NCBI GenBank assembly: GCA_012959435.1
Contig: DUDF01000193.1
Coordinates: 1 to 53,136 of the forward strand
DNA length: 53,136 nt
Direction of reading: 5' to 3'
Origin: Candidatus Poseidoniales archaeon
Lineage (GTDB): Archaea; Thermoplasmatota; Poseidoniia; Poseidoniales; Thalassarchaeaceae
A program made the position numbers and the translations under genes. Shown piece after piece: positions 1 to 53,136 of the stretch; position 1 is the stretch's first letter, and each line of letters starts with the position of its first letter. The notes beneath the pieces were generated by a model. The model saw only the letters and a program-made list of their open reading frames with translations. It was not told the origin of the DNA and did no database searches.

Positions 1-1609
1 CATCAGCAGTGGTGATGGCCGATTTGAATTGGTAGTTACCGGTAGTCATCAACGAGATTGCCGTCAGAGGGATGGAATTGAAATCCATAATGCGAGGTAT
101 CCAATGCAGGAACCTCTCAATCCTAGTGCCATCACTATTCCTCTTGATGCAATCCTAGTCGAAGATAGAATATCTCGCCAACCGAGAATTGGTAGTGAGG
201 AGCAACCCTATCTTAATAGTGATAGAAACGGAGAGATTGTAACTGTTGATGAATTGAAAATGACGCCGACTTCAAGAGGCCCAAAGGTGGGACCACCACG
301 CCTTCATTCTACTTGGCCAACCATCGGTTTGAAGGTTGGGTCAAGCAAGGCCATGTCGATAGACCCCCGCCCACTGATGCCGAATGCAACAGGGATTAAT
401 GACCACGATTTACGACATGGATTTACTGGGGGTCCATCAAGAAAAACCAAAATTTGGTCCCCAAGTAGACTTTCTCAATGGTTATCTTGTCCACGTAAAG
501 GCTGGCTTTTAACTAGACTTCATGCCGAAGGTGAAGATGATGAGGATGATGATGTTGATGTCCGAACTCGTGGTTTACTAATCCATGAAGTGTGGGCAGA
601 CTTCATTTGTGAATTCTTAGGGATGAAAGTTGAGATTGAACGTGATAATCTCACTCCACATTCACTTGGAGCGGCCGGAATTGAGGAGGCTACTTTACGC
701 CGTCGCTTATTGGAAATGGTTGATGAGAAAGCGCCGTGGTTACGCCATTCTGATGCAATTGCAACAGTGCGCCGTCTTGACCTTGTTGGGCTGAATCTTG
801 AAGCCTATGAAGCGGCTCTTGATGAGGTTGGGGGAGCCAGTACAAGCGGTCGCTTCGGTCGCTTGTTAGAATCAGAATTAGCAGCAGATGCAAGTGCACT
901 TCTAGCAATTGAATGGCCACTGACAAGTGGCGATAAGAAGGGTGGAATCATGTTAGAATTGCCTGAATCAGGTGAGTCAGTACCTCCTGGAATTCGTTTG
1001 AGGGGAACGATTGACCGAGTGGAAATAATCCCATTCCCTGAATTAGGTGGCAATTTTGTCAATGAATCTGGAGAAGGTTCAGAATGTCCTCTTGATCTTG
1101 ACTCAGGTGAATCTTGGAATGCACAGCGCCTAGTTGTAATCCGTGACCTAAAATCACTCGAAGGCCCGGGTAAAGGAAAATCGGGAGACCGTCATTTGAG
1201 AGAACTTCTAGAAGGCGTGCAACTCGCTTTGTATGCGCGAGCATGGGAGGTGACACACCCAGGTGATCGAGTAATCGGTGTTGGTATTTCCGAGGTTGGT
1301 GAAGAAAGTGGACTTTACATTGAGGCTGACCCAGAGTTCCAAACTCATCTTTCTAGTCTAGGAATAGGAAATGTTGAGTGTACTACACAAACCCTTTATC
1401 GCCGACCAAATGAGAATAATGAACCGCCATCCAGTAATCCATTTAGAGCATGGATGAGGCACCGTTTGACGGCTGCATTACGTATTGGGCAAATGTCCGA
1501 GAATGGTAGAGTAATCCCTACTCCAAGCGACCTTACATGCACATATTGTTCCGTGAAACAAGTATGTGGTTTGGCTCCGACTGTTGGAGGTGATCGCAAA
1601 TGGAATTGA
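1..1609 (+). CDS. AddB/Cas4-like PD-(D/E)XK nuclease subunit, 5' truncated by window
   Basis: The reading frame is open from base 2, so the true start lies upstream; the TTG at 29 is only the first start-like codon inside the window. Residue numbers count from that TTG. The last ~370 residues form a RecB-family nuclease: SPSRLSQWLSCP near 150 (Cys154), RGLLIHE near 190, RLRGTIDRVE, the catalytic RDLKS (D-x-K) and a Q-x3-Y motif (QLALY). It ends with C504-x2-C507-x5-C513, which together with Cys154 matches the four-cysteine [4Fe-4S] staple of AddB and Cas4 nucleases. The first ~140 residues show no recognisable motif and may be the end of an inactivated helicase-like region, as in AddB. The stop overlaps the start of the helicase gene by 10 bases, so the two are surely co-translated. 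Probable role: DNA double-strand-break end processing. Confidence 0.8.
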   Translation, partial: ISSGDGRFELVVTGSHQRDCRQRDGIEIHNARYPMQEPLNPSAITIPLDAILVEDRISRQPRIGSEEQPYLNSDRNGEIVTVDELKMTPTSRGPKVGPPRLHSTWPTIGLKVGSSKAMSIDPRPLMPNATGINDHDLRHGFTGGPSRKTKIWSPSRLSQWLSCPRKGWLLTRLHAEGEDDEDDDVDVRTRGLLIHEVWADFICEFLGMKVEIERDNLTPHSLGAAGIEEATLRRRLLEMVDEKAPWLRHSDAIATVRRLDLVGLNLEAYEAALDEVGGASTSGRFGRLLESELAADASALLAIEWPLTSGDKKGGIMLELPESGESVPPGIRLRGTIDRVEIIPFPELGGNFVNESGEGSECPLDLDSGESWNAQRLVVIRDLKSLEGPGKGKSGDRHLRELLEGVQLALYARAWEVTHPGDRVIGVGISEVGEESGLYIEADPEFQTHLSSLGIGNVECTTQTLYRRPNENNEPPSSNPFRAWMRHRLTAALRIGQMSENGRVIPTPSDLTCTYCSVKQVCGLAPTVGGDRKWN

Positions 1610-4600
1610 ATCGCGGTCAAACGCTTGGGCTAAATCTAGACATGCACATTGTCCTAGACGCAGGGGCAGGTACAGGAAAAACCGCTACAATTGTTCAACG
1701 GGTTCTAGAGCATTATCTTTCAGAAGACCAAAGGGCGACGAGACTACTTCCACCGGGCCCTCGTGAGGTTGACTTTAGTGGTGGTTTGCTTCAATCCGCT
1801 GCTAAAGATAGGGAAGATATGGTGAAGTGGCGTGGTCTGCTACCGACCGAAGTTGTAGTGCTGACTTTTACAGTGAAAGCAGCCGAAGAAATGCGCGACC
1901 GGATGCGCACTGAACTTTCGCGCTTGCGTTCTGGACCTAGGGGTGAAAGAGATGGAATGCGATATGACCCACGTATTCGTAACGAAGGTTTGGTTGAACA
2001 GTTGACGATGTTACTTGACGAGGCTCCAATCGGCACTATTGATTCGTTTCTCAATCGTTTGGTGTCGTCTCATCGTAGTTTGCTTGGTGACAGACCAACT
2101 CATCAGCAGATGTCTGATGCACAGCGAGCATTATTGATGGAGCGAGCAATGAGCTCGCTTTGGCGGATTCGTAATGAGAAACATGCTGGGGATTTACGAA
2201 TCCACTCTGTTACTCCAGCAGAATTTCTTGCGGCTCGTAACCGACTTTCACACCAAATGGGTGGTCGCTCTCGCAGTCAAAAAATAGTGGCCAAATTACT
2301 TCATAATTCAATTTTCGTAGACTCTGTGCGTAGGTCATTGGAATCACATTCCGGAGTTGTCAACGCAGATGCACTTCGGCATAGTTTCCTTTCACATATT
2401 GATGTACAGGAAATTAGTAATTTTGCTCAAAACCTCCATGCGATTGGTGATGATTGGTTGGCTGCTGCAAAAGAGCGTTCTGCAGACCTAGGTTTGGTTG
2501 AAGCACTCCAAAGTGAAACTAGAGTAAATGCTCTAGATACACTGATTGCTGCAGGAGTGCCTGATGATTTGTGGGACCAATTATTGTGGATTCGTCATTT
2601 TACTTTAGCAACATGTAGTATGGCCTCAATAGAGAAGATTATGCCATCGGTATTTTCTAGAAACCTTCTACCAAAGGGCGATGGCTGGCCATCGGGCGTG
2701 AACCCACTTGGTTCAATCAAAGACAAAGCAATTCGTGATGATATCAAAGAAAGCATGGTTGATGCACAGAATCGTGCGAAATCACTCTATGGCTCAATCG
2801 AAGGGATGAGAGTCCGCGCTTGTGCAGCCATTGCCGATTTACTGGACCCTAGAGAAGGACCACCTTGTTGCCCCGCAGATTCAGATGTTCATCTGCAAAG
2901 AATCTCAGACCCATTCCCTGCCTTTGTTGATGATGCACCTTTGGCTCTTGACGCTGATTGTGATGCGCGAATTATTTCAGACCTACTTATTGTTCACAAG
3001 GCCTCCCAAGATGTGTTGACCGAATTACGCCTTTTAGAGGGTTTACACGACCATTCTGATGTGTCAGAAGCGGCTGAGGATTTACTCCTTGCCCGTTGTC
3101 CAAGGATTTGTGCAAAATGGTATCCTAGAGATATTGTCGCTGCACTAAATGCTATTGATGATTCTAAACCTTGGCGTGATGAGCATATTCTTACAGCACT
3201 AAACTTGTGTGGTATTCCAGAGCAAGATGAAATTTCAGAGCACCATCAAGAATACCCAATGAAACTTGTAAAGGAGGATTTGGAAAGGCGTTACGCAGTT
3301 CTGAAAACAGTACGTAGACGATTCCGCGCATTCATTATTGATGAAGCCCAAGATAATTCAAATCAACAGTGGCGCCTTCTCTCAAGATTATGGGGGGAGA
3401 GAGAGCAGAAAGCAGGTGACCCTGAACCACCAAATTCGCCTTGGCAACCCACTGTTTGTTGGGTCGGTGACCAAAAGCAGAGTATCTACGGATTCCGTCA
3501 AGCTCAAGTGAGTGGGATGGCAAGATACACGGTGCATCTCAGGGCTATCAACGAGCACGAATATGCTACTGAATCAAGATTATTGATGAAACCATCACTA
3601 CGCCGACGAGATTCTGCTCGCGACCCAAGATTAGTGGACATCAGCAGCTTTGTCACCGGTCTTGAGTATGTCAATCACCGCCCGATTCCTGAAGGAGCAT
3701 GGGTAAAGTTTGATCGAGGGGACGACGATAAGAGGTTAGGGCATACAGATGTTATTCGCCGTACTCAAGGCCATGTTGACCTTGTCACGAACTACCGAAC
3801 TTGTCAGGACTTACTGTTGACAATGAATGAATGGTGGATTGACCTTTTTAATGACAGGCACAATTTATTCCCTGGTGATTGGTATGCTTCACCTAAGGAT
3901 TTACTAGCTCACAGAGTTGAAGAAAATGGCGGGCTTGAATGGTTGTTACCAATTGCTACTGAAGAAGCAAGTGACCCTAGTTCAGATTTGACAGTTCCAC
4001 TAGATCCATTTGAGTTAGGTGCAGATGCGAAACAAGTTCACCTTGAACACGAATTGGTTGCTGCTCGAATACGGGCTATGATTGATGGTGTGACACCATC
4101 AGTTCTGACAGTTCAGAATGAAGACTCTAAGAAACCTGAAGAAAGCAGTGTAACTCAAATGAATGATATCAAGCCAATTAAACCACGAGATATCATGGTA
4201 TTAATGCCTGCAAGAACTCACATGTATGACCTTATTCGCCGACTTGATGACCTTGGAATTCCTGCGTTAGCAGACCAAGACGGTGGTCTACTTGAGCAAC
4301 CAGTTGTGTGCTCATTATCAGCCCTTTTGCAGTTGTCTGCAAGGCGAGGTGATGTAAGTCGGGCTGCAACACTTGCTAGAACACCATTAGTTGGATTTAA
4401 TGATTCACAGTTAGAGAATTTCATTTCTGACCGCACCGGGTCATCTGATTTGCTAAAACGTTTGCAATCCCATGCAATCAGTGATGCTCAAAGAGCACTT
4501 TTTGAGCGCTGGAAACAGCTCGCTGATTGTAATAGAATAGTTCGTATGTTAGAAGAAACAGTAGACCACTCAGACCTACTGATTGCATATCCTGGTCAAG

Positions 4601-6585
4601 TGGATAGGCAATATGCAGAGCAATTTTTGTCTCTTATTCGCTCACAGATGGCAGAAGCAGGAGGCGACTCAGTACTTTTGGCAGAGCGAATCGGTCTGCT
4701 ATCATCAGTCAAAGGAAAACTGATTCTTGGCGAAGCGATGCCGGCTTCAAATGCCGTACGAGTGATGACGATTCATGGTTCTAAAGGATTACAATCTAAG
4801 GTAGTAATTGTATGTGGGGTATTCTCTGAAAATCAAAGTAACCTTAGCCAATCAAGGCGCGATAACATCTTGGTATCTGAACAGATGTTTTCCCCTCGCT
4901 CTAAACCATGGAAAAGCAGGGACGCGATAGATAGTGGTAGTTGGCGCCTTTCAACGGAAGTTCTTACCTCTCAAGTACAGGCTGAAGCTCGTAGATTACT
5001 CTATGTTGCTTGTACGAGGGTAAAAGATTTATTGATTCTAGCCGGTGCACCGAAGAATTCTGCTATCAACCAAGATGAAGGCGAAATTAGTATCTCATGG
5101 GCCCACAAACCAACTCCTAAATTTGGTTGGATGTGGCTTGAAGCAATTCGTCAAGCAGCTAGACGGGATGGTTTACTGACAGCCCCTTGGTTAATTGATG
5201 ACGACGATACTCTTCCAGTACCGTTGCCATTCCGATCCAAAGGTAAATTGATAATATCACCTAGTGAGATGATGTCAATGCCTTATTTGGCACCTAGTTT
5301 ACTACCGTCATTGAAAATCTATCACCATCCAGATTTCATTTTACCTCAGCGTGAACACCTATCACCATTAGTGAAGTTTACTCGCCTTCAAGAGAGCGCC
5401 CGATTGACGAATCCTGTTGATATTGACCTCGCTCCTACTAGGAAAGCAGAACGAAAATTACGTCTTGCACCACACATACTTGATTCAGCAAAATCCTGTG
5501 TACGTCGTCATTGGCTCAGTCAGTATGTCGGAATTTCAAGTGAGCCGGTCAAACTACCATTTATTCCTAGAGATGATGAATTGCCATCAGATGATTATAC
5601 TCCACTTGCAGCAAACGAACTGGGCTCTCTTTTCCATCGCTTGGTTGAACTTGGTTTGCCTAATCCAGGTATTTCAGGAGATAAACCATCCACTCCACTT
5701 TCTGAACAATGGGTTTCACCCTCACCAAATCAGATGCTTGAGCCCAGTCTTATTTCTCAGGTGCTTGATGAACTGCTCCCGGTCTCCGCTGATAGAGATT
5801 TAGCGTCAGAAATGTTGAAGAAAATGGCTGAAATCCTACTTAATGGTAAATTAGGAAGGCTCGTTCAAGGTGCAACAATTGATGGATTATTTGTAGAAGG
5901 ATTGAGGACAGAGTGGCCTTTCCTTGTCAATATTGAGCAACCATTCAGCGATGTAATAGAACATAGTTGGAGTCCTTTTGGAAACCAAATCGTAGAGCAA
6001 ATAACCTCATTAACATTTGAGTTGGATGGAATTGCTGATTTGGTTCTGTGCCAAACTGATGGCCAAACTCACAACACGATTCGAGCAATTGACTTGAAAA
6101 CTACTGGAGGCCTTTCAATTCTCAACCAGCCTGAAGATGTTGAAGGAACAATATTTGAGAGCCCATCTGACCCTGATGATGAAATCATTCGTACATCAGC
6201 AGAATTGGATTTATTGACTCATTACAGGATGCAACTCTATCTCTACCATCTTTGCCTAGTGCGCCAAGAATCTATGAGAGAAACACTTGGAATGGCTACA
6301 AGGGAGGTTCTACGTCCAGCCATTTTAGTTGCTTCAACAGGTAGACTAATCTCATGGACAGAAGAAGAATTTGAACAAATTGGCATAGAATTTGATGACC
6401 TTATCAAACAACTTGCTTTGGTTGAAGTTAAGGATAGAGGAGATGAAGCCAACTTCCCTAGATTACCGATTGAAGAAGAGCAAACATGTCGTCAATGCCC
6501 ATATTATCGCGGTAGTATTCGTCTATGCGCTCCAAATGGCATTGCCCTAGGGGCAGCAGAATTAGATGAAATCAATTTGGAATAA
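1600..6585 (+). CDS. AddA/RecB-like superfamily 1 helicase with C-terminal nuclease
   Basis: A 1661-residue UvrD/RecB-type ATP-dependent helicase-nuclease. Visible helicase motifs: Q-motif NRGQT (residue 4 on), Walker A GAGTGKT (22-28), motif Ia VLTFTVKAAEEMR, Walker B DEAQD (581-585), motif III GDQKQSIYGFRQ (~622), motif V TIHGSKG (~1057) and motif VI RLLYVACTR (~1132). The C-terminal ~360 residues form a PD-(D/E)XK nuclease: GSLFHRL, ELDGIADLV, DLK (1498-1500) and QLYLY. Unlike bacterial AddA, this nuclease also has an iron-sulfur-like cysteine set: Cys1300 plus C1630-x2-C1633-x9-C1643. At 1661 residues it is longer than the ~1200 usual for AddA, mostly because of long insertions between helicase motifs. 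It overlaps the preceding nuclease gene by 10 bases, so the pair probably makes one heterodimeric end-resection enzyme. The helicase-nuclease call is certain; the AddA label is by analogy. Confidence 0.88.
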   Translation: MELNRGQTLGLNLDMHIVLDAGAGTGKTATIVQRVLEHYLSEDQRATRLLPPGPREVDFSGGLLQSAAKDREDMVKWRGLLPTEVVVLTFTVKAAEEMRDRMRTELSRLRSGPRGERDGMRYDPRIRNEGLVEQLTMLLDEAPIGTIDSFLNRLVSSHRSLLGDRPTHQQMSDAQRALLMERAMSSLWRIRNEKHAGDLRIHSVTPAEFLAARNRLSHQMGGRSRSQKIVAKLLHNSIFVDSVRRSLESHSGVVNADALRHSFLSHIDVQEISNFAQNLHAIGDDWLAAAKERSADLGLVEALQSETRVNALDTLIAAGVPDDLWDQLLWIRHFTLATCSMASIEKIMPSVFSRNLLPKGDGWPSGVNPLGSIKDKAIRDDIKESMVDAQNRAKSLYGSIEGMRVRACAAIADLLDPREGPPCCPADSDVHLQRISDPFPAFVDDAPLALDADCDARIISDLLIVHKASQDVLTELRLLEGLHDHSDVSEAAEDLLLARCPRICAKWYPRDIVAALNAIDDSKPWRDEHILTALNLCGIPEQDEISEHHQEYPMKLVKEDLERRYAVLKTVRRRFRAFIIDEAQDNSNQQWRLLSRLWGEREQKAGDPEPPNSPWQPTVCWVGDQKQSIYGFRQAQVSGMARYTVHLRAINEHEYATESRLLMKPSLRRRDSARDPRLVDISSFVTGLEYVNHRPIPEGAWVKFDRGDDDKRLGHTDVIRRTQGHVDLVTNYRTCQDLLLTMNEWWIDLFNDRHNLFPGDWYASPKDLLAHRVEENGGLEWLLPIATEEASDPSSDLTVPLDPFELGADAKQVHLEHELVAARIRAMIDGVTPSVLTVQNEDSKKPEESSVTQMNDIKPIKPRDIMVLMPARTHMYDLIRRLDDLGIPALADQDGGLLEQPVVCSLSALLQLSARRGDVSRAATLARTPLVGFNDSQLENFISDRTGSSDLLKRLQSHAISDAQRALFERWKQLADCNRIVRMLEETVDHSDLLIAYPGQVDRQYAEQFLSLIRSQMAEAGGDSVLLAERIGLLSSVKGKLILGEAMPASNAVRVMTIHGSKGLQSKVVIVCGVFSENQSNLSQSRRDNILVSEQMFSPRSKPWKSRDAIDSGSWRLSTEVLTSQVQAEARRLLYVACTRVKDLLILAGAPKNSAINQDEGEISISWAHKPTPKFGWMWLEAIRQAARRDGLLTAPWLIDDDDTLPVPLPFRSKGKLIISPSEMMSMPYLAPSLLPSLKIYHHPDFILPQREHLSPLVKFTRLQESARLTNPVDIDLAPTRKAERKLRLAPHILDSAKSCVRRHWLSQYVGISSEPVKLPFIPRDDELPSDDYTPLAANELGSLFHRLVELGLPNPGISGDKPSTPLSEQWVSPSPNQMLEPSLISQVLDELLPVSADRDLASEMLKKMAEILLNGKLGRLVQGATIDGLFVEGLRTEWPFLVNIEQPFSDVIEHSWSPFGNQIVEQITSLTFELDGIADLVLCQTDGQTHNTIRAIDLKTTGGLSILNQPEDVEGTIFESPSDPDDEIIRTSAELDLLTHYRMQLYLYHLCLVRQESMRETLGMATREVLRPAILVASTGRLISWTEEEFEQIGIEFDDLIKQLALVEVKDRGDEANFPRLPIEEEQTCRQCPYYRGSIRLCAPNGIALGAAELDEINLE

Positions 6586-6668
6586 TTACTGATTGTCAAT
6601 CACATTACCCAACTTTTGAATTCTTTTTCAACCGATGATTCAATGGGTATTACCCTTTGGCCGGAGGT

Positions 6669-8090
6669 ATGAGCGCGACCGATGCGATTGATTGGGATAA
6701 GATGGCGAAGTTCACAGAATCAATATGGGAAGATTCAGCACTACCAAGTTTAGAAGAATTTATCAAGATTCCAGCACTCTCACCTGCCTTTGATTCTGAA
6801 TGGCAAGCAAACGGCCATTTAGACAAGACAATTGACCATTTTCTTAGTTGGCTTGAATCGATAGAAATTGACGGTTTAACAGCAATAGTTCACAGTTTAG
6901 AAGGTAGAACTCCAGTTTTATTGCTCAAAGTTGCTGGGACAGGGGATGGAGAAGTTCTGTTCTATTCTCACTTAGACAAGCAACCAGAATTCACTGGTTG
7001 GTCAGAAGGAAAAGGGCCCTGGATACCTGTTCGTGAAGACCCATGGTTGTTCGGGAGAGGTTCAGTAGACGATGGTTATGGTGGATATTGTGGCCTCATT
7101 TCGTTGATGGCACTACAAAACCAAGGCATGGCTCATCCAAGTTGCACATTTTTAATCGAAACTTGTGAAGAGAGTGGTTCACCTGACCTACCTTACTACC
7201 TAGAAGAACTGCGTGATGATCTTGGTACACCAGATTTGGTAGTTGTTCTTGATTCAGGGTTGGGCGACTATGAGCGTATTTGGGTCACGGAGAGTCTCCG
7301 TGGATTGGTTGGTGGCACTCTGACAGTTAGCGTAACTTCAGAAGGAGTGCATTCGGGTATGGCGAGTGGAGTGATTCCATCTTCGTTTAGGCTTACTCGC
7401 CAACTGCTTTCACGTTTAGAAGATGAGGAAACTGGTGAATTAATTCCTGATTGGCTACACATTGACATTTCAGACCAGTTGCGTGCAGATTCGGCGGAAA
7501 TTGTAAGTGTTTTAGGCGAAGCTTTGGTTACTGATTTCCCATTCTTAGATGGTGTACGCCCTCAACATGAGGATTTGGTTGAAGCACTTTTAGCACAAAA
7601 TTGGAAGCCAACACTTTCGATAACTGGAGCTGAGGGAATGCCTACCCTTGCAAATGCCGGAAATGTTCTTCGCACCCATACATCTCTAAAATTGAGTGTA
7701 CGAATTCCACCCGGTGTTGATTCAGAAATGGCATCTGCTAAATTACAAGAATTAATGGAGTCAGATCCGCCATTTGGTGCACATGTGACATTTGAACCAG
7801 AAACAGCAGCAAATGGATTTGCTGCGCCACCGATGCCTGCTGAAATTGCTGCGGCATTTAGTGAAGGGAGTTTGCAGACCTTCGGTGCTAGTTCAATGCC
7901 GTTTTACGAAGGTGGTACAATTCCATTTTTGGCAATGATGCAAGAGTCCTATCCAAGCGCTCGTTTCCTAGTCACTGGATGTGCAGGTCCGGGTAATAAT
8001 GCCCATGGCCCTGATGAGAAATTACACATCCCAACAGTCAAGAATCTAACCCAATGTGTTGCTGCCGCGCTTGCATCCATGTCAAATTAG
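6669..8090 (+). CDS. M20 family metallopeptidase (dipeptidase-like)
   Basis: A cytosolic di-zinc peptidase of the M20 family (473 residues from this ATG), likely cleaving dipeptides or small peptides. Metal and catalytic residues are in place: His101 and Asp103 in SHLDKQPE, bridging Asp134 in GRGSVDDG, Glu167-Glu168 in ETCEESG, Asp195 in VVLDSG and His446 in NNAHGPDE. The lid (dimerisation) domain sits between, with SEGVHSG typical of CNDP/DapE-like members. The ATG at 6669 directly follows GGAGGT, with no spacing, so the in-frame TTG at 6657 is an alternative start four residues longer. It lies 83 bases after the helicase gene with no obvious functional link. Family is secure; the substrate is not known. 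Confidence 0.88.
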   Translation: MSATDAIDWDKMAKFTESIWEDSALPSLEEFIKIPALSPAFDSEWQANGHLDKTIDHFLSWLESIEIDGLTAIVHSLEGRTPVLLLKVAGTGDGEVLFYSHLDKQPEFTGWSEGKGPWIPVREDPWLFGRGSVDDGYGGYCGLISLMALQNQGMAHPSCTFLIETCEESGSPDLPYYLEELRDDLGTPDLVVVLDSGLGDYERIWVTESLRGLVGGTLTVSVTSEGVHSGMASGVIPSSFRLTRQLLSRLEDEETGELIPDWLHIDISDQLRADSAEIVSVLGEALVTDFPFLDGVRPQHEDLVEALLAQNWKPTLSITGAEGMPTLANAGNVLRTHTSLKLSVRIPPGVDSEMASAKLQELMESDPPFGAHVTFEPETAANGFAAPPMPAEIAAAFSEGSLQTFGASSMPFYEGGTIPFLAMMQESYPSARFLVTGCAGPGNNAHGPDEKLHIPTVKNLTQCVAAALASMSN

Positions 8091-8130
8091 TGAATTAGCC
8101 ATTATTTGATACATTTACAGCCGACAATTA

Positions 8131-8149
8131 GCCGCCCCTATGGGGCGGC
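8131..8149 (+). promoter_or_regulatory. Perfect GC-rich hairpin in leader of coiled-coil gene
   Basis: GCCGCCCC-TAT-GGGGCGGC: an 8-bp perfect stem with a 3-base loop, about 45 bases before the ATG at 8193. A T/A-rich stretch (ATTATTTGATAC at 8101-8112) lies ~25 bases upstream, the spacing of an archaeal TATA box, so the hairpin could form the extreme 5' end of the mRNA. No T-run follows, so a terminator for the peptidase gene is less likely. Confidence 0.5.
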
Positions 8150-8192
8150 GGATATATCAAGGGCAAGCGAGTGGGGTATGTTAGTGGTCAAC

Positions 8193-8846
8193 ATGTCAGA
8201 AGACAACGAAGGTACGATTACTCCCGAAGTGCGCATTCGTCAACTAGACGAGGAATTGTTGCAACAAACAGAACGCGTCACCAAGCTGTTCAGCGCTTTT
8301 GAGCAGGCAGAAAAGGAGATTATTCAACTTAAAGCCGAGATTGAAGTTCTTGAAAAAGAAGTCATTGACAAGGAAATTGAACGTGAGGGATATGAGCAAT
8401 TACTTGGTGAAAAAGACCACCGAATCCGTGATTTGGAGTTAACCGGTGCCAAGAGAGGAAAGCAGGTTGATCATCTTGAGCCAGAACTTGAGATGATGGA
8501 AGAGAAATTCACTAGGGAAAAAGAACGTCTTACCCGTGTTTTTGAAATCGCAGAAGAGTTGGATAACGACCTTCGTTTAGCAGTTGCAGAACTCAAAGCT
8601 CGTGACGATTGGTACGTTGACCACATGCGTGTTTTCGAAGACCTCAATAAGGCTATCAAGAATCGTTACGAGATGATTGAAAACGCTGTAGAAGCAGAAC
8701 GCAAGAGCCAGCACATGCAGAGAGCAATCAATGAAAAATTGCAGGAAGCAATGGATGCCCGTAGCGAAGAGGCAGCAGAAGATGCAGCAGCAGAAGATGC
8801 AGCAGCAGAAGTTGAAGCCGCAGTTGAAGTCAGCGAAGAAGAATGA
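8193..8846 (+). CDS. Coiled-coil protein of unknown function
   Basis: A 217-residue acidic protein, almost entirely predicted coiled coil: long runs of heptad-like Leu/Ile spacing with Glu/Lys from about residue 15 to 190 (for example LEKEVIDKEIE and VAELKARDDW). The C-terminus is a low-complexity Ala/Glu tail with two near-identical EDAAAE units. No signal peptide or membrane segment is visible. The ATG at 8193 (MSEDNEG) is preferred; an in-frame ATG at 8178 would add five residues, and the upstream TTG at 8106 would read through the leader hairpin. The gene is convergent with the transporter that follows. Family not recognised; a structural or scaffold role is only a guess. Confidence 0.75.
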   Translation: MSEDNEGTITPEVRIRQLDEELLQQTERVTKLFSAFEQAEKEIIQLKAEIEVLEKEVIDKEIEREGYEQLLGEKDHRIRDLELTGAKRGKQVDHLEPELEMMEEKFTREKERLTRVFEIAEELDNDLRLAVAELKARDDWYVDHMRVFEDLNKAIKNRYEMIENAVEAERKSQHMQRAINEKLQEAMDARSEEAAEDAAAEDAAAEVEAAVEVSEEE

Positions 8847-8906
8847 ACCTTCTTTGTTTATTGATGGCTTACGCTATCAAGATGAAGTTGATTTAACTCA
8901 ACGTGT

Positions 8907-11021
8907 TCATTCTTCTTGTTCATCGCCACTAGCAAGTGCATCCTCTTCTTCAGCGACACGAATTCCTTCCTCAAGGTCAATTCTACTAGTTAGATAAGTA
9001 CCTATGAGAATGACGACGGTGACTGTCAAAATCGCTACACGACTTCCGGCAGCAGTACTGGCAATACCGTAGAGGAAAGTTCCAATCATTGCGGCAGATT
9101 TCCCTAGGAAACCAAAGAATCCGAAGAACTCAGATGTCCGTGTTTTCGGGGTAAGTTGTGAGAACATGGAACGAGCCTGGGCTCCTGCAGATCCCATTGC
9201 ACAACCGACAAACAATCCGAGGATAATCCATTGCATTGCTACGCCTAGCCCTAGTGGAGCCCAGACATTATTGCGCATTGTAGTAGCCCACCAATCAACG
9301 GGCCCACCTTGTTCGATGACTGATGGATGTATATCTCCAACCTCTGAAGAACCAGTAATGTTCTCATTTCCACCGACAATGATGATTGAGAATCGGTGGT
9401 CATTTGTGTCATCAAATGCAGCGACTAGTGCAATAGCATCTTCTTCTGTAATTGTCTTGACATCCTTTTCTGAAACTGTTGCTTGACCTGCAAGGAAAGA
9501 AGCCCCAAAAATCCCAACGCAGACGAGAAGGATTGCAGCAAACACTCCCATCCAACCCATGTTTCTCTCCTGTAACCACATGAGCCCACCGCCTAATAAA
9601 ACGACCATTACTAAGATGAACAAACAAACCATAATACCTGCACCGAGTGTACTTTTCCCGGAATCTTCCAGACTGTAATCAGTTTCTGGGAAGTACTCTT
9701 GGAAAGCATCACGGAAGGCAGCATCACCTTCAGAGGTATTACTAATCCAACCTTCATAAGAAATACCGTATAATGTCGACATGACATAAGCACTATCATT
9801 TGTCAGATTATTTTCATCTGGATTTTCATTCCAGGTGAATACAAAGTCATAACGTGTTGAGTCGCCCGCATCGGTCAATTTCGCATCATCAGGTATGCCA
9901 TCCGCATTGGCATCGGTTTCTGAATCTAATTCCAATGGGGCAAAACCTGCTGCAGTAACTGCTACTGCACAGTAGATAAGCAATGCCAACATCAATGCGA
10001 ATTTCGTACCTTTCTTCTCTGCAAGTTTACCGAAAACAAATGTCATTGGAATCGCAACGATGTTGACGGTCAGTAAGAGCATGATATTCATTTTCTGATC
10101 CAGTCGCAATACGGAGTCTCCAAACGCACTAGCCATACTGGCAATTGTGTTCACACCATCATAGAATAGTAGGTAAGCGATTAGAAACATTGCAAGAACC
10201 TTGAATTTCTTGATTTCTTTTGCTGTTGTTGCAACCTGTCCATAAGCAACCTTTGCAGCTCCTACAAATCGAGAAAAGTTGTTTTTCCCCAAACTATTCC
10301 ACTCTAAATCAGAGGATATTTCCGGTTCTGGAGTCCATTTGAACATCAATGCTCCAAAGCCCCACCACCACAATGAAGATGTGACAAAAATGACAGCTAG
10401 TCTGAAGTTTGTATCCCAATCGAATGGCCCCATAAGGATAACAAGATGGAATATGAGTAGTATTGAACCACCCATGAATCCATACATATAGCCCCAAGTT
10501 GAGACTTGGTCTTGGTTTTCTCTATCACTTAGGAAGGGCATGAATGAGTAATAGATGACGTTACCACCTGTGAATCCAATGGTTCCGATAGTGTACATCA
10601 TTGCTAGAATGATGTATCCTTGTGAACCAAAATAGGGTGCTGCACCCATCAATGCAGTGAATCCGATACCGGCAACAGTATACCATTTCAGCAACTTCTT
10701 TTTGATTGGCATACGATCCGCAATTACACCCAATGCTGGGGCGGTAAGGACAACAAAGACCATTGAAAATGTCAGCACATAAGCGTAGAACGCATCACCA
10801 GACTGAGTTCCTGTGGCTTTATTGTACAAATTGGACATTAAAGCTGGGGCAATGACAGTCATCACCGTGAGCGCATAGGCTTGATTTGCCCAGTCAAAGA
10901 AATACCAACCCTTCAGCGCCTTCTTACCTTCTTCACTCATATCTGCAAGAGTTTGTTTAACAACTACAGGTTCAGTTTCGTTTTTTGATACAGATACACC
11001 CTCAGTCATGCTAGCGCACAT
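8907..11021 (-). CDS. MFS transporter, Atg22/UMF1-like
   Basis: A 704-residue polytopic membrane protein. The start of the membrane region, GWYFFDWANQAYALTVMT (residues 39-56), is the signature of the Atg22-like / UMF1 branch of the major facilitator superfamily, and the loop IADRMPIKKK matches MFS motif A. Bacterial relatives are ~430-480 residues; here two soluble insertions, roughly residues 370-450 and 515-570, rich in Asp/Asn/Glu and probably extracytoplasmic, account for the extra length. The C-terminus is acidic. The ATG at 11021 follows GAGGGA at good spacing; an ATG 12 bases downstream is an alternative. Substrate unknown: relatives are linked to amino-acid or metabolite efflux. Confidence 0.8.
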   Translation of the reverse strand: MCASMTEGVSVSKNETEPVVVKQTLADMSEEGKKALKGWYFFDWANQAYALTVMTVIAPALMSNLYNKATGTQSGDAFYAYVLTFSMVFVVLTAPALGVIADRMPIKKKLLKWYTVAGIGFTALMGAAPYFGSQGYIILAMMYTIGTIGFTGGNVIYYSFMPFLSDRENQDQVSTWGYMYGFMGGSILLIFHLVILMGPFDWDTNFRLAVIFVTSSLWWWGFGALMFKWTPEPEISSDLEWNSLGKNNFSRFVGAAKVAYGQVATTAKEIKKFKVLAMFLIAYLLFYDGVNTIASMASAFGDSVLRLDQKMNIMLLLTVNIVAIPMTFVFGKLAEKKGTKFALMLALLIYCAVAVTAAGFAPLELDSETDANADGIPDDAKLTDAGDSTRYDFVFTWNENPDENNLTNDSAYVMSTLYGISYEGWISNTSEGDAAFRDAFQEYFPETDYSLEDSGKSTLGAGIMVCLFILVMVVLLGGGLMWLQERNMGWMGVFAAILLVCVGIFGASFLAGQATVSEKDVKTITEEDAIALVAAFDDTNDHRFSIIIVGGNENITGSSEVGDIHPSVIEQGGPVDWWATTMRNNVWAPLGLGVAMQWIILGLFVGCAMGSAGAQARSMFSQLTPKTRTSEFFGFFGFLGKSAAMIGTFLYGIASTAAGSRVAILTVTVVILIGTYLTSRIDLEEGIRVAEEEDALASGDEQEE

Positions 11022-11137
11022 GTGAGTCTCCCTCTTAGCATTACACCCTGCATTGATTCTCGTATTGCATGATTATGTCAACCTTTTACTAAAGGGCATA
11101 TTGATGAGGGGGTGGTGTGCCGCTTGGCCTGAGTAAC

Positions 11138-12274
11138 ATGGCTGACCAATCCTCACCCTGCTCGGCTGGAATTATGCCGAGTTCTACAGAGGCTGTCAAA
11201 ATTCACCATCTAGTCAAGGCTCCAGAAAATACACCTGGGGCAATTCGCAAGCGTGAATCGTGGGATGCTGATGAGTTAGCAACAGTCTACACAACTCCTG
11301 AATGCTTACCAGACGGGACAATATGTCAAGCGACTACAGTTATTTTTCGAACCAAAGGTTGCGTCTGGTGGTGGAATTCAGGTTGCACTTTTTGTGGCTA
11401 CTTCAACGACGTAAGGGATGATGTCACTTATGACAATTTGATGGCACAATGGCAATCAGCCAAAGACCAAACTAACGATTTTGAGGGCTCAGAAGTAATC
11501 AAAGTCTACACATCGGGGACATTTTTTGAGGATCGTGAAAATCCTCCTGAGTGGCAAGAGGCAATACTTCGAGAGACCAATGAGAGGGGACTGCGCCTCA
11601 TTGTTGAAGCACGAGCTGAGATGTGCACACCAGAAAAAATGTCGTGGGTAGCGAATTTGCACCCTGGATGTGTTGTCGCCATTGGTTTAGAAGCAATGGA
11701 CGATGAAGTCCTAAAATTCCATTGCAATAAGGGATTTTCAACAAAACAATGGCACAAAGCCATTGAGACTCTTCGGGCTAACGAATTAGAAGTCAAGACA
11801 TATTTGCTGTTCAAACCACCATTCATGTCCGAGGGAGATGCGTTGAAACATTGTATTGAATGGATTCGCGAAGTAGGTCCCCTTTCTGATGAGGTTAGCG
11901 TTAATCCAATGAATATCCAGCGCGGTACAATTGTTGAGAGACTATTCCGTCACCGTGAATACCGGCCTCCGTGGCTATGGTCACTAGTTGAGATGATTCG
12001 TCAAGTTGACTCTGTCCCCGGCCGATTGATAGTTCATCCAACTGCAGCCGGCCGTGTTCGTGGGGCACATAATTGTGGCAAATGTGACAAGCATGTTGCT
12101 GCCGCAATTGAACGCTATTCGGTTTCAGGAGACTTGGAAGAGTTTGCTGGCCTAACCTGTGAATGTGAGAAAATCTGGGCTACTGAAATCGAGTTGGATT
12201 GCACCATCCCATCTCCATTTGGGGTCGGTTTAGACCGCCGCATGCCTGTTGAAGAATCTCTAATGTCACCTTAA
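11138..12274 (+). CDS. Radical SAM protein of archaeosine biosynthesis (RaSEA-like)
   Basis: Likely the radical SAM partner of ArcS that converts the lysine-modified preQ0 base at position 15 of archaeal tRNA to archaeosine. The 378-residue protein has an iron-sulfur motif with unusual spacing, C75-x7-C83-x2-C86 (GCVWWWNSGCTFCGY), as recalled for the TIGR01210/RaSEA family, followed by a TIM-barrel-like region with EVIKVYTSGTF, IVEARAEM, AIGLEAMDDEVL and KTYLLFKPPFM. The C-terminus has more conserved cysteines (NCGKCDKH; LTCECEK). The ATG at 11138 is preferred over the GTG at 11117. It is transcribed divergently from the transporter. The radical SAM call is secure; the RaSEA assignment is by family memory. 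Confidence 0.75.
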   Translation: MADQSSPCSAGIMPSSTEAVKIHHLVKAPENTPGAIRKRESWDADELATVYTTPECLPDGTICQATTVIFRTKGCVWWWNSGCTFCGYFNDVRDDVTYDNLMAQWQSAKDQTNDFEGSEVIKVYTSGTFFEDRENPPEWQEAILRETNERGLRLIVEARAEMCTPEKMSWVANLHPGCVVAIGLEAMDDEVLKFHCNKGFSTKQWHKAIETLRANELEVKTYLLFKPPFMSEGDALKHCIEWIREVGPLSDEVSVNPMNIQRGTIVERLFRHREYRPPWLWSLVEMIRQVDSVPGRLIVHPTAAGRVRGAHNCGKCDKHVAAAIERYSVSGDLEEFAGLTCECEKIWATEIELDCTIPSPFGVGLDRRMPVEESLMSP

Positions 12275-12355
12275 TTTTAACACCATTTCTCTCCTAATGC
12301 TTAAGGACATCTTTCATTTCGGAAAGATTGCCTTAAGGCAATTTGTGGTGAAGTG

Positions 12356-12619
12356 ATGAGTGAACTACCCGAAATGACGCAGGGGCAAGAAGAGCCTGCT
12401 GCTTCTACAGCTGTTTGGACATTGAGTTTAGTTGGCGCTTTTGCGTTTATGATTTTGTATGGGGTACTCTACCCTAATCACCCATTCCCAGGGCTTGGGG
12501 ATATACTTCCATTATTCAGTGAATTAGGCAGTAGTGTTGTTTGGTTCTTTATCGCAGGGATAATTCTAGGTTTGTCGATGTTATTAGCGATGATAGTTGG
12601 GGAGTCCATTGCAGAATGA
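12356..12619 (+). CDS. Small two-helix membrane protein
   Basis: An 87-residue protein with a polar acidic N-terminus and two hydrophobic segments, about residues 20-40 (WTLSLVGAFAFMILYGVLY) and 58-83 (VVWFFIAGIILGLSMLLAM). The ATG at 12356 follows GGTGA. It ends 9 bases before the oxidase-like gene, whose Shine-Dalgarno GAGGTGA overlaps this stop, so the two are an operon and this is probably an accessory subunit or partner. The sequence is not recognised; no heme- or copper-binding motif is seen. Confidence 0.7.
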   Translation: MSELPEMTQGQEEPAASTAVWTLSLVGAFAFMILYGVLYPNHPFPGLGDILPLFSELGSSVVWFFIAGIILGLSMLLAMIVGESIAE

Positions 12620-12628
12620 GGTGATATC

Positions 12629-14464
12629 ATGGAAATTCGAACATTATTCATTTCATACGTTATTTGGTTATTTTTTGTTAGGTATCTGACTATCACAGGT
12701 CTTGGGCCATTTGGTTCATTTGCTCGTGACATCTCCACCTTCATGCTTGGAAAGGGACTTGGCCCGGCCGCTGATTTGATGGAAGATCGGGCAGGTGGGG
12801 CAGCCAAAACTTGGTTCGCTCATGGAATCTTCTGGTTCATCATTGCAGCAACTTTGTCATTTTTGGGAATGTGGACAGCATACGAACCAAATGCTCTACA
12901 CTCACTTGGAGCAATAGGATATTCTCCAAGTGTCGCTCAGGCTACCGCTGCGGTTCATGTTGTAACTGTATTCGGCGCATTATCAATGATGTTGATGGGT
13001 GCTGGGTTTGCTATGCAAGGCCGCCTTGCGGGCGGGCGAATGGCGAATGAAGCGACAACCGCACTGATTGCATTTGCATGGAGTGCTGTCGTTGCAGCAG
13101 GACTAATCCTTTCACATACTGATTTAATTGGAGAAAGTAGTTGGTTTGAATTACCACCCGTTTACTACATTTTAATGACATTCTTGGCTTTACCACTATT
13201 TGTAAACCACTTGTTGACGATGGCGAACTCAGAATCACCGGTAATGATTCCACAGTGGTTTATCGTAATGGGTTACGCTGCATTCATTTGGATGGGCGTT
13301 GCTTCGATGTTCTTACTTGGAGGAGAAAACCACACTCTTTCTTGGCTACTAGTCAAGGTTCTGTTTGGTGGTTGGTTGCTCTCACAAGCACTAGGTATTG
13401 CTCATCATGTGATACCATCTGCTCTAGGGGTTCCACTTTGGAGTCGTTCTCTTGCTACTCTAACCTTGTTTGGTACATTCCTAACATTCTCCCCACTTGG
13501 TGCCATGGCTTCAGTTCCTACAATGGGGGCTTTCATGCAAGCAATGGTAGCAATTCTATTGTCACTTTCATTAGTCCCATTAATCGCTACTGTAGTCAAT
13601 TTGACTAAGACTGCAAGCGGTCGAGTAATGGAATCTTATGGAGTTAAGTTCACAATCCTCGGCGTCATTATGTTGATTCCAATTTCGTTTGGTAGTTTAT
13701 TCGCCTCTGTTTCAGCATTTGGTGGAGGTAATGAGTTAGCTCACATAGCCCCAACATTAGACACGCTCGCACTATGGGGTGTTATTGGTATGATTGCACT
13801 AGGAAGTGCTCACATGTTATTCCCACAAGTAACCGGCCGTGATTTATTCAGTTGTGCTAAGACAAAGATGACCTTCTGGTTTGCAACAGTTGGAATTGTT
13901 GGATTTGGTACTTCACAATTTATCGTTGATTACGTGAATCATTCAATTGGTGCTGCTGATGTCTCTCTAGCACTAGAAGAGGCAGGTGTTAGCGCTGCTG
14001 GAGTAGGAGATGTGCAGGTTTTCGCAGCCATCATGTTCTATGGTGTTGCTCTAGCAGGTGTCTTTGCTGCTCAAAATATGTTACAGGGTTCATTCCGAGG
14101 CACTTTACTTTCAGACAGTGCTCCAGCGGCAAATGTCACTACGTCCCAGATGGCAATCGGTGGTACCACTTCAATCCGCAACCTGCTCGCAGCAGGTGCA
14201 GGTGTTGACACCGTTCTTACAGTAGATGGAGGCTCCTCAGCAGGTCGAATTTCATTAGCAGATATTACCCCAGCAGATGAGGCCCCCGAAGAAGCAGAAG
14301 TACTGCCTGAAGAGGATGAAGAGGATGAAGAGGAAGAGACAGCGGTTGTAATCCCTGATAACCTCTCAAAGATGTTGAAAGGAGAATTAGTTGAGTTGGC
14401 TAAGGCAGCAGGGGTTTCTACTGCAGGAACCAAGTCTGATCTAATTGGTCGCCTTAGCGCTTGA
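12629..14464 (+). CDS. Heme-copper-oxidase subunit I-like membrane protein with C-terminal SAP domain
   Basis: A 611-residue protein with about 12-14 membrane helices over residues 1-510. The part around residues 240-420 lines up by eye with CcoN (cbb3 oxidase subunit I): GIAHHVIPSALGVPLWS matches the helix-loop GMMYYFVPK..RPVYS, and GMIALGSAHMLFPQVTGRDL matches the segment after the heme histidines. In CcoN two histidines lie just before that segment; here the aligned residues are Leu and Thr (TLDTLALW), and the copper-ligand HH pair and the Gly-His of the Cu-Tyr helix are not found. His110 is in about the place of the first heme ligand. After an acidic linker (EEDEEDEEEE), residues 578-611 read as a SAP nucleic-acid-binding motif (LKGELVELAKAAG..GTKSDLIGRL). 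It cannot be a normal oxidase if the alignment holds. Confidence 0.55.
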   Translation: MEIRTLFISYVIWLFFVRYLTITGLGPFGSFARDISTFMLGKGLGPAADLMEDRAGGAAKTWFAHGIFWFIIAATLSFLGMWTAYEPNALHSLGAIGYSPSVAQATAAVHVVTVFGALSMMLMGAGFAMQGRLAGGRMANEATTALIAFAWSAVVAAGLILSHTDLIGESSWFELPPVYYILMTFLALPLFVNHLLTMANSESPVMIPQWFIVMGYAAFIWMGVASMFLLGGENHTLSWLLVKVLFGGWLLSQALGIAHHVIPSALGVPLWSRSLATLTLFGTFLTFSPLGAMASVPTMGAFMQAMVAILLSLSLVPLIATVVNLTKTASGRVMESYGVKFTILGVIMLIPISFGSLFASVSAFGGGNELAHIAPTLDTLALWGVIGMIALGSAHMLFPQVTGRDLFSCAKTKMTFWFATVGIVGFGTSQFIVDYVNHSIGAADVSLALEEAGVSAAGVGDVQVFAAIMFYGVALAGVFAAQNMLQGSFRGTLLSDSAPAANVTTSQMAIGGTTSIRNLLAAGAGVDTVLTVDGGSSAGRISLADITPADEAPEEAEVLPEEDEEDEEEETAVVIPDNLSKMLKGELVELAKAAGVSTAGTKSDLIGRLSA

Positions 14465-14524
14465 TTGAAGAGTTGGGAAACCGCCATAGCGAATACCCTT
14501 ACTCCGCCAATAAGAGGAATTGCA

Positions 14525-15799
14525 ATGCGTATTGGCTTAGTCGGCAAACCAAACGTTGGCAAATCAACTACTTTTGCAGCATTAACAGAAACCACGGTTG
14601 AAATTGCAAACTATCCATTCACAACAATTGAGGCAAATGTTGGTGTAACTTACATCGCAGCAACATCACCTTGCGCCTGCAAAGAACTGTCAATCAAGAT
14701 AGCAGAAAGTGGTAGGTCTGTTGACTCTGATGGAGATAGAGATGGCAGCATCTGCCAGCCAAGAACCGGTGCTTGTAATGGCCATGAAAGATTAGTTCCC
14801 GTTACTCTAGTGGATGTAGCGGGGTTAGTTCCCGGAGCACACGAAGGACGTGGTAGGGGTAACCAGTTTCTTTCTGATTTGGCTAGTTGTGATGCTTTGA
14901 TCCAAGTTGTTGATGCCTCTGGAGGCACAGATATTGAGGGTAACCCTACTGGTCCAGGTGGTTGCTCACCAAGTGAAGAGCACGATTTTTTGATTGAAGA
15001 ATTAGCAGCATGGATTGATGGAATTATCTCCAATGGTTGGGCCAAGGCGGTTCGCCGTATTCAATCTGAAGGCGAGGCCGGATTGACAAATTTCCTGCAT
15101 GAGCAATTAACTGGTATTGGCGGAACTCATAGTGATGTAGCAGTAGCATTGGATATTTTCAGGCGTGAAAATCCGGATATACCAACAATCAATATCTGGG
15201 GCGATGAAGAAAAAAGAACACTTTCACACATTCTTCGTCGCCATATGTTCCCGCTGTATATTGCCGCTAATAAATCAGATTTAGCAGATGAAGAGACTTA
15301 TTCAACTCTGCAGACTCAAGTCAAATCTTATGGAGGTTTATTCGTGCCTTGTAGTGGTGAAACAGAACTTGCCCTGAGGCGTGCCAGTAAAGTGGGAGCC
15401 ATTTTCTATGTGCCTGGTGAATCAAGTTTCGAAGTAAATCCTGATGCTACTTTGAATGATACACAGAAAAGAGGACTTTCAGAACTTCAAGATAGAATAT
15501 CCAAAATGGGTGGGACCGGTTTGAACGAACTACTTCGAAAAGTAGTGTTTGAGAGATTGGAGAAAATAGTTGCTTACCCTGTCCAAGATGAGACACATTG
15601 GACTGATGGTGATGGCAGAGTACTGCCTGATGCCCTACTAATCTCTTCAGGAACCACCGCCAAAGGGTTGGCCTACGCCGTTCACACGGACTTGGGGGAT
15701 GGCTTCATTCGCGCATCTGATGCACGAAGTGGCAGAGTCATTGGGTCAGAGCATGAACTTGAGGACAATGATATCATCAAAATCCATGCAAAAACCTGA
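14525..15799 (+). CDS. ychF: YchF/OBG-type GTPase/ATPase
   Basis: A translation-associated P-loop NTPase of the OBG group (424 residues). P-loop GKPNVGKST begins at residue 7 and sits two residues after the start codon, as in YchF. Switch region TTIEANVGV and the G3 region VDVAGLVPGAHEGRG follow, with NKSD as the G4 motif. The final ~80 residues are a TGS domain (LPDALLISSGTTAKGLAYAVHTDLG). There is an archaeal insertion rich in Cys (PCACKE) between switch I and G3. The ATG at 14525 is chosen because AGAGGA precedes it and it gives the canonical MRIGLVGKP start; an in-frame TTG at 14465 directly after the previous stop would add 20 unconserved residues. Confidence 0.9.
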   Translation: MRIGLVGKPNVGKSTTFAALTETTVEIANYPFTTIEANVGVTYIAATSPCACKELSIKIAESGRSVDSDGDRDGSICQPRTGACNGHERLVPVTLVDVAGLVPGAHEGRGRGNQFLSDLASCDALIQVVDASGGTDIEGNPTGPGGCSPSEEHDFLIEELAAWIDGIISNGWAKAVRRIQSEGEAGLTNFLHEQLTGIGGTHSDVAVALDIFRRENPDIPTINIWGDEEKRTLSHILRRHMFPLYIAANKSDLADEETYSTLQTQVKSYGGLFVPCSGETELALRRASKVGAIFYVPGESSFEVNPDATLNDTQKRGLSELQDRISKMGGTGLNELLRKVVFERLEKIVAYPVQDETHWTDGDGRVLPDALLISSGTTAKGLAYAVHTDLGDGFIRASDARSGRVIGSEHELEDNDIIKIHAKT

Positions 15800-15858
15800 C
15801 GTCAATAATGCATGCTCCGAGACACGACATTGAACTCTAGTTTCGTTCAGTTTGGATA

Positions 15859-16914
15859 TTATTCCGTGTCGCCGAAGTCTGGTGCTGCTGGCAGATTATC
15901 AGATTCTGGAGCAGGGGCTTCATCTACCACTGGCGGAGATTCATCTTCATCTTCTTTTTCTTCAGATTCAATTACTGCATGAAAATCTCCTTCTGTATTT
16001 AGTAGATCGTCAGCATCAATAGTCTTTAACGAGGCAAGGAATGCCTCATTATCTTCTACAGTGAATCCCTTCATACCTTTGCCAACCCCACCTAACTTTC
16101 CATAATCGTATGGGAGTACTAGAGTAATGAGCGTATGTTGTTCCATACCCAATTCACCTACCGTTTGTAGACGGCGCAATTCTAGAAGTTCAGGGTTCTG
16201 AGCCATGGTGTTAGCCGCATAAGCGAGATTCTTGACCGCTTCAACTTCTCCTTCAGCACGTCGTAGTCTAGCTTTGCGCTCTCTTTGCGCTTCTGCTTCA
16301 CGAGCAATTGCTCTTTGCATATCTGTTGGAATAACTACATCTGTGATATCAATTCGAGTCACATCAATTCCAAGTGGAAGTGAAAATCCGTCAAGAATAT
16401 CCTCCATACGGTTGGCGATAGTTTCTCTCTTGGAAAGCATTTCGTCCAAGGTAAATTCGCCAATTACTACTCGCAGAGTAGACATTGTTGCTTGGCGGAT
16501 TACTGTCGCAGGGTCTGAAACAGCCAATACAGATGTCATTGGGTCAATGACTTTCCAATAAACGACTCCATCCACTTTGATACTTACATTGTCTTTAGTA
16601 ATACAGACTTGACCAGGAATATTTTCTGGACGGTCGCGGATATCAACTGCTAGGAACATATCAATTATTGGCCATCGGAATGCTAAACCAACCCCATTCA
16701 ATTTTATTGGTTTTCCAAATCGGAATTTGATTGCACGTTCGTATTGGTCAAGAATGGTAACCCATCCTCGCCTTGGCCAAGTACCTCTAGGAGGATATGC
16801 TGTGGGTTCACCACCAGCAGCGGAAAACATACCTCCTGCCGCCTTTAGTCCAAGGATTAATCCTGCAGCGATTAATCCACACGCTGCTCCAAGCAATAGT
16901 TCAAGCAAGACCAT
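15859..16914 (-). CDS. SPFH/band 7 (stomatin-like) membrane protein
   Basis: A 351-residue protein with an N-terminal hydrophobic anchor (residues 1-25), then an SPFH domain: FRFGKPIKLNGVGLAFRWP, DNVSIKVDGVVYWKV and a charged helix REAEAQRERKARLRRAEGE that drives oligomerisation. After ~residue 270 comes an acidic, proline-rich tail. Stomatins form ring assemblies at membranes and scaffold other membrane proteins. The ATG at 16914 overlaps the TGA of the upstream SPFH gene by one base (TGATG) and follows GGAGGTGG; the GTG at 16917 is less likely. Two adjacent, divergent SPFH genes suggest a hetero-oligomer. Confidence 0.88.
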   Translation of the reverse strand: MVLLELLLGAACGLIAAGLILGLKAAGGMFSAAGGEPTAYPPRGTWPRRGWVTILDQYERAIKFRFGKPIKLNGVGLAFRWPIIDMFLAVDIRDRPENIPGQVCITKDNVSIKVDGVVYWKVIDPMTSVLAVSDPATVIRQATMSTLRVVIGEFTLDEMLSKRETIANRMEDILDGFSLPLGIDVTRIDITDVVIPTDMQRAIAREAEAQRERKARLRRAEGEVEAVKNLAYAANTMAQNPELLELRRLQTVGELGMEQHTLITLVLPYDYGKLGGVGKGMKGFTVEDNEAFLASLKTIDADDLLNTEGDFHAVIESEEKEDEDESPPVVDEAPAPESDNLPAAPDFGDTE

Positions 16915-17693
16915 CACTTACCACCTCCTGAAAACAGTTCACCAAGCGGACCATTACTAATATCTAGCAGGGTGTCAGGTAGCATCATAATTCGTGTAGC
17001 ATTGTTTTCTGCTCCAACTTCCGAAAGAACTTGTAATCGGCGTAATTCCATTAGTGCTGGGAATCGAGCAAACAGTTCTTGTGCCTCTGCCAACTTGCTA
17101 GCAGACTCGCGCTCAGCACTTGCTTTGATGACTCTTGAGCGAGCCTCTCTGTCGGCCTCAGCCACCTTTGCCATGGCTCTAGTCAAATCGTGTGGGAGTT
17201 GCATGTCGGTTAATTCCACATGCCTAACATCAATTCCCCATGGATCCGTCGCTTCATCTAAATTGGTTCGAATTCTTTCAGCAACCTTTTCTCTTTCCTG
17301 AAGAATTTCGTCAAGAGGAACAGAACCAAAGACATCACGGAGAGCACCCATTGCCGCCATTCCAATTGACGCCCGAGCGTTGGTAACCTTGTTTACCGCA
17401 TCACCGGGGTCTCTAACACGGTAGAAAATAACGGCATCAATTGTCAGTGAAATATTGTCTTTTGTGACCACCGATTGACCCGGTACGTCATTGATGAGAA
17501 GACGTAAATCCCATCTCACCATACGGTCTACCCATGGAATTACAATTCTAATTCCTGGTGATAATACACCTCTGTAGGAACCAAGTCGGAAGACGACTGC
17601 TCCTTCCCAATGTCTAATAATTTTCAAAAAACTCCCTAATAAGAGCGCCAACACAAAAGTTATCATCCCTATAATCAAAAATACGGCTACCAT
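16914..17693 (-). CDS. SPFH/band 7 slipin-type protein
   Basis: A 259-residue slipin/stomatin homologue of near-canonical length. N-terminal transmembrane helix (residues 4-25), then RHWEGAVVFRLGSYRGVLSPG, typical of slipins, DNISLTIDAVIFYRV, and the helix EADREARSRVIKASAE. The C-terminus has the hallmark ALMELRRLQVLSEVGAENN. Translationally coupled to the second SPFH gene by a one-base stop/start overlap. No NfeD partner gene, often seen next to slipins, is in the window. Confidence 0.9.
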   Translation of the reverse strand: MVAVFLIIGMITFVLALLLGSFLKIIRHWEGAVVFRLGSYRGVLSPGIRIVIPWVDRMVRWDLRLLINDVPGQSVVTKDNISLTIDAVIFYRVRDPGDAVNKVTNARASIGMAAMGALRDVFGSVPLDEILQEREKVAERIRTNLDEATDPWGIDVRHVELTDMQLPHDLTRAMAKVAEADREARSRVIKASAERESASKLAEAQELFARFPALMELRRLQVLSEVGAENNATRIMMLPDTLLDISNGPLGELFSGGGK

Positions 17694-17763
17694 GTTTTAC
17701 CGGCGGAAGTAATACGCTATTAGGTTTGGTCCGGCAATATCATTGGGTGAAGAAAACAAACCA

Positions 17764-18507
17764 TCAATTATTGAACGATAACCATTCAATTGCTTGTTGA
17801 ACAAACAATAAGTTATCGCCTTGCTCAATGTAACCATTAGCAGCGATATTACTATCTCCAACTACGACTAAGCGACCATTCATTTCACTCACAGCAGCGA
17901 TTGGTAATTCACCTTGAACTTCACCTTCATCAAGAGTAGAATCTAGGTCGATATCTCCAAACGATGATGCAGAAGTAGATGCTAATGCTATGGCTTCTTC
18001 ACTTACTCTAAGAGAGCATCCTGAGAAGTAGATCAGTTCACTAATTCCTTGGGTAATTGGATGGTCAGCAAAATTTCCCACTCGTACAAAGTGTGGAATT
18101 ACCTCTTCACCAAGCACAACCCCTGCCAACTCAACTTTCTGAGTCACATTTTTTTCATGGTCTGTAACTCTGTCTTTTTGAATCTCGATTCCACAAGGAG
18201 TTGTAAGTTCATTGAGGAAGTCAACATGACCGAATAAGTCGCCCCATTCTGCTAGTAAGAGGATTGATTTGCCATTTTTTAGGTGAGATTGTAATGAAGT
18301 CATTTCATCTTCTGAGAATTGATTTTTGGGGAATGGAATTATTATTACATCCCATGGAAGATTCTCTAAAGTATCCAATCGTGTGTTGATAAATTCTAAC
18401 GTGTGATTATTTTTTTCAAGTAATTTGGCTAGTGCTGTTAACCCATCTGCCTCTGGATTTGCCATAGAAGAACCCATGTGGTATTCATCGAATCCGATGA
18501 GCGCCAT
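17764..18507 (-). CDS. GATase-like / IFT52-GldG-type domain protein
   Basis: A 247-residue soluble protein that looks like the class I glutamine-amidotransferase-like fold found in IFT52 and GldG-type proteins: strand-turn MALIGFDEYHM at the start, ENLPWDVIIIPFPKNQFSEDEMTSLQSHLKNGKSILLLAEWG, and late GRLVVVGDSNIAANGYI, the usual D-S motif. No nucleophile Cys-His-Glu triad is evident, so it is probably a binding rather than catalytic domain. The ATG at 18507 lies six bases after GGTGG; an ATG at 18513 adds two residues. It lies 12 bases after the anchored exported protein on the same strand, so the two may act together at the membrane. Confidence 0.6.
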   Translation of the reverse strand: MALIGFDEYHMGSSMANPEADGLTALAKLLEKNNHTLEFINTRLDTLENLPWDVIIIPFPKNQFSEDEMTSLQSHLKNGKSILLLAEWGDLFGHVDFLNELTTPCGIEIQKDRVTDHEKNVTQKVELAGVVLGEEVIPHFVRVGNFADHPITQGISELIYFSGCSLRVSEEAIALASTSASSFGDIDLDSTLDEGEVQGELPIAAVSEMNGRLVVVGDSNIAANGYIEQGDNLLFVQQAIEWLSFNN

Positions 18508-18519
18508 TTGCATCCACCT

Positions 18520-19191
18520 TCAGAGTTCCTCGGCTACTGCTGTAATTTCTAGTGAGTAGACTGCTACTCGCCATGAGACGGTGACGTCTTCATCCTCGTC
18601 AGCAAATGGATGATTCACTGGAATTAGTTCTGTATTTACATTCATGACGACAGAAGTCAGCCATTCGCCAGTTCCATTGCCTCCGTCTGTCCACTGTGCT
18701 TCAATATCATTTTTGGATACGCCATCTGCGATGTAAGAGGAACCATCCCATTCAGGGGTGATTCCTATTGTGAAACTAACAGTATCACCGTTGCAAGAAC
18801 CACTTCCCGATTCATCATCAGGAGTTCCTTCTACTCCTGAAAAATCAGTTGAGACATCAACATCATCATTGGTGCCAGGACCAGTATCATCATTGTCATT
18901 GCAACTGACGGTGATTTCAACGAATCCAATCATCATATCTCCTGAATCTAACTCAAAGAAGTAATCACCTTGTTCTCCATCACCAAGATTCATGGTTTCA
19001 TCAGAGGTAATATTGTCTTGAATGAAATCAACTTGCCACTTACCTTTTGCGCCAGAAGAGGCTCCACCTAGGTCGTCAGAATTTGATGCCATAAAGGAAA
19101 AATATGCAGGGAATACAATAGCGAATACAACTGAAATCACCAAAATAGTGATTGCTCGCTGAGAACCAAATAATTTCTCAATACCTGTCAT
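18520..19191 (-). CDS. Exported protein with N-terminal membrane anchor
   Basis: A 223-residue protein with one hydrophobic segment at residues 13-33 (RAITILVISVVFAIVFPAYF) after a short basic start, then an Asp/Ser/Gly-rich domain with low Lys/Arg content (DDSD- and GTNDD-type stretches), as expected outside the cell of a marine archaeon. Two cysteines (SCND.. and SCNGD) may form a disulfide. It looks like a type II anchored, beta-rich extracellular domain. Family not recognised. It sits between the hypothetical gene at 19252 and the GATase-like gene on the same strand. Confidence 0.7.
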   Translation of the reverse strand: MTGIEKLFGSQRAITILVISVVFAIVFPAYFSFMASNSDDLGGASSGAKGKWQVDFIQDNITSDETMNLGDGEQGDYFFELDSGDMMIGFVEITVSCNDNDDTGPGTNDDVDVSTDFSGVEGTPDDESGSGSCNGDTVSFTIGITPEWDGSSYIADGVSKNDIEAQWTDGGNGTGEWLTSVVMNVNTELIPVNHPFADEDEDVTVSWRVAVYSLEITAVAEEL

Positions 19192-19251
19192 TACCGCCCC
19201 TCAACCGTATGTGGGTGGCCACTGTGTTATCAATGTGCCACCGTCGATGGT

Positions 19252-19770
19252 TCACTCTTCTTCATCAGAAAGAATCCATCCAGAAGGTGGCCAAGAAGGC
19301 AAGTTTTTGTCTGGCCAAGCGGACTTATTCACATCCACTCCTTGATTTTTGAAAGTCCTTTTTGAGCGACTCCAGACAGGCAGGAGAAAACCGATAGTTG
19401 AACGTTCTCCAAACGTCCACTTCCAAGGGCATTTTGGTAGGCGAGCAGCCCATTGAGAAAATAATGTGCGCCACTCTTTTTCAAGTTCATTGGGGATGAG
19501 CCATTCCACTATTGTTAGTGAACCAGCAGCACCTTGTACGTGGCTATACGCTTCCATCCCAACATCTTTCAGTGGACCATTTTCAATAACAATCCCAATT
19601 GTTCTTGCTGCTTGAGCTATTGGCACGATAACTGCCCATCGATCAATAAGTCTGCTACCACTAAGTCTGCGGGCTGACCAGTTCGCTTCAACCACAAGTT
19701 GGCGAAGCGCTCTGACGGCATCAGTAGGTGAGATGCAAGTCTCAACCTTGAGGTGCCGTGGTACAGCCAT
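19252..19770 (-). CDS. Hypothetical protein, Trp-rich
   Basis: A 172-residue protein with no recognised family. The N-terminal half (PTDAVRALRQLVVEANWSARRLSGSRLIDRWAVI..) looks like an alpha/beta domain, followed by a Trp- and Pro-rich C-terminal third (PKCPWKWTFGERS; NLPSWPPSGW) ending in DEEE. No signal peptide or membrane helix is evident. The ATG at 19770 gives MAVPRHLK; a GTG at 19785 is an alternative. It lies 171 bases downstream of the L12 gene on the same strand and may belong to a read-through transcript of the ribosomal cluster. Confidence 0.65.
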   Translation of the reverse strand: MAVPRHLKVETCISPTDAVRALRQLVVEANWSARRLSGSRLIDRWAVIVPIAQAARTIGIVIENGPLKDVGMEAYSHVQGAAGSLTIVEWLIPNELEKEWRTLFSQWAARLPKCPWKWTFGERSTIGFLLPVWSRSKRTFKNQGVDVNKSAWPDKNLPSWPPSGWILSDEEE

Positions 19771-19941
19771 GATACTCGCTTCCACCCATTTGTGTTAATC
19801 AATTGCAATGATACCTCTTGCTAGGGCGGGATTTCATCGGATTAAATCAAATTTCAATCAAATGTAATTCATAGATTGGCATTCACACTGTTGAGCGTAC
19901 CGCGTATGGCGGCAGGCGATTTTGTCTTTCGTTGTTCCAAC

Positions 19942-20244
19942 TCAACCAAATAGAGAGCCAAGACCTTCGAAACTAGAGTCGTCCTCTTCCTCTTCAGCAG
20001 CAGCTTCCTCAGCGGGAGCAGCAGCATCTGCGGCAGGGGCACCACTAGGTGCAGCGGCAACGGGTGCAGCGATAGCAGCGCTCATCGCTTCTCCGATATC
20101 GACGTCACCAAGGCTAGCCACAAGCGCTTTCACGCGTGCGGTATCACCTGATACGCCAGCGGCCTTTAGGACCGCACCGACATTCTTTTCGTTGATCTCA
20201 TTCTCTGCTGAGTGCAATAACATTGCAGCATATACATATTCCAT
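19942..20244 (-). CDS. rpl12: Ribosomal protein L12 (P1), archaeal type
   Basis: The acidic stalk protein (100 residues) that dimerises on L10 and recruits translation factors. N-terminal [19 protein letters not shown] is the archaeal P1 dimerisation domain; then an Ala/Pro hinge, an acidic run and the C-terminal [12 protein letters not shown], matching the factor-binding tail of archaeal P1. The same tail type ends L10 next door. The ATG at 20244 follows GGAAGTG; a GTG three codons upstream is an alternative. Last gene of the ribosomal cluster. Confidence 0.95.
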
Positions 20245-20259
20245 TTTTTTCACTTCCTT

Positions 20260-21267
20260 TCAACCAAATAGGTCACCGAGGCCGTCAAAGGCGTCCTCTT
20301 CTTCCTCCTTAGGCTCCTCTTCAGCCGCTGCCTCTTCAGGTGCGGCTTCTGTAGGAGCTGCGGCGGCAACTGCTGTTGCGGCGCCGAGCATCCCCGACAA
20401 TTCTTCGTCGAGAGCGGAGGAATCTAGTTGACCTGCAAGGGCCATTGCCCGTGAATTAGCACGGGAGATGAATAGAGGCATGGTTTCACTGTTGGTGATA
20501 CCAGCCTCAATAGCCACGGAGAGCGACTCGCCCTTCGCTTTAGATAGTAGGGTGGGCATTGTTTCTGGGGTGAACCAGCGTACATTACAGGCAACATTAA
20601 ACGAGGCGGAAACCGCCTGTGCGATTTTGTTGCGGAACCCATCAAGGTCAAGGTCAAGATCTTCAGGTGGCATTAGGATACCATCTTGCACGGCACCACA
20701 GAGAATAATTCCAATTTCAATAGGCTTGATTCCTAGTTTGTCTAACATCAGTCCTAGGTCACCAGGGATTACATCACCTTGGTCAACGACAGTAACAGTC
20801 TTCTGAATCATTACTTTGCCTTTGTCAATCTTTGCTGGGATACCAACTGCAGATAATTCTCCGACAATTGGTCCAGGGGCGAATTCAGTTTCTCCAGCCT
20901 CTACCACAATGTCTTGAGGTGCAATATCTCCTTCTTTAGCGGACCTTCCAGTTCGAGTCTTTTCTAACTCGTTGAATAACTGGAATGCGCTTAGGGTTGG
21001 GGTGTGGACAATGACTGGCTGTGCAGCGTTTTCCATCATTGTCTCTAATGTTTGTTCGTCAAGTCCGGCATTTTTCCAAGCAAGGCGGAACAGGGTTTTC
21101 TTTGCCATTGTGAGGCTCATCATGGTACGCAATTCTGCACGCATACCTAGCATTGCAGTTGCTGGTACACCAGATGTATCAACAATTCCGATTACTCCAT
21201 CTTGCTGGAGGATTTCGGTAAGTTCCTCAACACGGTCTTTCTTCCAACTCACTACTTTTGGAATCAT
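20260..21267 (-). CDS. rpl10: Ribosomal protein L10 (P0), archaeal type
   Basis: The base of the ribosomal stalk (335 residues), binding the L11 site of 23S rRNA and several L12 dimers. The N-terminal domain includes VSWKKDRVEELTEIL and GVIGIVDTSGVPA; an archaeal extension (APGPIVGEL.. PAKIDKGKVMIQK) is present, then the helical L12-binding spine and an Ala/Glu linker ending EDAFDGLGDLFG, like L12. The ATG at 21267 overlaps the TAA of L1 by one base; the in-frame upstream frame inside L1 is not coding. Confidence 0.95.
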   Translation of the reverse strand: MIPKVVSWKKDRVEELTEILQQDGVIGIVDTSGVPATAMLGMRAELRTMMSLTMAKKTLFRLAWKNAGLDEQTLETMMENAAQPVIVHTPTLSAFQLFNELEKTRTGRSAKEGDIAPQDIVVEAGETEFAPGPIVGELSAVGIPAKIDKGKVMIQKTVTVVDQGDVIPGDLGLMLDKLGIKPIEIGIILCGAVQDGILMPPEDLDLDLDGFRNKIAQAVSASFNVACNVRWFTPETMPTLLSKAKGESLSVAIEAGITNSETMPLFISRANSRAMALAGQLDSSALDEELSGMLGAATAVAAAAPTEAAPEEAAAEEEPKEEEEDAFDGLGDLFG

Positions 21268-21911
21268 TAATTCTGCACCTCCACTTTGATTGCAGGACCC
21301 ATGCTTGTCTTGATGTAGAGCGAACGGATATTTTCTGAACCGCGTTCTAACTTTGATGTTACACGCTTCCACATCTCGAATGCATTTTCAGAGATGTGTA
21401 CTTCAGTTTGGCTTCTTGCTCCGACAATAGTGTGGAAAGTGATTTTATCTCGACTGCGAATGATAGCAGTGCTAGCAAGTCCCTCGGCAATCATGCCAGG
21501 GTCTACATTAGGTGGTACTGGGCGAGGCATCTTTCCACGAGGACCAAGGACGATTCCAAGGAATCTTCCGATTGTTGCCATATGTGGGACTTCAGAGAGG
21601 AAGAAGTCGTGCTTTCTGGCCAACTTTCTTGCCTTTTGGCGGTCACCACCTAAATCCTCAATTTTATTTGGGTCAATGACAATGATTCCTGCAGCTTTTG
21701 CTTTGATTGCCATTTCAGCCTCAGCAAACATTGCAATACTGATTTTCTTACCGCGCCCGTGTGGGAGGCGGACATTTTCTTCAATTCTGTTTGCAGGGTT
21801 TTTCAAATCAACATCTTTGATTGTAAATGCCATTTCGATGCTCTCAACGAACTTTCGCTCTGGTGCTTCTCCAAGCGCTTTTTTCACTGCTTCAGTAATT
21901 TGTTCTTCCAT
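21267..21911 (-). CDS. rpl1: Ribosomal protein L1
   Basis: L1 stalk protein (214 residues), which binds 23S rRNA helix 76-78 and helps tRNA exit. Family hallmarks: VRLPHGRGKK, an ADVLII-like strand, FLGIVLGPRGKMPRPVPPN near residues 115-135, and the end TSMGPAIKVEVQ. The ATG follows GGGGTGAG. In other archaea L1 represses its own mRNA; I did not find a convincing copy of that site here. Coupled to L10 by a one-base overlap. Confidence 0.95.
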   Translation of the reverse strand: MEEQITEAVKKALGEAPERKFVESIEMAFTIKDVDLKNPANRIEENVRLPHGRGKKISIAMFAEAEMAIKAKAAGIIVIDPNKIEDLGGDRQKARKLARKHDFFLSEVPHMATIGRFLGIVLGPRGKMPRPVPPNVDPGMIAEGLASTAIIRSRDKITFHTIVGARSQTEVHISENAFEMWKRVTSKLERGSENIRSLYIKTSMGPAIKVEVQN

Positions 21912-21962
21912 TTTTTCTCACCCCTGCGGTCAACGAGGTTTCCCTCTCCCGCAATCCGTGCT

Positions 21963-22268
21963 TCAATTGAATTTGTCGTCATGATCTCCTGCTTTCACCT
22001 GTTGAATGAAATCTTTTGGCACGATGCCTTCAATGTGACAGCGCATAGAGACACATGTTCCCATGACCTCTAATGAGCGTTGTTTGACACCTTTTCCAGT
22101 CAAATCATCCGCCTTCTCTTTTGAGATTGTGATGATTTGATCGAGTGTGATATTGTGAACTGATGGGTCTGAACCAACATCGGTTTCTCCTTCCCAAGAG
22201 CCATTGAACTTGATGCCCTTGCCAATAACCGCAGTGCGTATGCGTCGTGCAGTCCAGTTATCTGACAT
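21963..22268 (-). CDS. rpl11: Ribosomal protein L11, C-terminal domain only
   Basis: Only 101 residues where archaeal L11 is usually ~155-165. Residues ~28-95 are the rRNA-binding C-terminal domain: VHNITLDQIITISKEKAD, GVKQRSLEVMGTCVSMRCHIEG and a helix ending in KAGDHDDKF. The N-terminal domain with the proline/glycine-rich PGPPLGPALG motif, which moves with the GTPase centre, is absent; instead there is a short basic stretch (NWTARRIRTAVIGKG). The ATG at 22268 has an excellent GAGGTGA Shine-Dalgarno, and only 74 bases separate it from the Spt5 stop, so a frameshift cannot hide the missing domain. Position between spt5 and L1 confirms identity. Confidence 0.88.
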   Translation of the reverse strand: MSDNWTARRIRTAVIGKGIKFNGSWEGETDVGSDPSVHNITLDQIITISKEKADDLTGKGVKQRSLEVMGTCVSMRCHIEGIVPKDFIQQVKAGDHDDKFN

Positions 22269-22310
22269 TGATTCACCTCATTGTTTGGGTTTTGGCCGAC
22301 CTGCTTCCCC

Positions 22311-22317
22311 TATTTAA
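22311..22317 (-). promoter_or_regulatory. Possible TATA box for L11
   Basis: On the minus strand this reads TTAAATA, in the short gap between the Spt5 stop and the L11 start. The predicted transcription start ~25 bases downstream would leave a leader of about 20 bases containing the GAGGTGA ribosome site. It would let L11–L1–L10–L12 be transcribed apart from spt5. Motif match only. Confidence 0.4.
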
Positions 22318-22342
22318 CCGCAGCGAGAACCCCCTTGGGAAC

Positions 22343-23260
22343 TCAGACTACACGCTCCGTTACATGCACATTGTCGGCACGCATTGTGATAGGGATTGGA
22401 ACAGCCGCTTCGAATAACTCTACAGTCACTTCTTCTTTACCTTCTTCGACTCCAGTCACACGAGCGCGATTTCCTTTGAAGTGACCTACTCTAATTTCAA
22501 CAACACTGCCAACTTCGATTCCAGCAGTTGCAGATTTTGGCTCAAGATAATTGGAAACAACAGATAATGGTGCTTCACCGGGAAGCACTTTGGAACAACC
22601 GCGCATAGGTGTAGTCACACCGCCAGCACGTCCAATCAATTTCTCGACATGGTGCTTTGCACTTGCTTCAACGAAGATATACCCGCGCATGAGGCGAGGA
22701 TGAATAACTGCAAAAACTTCATCTTGAACATCTTTGAGAGAACCAGTTCCAGAAATGCGCGCATGTATTTCATTAGCGATTTTCTGTTCTTGGCCAATTG
22801 TTGTTTTGAGCATATAGAGGAAACTTGACACATCCCCATACATATCACCAAGTTGGGAAACGGTTGGTCGGGTTTGAATAGCGGAGATGCCATCTTCTGA
22901 TTCATCTACTTCATCTGGACTCAAAACATTGAGATAACCAGGGTCAACCCACATTCCTTCATCATAAAGGGTCCGTGGTTCAATTTCTGAGGAATCACTA
23001 ACGAACAGAATTGGAGTCACCTCGTTTAGGCGGTTACCAAACTCTATTCCACGTGCTGCTCCCATTCGAACAAGAGTTAGAGAGGATGATTGAATACCAG
23101 TTGAGTCTTCAATTCTCATGAATACATGGTCAAGGTCATTATGGTCTCCAACTCCGTAAATCCCATCCCAGCAATTTGCAAAATCAGTGACTTCTTCACC
23201 ACGCTTCAGCAAAAGCAACTTATCTTCATGGCGAATAAAAACTATGAATCCATCTGACAT
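22343..23260 (-). CDS. spt5: Spt5/NusG with N-terminal Nudix-like domain
   Basis: The archaeal elongation factor Spt5 is normally ~150 residues (NGN plus KOW); this one is 305. Residues ~146-225 are the NGN domain (LKTTIGQEQKIANEI, HPRLMRGYIFVEA) and ~250-285 the KOW domain (GSVVEIRVGHFKGNRARV). Residues 1-115 resemble a Nudix hydrolase: FIVFIRHEDKLLLLKRGEEV, CWDGIYGVGD, then the region of the Nudix box ending in EDSTGI, and NEVTPILFV with DEGMWVDPGYL. The catalytic R-E-x2-E-E of the Nudix box is not kept, so this domain likely binds rather than hydrolyses. A linker (~116-140) is acidic. The ATG at 23260 has GGAGG upstream. Spt5 joins Spt4 and RNA polymerase to increase processivity and may couple it to ribosomes. 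Confidence 0.85.
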   Translation of the reverse strand: MSDGFIVFIRHEDKLLLLKRGEEVTDFANCWDGIYGVGDHNDLDHVFMRIEDSTGIQSSSLTLVRMGAARGIEFGNRLNEVTPILFVSDSSEIEPRTLYDEGMWVDPGYLNVLSPDEVDESEDGISAIQTRPTVSQLGDMYGDVSSFLYMLKTTIGQEQKIANEIHARISGTGSLKDVQDEVFAVIHPRLMRGYIFVEASAKHHVEKLIGRAGGVTTPMRGCSKVLPGEAPLSVVSNYLEPKSATAGIEVGSVVEIRVGHFKGNRARVTGVEEGKEEVTVELFEAAVPIPITMRADNVHVTERVV

Positions 23261-23287
23261 ATCAAAACCTCCATTTCTAAATAGTAA

Positions 23288-23551
23288 TCAACCAATTAAC
23301 CATTGGAAGAATTTAGGTAATTCAGTATCCATTAACCACAACATAACAAAGCCGATGAATCCAAGCACAAACATGCCAATTCCACAGACCCAGATAGTCT
23401 GTCTGAATTCCATCTTAGTAGGTTTGCGAGCCATGCGAACAATTCGAGCCCATGAACCACGGCCAAAACTACGGACCCATGTTTCAAATTGGTCTTGACG
23501 GGCTTGAACTCGGTCCTCAAAGGACTTACTTGTAGAGTCTTCACTAGCCAT
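23288..23551 (-). CDS. secE: SecE / Sec61-gamma translocon subunit
   Basis: An 87-residue subunit that clamps the SecY channel. A hydrophilic N-terminal half with an amphipathic helix (SWARIVRMARKPTKMEF) leads to one membrane helix at ~55-78 (IWVCGIGMFVLGFIGFVMLWLM), as in archaeal SecE. The N-terminal ~25 residues are an extra polar extension. It lies between ftsZ and spt5, its usual archaeal place. The only Shine-Dalgarno-like bases (AAGGGG) are inside the 3' arm of a hairpin just before the ATG. Confidence 0.9.
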   Translation of the reverse strand: MASEDSTSKSFEDRVQARQDQFETWVRSFGRGSWARIVRMARKPTKMEFRQTIWVCGIGMFVLGFIGFVMLWLMDTELPKFFQWLIG

Positions 23552-23554
23552 AAC

Positions 23555-23573
23555 TGAACCCCTTTAGGGTTCA
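23555..23573 (-). promoter_or_regulatory. secE: Hairpin covering the secE ribosome-binding site
   Basis: A perfect 7-bp stem, TGAACCC / GGGTTCA with a 5-base loop, ends three bases before the secE ATG. On the mRNA strand the GGGG that would serve as Shine-Dalgarno is in the loop and 3' arm. A TTTAAA on the minus strand at 23593-23598 is ~25 bases before the hairpin, so transcription could start at its first base. Could control secE translation or mark the boundary with ftsZ. Confidence 0.45.
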
Positions 23574-23612
23574 TGCCGACATGGGGGTCCTCTTTAAAAT
23601 CAACGGGTAGAT

Positions 23613-24749
23613 TCAATTGATGAATTCAAGACTACGATTACGCATCGTACGCATCTGTTGATGTGCGGTAGCGCCGAAAATTTGCTGGCTTTTGACTCCG
23701 GTTAAGACTAACAAAACACGCAACTCGTTACCCATATTTTTGTCAACCGTTGCGCCCCAAATAATTCTAGCATATGGATTGATTCTTTCTTTTAATTCTT
23801 GGGCACAGCGTTCTGCTTCTCCTAGGGTTAGTGATGGGCCGCCGACTACATTGACCAGCGCACCACGGGCATCGGAGATGTCAATATCAAGTAGTGGTGA
23901 AGATAGGGCTTCTGCAGTTGCATCAATAGCACGATCATTGCCAGTTGCTTCTCCCAGTCCAATCATTGCCATTCCACCACCGTTGAGCATTACACTTCTC
24001 AAATCCTCAAAGTCGAGGTTAACAAGGCCTTCTTTGGTAATCATTTCTGTGACGCCAGCAATTGAGCGCATAAGTAATTCATCAGCAACTCGGAACGCTG
24101 CTTCAATGGGTAAATCTTTGACACCTTCAACTTCTAACAACTTTTCATTAGGAAGCACCACTACTGTATCACATACTTCTCGCAATCTCTCTAATCCCCA
24201 TTCAGCATTTTGTCGGCGCAGTGTGCCTTCTGAAACGAATGGGTATGTGACTACTGCAATTGTCAGGGCTCCAGCAGCTTTTGCTAGGCGTGCAACTACG
24301 TGAGCAGACCCTGTTCCCGTTCCACCACCAAGTCCTGCGGTAACAAAAGCGAGGTCACAATCATCGACAATATTGACAAGTGTGCGTTCTGATTCATAAG
24401 CAGCCTTCTCACCTTTTTCAGGATCCCCACCAGCACCTCGGCCGCGAGCAGTTCTGCCAATCAGAATTTTTTTGTTAAGTTTAGAGCGTAATAGGTGTTG
24501 AGCATCTGTGTTGACAGCAAACCCTGAGATGTGTTCGCCGGCCAATAATCCTTCATCTTCTAAGCGTTGAACAGTGTTACAACCACATCCCCCGCATCCA
24601 AAAACCCTGATTCTTGGTGCCAAACTTGCTAATAATTCTACTAGTTCTTCATCACCTTGATTAGTTTCAACCTTACTTTCTTCGATGCTTTCTGTTAAGG
24701 GTTCTTCACCCTCTTGTAGTTCTAACACGCGGTCAATTAAATGGCGCAT
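23613..24749 (-). CDS. ftsZ: Cell-division GTPase FtsZ
   Basis: Tubulin-like GTPase (378 residues) that forms the division ring. The P-loop-like GCGGCGCNTVQRL starts near residue 51, the tubulin signature GGGTGTGSA is at 141-149, and the T7 synergy loop NLDFED at 244-249 is intact, so it should hydrolyse GTP. N-terminal ~45 residues are a helical, acidic extension. The C-terminus ends MRNRSLEFIN with no clear conserved FtsA/SepF-binding peptide. Archaeal FtsZ anchors through SepF, which is not in this window. First gene of the cluster, with its ATG near a divergent intergenic region. Confidence 0.95.
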   Translation of the reverse strand: MRHLIDRVLELQEGEEPLTESIEESKVETNQGDEELVELLASLAPRIRVFGCGGCGCNTVQRLEDEGLLAGEHISGFAVNTDAQHLLRSKLNKKILIGRTARGRGAGGDPEKGEKAAYESERTLVNIVDDCDLAFVTAGLGGGTGTGSAHVVARLAKAAGALTIAVVTYPFVSEGTLRRQNAEWGLERLREVCDTVVVLPNEKLLEVEGVKDLPIEAAFRVADELLMRSIAGVTEMITKEGLVNLDFEDLRSVMLNGGGMAMIGLGEATGNDRAIDATAEALSSPLLDIDISDARGALVNVVGGPSLTLGEAERCAQELKERINPYARIIWGATVDKNMGNELRVLLVLTGVKSQQIFGATAHQQMRTMRNRSLEFIN

Positions 24750-24777
24750 GAACCGAGCCTCACTAAAGTCGCCTTAA

Positions 24778-24795
24778 CCTTGACGCTCGTCAGGG
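24778..24795. promoter_or_regulatory. Inverted repeat between divergent ftsZ and surface-protein genes
   Basis: CCTTGACG-CT-CGTCAGGG is an 8-bp inverted repeat (one G·T pair) with a two-base centre, 29 bases before the ftsZ ATG. Such symmetry fits a dimeric regulator site, but a leader hairpin is equally possible. No regulator gene is adjacent. Confidence 0.3.
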
Positions 24796-24849
24796 GTGTG
24801 CTCAAGTGGGTTCGCGCACCTCTACGGAATTGCCGAAAATGAAGAAAGT

Positions 24850-24865
24850 CCTCCCTAGAGGGAGG
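24850..24865 (+). promoter_or_regulatory. GC-rich hairpin upstream of the beta-propeller surface protein
   Basis: CCTCCC-TAGA-GGGAGG: perfect 6-bp stem, 46 bases before the ATG at 24912. No T-run follows. It resembles the short leader hairpins at 8131 and 44945, though here no TATA-like element is seen 25 bases upstream. Confidence 0.4.
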
Positions 24866-24911
24866 TCAATTAGCCCGAAGTTCAAAGTGTAGGCGCTTAT
24901 CTCCCCGTTTG

Positions 24912-27900
24912 ATGAAGTCTAAGTCGTTGCTACTTGTAATAATCTTAATCGTCTCCTCACAGTATGTATTTTTCACTTCTGAAATCACGACAAATTCAGC
25001 ATTAGATGAGAAACAGCCCATGGCGCAATCAGTGGCTAGCCAATGGCAGATGAATGATGCCCCACCTATTCAATCAGGTTGGTCTGCTAACACCTGGCAG
25101 CCAGATCCAAAGGGCCCGCTTTGGGACTTAGACTTCAGTCCAGATGCTACTAAGATAGCAGGAGTTGAAATATCAGATAACAGACTCTTTGTTTGGAATG
25201 TTTCAGATGGCCGTGTTTTACTATGGATTCATCATTCTGCTGCGATAGTTGATGTTGTTTGGCTTTCAGATGAATGGGTGCTAGTGGCAGACGCAGGAAT
25301 CAATTGGTATTCTTACCATGTTGTTGACAACGGTTCATCCACCCCTCATACCTCAACAGAGATGCGCTCTGGTCAATGGAGCGATGGTCTAACTGGAACA
25401 TATAGCGGATATTTGTGGGGTCTCGATGCCTCTTTGAGTCATTCAAAGGTGGCATTTTGTGGTAACATCAACCAGATGAATATGGGTGGGGAAATTGTAA
25501 TTGCTGATTTATCTCATTTCATTGATGGTTCACCAGCCAACGCACAACACTTCTTCCCACAATATTGGTCGGTAGATTGTGAAATTTCACCTAACGGGGC
25601 AACGGTTGCTGCAATAGGGCGGAATTTGACCACATATTCTGATGGGAATGTCACCTACCGAGATGTTGTGTATGGAGTTGAAGTTGCAACGGGAGCGCTT
25701 CAATGGGAACGTTTTGTTGGTGGTGATAATTCCAGTGCATGGGCAATAACTTGGGAGCCTGGAGGAGGCAGTTACACGATTGCTTACAATCACCCCCTTC
25801 CGAGCCAACCAAATGTTTGGGAAGGTGTCGCTACAGCCTATGCTGAGGTAGATGGTTCAGTATTTTGGTATTCACCAATTCCACAGAATGTCAGCAGTCT
25901 TAGTTGGCTTCCCGATGGCTCCTACCTTGGAGTTGGATTATACGACCCAGGGAGAATATCATTTATTGATACTGCAGGCCATATTCAAACAGATTTTGGA
26001 TGGCATGCTGTAAAGTCTGGCTCAACCTCAATTCCAGAGGATATCACCGCGGTAACTACAGCCTCAATTTCAGCACCTACCACGGCAAACCAATTGATGG
26101 CATCAGCAGGCAGGGACGGTGCAATCGAAATTTGGGTAGTTGATGTCACTAATTTTGAAATCCTACCGTATCGGAGATTAGGTCCTGCACATGTAAGGGA
26201 AATTATAGTTCACCCCATGCTTGATTTGGTTGCTATCGCTGATTCATCAGGTGTTGTAACCGTGCGTTCATCAAATGGTTCTATTGAGCGCCAATGTTTC
26301 CATCCAGAGTATGGTCAGGTTGTTTATGAAATCCCATTTGCTAAATCAGTAGATTGGATTAATGATGAAGCAATAGTAGCTTTCAGTGATGGGGTAATTA
26401 TTGCTTGTAATGAATTTAGTAAACGGTCTTGGAGTTTTGACTTAAGAGATCACAAAACCGTAGGTGCTTTTGGTAGAATTTCCATGCATCAAACTACTAA
26501 TTATGCAGCAATTTCTTGGTCATCTAATACCCTCAACACCTCATTAGATGGGCATGTTGCTATAATTGAGCCAATGTCTGGACAATTCTTCAATGAATGG
26601 CAATATCCCGAATCTCATTGGACAATGTCCTTCAATGATTTTGGCACAATTCTGGCCTCAGTTGGCCAAACTGGTGGGGTAAGATTGTGGAATACAAGTG
26701 ACCCCAATCCACAAAATTGGATGGATGATGGTTCACCATACTCTCACAATGGGTATGTTGGGGTCACTGAATGGATGCCAGGTGCTGACTTGTTAGTAAC
26801 TGCAGGTTGGGATAAACAACTAATCATGTGGGACATTCAAAGCCAATCTCAAATGCAGCAGATTACACTACTTAACGAAGCCTTTGCCTTAGCAGCATTA
26901 CTCAATGAAGGCATAATTGTGGTCGGTACGGGTAACGCTGGCAATTCACTTTCTGGACAGTTAGAATTCTATGATATCCAAAATAGTTCGTTAGTCAATT
27001 CTTACCAAATGACTCACATTCCTCGTGGTTTAGATGTATTTCCAAGCGACCAGTCTTTGGTGGTGGTAAACCATACTGGTACAATGCTAGTTCTAAAACA
27101 GGATGCTGATGGTGATGGTTGGTTAGATGTGGATGATGCCTTTCCAAATGACCCTACTCAACATCAGGATAGTGATGGTGATGGTTGGGGGGATGACCAA
27201 ACTCAGTCCAATGGCGATGATTGTTTGAATACTCAGGGGAGTAGTTACCAAGACAGAAATGGGTGCCTGGATAGTGACGGAGACGGCTATAGTGATGCCG
27301 ATGCTACTTGGCTTGCCCACCCTCTAGGTGCCGCTGATGCCTTCCCTAACATGCCTTCACAATGGCGTGATACTGACGCAGATGGTCATGGTGATGAGTA
27401 TTCCTTTACCGTTGGTAATGATGGTCTAAGAGTTGGCGAATCTGGTGATGCTTTCATCAATGATGTAGCCCAGTATCGTGATTTAGATGGAGATGGTTGT
27501 GGTGATAATTACACACATGGTGATGACAATGGAATGCGGATAAATGAAGCAGGGGATGCGTTCATCTCAGACCCCACACAATGCAATGATTTTGATGGTG
27601 ATGGTTATGGTGATAATTACACCTTTACCCTAGATAATGGTGATTTACGAGTTGAGGCAGGAGATGCTTTCCCACTTGATTACATGGCGTGGTCTGATTT
27701 AGATGGGGATGGTTGTCCGACAAGTTCTGCAACTGGCCTTGCCATTGACCTCTATCCTACAGATAGTGAAAATTGTGACCAAGAATTACCATTTTGGTTA
27801 CCGGTAAATTTAGTTGTATCAATCTCAAATGATGCATCATTATGGTATCTAGATATTTCTTGGGATTCTGCTGCCGATAACACTGATATTATTCGGTTAG

Positions 27901-28592
27901 AATTTGCCTTGAATAATGAGACATCCAGTTCAATCGATTCAGATTTTTCAGCGATCCAAGTTTGGACTTCAACTGGTGCTGTTAATGAGAATTTGAGTAT
28001 TAACTCAGTGACTGGAAATAATTTCCTTCATCTTAGACTAACAGGGGTCCCTGATGATGGTGATTCAATTAGTCGCAATTGGACATCGATTTGGGTTGTT
28101 CATTCTGGTGGCGAAAATACAACCGAAAATGATTCTGATAATAGTACCAATAACAATCTTGACTCAGATGGTGATGGTGTAATTGATTCATCAGACAACT
28201 GTCCTAATGAGTATGGGACAATTGCAAATCAAGGTTGTCCCGAGATAAATGACACATCTAATCAGACTGGAACTAATGGAAGTAATCCAGAAGATGAACC
28301 AGTGAATTCCTCAGCAATCTGGTATATATTAATTGCAGTAATGCTTGCAGGAATTGCAATACTCGCAGTCATGGCGATAAGGTATAATCGCAAGACAGAT
28401 AATATTGAAGAAGGGGTCTATTCAATGGCCCAACCTAGTTCGTTTGCTCCACCTTCAACCCCGCCATCCCCTAATATGCATCTTCCGTGCAAGGAGTGCG
28501 GAGGCTTCGTCCAAGAGGTAATGCATCAAGGAAACTTGTGGACATGGTGCCCATCTTGCCGTGAGTGGCAAGATTTCCTAGGGAAGCGATAA
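24912..28592 (+). CDS. Giant secreted WD40-like/calcium-repeat protein with cytosolic zinc ribbon
   Basis: A 1226-residue anchored surface protein. N-terminal signal peptide (hydrophobic core SLLLVIILIVSSQYVFF). Residues ~60-720 contain WD40-like blades (GPLWDLDFSPDATKIAG; ADLLVTAGWDKQLIMWD; ASAGRDGAIEIWVVD), probably one or two beta-propellers. Residues ~735-960 carry at least seven thrombospondin-type-3-like calcium repeats (DADGDGWLDVDDAFPNDP; DSDGDGWGDD), and one more (DSDGDGVIDSSDNCPN) follows near 1090. A transmembrane helix at ~1137-1157 precedes a basic stop-transfer and a C-terminal zinc ribbon (CKECGG..CPSCREW), which should face the cytoplasm. The ATG at 24912 is preferred over TTG 24909. 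Likely role in cell-surface adhesion or substrate capture; unproven. Confidence 0.8.
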   Translation: MKSKSLLLVIILIVSSQYVFFTSEITTNSALDEKQPMAQSVASQWQMNDAPPIQSGWSANTWQPDPKGPLWDLDFSPDATKIAGVEISDNRLFVWNVSDGRVLLWIHHSAAIVDVVWLSDEWVLVADAGINWYSYHVVDNGSSTPHTSTEMRSGQWSDGLTGTYSGYLWGLDASLSHSKVAFCGNINQMNMGGEIVIADLSHFIDGSPANAQHFFPQYWSVDCEISPNGATVAAIGRNLTTYSDGNVTYRDVVYGVEVATGALQWERFVGGDNSSAWAITWEPGGGSYTIAYNHPLPSQPNVWEGVATAYAEVDGSVFWYSPIPQNVSSLSWLPDGSYLGVGLYDPGRISFIDTAGHIQTDFGWHAVKSGSTSIPEDITAVTTASISAPTTANQLMASAGRDGAIEIWVVDVTNFEILPYRRLGPAHVREIIVHPMLDLVAIADSSGVVTVRSSNGSIERQCFHPEYGQVVYEIPFAKSVDWINDEAIVAFSDGVIIACNEFSKRSWSFDLRDHKTVGAFGRISMHQTTNYAAISWSSNTLNTSLDGHVAIIEPMSGQFFNEWQYPESHWTMSFNDFGTILASVGQTGGVRLWNTSDPNPQNWMDDGSPYSHNGYVGVTEWMPGADLLVTAGWDKQLIMWDIQSQSQMQQITLLNEAFALAALLNEGIIVVGTGNAGNSLSGQLEFYDIQNSSLVNSYQMTHIPRGLDVFPSDQSLVVVNHTGTMLVLKQDADGDGWLDVDDAFPNDPTQHQDSDGDGWGDDQTQSNGDDCLNTQGSSYQDRNGCLDSDGDGYSDADATWLAHPLGAADAFPNMPSQWRDTDADGHGDEYSFTVGNDGLRVGESGDAFINDVAQYRDLDGDGCGDNYTHGDDNGMRINEAGDAFISDPTQCNDFDGDGYGDNYTFTLDNGDLRVEAGDAFPLDYMAWSDLDGDGCPTSSATGLAIDLYPTDSENCDQELPFWLPVNLVVSISNDASLWYLDISWDSAADNTDIIRLEFALNNETSSSIDSDFSAIQVWTSTGAVNENLSINSVTGNNFLHLRLTGVPDDGDSISRNWTSIWVVHSGGENTTENDSDNSTNNNLDSDGDGVIDSSDNCPNEYGTIANQGCPEINDTSNQTGTNGSNPEDEPVNSSAIWYILIAVMLAGIAILAVMAIRYNRKTDNIEEGVYSMAQPSSFAPPSTPPSPNMHLPCKECGGFVQEVMHQGNLWTWCPSCREWQDFLGKR

Positions 28593-28613
28593 CCAATCCC
28601 AAAAGAATTAGAT

Positions 28614-29399
28614 TTAGCGACTTGATTGTGAATATTCATGATAGTCTACAGTAGGTTGTAGTGAGTCAATTGCTGTTTGTAGTCGAGCATTTGCAGCTTG
28701 TTCTCCAGATTCAATTGAAGCGATTTGCTTGCGTAATGATTGAAGTCTGGTTGTTAACGCAGTCGCAACATCTTGCTTCAGACCTAGTGAAGGCTGAATC
28801 CAACGTTCTAATGAGGTGTTAACTCTTTCAACAGAAGTTGTTAACCCGTTTTTCGAAATGAGAATAAATTCATCTTTCTCTCGGTTAACTGGCCCACATT
28901 CACCAAGTGCTTTTTCCAATTGTTTTACTACTTTTGTTGCTTTCTTGAGTGAACCTTTGCATTGTTCAAATGCTTCTACAGAAAGCAGATATGCTTCAAT
29001 ATGGCCGGCTTTTGTCGCTACAGAAAATCCATTCAAAGCCTTCTTCAAATTTCCAAGATGTAAATTGATTCTCCCCATTTGCATTGAGTCTTCAATTTTG
29101 AGTACAGTCTCAACATCATTTTCTCTAACGCCCTCCTTAGCACGCATGTGCCTTAGTTTAGTTGACTCTTTAGACAATATTTTGGCTGCTTTCATACTCA
29201 ATTTCCACTTTTGCCGAATTTCTAGAATATTGGAATGATCTCGTAATGCAAGTACTAACAATTCTTGCCTCTGAATTGTTCTCTTCTTTTCTGATAGCAA
29301 TAAGGAGGTTAATTCTTCGGCCATTACTTCTGAAATTTCAAGACGCCCGTCAGCGACATAACTGCGTAATTGGTTTAGAACTTTGACGGGGTCATCCAT
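28614..29399 (-). CDS. Helical hypothetical protein
   Basis: A 261-residue, mostly alpha-helical, basic protein of unrecognised family. N-terminal ~50 residues (DPVKVLNQLRSYVADGRLEISEVMAEELTSLL) look like an independent helical domain; then Lys-rich helices, a TPR-like pair (MGRINLHLGNLKKALNGFSVATKAG), and a C-terminal coiled coil (TTRLQSLRKQIASIESGEQ). No signal peptide. The ATG at 29399 is chosen; a GTG at 29417 inside a GGTGA motif would add six residues. It lies between two giant surface-protein genes, converging with the one upstream. Confidence 0.65.
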   Translation of the reverse strand: MDDPVKVLNQLRSYVADGRLEISEVMAEELTSLLLSEKKRTIQRQELLVLALRDHSNILEIRQKWKLSMKAAKILSKESTKLRHMRAKEGVRENDVETVLKIEDSMQMGRINLHLGNLKKALNGFSVATKAGHIEAYLLSVEAFEQCKGSLKKATKVVKQLEKALGECGPVNREKDEFILISKNGLTTSVERVNTSLERWIQPSLGLKQDVATALTTRLQSLRKQIASIESGEQAANARLQTAIDSLQPTVDYHEYSQSSR

Positions 29400-29499
29400 G
29401 CCGAACAAAAGGTTCACCTTACCATGCGAGTTGAGTCATCACGCATTATCACTCCTATTGTTCGTGCTAAAAGTCAATGCTAATGAAAATTAAGAAAAG

Positions 29500-32400
29500 T
29501 CAATTTTTTCGTTTTACAACTCGTCTCTTCGCTTTTCTCTTAGGTGATGGTCTACGTTTCTTCGGCTTCCTTTTCTTGGGGGCATCGTCTTCATCTTCGT
29601 CACCCCATTCATCATCATCATCATCACCGAAGTCATCATCATCGAAGTCATCATCATCCTCAACAACGGTCTTTTTCCGGCGCTTCTTTTGCTCACCTTT
29701 GATGGCTGTATCGAATGGGTCGCCTTCATCTTCCAATTGTTTGGTTTTTGGCGCTGCCTCCAGTTCAGCTAGGCCAGCATCTGCTGTATCACCTGAACCA
29801 CCATCATCGCCGCCACTCATGAATTCCATCATCCAATCATCTTCTTCATCAAACTCATCGCCACCTTTCTTCTTCTTGGATGGGTCTTGAGCGGCAAGTA
29901 TCCCCATCATGATGGCGAAGAATAGTAATAACAAATTGAAGGCTCCAACTGCAATGATAATGATGTAAGGGGGGCTAGTTAGAGATAGAGGTGCTTCCGG
30001 TTCTTGTTCTCCCTCATTGAATGGACTATTACCACTTTGACAAAGGGTGATCCCACTGATATTTTCATAACAGTGGTCCACATAAAATGTGGTTGTAAAT
30101 AATTTTTCATTCCCCGCGGAATCTTTTGCCATGATTTTCAATCTGTGATTTCCGGGGTCCTCAAATGTTGAAGCAGGTTCAGTCATACTGAAAACCAAAG
30201 TGTTTGAAGGTGTACCAGGCGGAGTAATTTCAGTAACATTCTCCCATTCAAATTCCTCATCAAAGAATTCGCCGACGTTAGTGAATTGGTATTTCACTTC
30301 AACAAGTTCAACATCGTCGGTGACGACACCATGAATTCTGATTTCAGTCCCATACAGGTACTTGCTTTCAGATGATGGTGAGAATAATTCAATGGTTGGT
30401 GCTTTGGAATCAACGGACCAATTAGTTAGCGAGAAAGTCTGTGAGTTTCCAACGATGTCAACTAATGTGGTAGTGATTGTGACGTTACTTGTTTCCATCC
30501 CACTTGGAATAGGGAAATCCCAAATGAAGTGAGTATCAGATGCTAGGAATGGTGTGGCGCGGGTGACTTCACCTTCAGGAGTAAAGGTGGTTCCAATTGC
30601 TGAACCTTCAATATAATTCTCAGTCTGTACCTGTATTATGGGGAATTCATCTAATGGTTCTCCACTATGGATGTGTAATCGGTAATCACCGCTTTTTAGT
30701 GGGCCACTAGGCGCCCCCTCTTCTCCTCCGATCCCAAGTAAGATTTCAACTTCAGGAGGAGTTGTGTCCTCGTGTACTAACCATGTGTTTGAACGATTAC
30801 TGACTGAATCTCTAGAATTCCCCCACGAATCTGCTACGATAAGAGCGTACCAAGCATGCCTATCCAAGTTTTCTTCTAGAGATAATTCTCTGAGAATTGT
30901 AGTTTCAGAAGGTAGTGGTAAATAATTGTCAATCATCAATTCCCAGCCTTCATCATCAGACAAGTTCCCCGTTTCGTTATTTTCAAAGGGAGTGCCGAGA
31001 TGTCGCCAAATAGAGTAGGTTTCATCCACTTCAGCTAGGGAATTAATCCATGATAATAAAACGCTATTCTGGCTACCCTGGAGCATTGGTTGCGCTAGTT
31101 GTACTGGTGCAGGGGGGAGAGTGTCTTCGCGAACAGACAATGGTATGCAATTTTGAAAGAACCCTGTATCTTCATATGTTGCATTGAGATGATTATATCG
31201 AGTAACCGATGTTATACAATAGTACGAAAGCCTATCCTTGTCAATTGGGACAGGGATTAATGCGTATTGAACCCCGTCAGGGACCGTTGCTGCAAGGGTT
31301 GCTTCAAGAGTGAGATTACTTGCTGCTGAGAGTTTAGTCCAAGAGTGCCAGATGTGATAAGATTCACCTTCTGCACCTACTTGGTCAGTCCAAGTGACGT
31401 TGGTCCATCCACCGCCGATATATGTGGCTTGGACATTAGTTGGTTCTGCTACCCATGGATCAAAAGCATTCTCCATGATAGGCCCGGCTACAGAGGAAGG
31501 TAGGATTGTGCTATTGTGATTACCACGTGCATCAGCAGAGGTTACTGCATAGTATGCGTATCCTAGAGTGCCACGCTCAACTTCATAGCGATACGTCGCA
31601 ACTCCTGAAGGTACCGCAGCAATATGCTCAATGTTTGGGTCTTGGGTATCATTGAAAGGTGCACCTGAACGCCATACGTGATAAGTGCCGTCTAATTCCT
31701 CTAGGAGGTCAGCCCAAGTGATTGTGGTGTTTCCTGTACCACCAAGTGATTCTGCTATGAATGATGCCGTCACACCTTGGACATCAATAGGTGCGACATT
31801 GTCTTCAGCAACGGGGAATTCAGCATTCATGGTATTGACACCACCAATGAAACGGAAGTCTTCGTACCCAAGATATGAGTAAGTAACAGAATAATATGCT
31901 TCAACATCAGTGCCTAGTGGAACATCGTAGCTTGTGCTTGAAATGCCAGCAGGTTCGCTTGCAACCAGTGTCTTTTGCATTCCAAACCAATTTGCTCTAC
32001 TTGCTGGATTAAGATGGCGGTAAATGTTTGAGATATACGCATTCGGGCCATTCTCAAGCAAGGTTCCCGGCTGGAGTTGATTGAGATTAATCCAATCTAT
32101 TTTGGTTCTACTAGTATCAGGGAAAAATGTGGCATTTACCGCGAATGGTGCAATAATATCATGTGTATTTTCGGGGATAGGCTCAGGGATTTGCGCACTT
32201 CCGAACTCCATGAACGCTTTTAGTGAACCATCATCTAGTTGAGTTGCAATACCGTAAAAGAATGTGCCATTGACTCCAGGTGGTAATGGGTGGCTGACAG
32301 AATGTTGTTGACTAGGGCAACTAATGACATTGCCTGTGCAGGCTGAAACGTTAGCGATATAGGGAATCGTATTGTTCTGAATCTGGCTAGTATTCATCTG

Positions 32401-32637
32401 AGTAGCACTACGATAAATGAGGTATCTACTTGTTTGAAGCATTTGAGCGATGGTCAAATTTTGAGTCCCAACATTTTCCCACATTATCGTTGTAGATTCC
32501 ATAAAAGGATCGAATATGGCTTCAATATTCTGTGCTTGTAAATCATTTGGGGCTGCCTGATCTGCTGCAACAGTAGGCACGAAAGGTACTGCCGTGACTA
32601 ATAGCAAAAGTGTGGTTATTAGAATTGATTTACTCAT
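29500..32637 (-). CDS. Giant secreted protein with FN3-like domains and charged cytosolic tail
   Basis: A 1045-residue anchored surface protein. Signal peptide ILITTLLLLVTAVPFVPTVAADQ is followed by repeated fibronectin-III-like units, each with a Trp near the start and a Y-x-(I/V)-W/Y-R core (for example TTIMWENVGTQN, TNVTWTDQVGAEGESYHIWHS, SVLLSWINSLAEVDETYSIWRH). Near residue 760 is a bacterial-Ig-like unit (APTIELFSPSSES..). A transmembrane helix (~YIIIIAVGAFNLLLLFFAIMMG) leads to a ~125-residue cytoplasmic tail: an acidic Asp run coded by a GAT/GAC tandem stretch, then a very basic Lys/Arg/Pro end (KKRKPKKRRPSPKRKAKRR). That end resembles histone-H1-type tails. The ATG at 32637 starts the signal peptide. 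Confidence 0.8.
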   Translation of the reverse strand: MSKSILITTLLLLVTAVPFVPTVAADQAAPNDLQAQNIEAIFDPFMESTTIMWENVGTQNLTIAQMLQTSRYLIYRSATQMNTSQIQNNTIPYIANVSACTGNVISCPSQQHSVSHPLPPGVNGTFFYGIATQLDDGSLKAFMEFGSAQIPEPIPENTHDIIAPFAVNATFFPDTSRTKIDWINLNQLQPGTLLENGPNAYISNIYRHLNPASRANWFGMQKTLVASEPAGISSTSYDVPLGTDVEAYYSVTYSYLGYEDFRFIGGVNTMNAEFPVAEDNVAPIDVQGVTASFIAESLGGTGNTTITWADLLEELDGTYHVWRSGAPFNDTQDPNIEHIAAVPSGVATYRYEVERGTLGYAYYAVTSADARGNHNSTILPSSVAGPIMENAFDPWVAEPTNVQATYIGGGWTNVTWTDQVGAEGESYHIWHSWTKLSAASNLTLEATLAATVPDGVQYALIPVPIDKDRLSYYCITSVTRYNHLNATYEDTGFFQNCIPLSVREDTLPPAPVQLAQPMLQGSQNSVLLSWINSLAEVDETYSIWRHLGTPFENNETGNLSDDEGWELMIDNYLPLPSETTILRELSLEENLDRHAWYALIVADSWGNSRDSVSNRSNTWLVHEDTTPPEVEILLGIGGEEGAPSGPLKSGDYRLHIHSGEPLDEFPIIQVQTENYIEGSAIGTTFTPEGEVTRATPFLASDTHFIWDFPIPSGMETSNVTITTTLVDIVGNSQTFSLTNWSVDSKAPTIELFSPSSESKYLYGTEIRIHGVVTDDVELVEVKYQFTNVGEFFDEEFEWENVTEITPPGTPSNTLVFSMTEPASTFEDPGNHRLKIMAKDSAGNEKLFTTTFYVDHCYENISGITLCQSGNSPFNEGEQEPEAPLSLTSPPYIIIIAVGAFNLLLLFFAIMMGILAAQDPSKKKKGGDEFDEEDDWMMEFMSGGDDGGSGDTADAGLAELEAAPKTKQLEDEGDPFDTAIKGEQKKRRKKTVVEDDDDFDDDDFGDDDDDEWGDEDEDDAPKKRKPKKRRPSPKRKAKRRVVKRKN
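29600..29662. repeat. TCATCA low-complexity tract
   Basis: Imperfect tandem TCA/TCATCATCA triplets inside the acidic tail of the giant surface protein, coding for Asp/Glu runs on the minus strand. A place where replication slippage could vary tail length. Confidence 0.6.
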
Positions 32638-32740
32638 CTGAATACAGCGCACGCTCAATCCCTCCGTAAGGGGGTGTGGTAACGAGGCGGTTATGAGGCT
32701 GACGCACTATGAGGGCATTTAGGGTCAAATCTTGACCATT

Positions 32741-33445
32741 TCAATTCTCATCATCGTTGTCATCGCCCCCTTGGGGGGCGGATATCATCGCTACGAGTTC
32801 CTTACGGGCAGTGATAAAACGGGTGAAAAAGGAGTATATCCCGCCTAAAAGCGAAATTAAAAGTACAATTGATAAAGCATTAATTTCAACATCAAATAGA
32901 GGTATTTGACCATAATCTTCAACTCCGGTACTGGCCTGCCAAATAGCCGCAATACAACCAAAAAAGGTAATTGCCATCCTGTCGGCTCTTCCGAACCCTC
33001 CATAGTTTCTACCTAGGCCAACGGATTGAGATTGTGTCCCCATGTAAGAACCCATCAAAGTAGCTAACCCTGCCATGTAGCCAAGATGTGGTGATGTAAG
33101 CCATGCAGTATTTACTCCAATAGCCACGATGATACCAAAATCAACGATTCTGTCAATGGTATGGTCTAAGAAATCTCCATACGATGAGGCTTTATTGTGA
33201 ACTCGCGCAATTTGCCCATCTAAAGCGTCACAAAATGCTGCAAATGCAAATAGTAGTGTGGCCATAATTAGTTTTCTTGCCCCTTCTGCATCAGCGGTTG
33301 CGGTGGCAAAACACCATGCAGAAATTCCAGCAATAAACAAACTAAACCAGGAGATGTAGTTTGGATTAACAAAGCCTAATTTGTTTACTAGTGGTGCAAC
33401 AAATTTCGTAAATTCTTCTCGCAAATTATTGAGTGCCATGTTCAT
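32741..33445 (-). CDS. CDP-alcohol phosphatidyltransferase (archaeal phospholipid head-group synthase)
   Basis: A 234-residue membrane enzyme that joins a CDP-activated lipid to a polar alcohol such as inositol phosphate, serine or glycerol phosphate. The family motif D-x2-DG-x2-AR-x8-G-x3-D-x3-D is complete: Asp73, Asp76-Gly77, Ala80-Arg81, Gly90, Asp94, Asp98. About six membrane helices. It resembles archaetidylinositol phosphate synthase, but the head group cannot be read from the sequence. Its start overlaps the stop of the kinase gene (ATGA); a second ATG at 33439 has better spacing to GGTGA. Acidic C-terminus. Confidence 0.85.
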   Translation of the reverse strand: MNMALNNLREEFTKFVAPLVNKLGFVNPNYISWFSLFIAGISAWCFATATADAEGARKLIMATLLFAFAAFCDALDGQIARVHNKASSYGDFLDHTIDRIVDFGIIVAIGVNTAWLTSPHLGYMAGLATLMGSYMGTQSQSVGLGRNYGGFGRADRMAITFFGCIAAIWQASTGVEDYGQIPLFDVEINALSIVLLISLLGGIYSFFTRFITARKELVAMISAPQGGDDNDDEN

Positions 33446-34041
33446 TCACCATGCAGGACTGTAATCCAGTCGATTCGTTGCTCTGGGCTTTCGGGCTTGA
33501 ACCCATCTCTTGTCCAAGCCTCAATCTGGGTGAAAAGTGAATCAACACTAGTTTCCGTAGAATCTAATTCCAATACAGGGGTATTTCCCCATTCATGCTC
33601 ATCATTCCATGCTGCTCCGAGGAGTTCCCACTCAGCATTTTCATCAATTTTTGATTTAGACCAACCCCTATCTTGCATTCGGGTTTGAAGCACCTCGGGA
33701 TTACAGCGGATAATGACGACAGCATCAACCGGAAGTAGATGCGATAGATGCCCATCAATCAACGTATCATCCTTAGGGGGTTGTGCCCATTGTTCTGAAA
33801 GAGTAGATACCAATTGTTCAACATCAATTGGTTGGGCGCCATCATTACTGTCAATTTTGCCAAGAAACCCATTTTTTTCGGCTAATTCCTTATCACTAAT
33901 TATCGATAGTGGCCAATCTCCGTTAGAATTAGCAAGCCCAAATTCAGCTACACTGGTTTTGCCGCTACCCGGTGTGCCGGTGATGGCAATTCGGTGCGCG
34001 CAAGTCCCACTCATCATGTAGGGGTTAGTTGTAATGGTCAT
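33442..34041 (-). CDS. AK6/Fap7-type adenylate kinase-like NTPase
   Basis: A 199-residue P-loop kinase of the archaeal/eukaryotic AK6 (Fap7/hCINAP) type, involved in 30S/40S maturation and AMP phosphorylation. P-loop GTPGSGKT is at 22-29; DGHLSHLLPVDAVVIIRCNPEVLQTRMQDRGW is the family-specific core, with DGHLSH as Walker-B-like motif. The C-terminal 30 residues extend the usual ~180. The ATG at 34041 lies ~30 bases from a TCTAAAT element and has no Shine-Dalgarno, fitting a nearly leaderless mRNA; ATGs at 34017/34014 would start closer to the P-loop. Coupled to the lipid synthase gene. Confidence 0.85.
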   Translation of the reverse strand: MTITTNPYMMSGTCAHRIAITGTPGSGKTSVAEFGLANSNGDWPLSIISDKELAEKNGFLGKIDSNDGAQPIDVEQLVSTLSEQWAQPPKDDTLIDGHLSHLLPVDAVVIIRCNPEVLQTRMQDRGWSKSKIDENAEWELLGAAWNDEHEWGNTPVLELDSTETSVDSLFTQIEAWTRDGFKPESPEQRIDWITVLHGE

Positions 34042-34165
34042 CAAGGTGATGGCTTAGGAGTGGTAATCGATTTAGAATGAAACAAGATTGTACTAAGGCA
34101 AGAAGTTTGTATTCCCTTCAAAAGTAAATTTGTAATTAGGAACATAAGCGAGTTTGAGCGACCGG

Positions 34166-34171
34166 TTTATA
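34166..34171 (+). promoter_or_regulatory. TATA box for the AsnC-like gene
   Basis: TTTATA, 45 bases before the ATG at 34211. With transcription starting ~25 bases downstream the leader is 12-16 bases and includes GGAGGG, a good ribosome site. Motif and spacing only. Confidence 0.5.
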
Positions 34172-34210
34172 CACAGAGACCACACTACTTCAGTTCATGG
34201 AGGGAATTAG

Positions 34211-34462
34211 ATGATACGATCAACTGAAGCGACGGCCATTGTGCTGATAGTTGCAGAACCTGGGAGAGAGACAGAAGTTTACAACGAATTGCGATTAATA
34301 CCAGAGGTGGTTGAGCAAATGTTATTGTTCGGTGAATATGACCTTTATGTGAAAATAGTTTGTGAGGATTATGCATTACTTGGGAGCGTAGTAATCAATA
34401 GAATTAGGGCTATTGAAGGAGTCGACTCTACAAAAACTCTCACTGCCGCACCGATGCTTTGA
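34211..34462 (+). CDS. Stand-alone AsnC/Lrp effector (RAM) domain protein
   Basis: An 83-residue protein made only of the ligand-binding alpha-beta sandwich of Lrp/AsnC regulators, with no helix-turn-helix. Family-like pieces: TAIVLIVAEPGRETEVYNELRLIPEV, LLFGEYDLYVKIV (the G-x-Y-D effector strand), and VINRIRAIEGVDSTKTL. Such stand-alone RAM proteins bind amino acids and may co-assemble with full-length Lrp proteins. GGAGGG precedes the ATG. Divergent from the AK6 kinase. Confidence 0.85.
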   Translation: MIRSTEATAIVLIVAEPGRETEVYNELRLIPEVVEQMLLFGEYDLYVKIVCEDYALLGSVVINRIRAIEGVDSTKTLTAAPML

Positions 34463-34492
34463 GTAGCGTATGTTGCGTAGGTTTCACCTACT

Positions 34493-35674
34493 ATGCCCAT
34501 CTCTCAATGTAATATGGCAGAGGCGATTGATGGTGATGCAGTTGCAACTGAATTGGGGTGGGAAGGAGTCATTGAATTGCTTGACCCTCGTCAATCAAAA
34601 CTATCATTGATGCTGATTTTCGTTCCTATTGCGATTTATTTTGGTAATTTTTCTCCCAATGCACCAATGGCGTTTGCAACTTCAATGGCTGCCATCATGC
34701 CACTTGCATATTTGATGGGCGAGGCGACGGAACAAATTGCACTGAAAACCAATGAGTCAATTGGTGGCTTACTAAATGCGACCTTTGGCAACGCTGCCGA
34801 GATGATAATCGCAATTTTTGCAGTGATGGCAGCTGCAACTGCCCTCAAAGCAGGTGACGCAGAAACTGCTGCAACAATGATTAGTGTTGTTCAAGCATCA
34901 CTTATTGGGTCAATTCTTGGTAATCTATTGTTAGTTCTTGGGATCGCATTTGTTTGGGGTGGAATTCATCACAAAGTGCAGGAATTTTCAGGTACCCAAG
35001 TTGGGGCGAACGGTTCCCTTCTCTTCTTGGCTGTGATTGCTTTAATTTTGCCCACTGCATATGAATTCACTGGAAATGGACATGAGCAGGCGATAATCAC
35101 TCTCTCTAGAATTACAGCAGTGATTTTACTGACAATGTACGGGTTGTTTTTGTTGTTCCAATTTCGTACTCACACGGAATTGTTTGCCACCGACGGAGAC
35201 CATGATGAAGAACCTGTGATGGCCAAGCGCCAAGCCATGACTCTACTTATCGGGGCTACTATTATGGTGGCTTGGATGGCTGAAATAATGGTTCACTCAA
35301 TTCAATCTGCGGCTGATGAATGGGGACTTCCAACTCTTTTTATTGGTGTGATATTATTACCCCTGTTTGGAAATGCAGCAGAGCATTTCACAGCAGTATC
35401 TGTTGCTGGTAAAAATAAGATGGATTTAGCATTTTCAATAGCGGTTGGCTCTAGCACTCAGATAGCAGTTTTCGTGGCTCCAGCAATAGTCATGTTAGCA
35501 TGGTTAATCAATGTGCCATTGACTTTCCAGTTTGGCTTATTTGAGACATTGGCTACGTTTCTAGCGGTGTTGATAACCAACGCTATTGCTTCTGATGGCA
35601 AATCAAATTGGCTTGAGGGTTCAATGTTGTTAGCAACATACGCGATTCTTGCAGTAGCATTTTTCCTTTACTGA
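34493..35674 (+). CDS. Ca2+/H+ antiporter (CAX family)
   Basis: A 393-residue cation/proton exchanger with 11 or so membrane helices. The two inverted CAX repeats carry their signatures: [18 protein letters not shown] (residues 88-105) and [37 protein letters not shown] (~285-320), with Glu103 and the Glu of AAEH as the cation-binding residues. A His/Asp/Glu loop (TDGDHDEEP) sits between the halves. Likely exports calcium in exchange for protons. ATG at 34493 or 34514; the short N-terminus ([10 protein letters not shown]) is unconserved. Confidence 0.9.
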
Positions 35675-35716
35675 TTGTAAACATCAATGTTGTTGAAACA
35701 TAGTATCAAATTTTGC

Positions 35717-36442
35717 TCAAGAGTCTCGCTTTTCTTTAATCGCTCTACTTTCACTATGGCTTGAAATCCAGTATCCCCACAATAGGAATCCAACAGTCAT
35801 TGACACTATGTGGGCAGTTGATGTTAGTGTACCGATTCCGTTGATAAAATGGTTCCACATCTCAAAAACAATTGCGATAGTTGGAACTAGCCATGCTTTA
35901 CGGGCTTGATGAGAGGAGGCTCCGATGATTCCGAACATGCCAGCGGAGCCACCATTCCAATTACGCGCAAATCCACTACGGATAAATTCACTATCAGGGT
36001 AGATTAATTCTCCGATATGCATTCCAATTGACACTCCAATTGCTGTTAATGAAAGACAAATCATGAATAAAACGTAGGTTCGAATCGCACCCTCTCTGGC
36101 TTCAAACGATTGTACAAAAACTAGGAAACTCATTGTAACGAATATGATGTGGGGGGTATCATGATGAAAAAATGGAATTACCAACAGTGATGTGAAAAAG
36201 CGAACCGGTGCATCAACTAAGTCACTTGGCCAAATTCCAGCAATGCAAGAATACCCACCACCGGTGATGTGGCAATTATTGGGTGGCCCTGTCATATCAG
36301 ATAACCAAAATATCCAGATGAGGATTAGGTATGAAAAGGTAAATTTCCGTGAAAGGAACAACTCAAGAGGTCTTAGGGGTAAACCATTTGAATCACACCA
36401 TGGCCATGACCAAGGAAAGAATGGAATTTTCCCTCCACTCAT
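35717..36442 (-). CDS. Rhomboid-family intramembrane protease-like protein
   Basis: A 241-residue, six-helix membrane protein. The rhomboid dyad appears present: Ser166 in NGGSAGMFG (GxSx3FG) and His211 in STAHIVSMTVGFLLW (last helix). Helix 2 has FFHHDTPHIIFVTMSFLVF, equivalent to the H-x3-H..N region, though the oxyanion Asn is not obvious. The N-terminal loop 52-75 with two cysteines (NNCHITGGGYSC) is not typical and may be disulfide-bonded. The ATG at 36442 lies five bases after GGGTGA; the gene follows the amidohydrolase by five bases. Confidence 0.7.
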   Translation of the reverse strand: MSGGKIPFFPWSWPWCDSNGLPLRPLELFLSRKFTFSYLILIWIFWLSDMTGPPNNCHITGGGYSCIAGIWPSDLVDAPVRFFTSLLVIPFFHHDTPHIIFVTMSFLVFVQSFEAREGAIRTYVLFMICLSLTAIGVSIGMHIGELIYPDSEFIRSGFARNWNGGSAGMFGIIGASSHQARKAWLVPTIAIVFEMWNHFINGIGTLTSTAHIVSMTVGFLLWGYWISSHSESRAIKEKRDS

Positions 36443-36447
36443 GATAT

Positions 36448-37743
36448 TCACCCTTGGGGTGGGTTAATTCCATCATAGTATTCTGCAACTGCTGCTTCAA
36501 GTTGTAGGCTAATGTTCTGTTCGTCAATGGTTAGAGTTTCACCCTCTTGGCGGATGATTTTTCCAGCAACAATGACATCAAGGCATTGTGAATTTGAATA
36601 GAGCAGGTTGGCAAGCAAGCGGCGATTGTTAATTCCGCGTGGCCGCATTCGAATATCATCTAGATCCCATGTAACCCAATCAGTGGAATCTTTTGTCGCT
36701 AATTGCCATGCTTCCCGCGGAGGAAGCAGGGTGGAATCCCAGTGGTCATGGCGTTGAATGAGTGAAGCGGCTTTAGCTTCAGCCCGCATGTCAAGAGAAT
36801 TGTTGGATGCCGCTCCATCAGTACCAAGTCTGACATCAACTCCAGCCTCTATCATCGCTGGATAAGATAGAGTTCCGCCAGTTGCTAATTTTTGGTTAGA
36901 CACTGGACAATGTACCGCATGAGCCCCGTGCGAAGCAAGAATTCTCATCTCTCGTTTAGTGACCCAACCACAGTGGGCACAAACAGTTCCATCAGTAAAA
37001 TAGTCAAGCGAGTCGAGGTATTCTATTGGATACATCCCATGTTCTTCATGGCATTTGGCAACCTCTGCTCTTGTCTCTGATGTGTGAATATGCAGTCTTG
37101 CCCCATACTTTCGCGACATGTCACTAGCACGCCGTAATATTTCTTCTGAGCAGGTGTAAACTGCGTGGGTTGCGATTCCATATTCAACTCTGTCACTCGC
37201 TAGTGAGCCCCCTCGGATAAGATTCTCAAGTTCACTGAGAACTCGAGCATCCTCAGTTTCAGCGTTGTTTTCAGGTGGTGGCCAAGCAGTTGTTGGCCCA
37301 CAAACAATGCCGCGAATTCCAGCCTCAGCCAATACTGGCGCAATTGATGCAGGATAGTGATACATATCACAAGCGAATGTAGTACCTGAGGCAATCAACT
37401 CGGCTACACCAGCCATTGTACCAGTCTTGACAAACTCAGGAGTAACTCGGGTTTCAGTTGGGAAGATGTTCTTTTCCAGCCAGTCTTCAAGAGTTAGCCC
37501 TTCCCCCATTCCTCGGTTGAGCACCATTGGTAGGTGAGTGTGCCAATTCTGAAAAGAACGGGTAATTACCCTAGATGTCCCATCAATCGTGGTTTGTACA
37601 TCCTCGTCGCCTTTTGATGGGCTCCAAGAACCATCAGGATGGAGTATGAAATCACCAGAATGGAGATTACAATCGTCATCAATCAAATGCGTCGCTGTGT
37701 ATCGGGTTAGGTTTGCTGAATTATCGCCTGAAGCATCACTCAT
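36448..37743 (-). CDS. Amidohydrolase, SAH/MTA deaminase-like
   Basis: A 431-residue metal-dependent amidohydrolase of the MtaD/SsnA/TrzN type. Metal-site residues: His68 and His70 (WHTHLP), His220 in LHIHTSE with Glu223, His257 in CAHCGW, and Asp309 in GTDGAASNN. This set matches deaminases acting on S-adenosylhomocysteine, methylthioadenosine or similar adenosine derivatives. An internal HCPVSNQKLATGG strand is typical. The N-terminal strand is slightly longer than usual. The ATG at 37743 is preceded by GGTGGAG; a GTG at 37752 adds three residues. Substrate inferred from family only. Confidence 0.82.
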   Translation of the reverse strand: MSDASGDNSANLTRYTATHLIDDDCNLHSGDFILHPDGSWSPSKGDEDVQTTIDGTSRVITRSFQNWHTHLPMVLNRGMGEGLTLEDWLEKNIFPTETRVTPEFVKTGTMAGVAELIASGTTFACDMYHYPASIAPVLAEAGIRGIVCGPTTAWPPPENNAETEDARVLSELENLIRGGSLASDRVEYGIATHAVYTCSEEILRRASDMSRKYGARLHIHTSETRAEVAKCHEEHGMYPIEYLDSLDYFTDGTVCAHCGWVTKREMRILASHGAHAVHCPVSNQKLATGGTLSYPAMIEAGVDVRLGTDGAASNNSLDMRAEAKAASLIQRHDHWDSTLLPPREAWQLATKDSTDWVTWDLDDIRMRPRGINNRRLLANLLYSNSQCLDVIVAGKIIRQEGETLTIDEQNISLQLEAAVAEYYDGINPPQG

Positions 37744-37833
37744 CGACTCCACCCAATATGTGCCGTGATGTCATTTGGCATCATGGTTGTTATGGCGGGG
37801 TTGAAGTGAGCCGGCGTTTCCGTCTCTTTGGAC

Positions 37834-38808
37834 ATGGCTGATGACCCGTACCGAAGCTTGGGCGTTTCGCCCGATGCGACAGATGCAGAAATCAAGCGAG
37901 CGTATCGAAAGTTAGCCCGTCAGCATCATCCGGATAGAAATCCTGGAGATGCTGCAGCAGAAGGCCGATTCAAAGAAATCCAAGGTGCTTATGACAAGGT
38001 AGATACTTCCGAAAAGCGCAAAAAATTCGATGAGCAAAAGCGCATGGCGAATATGTTTGGCGGCGGACGTAGCGGAGATTTTGGTAATGCTGAATTCAAT
38101 TCCGGCGGTGCTGGTGGCATTGAGGATATTCTAGCATCATTCATGGGTGGACGGGGTAGTAACCCATTTGGTGGAGGTAGTAGTGGTACGATCTTTGACC
38201 AAGGAAGACAACCACGTAGTGGCCAACAAAGACCACAACAACCACAAAAAGGGTCTAACATTGAAGCCCCTCTAGATTTGACACTTGAAGAAGCCCAGAG
38301 TGGTGTCCAAAAACCATTCACGATAGGTCGGCGAAAACAATGTGGTAGTTGCAAGGGAAGAGGTTGTAGTAAGTGCGGAACTCAAGGAGTAATTCGCAAG
38401 ACGAGCCAAATCACTGTGAAAGTCCCAGCCGCTGCCGAACATGCTTCAGTAATGCGTCTAAAAGGAATGGGTCATCAAGCACCAAATGGTTTGGCAGGAG
38501 ACCTATTATTGACTGTCAGAATTGATGCTGATGAAGGTAGACATTGGGAAGGTGGCCGCCTGATTCAGACTGTTGAGATTTCTTACAGCACTATGATGCT
38601 AGGTGGGAAAGTACGAATTCACACCCCTGCTGGAAAAATCGTTGAAGTTGATGTCCCACCAAATTCACGCTCAGGAGACCGACGCAGACTACGAGGGCAA
38701 GGCTACAACGGTGGTCCTTTAGATGTTGAACTAGAATTGCAGGAATCAGGTGATTTGACAGTAGAGCAGCAAGCCGCTTTGAATGCGTTGCGTGATAGTG
38801 GGCTTTGA
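37834..38808 (+). CDS. DnaJ-like co-chaperone with reduced zinc domain
   Basis: A 324-residue Hsp40. J domain at 4-70 with HPD at 32-34; Gly/Phe/Ser/Gln-rich linker at ~75-140 (GGGRSGD, QQRPQQPQ); then a DnaJ-C domain. Normal DnaJ has four CxxCxGxG repeats; here only two CxxC units remain, C170-x2-C173 and C178-x2-C181, enough for one zinc ion. The C-terminal substrate-binding domain (RLKGMGHQAPNGLAGDLLLTV and PPNSRSGDRRRLRGQGYNGG) is intact. The ATG at 37834 is preferred to TTG 37828. DnaK and GrpE are not in the window. Confidence 0.85.
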   Translation: MADDPYRSLGVSPDATDAEIKRAYRKLARQHHPDRNPGDAAAEGRFKEIQGAYDKVDTSEKRKKFDEQKRMANMFGGGRSGDFGNAEFNSGGAGGIEDILASFMGGRGSNPFGGGSSGTIFDQGRQPRSGQQRPQQPQKGSNIEAPLDLTLEEAQSGVQKPFTIGRRKQCGSCKGRGCSKCGTQGVIRKTSQITVKVPAAAEHASVMRLKGMGHQAPNGLAGDLLLTVRIDADEGRHWEGGRLIQTVEISYSTMMLGGKVRIHTPAGKIVEVDVPPNSRSGDRRRLRGQGYNGGPLDVELELQESGDLTVEQQAALNALRDSGL

Positions 38809-38812
38809 TTCC

Positions 38813-39508
38813 TTAACCTTTAGGCCAGAATGGGATTAGGTTTGAAGCCAGGCTTCCTAGATTTCGAGTCTGAATCCAAACAGTACCTTCACCTGAAAAG
38901 TCCATGACTAAACCTTCACCGCCAAATGCTAGTGACTTGAGTCCACCAACCTTTCCAACATTGTATTGGACTCCTTGAGTGAAAGCAACTACGTGGCCAG
39001 TGTCAACAGTGATGTTTTGTCCCTGCTTAATTTCCATCGCTTTGACAGCTCCATACGAATTGTAGTACACACGCCCCGCTCCTGCTTGAGTTGTAGCATG
39101 AATGAAGAACATGCTTTCACCACTAAAAAGCCCCTTCATTCCTTGGAATTTTGTGTCAGTTTCAACATTTGTTGTGCACGCAAGGAATGAACCACCTTGA
39201 ATGAATAAAGGTTCATTTGGTTGGACATCAAACCACGCAATGTCTCCTGGAAGCCCAGGTGCAAGGCTAACCCAACCACCACTTGGGTCTGCTGTGAATG
39301 TGTTTAGGAAGAATGATTCTCCACCGACAGCTGCTTTTGCGATACTCTTGAAGAAACCTCCTACGCCCCCGCCACCACTACTTCCGGTTACCATCTGTAC
39401 TCCTGCTTGGGCTACCATGGCACCAGGTTCTGCTTTTATTGCCTCACCCGGTTCAAGACTGATAGTCAGCATTGAAAAGCTCGGGTTGAATTCTAATTGT
39501 TCTTGCAT
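38813..39508 (-). CDS. AIM24 / TIGR00266 family protein
   Basis: A 231-residue protein of the AIM24 family (beta-rich fold related to tryptophan RNA-binding attenuator-like proteins). Hallmarks: SLEPGEAIKAEPGAMVAQ near 20-37, the Gly-rich GSSGGGGVGGFFKS and AVGGESFFLNTFTA, then LFIQGGSFLACTTNVETDTKFQGMKGLFSGESMFF. Function in prokaryotes is uncertain; eukaryotic AIM24 is a mitochondrial inner-membrane factor. The ATG at 39508 gives the usual MQEQLEF start; the upstream ATG-like frame adds 20 unconserved residues. Convergent with dnaJ-like gene. Confidence 0.88.
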   Translation of the reverse strand: MQEQLEFNPSFSMLTISLEPGEAIKAEPGAMVAQAGVQMVTGSSGGGGVGGFFKSIAKAAVGGESFFLNTFTADPSGGWVSLAPGLPGDIAWFDVQPNEPLFIQGGSFLACTTNVETDTKFQGMKGLFSGESMFFIHATTQAGAGRVYYNSYGAVKAMEIKQGQNITVDTGHVVAFTQGVQYNVGKVGGLKSLAFGGEGLVMDFSGEGTVWIQTRNLGSLASNLIPFWPKG

Positions 39509-39580
39509 ATTGTGCCCATCAAGGGCCTGTCTATCAAGTTTCAGTAGAATGGAGGAGTCCTGTTTCAATTGATTTTACCA

Positions 39581-41056
39581 TCAATCAGCATGAATATCGT
39601 TCACATCAAGCCAAATAACTTCACAAACGAGACCTAGTTTTTCTGCGACACTCGGTACAGTTCTACCTTCATCACTGTGAACCAATTCTTTGACGTAAGT
39701 TCCACTTTCGCAACGAACAGTCATCTCTGCTTCATCACCTTCAACTGATATTTCTGAAATACTCGTAACCTGTCTTTTTCGTACTTTGTCAGCTCTTCTG
39801 TGAGATACTCTTTGGGGTGTTCTCTGTTCTAGTGTGACTCCTTCAAGTGAGGTAATCATTTCTTTCACAAATTCAGGTGTTAACTCAGCAGGTGGTTCTA
39901 CTTCAGGTTGTGCTTCAATTTGCTCATCTGCTCCACCATTGTCATCACTTGCGGTTTCTGTTATCACATGTGGCTCTGGCCCATATTTGAAGCGGATAGT
40001 GTATGATTTTTCAGCAGCAGTTCCTTTGATTCTGGCAACTTCCGAGCGGCGGGATGAGCGCAGTTCACTGATTTCAACAGAGCCAGCAGAAGTTGCATTA
40101 ACTAACTCAGTTAATTCACTCAGATCTGCATAACGACGGATTGGAGATTTTAATTCGATTACAAATGGGCGCCCTCTTCCGAGGCACCTTACGTCAATAT
40201 CTTCTCTCCCCATGCCGTGGAATGCAGTATTTTTTGCTTCGAAAGCGGCTTGCAACGGCTCTCCAATTTGGTCCTGAACGCTTGTTGGATATTGCAAGCC
40301 GGTATCATTGCATGATTCACACCCCCCATCTCTTCCTTTACAAGCCCGACAAGGCCAGCGAGTTTGGGGGATTCCACGCTCAAGTTTACGATATCTCCCA
40401 TAGAGATATAGGGATCGTGATTCTGCTGTAATATTGAATGTAAGTGTATCAATCAACACCATGATTTCAGGGTGTTCTTTCACCAACTCAACACCTTTCA
40501 ATTCCTGTTTTAATTTTTGGCTAAGGGCATCGTTGAAAGCAGCTTTCAGCGCCTGACTTCCATTCGCCCCATGGCGAGTTCGCAAATCATCTTCTTCTGA
40601 AACATGGCTTTTAGCAAAATGAGCACCAATTTGCATTTTCTTGAATTCGATACCATCTAATTCAGATTTTATTTTTTTGACTAGAACATCCATGTCAACA
40701 AAAAGGTCTTCACAAAATGGGCAAAACTGAGCATCATCCTTCTTTGTCGTGCCTCTTTCTTCACTAGATTTGCGTATTGTGGGACCTAAGTTTTGAGCAT
40801 CATCCCACGAGTAAAGTTGACCTGATAAACGCACTATACAGTAGTCACAAGCACCCATGCTAACCAATTTGTCTAAACCTTCATCAGCAGGTGGTGGGCG
40901 AATCGAGGCGAACTCATCTATCTCAAAATCGTCGTCAAAATCCTCAGCCTCTTCTTGGGGTACTAAGTCAGCCCACGGGTCGTAGGCACTACTGTAACCA
41001 GCCGAAGCATAATTGCTCCAATCTTCTTCTTCATCTTCACTTCCAGACACGAGCAT
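39581..41056 (-). CDS. pus10: tRNA pseudouridine synthase Pus10
   Basis: Makes pseudouridine 54 and/or 55 in archaeal tRNA T-loops. 491 residues: an acidic ~60-residue extension (unusual) before the zinc-binding THUMP-containing region with C70-x2-C73 and C111-x2-C114, a second cysteine cluster WPCRACKGRDGGCESC (235-248) common in Pus10, and the catalytic motif GREDIDVRCLGRGRPFVIE (283-301), where Asp285 or Asp287 is the nucleophile. The C-terminal domain reads PQRVSHRRADKVRKR and GTYVKELVHSDEGRT. The ATG at 41056 is close to GAGGG. Upstream of it lies DUF971 on the same strand. Confidence 0.92.
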   Translation of the reverse strand: MLVSGSEDEEEDWSNYASAGYSSAYDPWADLVPQEEAEDFDDDFEIDEFASIRPPPADEGLDKLVSMGACDYCIVRLSGQLYSWDDAQNLGPTIRKSSEERGTTKKDDAQFCPFCEDLFVDMDVLVKKIKSELDGIEFKKMQIGAHFAKSHVSEEDDLRTRHGANGSQALKAAFNDALSQKLKQELKGVELVKEHPEIMVLIDTLTFNITAESRSLYLYGRYRKLERGIPQTRWPCRACKGRDGGCESCNDTGLQYPTSVQDQIGEPLQAAFEAKNTAFHGMGREDIDVRCLGRGRPFVIELKSPIRRYADLSELTELVNATSAGSVEISELRSSRRSEVARIKGTAAEKSYTIRFKYGPEPHVITETASDDNGGADEQIEAQPEVEPPAELTPEFVKEMITSLEGVTLEQRTPQRVSHRRADKVRKRQVTSISEISVEGDEAEMTVRCESGTYVKELVHSDEGRTVPSVAEKLGLVCEVIWLDVNDIHAD

Positions 41057-41139
41057 TCCCTCATGCTACCAAACGGGGGCACCGTTCAATTGCAAACCTC
41101 CGACTTGCTACTCCTTCAAGAATCCATGCTATGGGACAT

Positions 41140-41463
41140 TCAATCAGAATTTGTCGATTTACCTATTGAATGCAATAAATCAAATCCGTAGATTCCAGTG
41201 TTACATCCACGGCCATCAAATTTGAATCTTAGTCCAAAATGGCCAACCTTTTCGACTGCAGGTTTTTCGTTTCGTTGAAGTCTAACTTCAGCCTCAAACT
41301 CTTCCTGCCTAGCATCAGTTTCTCGGCGTGGGTCGCAGTTTGCACAAGGACAGCGCAATCTCAAAGTGATGTAATCAATAACATATTCCGTACTATCTGC
41401 ATATCTAAGAATCAAATCGACATCTCGCCTTTCTAATTCTGTTAGTTCAGGAATATTAGCCAT
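41140..41463 (-). CDS. DUF971 (GBBH-like N-terminal) domain protein
   Basis: A 107-residue single-domain protein of the DUF971 / gamma-butyrobetaine-hydroxylase-like N-terminal family. Key piece VIDYITLRLRCPCANCDPR holds three cysteines (CPCANC), and the C-terminus GLRFKFDGRGCNTGIYGFDLLHSIG matches the family's W.DGH.tGIYs end, with a Cys replacing the usual His. DUF971 proteins are linked to Fe-S cluster carriers. The ATG at 41463 lies one base after the exporter stop, with GGTGG upstream, so the two are co-transcribed. Confidence 0.75.
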   Translation of the reverse strand: MANIPELTELERRDVDLILRYADSTEYVIDYITLRLRCPCANCDPRRETDARQEEFEAEVRLQRNEKPAVEKVGHFGLRFKFDGRGCNTGIYGFDLLHSIGKSTNSD

Positions 41464-41464
41464 T

Positions 41465-44400
41465 TCAACCACCACTCTTACGGGCCTCGCTGATGACACT
41501 ACGATATGAGATGATGCCAAGCATTCCGCAAGCAATAATCAGTGAAGCTATCAGTGAAAAGAAGATCATCGCTGCTGAGAATGTCCCAAACAGTGAGAAG
41601 AATCCCATGGGTGAGAATGAAATCACCAGGAATCCGAGAATGTCAGATGCAGCCGAACCGACCAAGGCGATTCCCGACGCACTACCAACTGCGCCAATAC
41701 AGACAAGTACGGTCTTCTGTTTTTCTCGTTCCTCGCGGAATCGCTCAATTACATGAATAACATAGTCAATTCCGACCCCAAGAGAAAGAGTGGCAATAGC
41801 CACAGTCACCATATTCAATCCATAGCCAAGTGTGGCAATCAAACCGTATAACCAAATTACGACTAGAAGAATAGGGGCGGTTGTAAGGAGGGATAGTCCA
41901 AGTGGGCCTTCGCCCCAGACTAGTGTGCCGTAGAAGGAAATTACTGCGAAAATTATGGCGACGGTCGGGGAAGCGATTAATCCCGTTAGTGCCCAAGCAG
42001 TTAGAGCCACAGCCGCTGGCGCATAGATAATTGAAAGAAAAGCCCAAGGGAAACCACTCTCAAAGTTGTGAGAAAGTCGCTCTTTGATGCCTTCTTTAGG
42101 TGGTCTGAAACCCCACCATAGGGTGACTATGCAGAAGAATACGCCAAGGGTTAGTGTTGCTTGCATTTCGTTCTGTAGTGATGAGGCGGCGACGTAGCGA
42201 GCCACTGGTTCTCCGGTGGCGATAGCCCATGAAACAGGGTATTCTTCGTTAGAGAAAGCGGAATTGAGGTCTGACCTTTCTTTCAGTTCTGTTGAAGAGA
42301 GATTTTCAAAGGCTGACATGTCACGGTATAGTTCTTCTAATGCCTTTTCTACAATTGGAAATTGCTCGGGTTGACGCAACCCGAATCGCATTAGCATCCG
42401 CTCGTAACGCGGTGTACTTCCGTCAAGAGCCAGCATCGGATTTGCAGGGTCAAGTGGTCTGTCTGGAATGATATAGAGAGCCATCAATGATGGTGGAATA
42501 GCCGGTGTCGAATTAGTCTCAGGAATTCCATGAACTGAGATGAAACCAACAAGGAATCTCAGACACTCTTCATCATCTGTTAGAGGTAATCCGAAGTTTG
42601 AACGATTGCATCCGACTCCACCTTTTGAGTCAGTGGGGTCCCATCCAGCATTGATGAAAGGAGTGATGTTATTAGCCATTGAAAGGATAGCAAGAGTGAC
42701 AAAACGGTCATATGCACTCATGTCAACATTTCCGTTAGCAGAGATTGTGAATCTGTCAGGGTCTGATTCACTGTGAATATTCATGTTAGCCCTCGTTTCA
42801 GTGATTGCCAAGTAGACTCTTGGATCTATCACATCTCCTTCAATTAAAATTTCAGCCGGTTCCCCCTCCGAATAGAAGCGTTCGTTGACTAGATACACCA
42901 CAGTAGCAAAATCTGATTCTTCATCTAGGAAATCCTCTACCTTGAAATCTCCTTCAAGCCCTAACATCAATGGTGCTGAATAGGCTGATAGTAGCAATGC
43001 TGCGAGAATTACTATTGGCCCAAAAATAGCAGAAGTTTTTGCAACTCCTGCTAACCAATGGCTGGGAAGAAGATGTATCTTATCTTTATCTTCATCAGGT
43101 AATTTTCCTTTTCGTTCTAACCAAAGGTCAATGTCAAGCCGAACTAATGGTGCCCATAATCCTGTAAGGACGAAAGCCGAACCAACTCCTAGAGCAGCCT
43201 CAAGCCCAAATGAACGTAGAGCCGGAATATCGGAAACAAAATTTGCAGAGAACGCGGCAATCGTTGTTAGTGAAGTCAGTAGTATCGCTCTACCCACTCT
43301 TGTTAGTGAGGTTGAGGCCGAAGTTAGTGAATCAAAACCATTCTTTCTTTCCTCTTTGTACCTATGTAGAACATGTAAACTATCGTCTATACCAAGGGCA
43401 AGAATCAAAATTGGAAGTAGGTTTGAGAATTGACTTCTTTCGATTAATGGGTGGCCGATTGCTTGTGACGCTTCACCTACCCAGCCGATTAATCCAAACA
43501 TCCACACGAGGCTAAGGGTTAGTCCAGCCGAAACAATACCAACATCAGACCATCGGCGTAGGCTTCCCCAAAGTAATATTATGACAATTAATCCCATAGC
43601 GGCGAGAAGTGTTATGCTTTCTTTCAGTTCCTTGTTTACTTCAATATTGATACCTTCAGCAACTGCAATCGTTAGAGATAAATCATCTGCCTCCCGCATT
43701 GAATCTTCAAGTGAAATAATTGCCCATTCCCAAGCGCACGGGCCTTCACCCGATTCTACCGAAGCTTGGCAGAATTCTTTATCTCGCTTCGGTGGTGTGG
43801 TTACTAATCGCAAACCATTCCATTCATATCCGCTCTCAGCGCGTGCTTCTGCCCATTCAAAGGTCCACCCTGCATCTTCAGCAGCGCCGCGGTCAAATTG
43901 TATAAGCAACCAAGTTGAACTAGCAGACCAGCGTCCACTTTCCCAAGATGCATTCTGCCAAATTCCATTAGCTGCTAATGCACCACCGACTGGCCCCAAA
44001 GTCCCATCATCAGCAGCATGAAATCCCCTGTCAAGTGAAAGCCAGCGTAGGAATACTCCACTACTTCCATTGACCAATCTTTGAGCCGCTAAATCAATGT
44101 GAGCTTGGGTTATCCCCTCATCATCAAAAGTGAGGCATTCTAGGTCACCACAATCAGTCCAATTTGTGCGAGGTGGTAGTAATTCACCGTAAGGGCTCAT
44201 CGAAGGTTGTGTGAGTAAGGATTCTCCAGCCATAAAAGTCCGTATTTGGTCGGTTAAGGTTAGTACTCCATTGAACTGTGTCAGGGTTACATCTGATATA
44301 ATCGGGCGGTAGAATTCAGAAATAGGGTCAGCCCGAGCCGCATCTGCTTTCTCATCAATTTCTTGAAGTACTGAGAGGTTGAGGATTCCACCCTTTGGTT

Positions 44401-44713
44401 GCGAAACACCTAGTCCATCTCCCGAGTAATCCGCAATTTCGTTGTTGTAAGTAGTTGAAGGGCTTTCACCAACACGACTTTGGTCTCGAATGATTATTGC
44501 ATATCCTGCAACTAATTCATTTCCAGGGTATTCTTTGGTGATGACTTCGCGTGCGTCAAGTTCGGGTGAATCAAGATTGTATGCCTCCACATCAATTGGT
44601 GTGAGTGCCCACATCAATCCAGGAATCATTAGGAGGGAAATTACGAAAATTGAAATATGGAACATTTTTCGTTGAGGAACTAGAATTTCTGCGATTTTTG
44701 AGAAGTCCCGCAT
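41465..44713 (-). CDS. RND/MMPL superfamily exporter
   Basis: A 1082-residue membrane exporter of the MMPL/HAE3 kind. Each half begins with one helix, a large extracytoplasmic domain (residues ~35-365 and ~600-850) and then five helices. Proton-relay motifs are in place: LGIDDSLHVLHRYKEER (first half) and LSLGVGIDYVIHVIERFREER (second half). Sterol-sensing-like GIDD/GIDY signatures fit the family. The substrate cannot be read; archaeal members are thought to export lipids or hydrophobic molecules. GGTGG precedes the ATG. DUF971 follows with a one-base gap. Confidence 0.88.
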   Translation of the reverse strand: MRDFSKIAEILVPQRKMFHISIFVISLLMIPGLMWALTPIDVEAYNLDSPELDAREVITKEYPGNELVAGYAIIIRDQSRVGESPSTTYNNEIADYSGDGLGVSQPKGGILNLSVLQEIDEKADAARADPISEFYRPIISDVTLTQFNGVLTLTDQIRTFMAGESLLTQPSMSPYGELLPPRTNWTDCGDLECLTFDDEGITQAHIDLAAQRLVNGSSGVFLRWLSLDRGFHAADDGTLGPVGGALAANGIWQNASWESGRWSASSTWLLIQFDRGAAEDAGWTFEWAEARAESGYEWNGLRLVTTPPKRDKEFCQASVESGEGPCAWEWAIISLEDSMREADDLSLTIAVAEGINIEVNKELKESITLLAAMGLIVIILLWGSLRRWSDVGIVSAGLTLSLVWMFGLIGWVGEASQAIGHPLIERSQFSNLLPILILALGIDDSLHVLHRYKEERKNGFDSLTSASTSLTRVGRAILLTSLTTIAAFSANFVSDIPALRSFGLEAALGVGSAFVLTGLWAPLVRLDIDLWLERKGKLPDEDKDKIHLLPSHWLAGVAKTSAIFGPIVILAALLLSAYSAPLMLGLEGDFKVEDFLDEESDFATVVYLVNERFYSEGEPAEILIEGDVIDPRVYLAITETRANMNIHSESDPDRFTISANGNVDMSAYDRFVTLAILSMANNITPFINAGWDPTDSKGGVGCNRSNFGLPLTDDEECLRFLVGFISVHGIPETNSTPAIPPSLMALYIIPDRPLDPANPMLALDGSTPRYERMLMRFGLRQPEQFPIVEKALEELYRDMSAFENLSSTELKERSDLNSAFSNEEYPVSWAIATGEPVARYVAASSLQNEMQATLTLGVFFCIVTLWWGFRPPKEGIKERLSHNFESGFPWAFLSIIYAPAAVALTAWALTGLIASPTVAIIFAVISFYGTLVWGEGPLGLSLLTTAPILLVVIWLYGLIATLGYGLNMVTVAIATLSLGVGIDYVIHVIERFREEREKQKTVLVCIGAVGSASGIALVGSAASDILGFLVISFSPMGFFSLFGTFSAAMIFFSLIASLIIACGMLGIISYRSVISEARKSGG

Positions 44714-44944
44714 CTATACCACCTAATCACTTGGTGTGGCTGTTTGCTATTCAATTAATTCGTTCAAGACTTCAATCAATTATCAGCGTTTACTCGATAA
44801 TGTGTATTATTTTACTAATCACACCAGTGGTAAATCAGAGATTGAGCGATATCTTCCACAAAATTGAAGAATTAGAATTGAATTAGATGATATTGGTAGC
44901 ATGTTGAATCCGACGCGCTTAATTAGGGGCGGCAAGTCGGCGAG

Positions 44945-44959
44945 TCCCCCATAGGGGGA
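44945..44959 (+). promoter_or_regulatory. Hairpin at predicted 5' end of the L21e mRNA
   Basis: TCCCCC-ATA-GGGGGA: perfect 6-bp stem, 15 bases before the L21e ATG. CTTAATTA at 44918-44925 is ~25 bases upstream, so transcription may start at the hairpin. The ribosome site GGAG (44963-44966) lies just beyond it and stays free. The rest of the 261-base gap 44714-44974 shows only A/T-rich promoter-like sequence for the divergent exporter. Confidence 0.45.
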
Positions 44960-44974
44960 AATGGAGACGTTACA

Positions 44975-45265
44975 ATGCGCAGAACACATGGTATCCGTCA
45001 AGGAACTCGATCAATTGCTAGCCGCAGTAAGAGCGATCGAGGCCGCCTGTTCATTAGGCGAGTCATGCATCCATACGAAGAAGGCGACAAAGTCGCAATA
45101 GTCATTGATGGTGGCAATCAAAAAGGAATGCCACATCGCAGATTCCAAGGTCAAACAGGAACAATTACAGGGAAGCAGGGACGTGCTTACGTCTTGGCAA
45201 TTAAGGACGGAAACATGGCAAAAACCATCGTGGCCCGATCTGAACACTTGCGTCCTTTGGAGTGA
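44975..45265 (+). CDS. rpl21e: Ribosomal protein L21e
   Basis: Archaeal/eukaryotic large-subunit protein (96 residues). The start MRRTHGIRQGTRSIASR, the strand MHPYEEGDKVAIVIDGGNQKGMPHRRFQGQTG and the end HLRPLE are diagnostic. First gene of the conserved archaeal operon L21e–rpoF–DUF655–ksgA. GGAG is nine bases upstream. Confidence 0.96.
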   Translation: MRRTHGIRQGTRSIASRSKSDRGRLFIRRVMHPYEEGDKVAIVIDGGNQKGMPHRRFQGQTGTITGKQGRAYVLAIKDGNMAKTIVARSEHLRPLE

Positions 45266-45275
45266 GGTGAATAAC

Positions 45276-45638
45276 ATGGGTGAGAAGACATACATTGATT
45301 ATGCAACAGTTAGGGATGCACTTGAGAATGCTCAAGAGCGTCGTGGAGAATTATCCTACGAACAGAACATGGCACTTAACCACGCTATTTGGGCTGCAGG
45401 GGATGCACGCAATGGAATCATCACTGAGACTAAAGTTTTCAATTCAATGCTTAACGCACTTCTTGAAGTTGATAAGTTGGCTGCAGCACCTGATATTGCT
45501 GCCAAGATTGCTGAAATTATTCCAGTGAACCCAGAAGATGTCAAGGCAATTCTGGCTTCAAGGCGTGTGGTAATGGATGATGATGAAGTTGAGCATATTG
45601 TGACTCTAGTTCGTCAACATGTTGGATATGAAGGTTGA
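45276..45638 (+). CDS. rpoF: RNA polymerase subunit Rpo4 (RpoF)
   Basis: 120-residue partner of Rpo7 in the polymerase stalk. Helical HRDC-like fold: YIDYATVRDALENAQERRGELSYEQNMALNHA at the start, then a C-terminal helical bundle with IIPVNPEDVKAILASRRVVMDDDEVEHIV, as in archaeal RpoF. The ATG at 45276 has GAGGTGA eight bases upstream and is 10 bases after the L21e stop; the longer frame upstream overlaps L21e and is not coding. Confidence 0.93.
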   Translation: MGEKTYIDYATVRDALENAQERRGELSYEQNMALNHAIWAAGDARNGIITETKVFNSMLNALLEVDKLAAAPDIAAKIAEIIPVNPEDVKAILASRRVVMDDDEVEHIVTLVRQHVGYEG

Positions 45639-45639
45639 A

Positions 45640-45656
45640 GGCCGCTCAAAGCGGTC
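45640..45656 (+). other. Hairpin after rpoF stop
   Basis: GGCCGCT-CAA-AGCGGTC forms a 7-bp stem (one G·T pair), starting two bases after the rpoF stop and ending 38 bases before the DUF655 ATG. No T-run follows. It may protect or attenuate the operon transcript. Confidence 0.4.
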
Positions 45657-45694
45657 CCTTAAGTGACAGAGCATGCTTCGCGGGGTTGAGTGAA

Positions 45695-46285
45695 ATGCAC
45701 GGCGGAGGGTCCAGAGATAGTCGCGGCGGTGATGAACCGGTGTGGGCACATGAGACACATTGCCGAGTTCTTTCCCAAGAAGGAAGTGGCGCAGGTGGCG
45801 GGATAATTCATTGTATTACCGAACAACATTTGCATCTTATCAAAGTTAGAGCAAACCCTGGTTGTGGAATTCTTGCACCTGGTCAGAAGTTAGAACTTCC
45901 AACTGAGGAGGAAAGCGGAAAAATCGCCTTAGTTTTGGGCAAAGGCAGGTATCGCGAATTACCAAATCAAGCCCAAGCGGCGATTATTGATGTGATGAAG
46001 AAGATACTTTCTGAAAATCCAAAATCATGTATGGAATTTTATAATCGTGCAGGGCCGGTCTCTCTCAAGTTCCATGCTTTCCAATTACTACCAGGTATCG
46101 GGCAAAAGAAAGCAACACAGATGATGAAAAGTAGAGTTAGTGCCGGATGGATGACATTTGAAGAGGTTGATGAAGCCTGCACAATAGATTCACTACAACT
46201 CATTGTTGAGAGGTTGGTTGAGGAATTACAAGACCCTAAGGTGGTTCCTAGCCTTCTCCAAAATGTTGTTCGTGTAGCGGAATAG
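45695..46285 (+). CDS. DUF655 RNA-binding-like protein
   Basis: A 196-residue member of DUF655, a conserved archaeal protein between rpoF and ksgA with a proposed nucleic-acid-binding role. The N-terminal OB-like strand (HCRVLSQEGSGAGGGIIHCITEQHLHLIKVRA) is followed by KIALVLGKGRYRELPNQAQ and a helix-hairpin-helix (FQLLPGIGQKKATQMMKSR). The ATG at 45695 is preferred; a TTG at 45635 overlaps the rpoF stop and would read through the hairpin. It ends seven bases before ksgA. Function remains undefined in the literature I know. Confidence 0.88.
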   Translation: MHGGGSRDSRGGDEPVWAHETHCRVLSQEGSGAGGGIIHCITEQHLHLIKVRANPGCGILAPGQKLELPTEEESGKIALVLGKGRYRELPNQAQAAIIDVMKKILSENPKSCMEFYNRAGPVSLKFHAFQLLPGIGQKKATQMMKSRVSAGWMTFEEVDEACTIDSLQLIVERLVEELQDPKVVPSLLQNVVRVAE

Positions 46286-46292
46286 TGGGACC

Positions 46293-47243
46293 ATGTCATC
46301 AGTTGAGCCAAGTGACGGGGTAGTTCGTGAGTTAGTAGATTTGTTACTTGACCGCCGATGGGCGGACAAAGAATTAGGGCAACATTTCTTGGTTGATGAG
46401 AAGGTCCTTCAAGTACCGATTCAACTATCCAAGGTTGATTCAAAATCCCATGTATTGGAGGTTGGCCCAGGGCCTGGAACACTAACTCATTTTCTTCTGT
46501 TAACTGGGGCGCGGGTGACTGCGATAGAAATTGACCATATAGCGGTTGAACATCTACATCGAGTACATGCTGAAGCAATTGAAAGCGGGCAACTAACTCT
46601 AATTGAAGGAGACGCACTGAAAGTTCAGTGGCCCAAGGATTTGACCAACGTTGTTTGCAATCCTCCTTACCAAATTTCTAGCCCCTTGATTGCCAAAATT
46701 GATAATTGGCAGGAGAATGCAAAGCGACAAGGGATAGATCAGTTGAAATCAGTCGTCTTGCTTTTGCAAGATGAATTTGCTAGCCGATTAGTAATGGAAT
46801 TCGGATTAGCGTCACGCGGCCCGCTTGGAATCAATACGGCTCTGAATTGGTTAGTCACTTTGGATATGAAAGTCCCTGCACATTGTTTTACACCACATCC
46901 TGAAGTTCAAAGCAGATTAGTATTGATGACGCCGTATGATTTGTGTACTGAAATTGGAATAGATGTCGAATCCCGGCTAGTAAAGAGAATGGTTTCCCAC
47001 GCCTTCGCTCAAAGACGTAAAAAAATGCGAAATCGTTTGAAAGGTGTTCCAAGAAAAATTGAAAGGGTCCCAAATTGGAATCGAGAGAGATGGGTTAAGG
47101 CAGTCGATCTCCTTCTCTCTGATGAAGAAAATACGGTATTAGAGGATGGTTGGGAAGATTTTAGACCTGAAGAATTAGAAGTCGAAGAGTGGCTTTTACT
47201 AGCTCAAAGGTTAGAGTATTTTAACCAACAATTCAACGAATGA
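46293..47243 (+). CDS. ksgA: 16S rRNA adenine dimethyltransferase KsgA/Dim1
   Basis: Dimethylates two adjacent adenines near the 3' end of 16S rRNA during small-subunit maturation. 316 residues: GQHFLVDEKVL near 30, SAM-binding VLEVGPGPGTLT (52-63), AIEID, the catalytic NPPYQIS (~118) and late FTPHPEVQSRLV. The C-terminal helical domain is long and acidic at its end (EDGWEDFRPEELEVEEW), somewhat longer than the usual ~280 residues. Start ATG at 46293, seven bases after DUF655. Confidence 0.95.
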   Translation: MSSVEPSDGVVRELVDLLLDRRWADKELGQHFLVDEKVLQVPIQLSKVDSKSHVLEVGPGPGTLTHFLLLTGARVTAIEIDHIAVEHLHRVHAEAIESGQLTLIEGDALKVQWPKDLTNVVCNPPYQISSPLIAKIDNWQENAKRQGIDQLKSVVLLLQDEFASRLVMEFGLASRGPLGINTALNWLVTLDMKVPAHCFTPHPEVQSRLVLMTPYDLCTEIGIDVESRLVKRMVSHAFAQRRKKMRNRLKGVPRKIERVPNWNRERWVKAVDLLLSDEENTVLEDGWEDFRPEELEVEEWLLLAQRLEYFNQQFNE

Positions 47244-47322
47244 GTAGTTCCGTATTTTTCTTGACAAAACGGGGGGTTCAAAACGGACCCGCGGCTCCGG
47301 TGTCATCGGGGGGGAATGCCGT

Positions 47323-48411
47323 ATGGCAAAGAAGGACACTTATCTAGCACTCTTGAGACGTGGGGTTGACGAAGTTACCGCTCAGACTTTAGCTGACGCT
47401 GGACTGACTATTGGTAAACTCAAAGAAATCACAGAAGCACAATTAATAGGTAATTATGGTCTAAAAGAAAAGATTGCTGCATCAGTAATTGAAGTAATCA
47501 AATCAGGGCCTTCAGGTGCTGGTTCTGAAAAATATCTCTCTAAGGTATTGTCGGCCCCCAAAAAGTTAGACCGCATTGACAAACAACGACTTCGTAGGCA
47601 ACAGAAGGATTACTTGTCTGAAATCATTGAGCAGAAGGAGCGAATCAGAGAGGCAAAGGTTGAGGCTTTTCGCAGCAAGAAATTGGTGATGATTCGTCTG
47701 GGCAAAAGCATTGAACTAATTTGCAAGTTGGAAAATAACTTGGATGAAGAGGGGAAAAATGAGATGCGCTCTAAGATTAATGACCAACTAGAGACTAGGG
47801 GATTAGAAGCAGCCAGGGATCATGAACTCCTTGGATTGACTGGTACTCCTCAAGATATTGCTGACTTCCGCCGAAAGGTGGTTCCTATTCTATGTCTATA
47901 TGCTTGCCCAGAATGTGGTGAAGAAATAGATCCTGTAAGTGGTAATCTCAATCAAGAAGACCCAGAGGGATGGAGTTACATCTGTTGGGATTGTGAAACA
48001 GAATTCAGCGCTAACATGGTTGACAGAGTGGAATCATTCCTCAATAATGGTAAGGGGATTTCAATTGATGAAAACAAAGGCCCTCGCCTACCAATTGCAG
48101 TCAGGCCAAAGATTTCCAAGGTAGATTCAGTGGATGAATTATTGAGAGCAGACTTGAAACGAACAGGGGCTGACGCCGAGATGCTTGAGGCTGCTGTATC
48201 AGAAAGCAAATTGAGTGGTGGCTTGATGGACATCAATGATTGGATTGACCAGACGCTAGCGGCAAAGGGCTACATTCAAGCTCAAGAAGACCGAGAGGAT
48301 TTCATCGTCGCAACGGGTGCCGGTGCAACTAAATTCAACAAATGGATGAAAAAGGCTGGGCTTGTGTTCAACAAGCAGACCGGACGTTGGACTCGTTGGT
48401 CTGACCGCTGA
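47323..48411 (+). CDS. Helix-hairpin-helix and zinc-ribbon protein of unknown function
   Basis: A 362-residue protein I do not recognise. Residues ~8-60 resemble the helix-hairpin-helix N-terminal domain of RadA/Rad51 (LLRRGVDEVTAQTLADAGLTIGKL). Residues ~80-130 form a basic coiled coil (RLRRQQKDYLSEIIEQKERIREAK). A zinc ribbon follows with C195-x2-C198 and C221-x2-C224. The C-terminal ~60 residues contain ATKFNKWMKKAGLVFNKQTGRWTRW, a winged-helix-like end. The pattern suggests DNA or RNA binding. Upstream 79 bases are C/G-rich with no gene. Next to ksgA but separate in spacing. Confidence 0.7.
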   Translation: MAKKDTYLALLRRGVDEVTAQTLADAGLTIGKLKEITEAQLIGNYGLKEKIAASVIEVIKSGPSGAGSEKYLSKVLSAPKKLDRIDKQRLRRQQKDYLSEIIEQKERIREAKVEAFRSKKLVMIRLGKSIELICKLENNLDEEGKNEMRSKINDQLETRGLEAARDHELLGLTGTPQDIADFRRKVVPILCLYACPECGEEIDPVSGNLNQEDPEGWSYICWDCETEFSANMVDRVESFLNNGKGISIDENKGPRLPIAVRPKISKVDSVDELLRADLKRTGADAEMLEAAVSESKLSGGLMDINDWIDQTLAAKGYIQAQEDREDFIVATGAGATKFNKWMKKAGLVFNKQTGRWTRWSDR

Positions 48412-48450
48412 AGCCGTTGAGTTTCCACTATTCTCAAGGCGGAGAACTCT

Positions 48451-48750
48451 TTGGCCAAGGATATGGCATTGCTTCGCTTCTTCCGTAATGGGGTCATTCT
48501 TGGCAGTGCAGAGGTTGAGGGAGGTGTTCCAATTCTTGAAATTGCAGAACAGGCAGGAATTGAAATCCCTAGTGGGTGCACCTCTGGAAATTGTGGTACT
48601 TGCCTTGTGAAATTAATCAAAGGAAAAGTGCCAATCCCTGAACCTCCACCCCCTGGCCTTGATGATTATTTGATTGAGGAGGGGCATGTTCTGGCATGTT
48701 GTTGTATTGCAGATTCTGCATGTGATATTGAAACAAATCCCCCACTATGA
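48451..48750 (+). CDS. Plant-type [2Fe-2S] ferredoxin
   Basis: 99 residues. The cluster ligands follow the plant-type pattern Cys43-x4-Cys48-x2-Cys51 (SGCTSGNCGTC), with the fourth in LACCC (83-85). Carries electrons to reductases or oxygenases; partner unknown. The TTG at 48451 is well spaced from GGCGGAG, giving MAKDMALL; the ATG at 48463 is the alternative and removes four residues. In a plus-strand run with the micro-protein that follows. Confidence 0.88.
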   Translation: MAKDMALLRFFRNGVILGSAEVEGGVPILEIAEQAGIEIPSGCTSGNCGTCLVKLIKGKVPIPEPPPPGLDDYLIEEGHVLACCCIADSACDIETNPPL

Positions 48751-48759
48751 GTTGATAAT

Positions 48760-48930
48760 ATGGATAATTTGTTGGTTACTTTCATCGGTTTTGATGTTCT
48801 GATACTATTTCTAATCTATCGTTTCATGGGGAAAAAACTCAATTCTAAACTTGAATTGGTTGAGGAGTATCAGAGAAAGAGATGGGCTCAAGACGAAGAG
48901 AAATTAAAGACAGCATTCGAAGAAGAATAA
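48760..48930 (+). CDS. Micro membrane protein
   Basis: A 56-residue open frame starting nine bases after the ferredoxin stop: one N-terminal hydrophobic helix (LLVTFIGFDVLILFLIYRFM), then a charged helical tail rich in Lys/Glu/Arg (EEYQRKRWAQDEEKLKTAFEEE). Its regular composition and position support a real gene. Possibly a membrane anchor for the ferredoxin or part of CorA's neighbourhood; not known. Confidence 0.6.
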   Translation: MDNLLVTFIGFDVLILFLIYRFMGKKLNSKLELVEEYQRKRWAQDEEKLKTAFEEE

Positions 48931-48939
48931 CCAGTGTGA

Positions 48940-49947
48940 TTAATTGCGTTCTCCGCCGATGTATCCTTTGAAGTATAACCACATTAGTAATCCACCACCG
49001 ATACCAGCCATCAAAGCTAGGATGGCCGTTAAATCAACAGGTCCGGTTCCAGCCCCAAATGATTGAACATTCATTCCAAAAATACTTGCCACCGCGGTAA
49101 TTGGTAGCATGATGGTGGCAATAATCGTCAACAATCTCATGACTTCGGCAGTTTCAGCTTGTGACTCAGCCAACCGCATTGAAGTTTGAGAAATATAGGT
49201 ATCACGAGTTGATGCAGCACCAGAACTGTAATTCTCAATGCGGGTCACAATCGAGTGAGTTAAATCTGCTAAATCACGATAGTAAAGGTCGGTTTCTTCA
49301 GTTACGAAGCCATCAGTAGAGTGCAACATTCCTTGAATAACGTCGTCAAGAGGAGTTGTTGATTTTGCAATTTCACGTAGTTCACCCTTTATCTCGTGCA
49401 AATCTTCGAGAAGATGGGGATACTTTTGTCGTGGGTCAAACACTTGGTCCTCTAACTCATCAAGTCTATCGGAATGGCGACTTAACACCTTCATCCAATC
49501 ATCAGCAACTGAGTCAAGAAGTTGGTACAGTAAATACTCTGTTTTCATCATTCCATCCGTCATGAAATTCTTTGAGCTTATTCGCTTCCTAAACTCTGCA
49601 ATACCTGGCATATGGGCGTGACGTATAGTGATTAACCATCCCTCATGTAGGAATGAACGGAGATATTCAGTGTCAAGTTCACGGTCTGCATCTCTTGCTT
49701 TGAAGGTAGTGAACTTGTGATTTTCATATACGAAGTTTCTGCTTGCTGGCTCTTCAAAACAGTCATCAACGGCTAGGTGGTGGAAGCCCATTTTTTGTTG
49801 TAAGAAATTTCTAGTTGGTTCTTCATCAGGCTGGAAAATATCTATCCATCCTCCAGAGTTTTCTGACATAATATTAGGGAGGTCAGCAAGTGTTGAATCT
49901 TCCATATCTGCACCAGCTTTGCCGGTGTGAACGCGAACCCGAGTCAT
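48940..49947 (-). CDS. corA: CorA-type magnesium/cobalt transporter
   Basis: 335 residues: a large cytoplasmic N-terminal domain, a long stalk helix, and two C-terminal membrane helices with the selectivity motif Gly-Met-Asn at 291-293 (SIFGMNVQ), diagnostic of CorA. The second helix reads GGGLLMWLYFKGYIGG. Forms homopentameric channels for Mg2+. The ATG follows GAGGGAG. Convergent with the small membrane protein gene. Confidence 0.92.
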   Translation of the reverse strand: MTRVRVHTGKAGADMEDSTLADLPNIMSENSGGWIDIFQPDEEPTRNFLQQKMGFHHLAVDDCFEEPASRNFVYENHKFTTFKARDADRELDTEYLRSFLHEGWLITIRHAHMPGIAEFRKRISSKNFMTDGMMKTEYLLYQLLDSVADDWMKVLSRHSDRLDELEDQVFDPRQKYPHLLEDLHEIKGELREIAKSTTPLDDVIQGMLHSTDGFVTEETDLYYRDLADLTHSIVTRIENYSSGAASTRDTYISQTSMRLAESQAETAEVMRLLTIIATIMLPITAVASIFGMNVQSFGAGTGPVDLTAILALMAGIGGGLLMWLYFKGYIGGERN

Positions 49948-50071
49948 GCATCTCCCTCAATCTTGGGGCTGGGGGTTCTTTCTTAACTGCGACGGCTAAG
50001 AAATATCACCTGTAAACCCATTTTTAATGCCGGAATCAACAATTCCTGCTTACTTTAGGAGTGTGATGCAA

Positions 50072-50371
50072 TTATTCATTGATAGAAGATGTCCATCGAT
50101 TTACATCAGGAACTCCCGTGACTTCAATAAAAGCGGCTGAAATCTTCCTTTTCTTCTGTAACGCGTTACGCAGGTCAATCAAGTCAAGAAGGCAACAAGG
50201 GCAGTGTGCACGGGCTGGAGTAACTTGAATTCGGACTGAACCATCATCAGCCGCTTGCATTGCTTTTAGCGCACCACTTTCAGCAATTGTTCCTGTGCCG
50301 TGTGGTTCTTGCCAAGATGAGAGAACATCGAGTAATTGTCGCTGCGCCGCCTTCTGTGCTCGACTACTCAT
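50072..50371 (-). CDS. DUF59/MIP18-like Fe-S assembly protein, divergent
   Basis: A 99-residue protein. The core RIQVTPARAHCPCCLLDLIDLRNALQKKRKISAAFIEVTGVPDVNRW looks like the DUF59/MIP18 fold, in which a loop Cys supports Fe-S cluster transfer; here the cluster is HCPCC with three cysteines. The N-terminal half is a Gln/Ala-rich helix. The ATG at 50371 gives MSSRAQKAAQ. It follows the histone-fold gene by 41 bases on the same strand. The family call is by eye and weak. Confidence 0.5.
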   Translation of the reverse strand: MSSRAQKAAQRQLLDVLSSWQEPHGTGTIAESGALKAMQAADDGSVRIQVTPARAHCPCCLLDLIDLRNALQKKRKISAAFIEVTGVPDVNRWTSSINE

Positions 50372-50412
50372 CAACCTACGCCTGAGGGTGGTTGGTTTTC
50401 CCTGTTGCGCCT

Positions 50413-51210
50413 TCAGACTTCAATACTGAGGATATGCTCAATAGTGATTGAGCGGGAGTTACTGGCTTTTGCTCGCTCTTCAGCTAACTTGAGAGTACGG
50501 TGCAAGAATCCCATTTTTGCTAATTCGTTCAGTTTTTCTAACTGGGGTGCAAATTCGGCTGGGTTTCCACCAGTGAGAGATTTTTTCATTTCATGCTGAA
50601 TAGTTCCCGCTTCATCGTAGTACAGTTCAAGCAACTCTTCCAAGGCGTCATTTTCAACTTTCATACCTGAAAAACTCTTAGCCATTTGACGAAGCATTGC
50701 AGGAGTGATGACTCCAGTTCCCCCGCCAACTAGAGATTCTAAAGGATCTGAAGTCGTCATTATTGGTTTAGATTCCGATTCTTGAGATTCATCTGGTATA
50801 CTAACTCCAAGATTGGAAAGCGCTTCTTCAAGGTGTCGCGGCTTGATAGTTCCCATCGAATTGTTAGTGCAGACTGTTTCACAGGCTCGTAAAACATCTC
50901 TGAGGTAGAATTCCAACTCTTCGCAAGCAGCGGTGACTGCAGCCGCACTGACTGAATCAACAGCATCAATGCGTTCAATCATCAATCCTCGTGTGCGGCT
51001 AAAGCCAAGTCTTGTTCGCTGCGGGTCATCTAGGGTCTTTCTTGTAGAATCTTGGGCTAGAGTTTCTTGTTCCATACGTGGAACAACATCATTGAGTTTG
51101 GCAACTAGCAAAGTAACCAATTCCTGTTTCACAGCGCCTGAAATCCGTAAGTCAGTATATGCTGAAGCAAGTGCCGCAACATGAGAAGGCGACCACGGTT
51201 TGGCGCACAT
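50413..51210 (-). CDS. Protein with three histone-fold-like domains
   Basis: A 265-residue protein. Residues 75-135 align over their full length with an archaeal histone: helix 1 GLMIERIDA, loop SVS, long helix 2 AACEELEFYLRDVLRACETV, then MGTIKPRHLEEALSNLG like the RKTIKAEDIELA of HMfB. Residues 8-70 give a second match (LRISGAVKQELVTLLVAKLN.. STRKTLDDPQRTRLG). Residues ~168-265 fit a third fold (MKVENDALEELLELYYDE.. SRSITIEHILSIEV) whose long helix is interrupted by ~35 residues. Archaeal histones are ~65 residues; doublets are known, triplets with an insertion are not to me. ATG at 51210; an ATG at 51297 overlaps the M24 gene and would add 29 residues with a C-x2-C. Role: likely DNA packaging or a TAF-like regulator. 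Confidence 0.6.
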   Translation of the reverse strand: MCAKPWSPSHVAALASAYTDLRISGAVKQELVTLLVAKLNDVVPRMEQETLAQDSTRKTLDDPQRTRLGFSRTRGLMIERIDAVDSVSAAAVTAACEELEFYLRDVLRACETVCTNNSMGTIKPRHLEEALSNLGVSIPDESQESESKPIMTTSDPLESLVGGGTGVITPAMLRQMAKSFSGMKVENDALEELLELYYDEAGTIQHEMKKSLTGGNPAEFAPQLEKLNELAKMGFLHRTLKLAEERAKASNSRSITIEHILSIEV

Positions 51211-51262
51211 GATACACGGCGTAACTTGGCCCTCAATGAACCCTACGGCGTGAAGGATAATT

Positions 51263-52510
51263 TCATGAATCCCATTCTTGGTGAAGAGGGATTGCATCGC
51301 CAGCAGTTAGACATTCCATCCCGTCTTCAGTTCTAACCCAACTATCTTCAACCCCAATCGCTCCATCTGTGTAGATTACTTTTGGCTCAATAGCCATGGT
51401 ACCTCCAATTTGAAGAGGTTTTGAAAATCCTCGTGCAACTACAGGTGTTTCATCTAGGTGGAGGCCAATGGAGTGCCCTAGGAACCGTGCTTGGTCAGGA
51501 GGCATGCCCATTAAGTGGCCACTAAATCCCCTCTCTCTAGCAATTGTAACTCCTGATTCGTAGGCCATTTCGCAAGTCTCCCCTTTCGCTAACCTAGTCA
51601 CTACCTCGTCACTTATTTCCTTCATGGCCTCAAGTCTTTCCGCCCATTCTTGGTCAAGAGGACCAACACTGAACATTCTAGTGCAGTCTGAAACATAACC
51701 TCGGTGGCAGTGTACGATGTCAACTAACACCGGTTCACCGGTTTTGATGCGGTGAAATCCAGCCCCTAGGCCAGCAAAAGAATGAGGGCCAGTACCACCG
51801 ACTGCTGAATCAAAATAAGTTGGGACAGCACCAGAATGACCTGCTGCGATAACAACTCTATCACAGTTCATTGGCCATTTTCTCATCATGATTTGGCCGC
51901 CAAATCCGGCCGCTCTGCTAACCGAGTCCGCTGCGGCTGCGAGTTCTATTTCGGAAACACCTTCGCCACCTTCATCAAGAATAGCCTCAAACATCCAGCG
52001 ATTGACTTCACCACTGGCTCGCATCTGTTCTATTTCCCATTGGCTTTTTATTTCTCTAAGATTCCAAAGTAAACTAGTACAATCCACAGATTCTCCAAGC
52101 ATATCTTGGAAAAACATGGCCTGATTATGGGGTAATCTCCCATGTTGCATCGCTGGGGTGGTGGTGCATCCCCGTTGTTTCAATTCATCATTGAGATTTT
52201 TGACACGAGGTTGAGCAGACAATTCAAACGGTGCTGCAGATTCTCCAGCCTCCCAAACGGCTCTGTCAAGACTTTGGCGGACCCAAAAAACAGAATCAAC
52301 AGAAGAGTTTTTTGCACCAACAAGAAGCATGCCATTCTGGCGCCCCCCTGTTAACCAATAGAGGTCAACAGGGTCGTGTACTAGCATTGATTCAATTCCA
52401 GCATCAAAAAGAGCCGTCCCAACCAGTTCAAGCCGATTTGCTAATTCATCAGGAGGTACTCTCCAATCAGCACCTTCCGGGCCTTTAAGCGCCGACACAT
52501 CCCACTCCAT
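51263..52510 (-). CDS. M24 metallopeptidase (Xaa-Pro aminopeptidase-like)
   Basis: A 415-residue creatinase-fold peptidase. Five metal ligands are conserved: Asp264 and Asp275 (VDIVHCHRGYVSDC), His346 (LGHSIG), Glu375 (AIEPK) and Glu388 (GVEDSW). The N-terminal creatinase-like domain (~residues 20-150) has LVHDPVDLYWLTGG. Probably cleaves an N-terminal residue before proline. Start ATG at 52510 lacks a Shine-Dalgarno and may be leaderless. It ends 52 bases before the histone-fold gene. Confidence 0.88.
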   Translation of the reverse strand: MEWDVSALKGPEGADWRVPPDELANRLELVGTALFDAGIESMLVHDPVDLYWLTGGRQNGMLLVGAKNSSVDSVFWVRQSLDRAVWEAGESAAPFELSAQPRVKNLNDELKQRGCTTTPAMQHGRLPHNQAMFFQDMLGESVDCTSLLWNLREIKSQWEIEQMRASGEVNRWMFEAILDEGGEGVSEIELAAAADSVSRAAGFGGQIMMRKWPMNCDRVVIAAGHSGAVPTYFDSAVGGTGPHSFAGLGAGFHRIKTGEPVLVDIVHCHRGYVSDCTRMFSVGPLDQEWAERLEAMKEISDEVVTRLAKGETCEMAYESGVTIARERGFSGHLMGMPPDQARFLGHSIGLHLDETPVVARGFSKPLQIGGTMAIEPKVIYTDGAIGVEDSWVRTEDGMECLTAGDAIPLHQEWDS

Positions 52511-52581
52511 AGTAAGGCCGAGGATGTCGGCACCCTAATGCATTGGCTTGTTGGTGTTACCAAAAATGAGGGTTTTAATCC

Positions 52582-52588
52582 TTAAATA
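52582..52588 (+). promoter_or_regulatory. TATA box, leaderless promoter of the HD gene
   Basis: TTAAATA, centred 26 bases before the ATG at 52611, with no Shine-Dalgarno. This is the usual spacing between an archaeal TATA box and the transcription start, so the mRNA likely begins at or very near the ATG. Confidence 0.5.
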
Positions 52589-52610
52589 AGTAATTGAATT
52601 GGCTAATCTC

Positions 52611-53136
52611 ATGACGGAAGATTCAACAATCATTGAAGACAGAAATAGGTTATTGGAATGCCTTCGCCTAAAGCAGGTAGTAAGAGCAGGTTGGACTAGA
52701 TTCCCTATTGATAACCCAGAAACAGTGGCCTCTCATAGTTGGGGTATGGCTCTCCTTGGGCTATTGACGTGCCCCAAAGATCTGAATTTAGAAAAGGTAC
52801 TCACTCTAGCATTAATTCATGATTTGGCAGAAGTTATTGTAGGTGATTTGACTCCACACGACCCTGAACCAGAAGGGGGTAAACGGGCCGCTGAAGAAAA
52901 GGCGATTGCACAATTATTAGATGGGCATCCTAGGTCAGAGGAACTGCAGAGTTTATGGCAAGAATTTGAGGATAGGACATCACCTGAAGGCCTATTTGTT
53001 GCTGGCTTAGATAAATTGGATATGGGACTTCAGGCAGAGATTTATGAAAATGATTTTGGCGTCAATTTGGATGAGTTTACTAATGCTTCAAGGAGAATGG
53101 TAACAGATTCTTATCTCTCATCGTTGTTGAAACCGT
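52611..53136 (+). CDS. HD-domain phosphohydrolase (YfbR/HDDC2-like), 3' truncated
   Basis: The frame runs from ATG 52611 to the window end with no stop (175 complete codons), so the gene continues outside. HD motif: SHSWGMALL (first His), LALIHDLAEVIVGDLTP (His-Asp pair), and a later Asp in LDKLDMGLQAE. This order matches YfbR/HDDC2-type 5'-deoxynucleotidases that remove phosphate from dNMPs. Divergent from the M24 peptidase. Confidence 0.82.
   Translation, partial: MTEDSTIIEDRNRLLECLRLKQVVRAGWTRFPIDNPETVASHSWGMALLGLLTCPKDLNLEKVLTLALIHDLAEVIVGDLTPHDPEPEGGKRAAEEKAIAQLLDGHPRSEELQSLWQEFEDRTSPEGLFVAGLDKLDMGLQAEIYENDFGVNLDEFTNASRRMVTDSYLSSLLKP

Follow-up and report, generated by a model that had tools for sequence, protein, structure and literature searches.

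The window, a 53,136-nucleotide stretch of Poseidoniales DNA, carries at 12356–14464 the interval that we analyzed, which consists of two genes, c1 and c2, in the same frame with a TGA between them (all features are on the plus strand unless stated otherwise). The first of these (12353..12619) encodes a two-helix membrane protein of 88 aa from an ATG at 12356, and c2 (12629..14464) encodes a CcoN-like membrane protein of 611 aa without heme or copper ligands, as assessed by Pfam, a PDB profile search, AF2 and Foldseek, and ligand alignments. The pair lies within a conserved block opened by RaSEA, a radical SAM protein for archaeosine biosynthesis (11117..12274; TIGR01210, 306.9 bits vs. a cut-off of 212), and closed by a YchF-related GTPase, Obg-like and with a TGS domain (14465..15799; NF007171, 446 bits), whose ORF abuts the stop codon of c2. 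The order RaSEA–c1–c2, with RaSEA in the same position and c1 directly upstream of c2, was found in 21 of 21 neighborhoods, and the GTPase followed c2 in all 20 neighborhoods with a continuing contig. Spacing between c1 and c2 was 0 to 14 bases, with a 4-base overlap in one genome, while the gap between c2 and the GTPase ranged from −4 to 84 bases in the relatives and the window, several relatives showing a 4-base overlap. In the f3 genomes, a search of about 1.4 kb around RaSEA revealed no relative of the GTPase. None of the 21 neighborhoods had respiratory genes adjoining c2, nor CcoO or CcoP genes beside it, the neighbors being RaSEA, c1, and the GTPase.

The leader upstream of c1 (12298..12355) contains a promoter-like sequence, CCTAATGCTTAAGG, and a palindrome, ATTGCCTTAAGGCAAT (12327–12342), just 5' of the ribosome-binding site, and these features are kept in relatives. 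Across the c1 upstream regions, a perfect palindrome lies between the promoter-like consensus AAYNYTTAW and the ribosome-binding site, immediately 5' of the latter; the sequence of the stem varies by clade while its pairing is retained (AGATTGCC/GGCAATCT, TGACCCC/GGGGTCA, and TTGCCC/GGGCAA). Stems of at least 6 bp were present in 40 of 98 upstream regions vs. 2.0 in shuffles. The palindrome may act as an operator or form a hairpin in the leader. Rfam contained no known RNA family matching the leader or the window, and RNAalifold, run on an imperfect alignment, gave no consensus structure for the leader.

Other parts of the window hold several unusual genes. Two adjacent SPFH/Band 7 (stomatin-like) genes follow the GTPase on the minus strand (15859–17693); the same pair is found in another genome of the window's genus (L049) and is absent from the remaining neighborhoods examined. 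A 1227-aa protein (24909–28592) has a WD40/beta-propeller region resembling the propellers of eukaryotic THOC3 and CDC20, and a 1661-aa protein (1600–6585) is an AddA-like fusion of a UvrD-like helicase with a PD-(D/E)XK nuclease domain.

A preliminary description of the interval had called c2 CcoN-like. Pfam COX1 matches residues 59–435 with an E-value of 3.8e-7 and 29.8 bits, under the curated cut-off of 34.8, and no NCBIfam model matched c2. Compared with all PDB sequences, a profile built from 28 relatives found CcoN only (9g6b, 1.1e-9; 3mk7, 3.2e-9; 6xkw, 3.8e-7), and against a rhizobial protein annotated as cbb3-type subunit I, hhalign gave a probability of 97%. For the AF2 model of c2 (pLDDT 77.7, pTM 0.76), Foldseek placed CcoN first (TMt 0.76–0.82; 3mk7_A, 0.82, E 5.5e-12), followed by NOR (0.72) and then by A/B-type oxidases (about 0.6). 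The CcoN-fold core spans residues 57–490 (12797..14098), and its 12 predicted membrane helices, delimited by the AF2 helices and the alternation of K+R in the loops, correspond to the 12-helix fold of heme-copper oxidase subunit I. Because sequence and modeled fold both support it, we consider the remote homology of c2 to the cbb3 oxidase catalytic subunit CcoN to be established, and the original assignment is borne out by a significant oxidase match on both counts. An origin as a paralogue of the same genome's COX1 was rejected (hhalign probability 0.3%).

Metal ligands are what define the heme-copper oxidases. To place the ligand positions in c2, we aligned it with rhizobial proteins annotated as cbb3-type subunit I, and we counted conservation among 99 distinct full-length relatives. 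At the heme-ligand HxH of helix X, c2 reads L377-D378-T379 (13757..13765), confirming the Leu and Thr reported at the two heme-histidine positions; both histidines were present together in none of the 99 relatives, with His377 in none and His379 in 5. The copper-site histidines, likewise reported as absent, are replaced by K243 (13355..13357) at the helix VI CuB position, where the relatives have H in 30, R in 28, and K in 14 cases, and by L290-G291 (13496..13501) at the CuB histidine pair, where no relative has His at either position. In helix II, hhalign aligns the low-spin-heme histidine with V109; H110, one residue on, is present in only 8 of the 99 relatives and is therefore not a conserved ligand. 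As controls, the separate COX1 of the same genome keeps WYFGHPEVY, HH, and HFH, and a true CcoN retains every ligand. The whole family, and not just a single sequence, has lost the ligands. Lacking the HxH, the three CuB histidines, and the helix II histidine, c2 has none of the ligands of heme-copper subunit I and for this reason should not be classed among the oxidases. The protein could still bind heme or metal through ligands at new, shifted positions, and the extra histidines of c2 (H110, H259/H260, and H396) and a His at 243 or 480 in some clades agree with this; however, no His column is conserved, the commonest reaching 14 of 28 or 42 of 99 relatives, nor is any Cys or Met column among the c2 relatives, and we give such shifted ligands hardly any credence.

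We found c2 in 129 of the 132 Poseidoniales (Marine Group II) genomes searched, in both families and in one copy per genome, barring split contigs and one weak stray match. It was absent from all 14 genomes of family f3, a sister family, and a search of the phylum (295 genomes) gave just two marginal partial matches outside the order (about 194 other genomes), neither of them convincing. The homologue search covered the phylum, and a single-protein scan beyond it reached close relatives only (those with names being "Candidatus Poseidoniales" and "Candidatus Thalassarchaeaceae", which puts the window in Marine Group II), so other phyla may hold distant homologues. Between close relatives, dN/dS was about 0.05–0.08 for the membrane core of c2; for c1, it was 0.01–0.13 overall and 0.01–0.03 between close relatives. 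These ratios and the conservation rule out a decaying pseudogene, and c2 is a functional, order-specific core gene. Our literature search found no description of the family.

An oxidase fold that is universal in an aerobic order possessing canonical low-affinity cytochrome c oxidases (PMC6336850) would suit an assembly or accessory factor of the true respiratory chain, serving either the aa3-type oxidase or Marine Group II's unusual cytochrome b/Rieske complex. A parallel is offered by the Halobacteria family fam02696, which PMC9258230 describes as a distant homologue of oxidase subunit I adjoining oxidase genes. Against such a role, c2 stands beside respiratory genes in none of the 21 neighborhoods, and it is nearest to the C-type CcoN, not to the A-type COX1 of its own genome; we consider a respiratory accessory function distinctly unlikely.

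The topology of c2 is that of CcoN plus one extra N-terminal helix. Mean K+R counts of the loops alternate between 1.0–4.5 inside and 0.04–0.32 outside, and by the positive-inside rule the C-terminal tail is therefore placed in the cytoplasm, the location that the preliminary description had sought for the tail domain. Most residues conserved in at least 90% of relatives lie in the inner half and the inner loops: on the inner side K42, D49, W62, E141, N193, T197, W210, W271-S272, N324, T328, and P399, and next to the membrane G523, D527, and T528. The loop motifs said to be kept are indeed so, with N193/T197, W271-S272, N324/T328, and P399, at the cytoplasmic end or in loops, conserved in 96–100% of the 99 relatives. 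A cytoplasmic juxtamembrane motif, TSIRNLLAAGAGVDT (residues 514–528; 14168..14212), has the family form T(S/T)IRxLLxxGxGxDT, with T514, R517, G523, D527, and T528 conserved at 86–98% of 99. Its single occurrence in the genome excluded a general sorting signal. From this distribution, we infer that c2 functions through its cytoplasmic face.

The outer, former metal region is variable, the exceptions being a basic tendency at 243 and an acidic one at 378 and 434. Two of these positions, 243 and 378, belong to the former ligand region, and with 434 they are the most charged membrane-center columns in the outer third of the protein: 72 of the 99 sequences have a basic residue at 243 and 63 an acidic one at 378, and about 75% are acidic at 434. 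They raise the alternative of a non-redox transporter, ion path, or receptor, in which the emptied cavity would form a charged, outward-open pocket for binding or conducting an ion or a small molecule. A basic 243 and an acidic 378 occur together in 52 sequences and neither in 16 (Fisher p 0.005, without correction for relatedness), and where 243 is neutral in a genus, 378 is mostly neutral too. However, several genera have lost the charges at 243/378 (I-N, A-S, P-E, and Q-R), which is unlike a transport site, and the association by genus is merely suggestive and the coupling loose. We regard a transporter or receptor as rather unlikely.

The tail of c2 ends in a SAP-like segment (residues 579–609; 14363..14455), which scores 15.6 bits against Pfam PF02037, below the curated cut-off of 23.9, and 20.7 bits in a genome scan. 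Four relatives have tails scoring 27–36 bits at the same C-terminal place, and dN/dS of the segment is about 0.07–0.14 within the genus (0.07–0.10 between close relatives); given these scores and the purifying selection, the SAP tail is not a chance match. In the window's family, it is found in two genera only (g1 and g2) and the other nine (g3–g11) have no added domain, so that 9 of 21 genera and 46 of 99 sequences lack one. In the sister family, g12–g20 have by pattern an EF-hand pair, which is not a module for nucleic acids, in some cases with SAP added, and the pair was found in every member whose tail was read. Its one sequence of g21 scores by pattern for SAP only and shows an EF-like pair on reading. 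One sister-family member has helix-hairpin-helix (HHH) repeats in its tail and others a Rho_N-like match. In one sister-family locus (L034, 5788–8373), an oxidase-like protein with an EF-hand pair and two helix-hairpin-helix repeats in its tail has an ORF truncated by the contig end. Across the family, the c2 tail is therefore a swapped accessory.

SAP domains are found on 3–9 proteins per genome in this class, and the carriers in the same genome include ribosomal L32e and S3Ae, a subtilase, and an M28 peptidase; at L074 and L075 of that genome, L32e has an N-terminal and S3Ae a C-terminal SAP. The preliminary description had thought a SAP domain on a polytopic membrane protein unexpected: the domain is real and clear in relatives, if marginal in c2 itself, but as a frequent add-on in the lineage it is less surprising than was assumed. 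That description had further proposed that the protein tethers nucleic acid to the membrane through this tail. The cytoplasmic location would allow a DNA or RNA tether, as would the SAP domains that occur in the window's genus and, in part, in the sister family, the HHH pairs in one member, and the Rho_N-like matches in others. Yet nine genera have no added tail domain, the constant element of the sister-family tail is the EF-hands and not SAP, and these genomes use SAP as a generic add-on. Since SAP is absent from 9 of 21 genera and EF-hands are constant in the sister family, nucleic-acid tethering is not the core function, and as the function of the family we consider it very unlikely; within the window's genus, a lineage-specific contact with nucleic acid is possible. 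PMC9258230 describes calcium-binding families specific to Poseidoniales subgroups.

The identity of c1 was considered in relation to the partners of CcoN. FixP_N, the CcoP N-terminal domain, scores 11.5 bits on c1 against a cut-off of 24.9, and among the relatives the best E-value was 0.023, with matches in 2 of 15 members; with these weak matches and no support from hhalign, c1 was rejected as a remnant of CcoP, CcoQ, or CcoO. When c1 and c2 were modeled jointly in AF2, with the TGA read through and 11 in-frame relatives paired, the confidence for c1 was low (pLDDT about 40–55). The joint model did not place c1 and thus lends a complex no support, and a c1–c2 complex is inferred from the gene pairing.

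The best explanation, one that we hold tentatively and with somewhat less than even confidence, is that c2 is a "pseudo-oxidase": a scaffold without cofactors that docks partners on its conserved side facing the cytoplasm. Under this model, an ancestor of the Poseidoniales (Marine Group II) would have captured a cbb3-type CcoN, which would then have shed all heme and copper ligands and been retained as a non-redox membrane scaffold. The c1 and c2 proteins would form a complex, and the inner half, the 23–56 segment, and the juxtamembrane motif would provide a surface on which cytoplasmic proteins dock, with the co-encoded GTPase as the first partner to consider. The SAP, EF-hand, and HHH tails might supply lineage-specific contacts or a calcium response. 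A re-purposed oxidase scaffold with a two-helix partner, as first suggested, is well supported by the CcoN fold, the family-wide loss of ligands, the strong purifying selection, and the invariable gene pair. The docking scaffold is weakened as an explanation in that RaSEA and the GTPase are housekeeping genes and may be mere neighbors, and in that the inner-side N/T, P, and W/Y-S motifs, partly common to CcoN, could be purely structural. In a wider and doubtful form, the order would depend on a membrane signaling or docking device in which a cofactor-free oxidase descendant works with a two-helix protein and a YchF-type GTPase and has a cytoplasmic tail swapped between calcium- and nucleic-acid-binding forms.

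A large, order-wide family that is under selection and keeps the fold without any ligand would count as a clear case of a membrane pseudoenzyme in the heme-copper superfamily, and the oxidase scaffold would have a use outside respiration. With c2 nearly universal in one of the most abundant archaeal groups of the surface ocean, its function bears on basic cell biology. When genomes are annotated, the COX1-like matches of the c2 family should not be taken for a second terminal oxidase.

Among known systems, c2 is closest to CcoN, the cbb3 or C-type subunit I, which is its best PDB match by profile and structure and with which it shares the predicted 12-helix fold and the inner-loop motifs. Unlike CcoN, however, c2 has no heme or CuB ligands, carries an extra N-terminal helix and inner segment (residues 1–56) and a long cytoplasmic tail, and has no adjoining CcoO or CcoP. 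The nitric oxide reductase NorB has the same superfamily fold, but the match of c2 to it is poorer than that to CcoN, and c2 is without metal ligands. As described in PMC9258230, the Halobacteria family fam02696 resembles the c2 family in being archaeal, remote from oxidase subunit I, and without Pfam annotation; by that same description it is set apart in adjoining oxidase genes, which c2 does not. Finally, the SAP-tailed proteins of Poseidoniia have the same small module at a protein end, but c2 differs from them in being a polytopic membrane protein and in carrying the module in some genera only.
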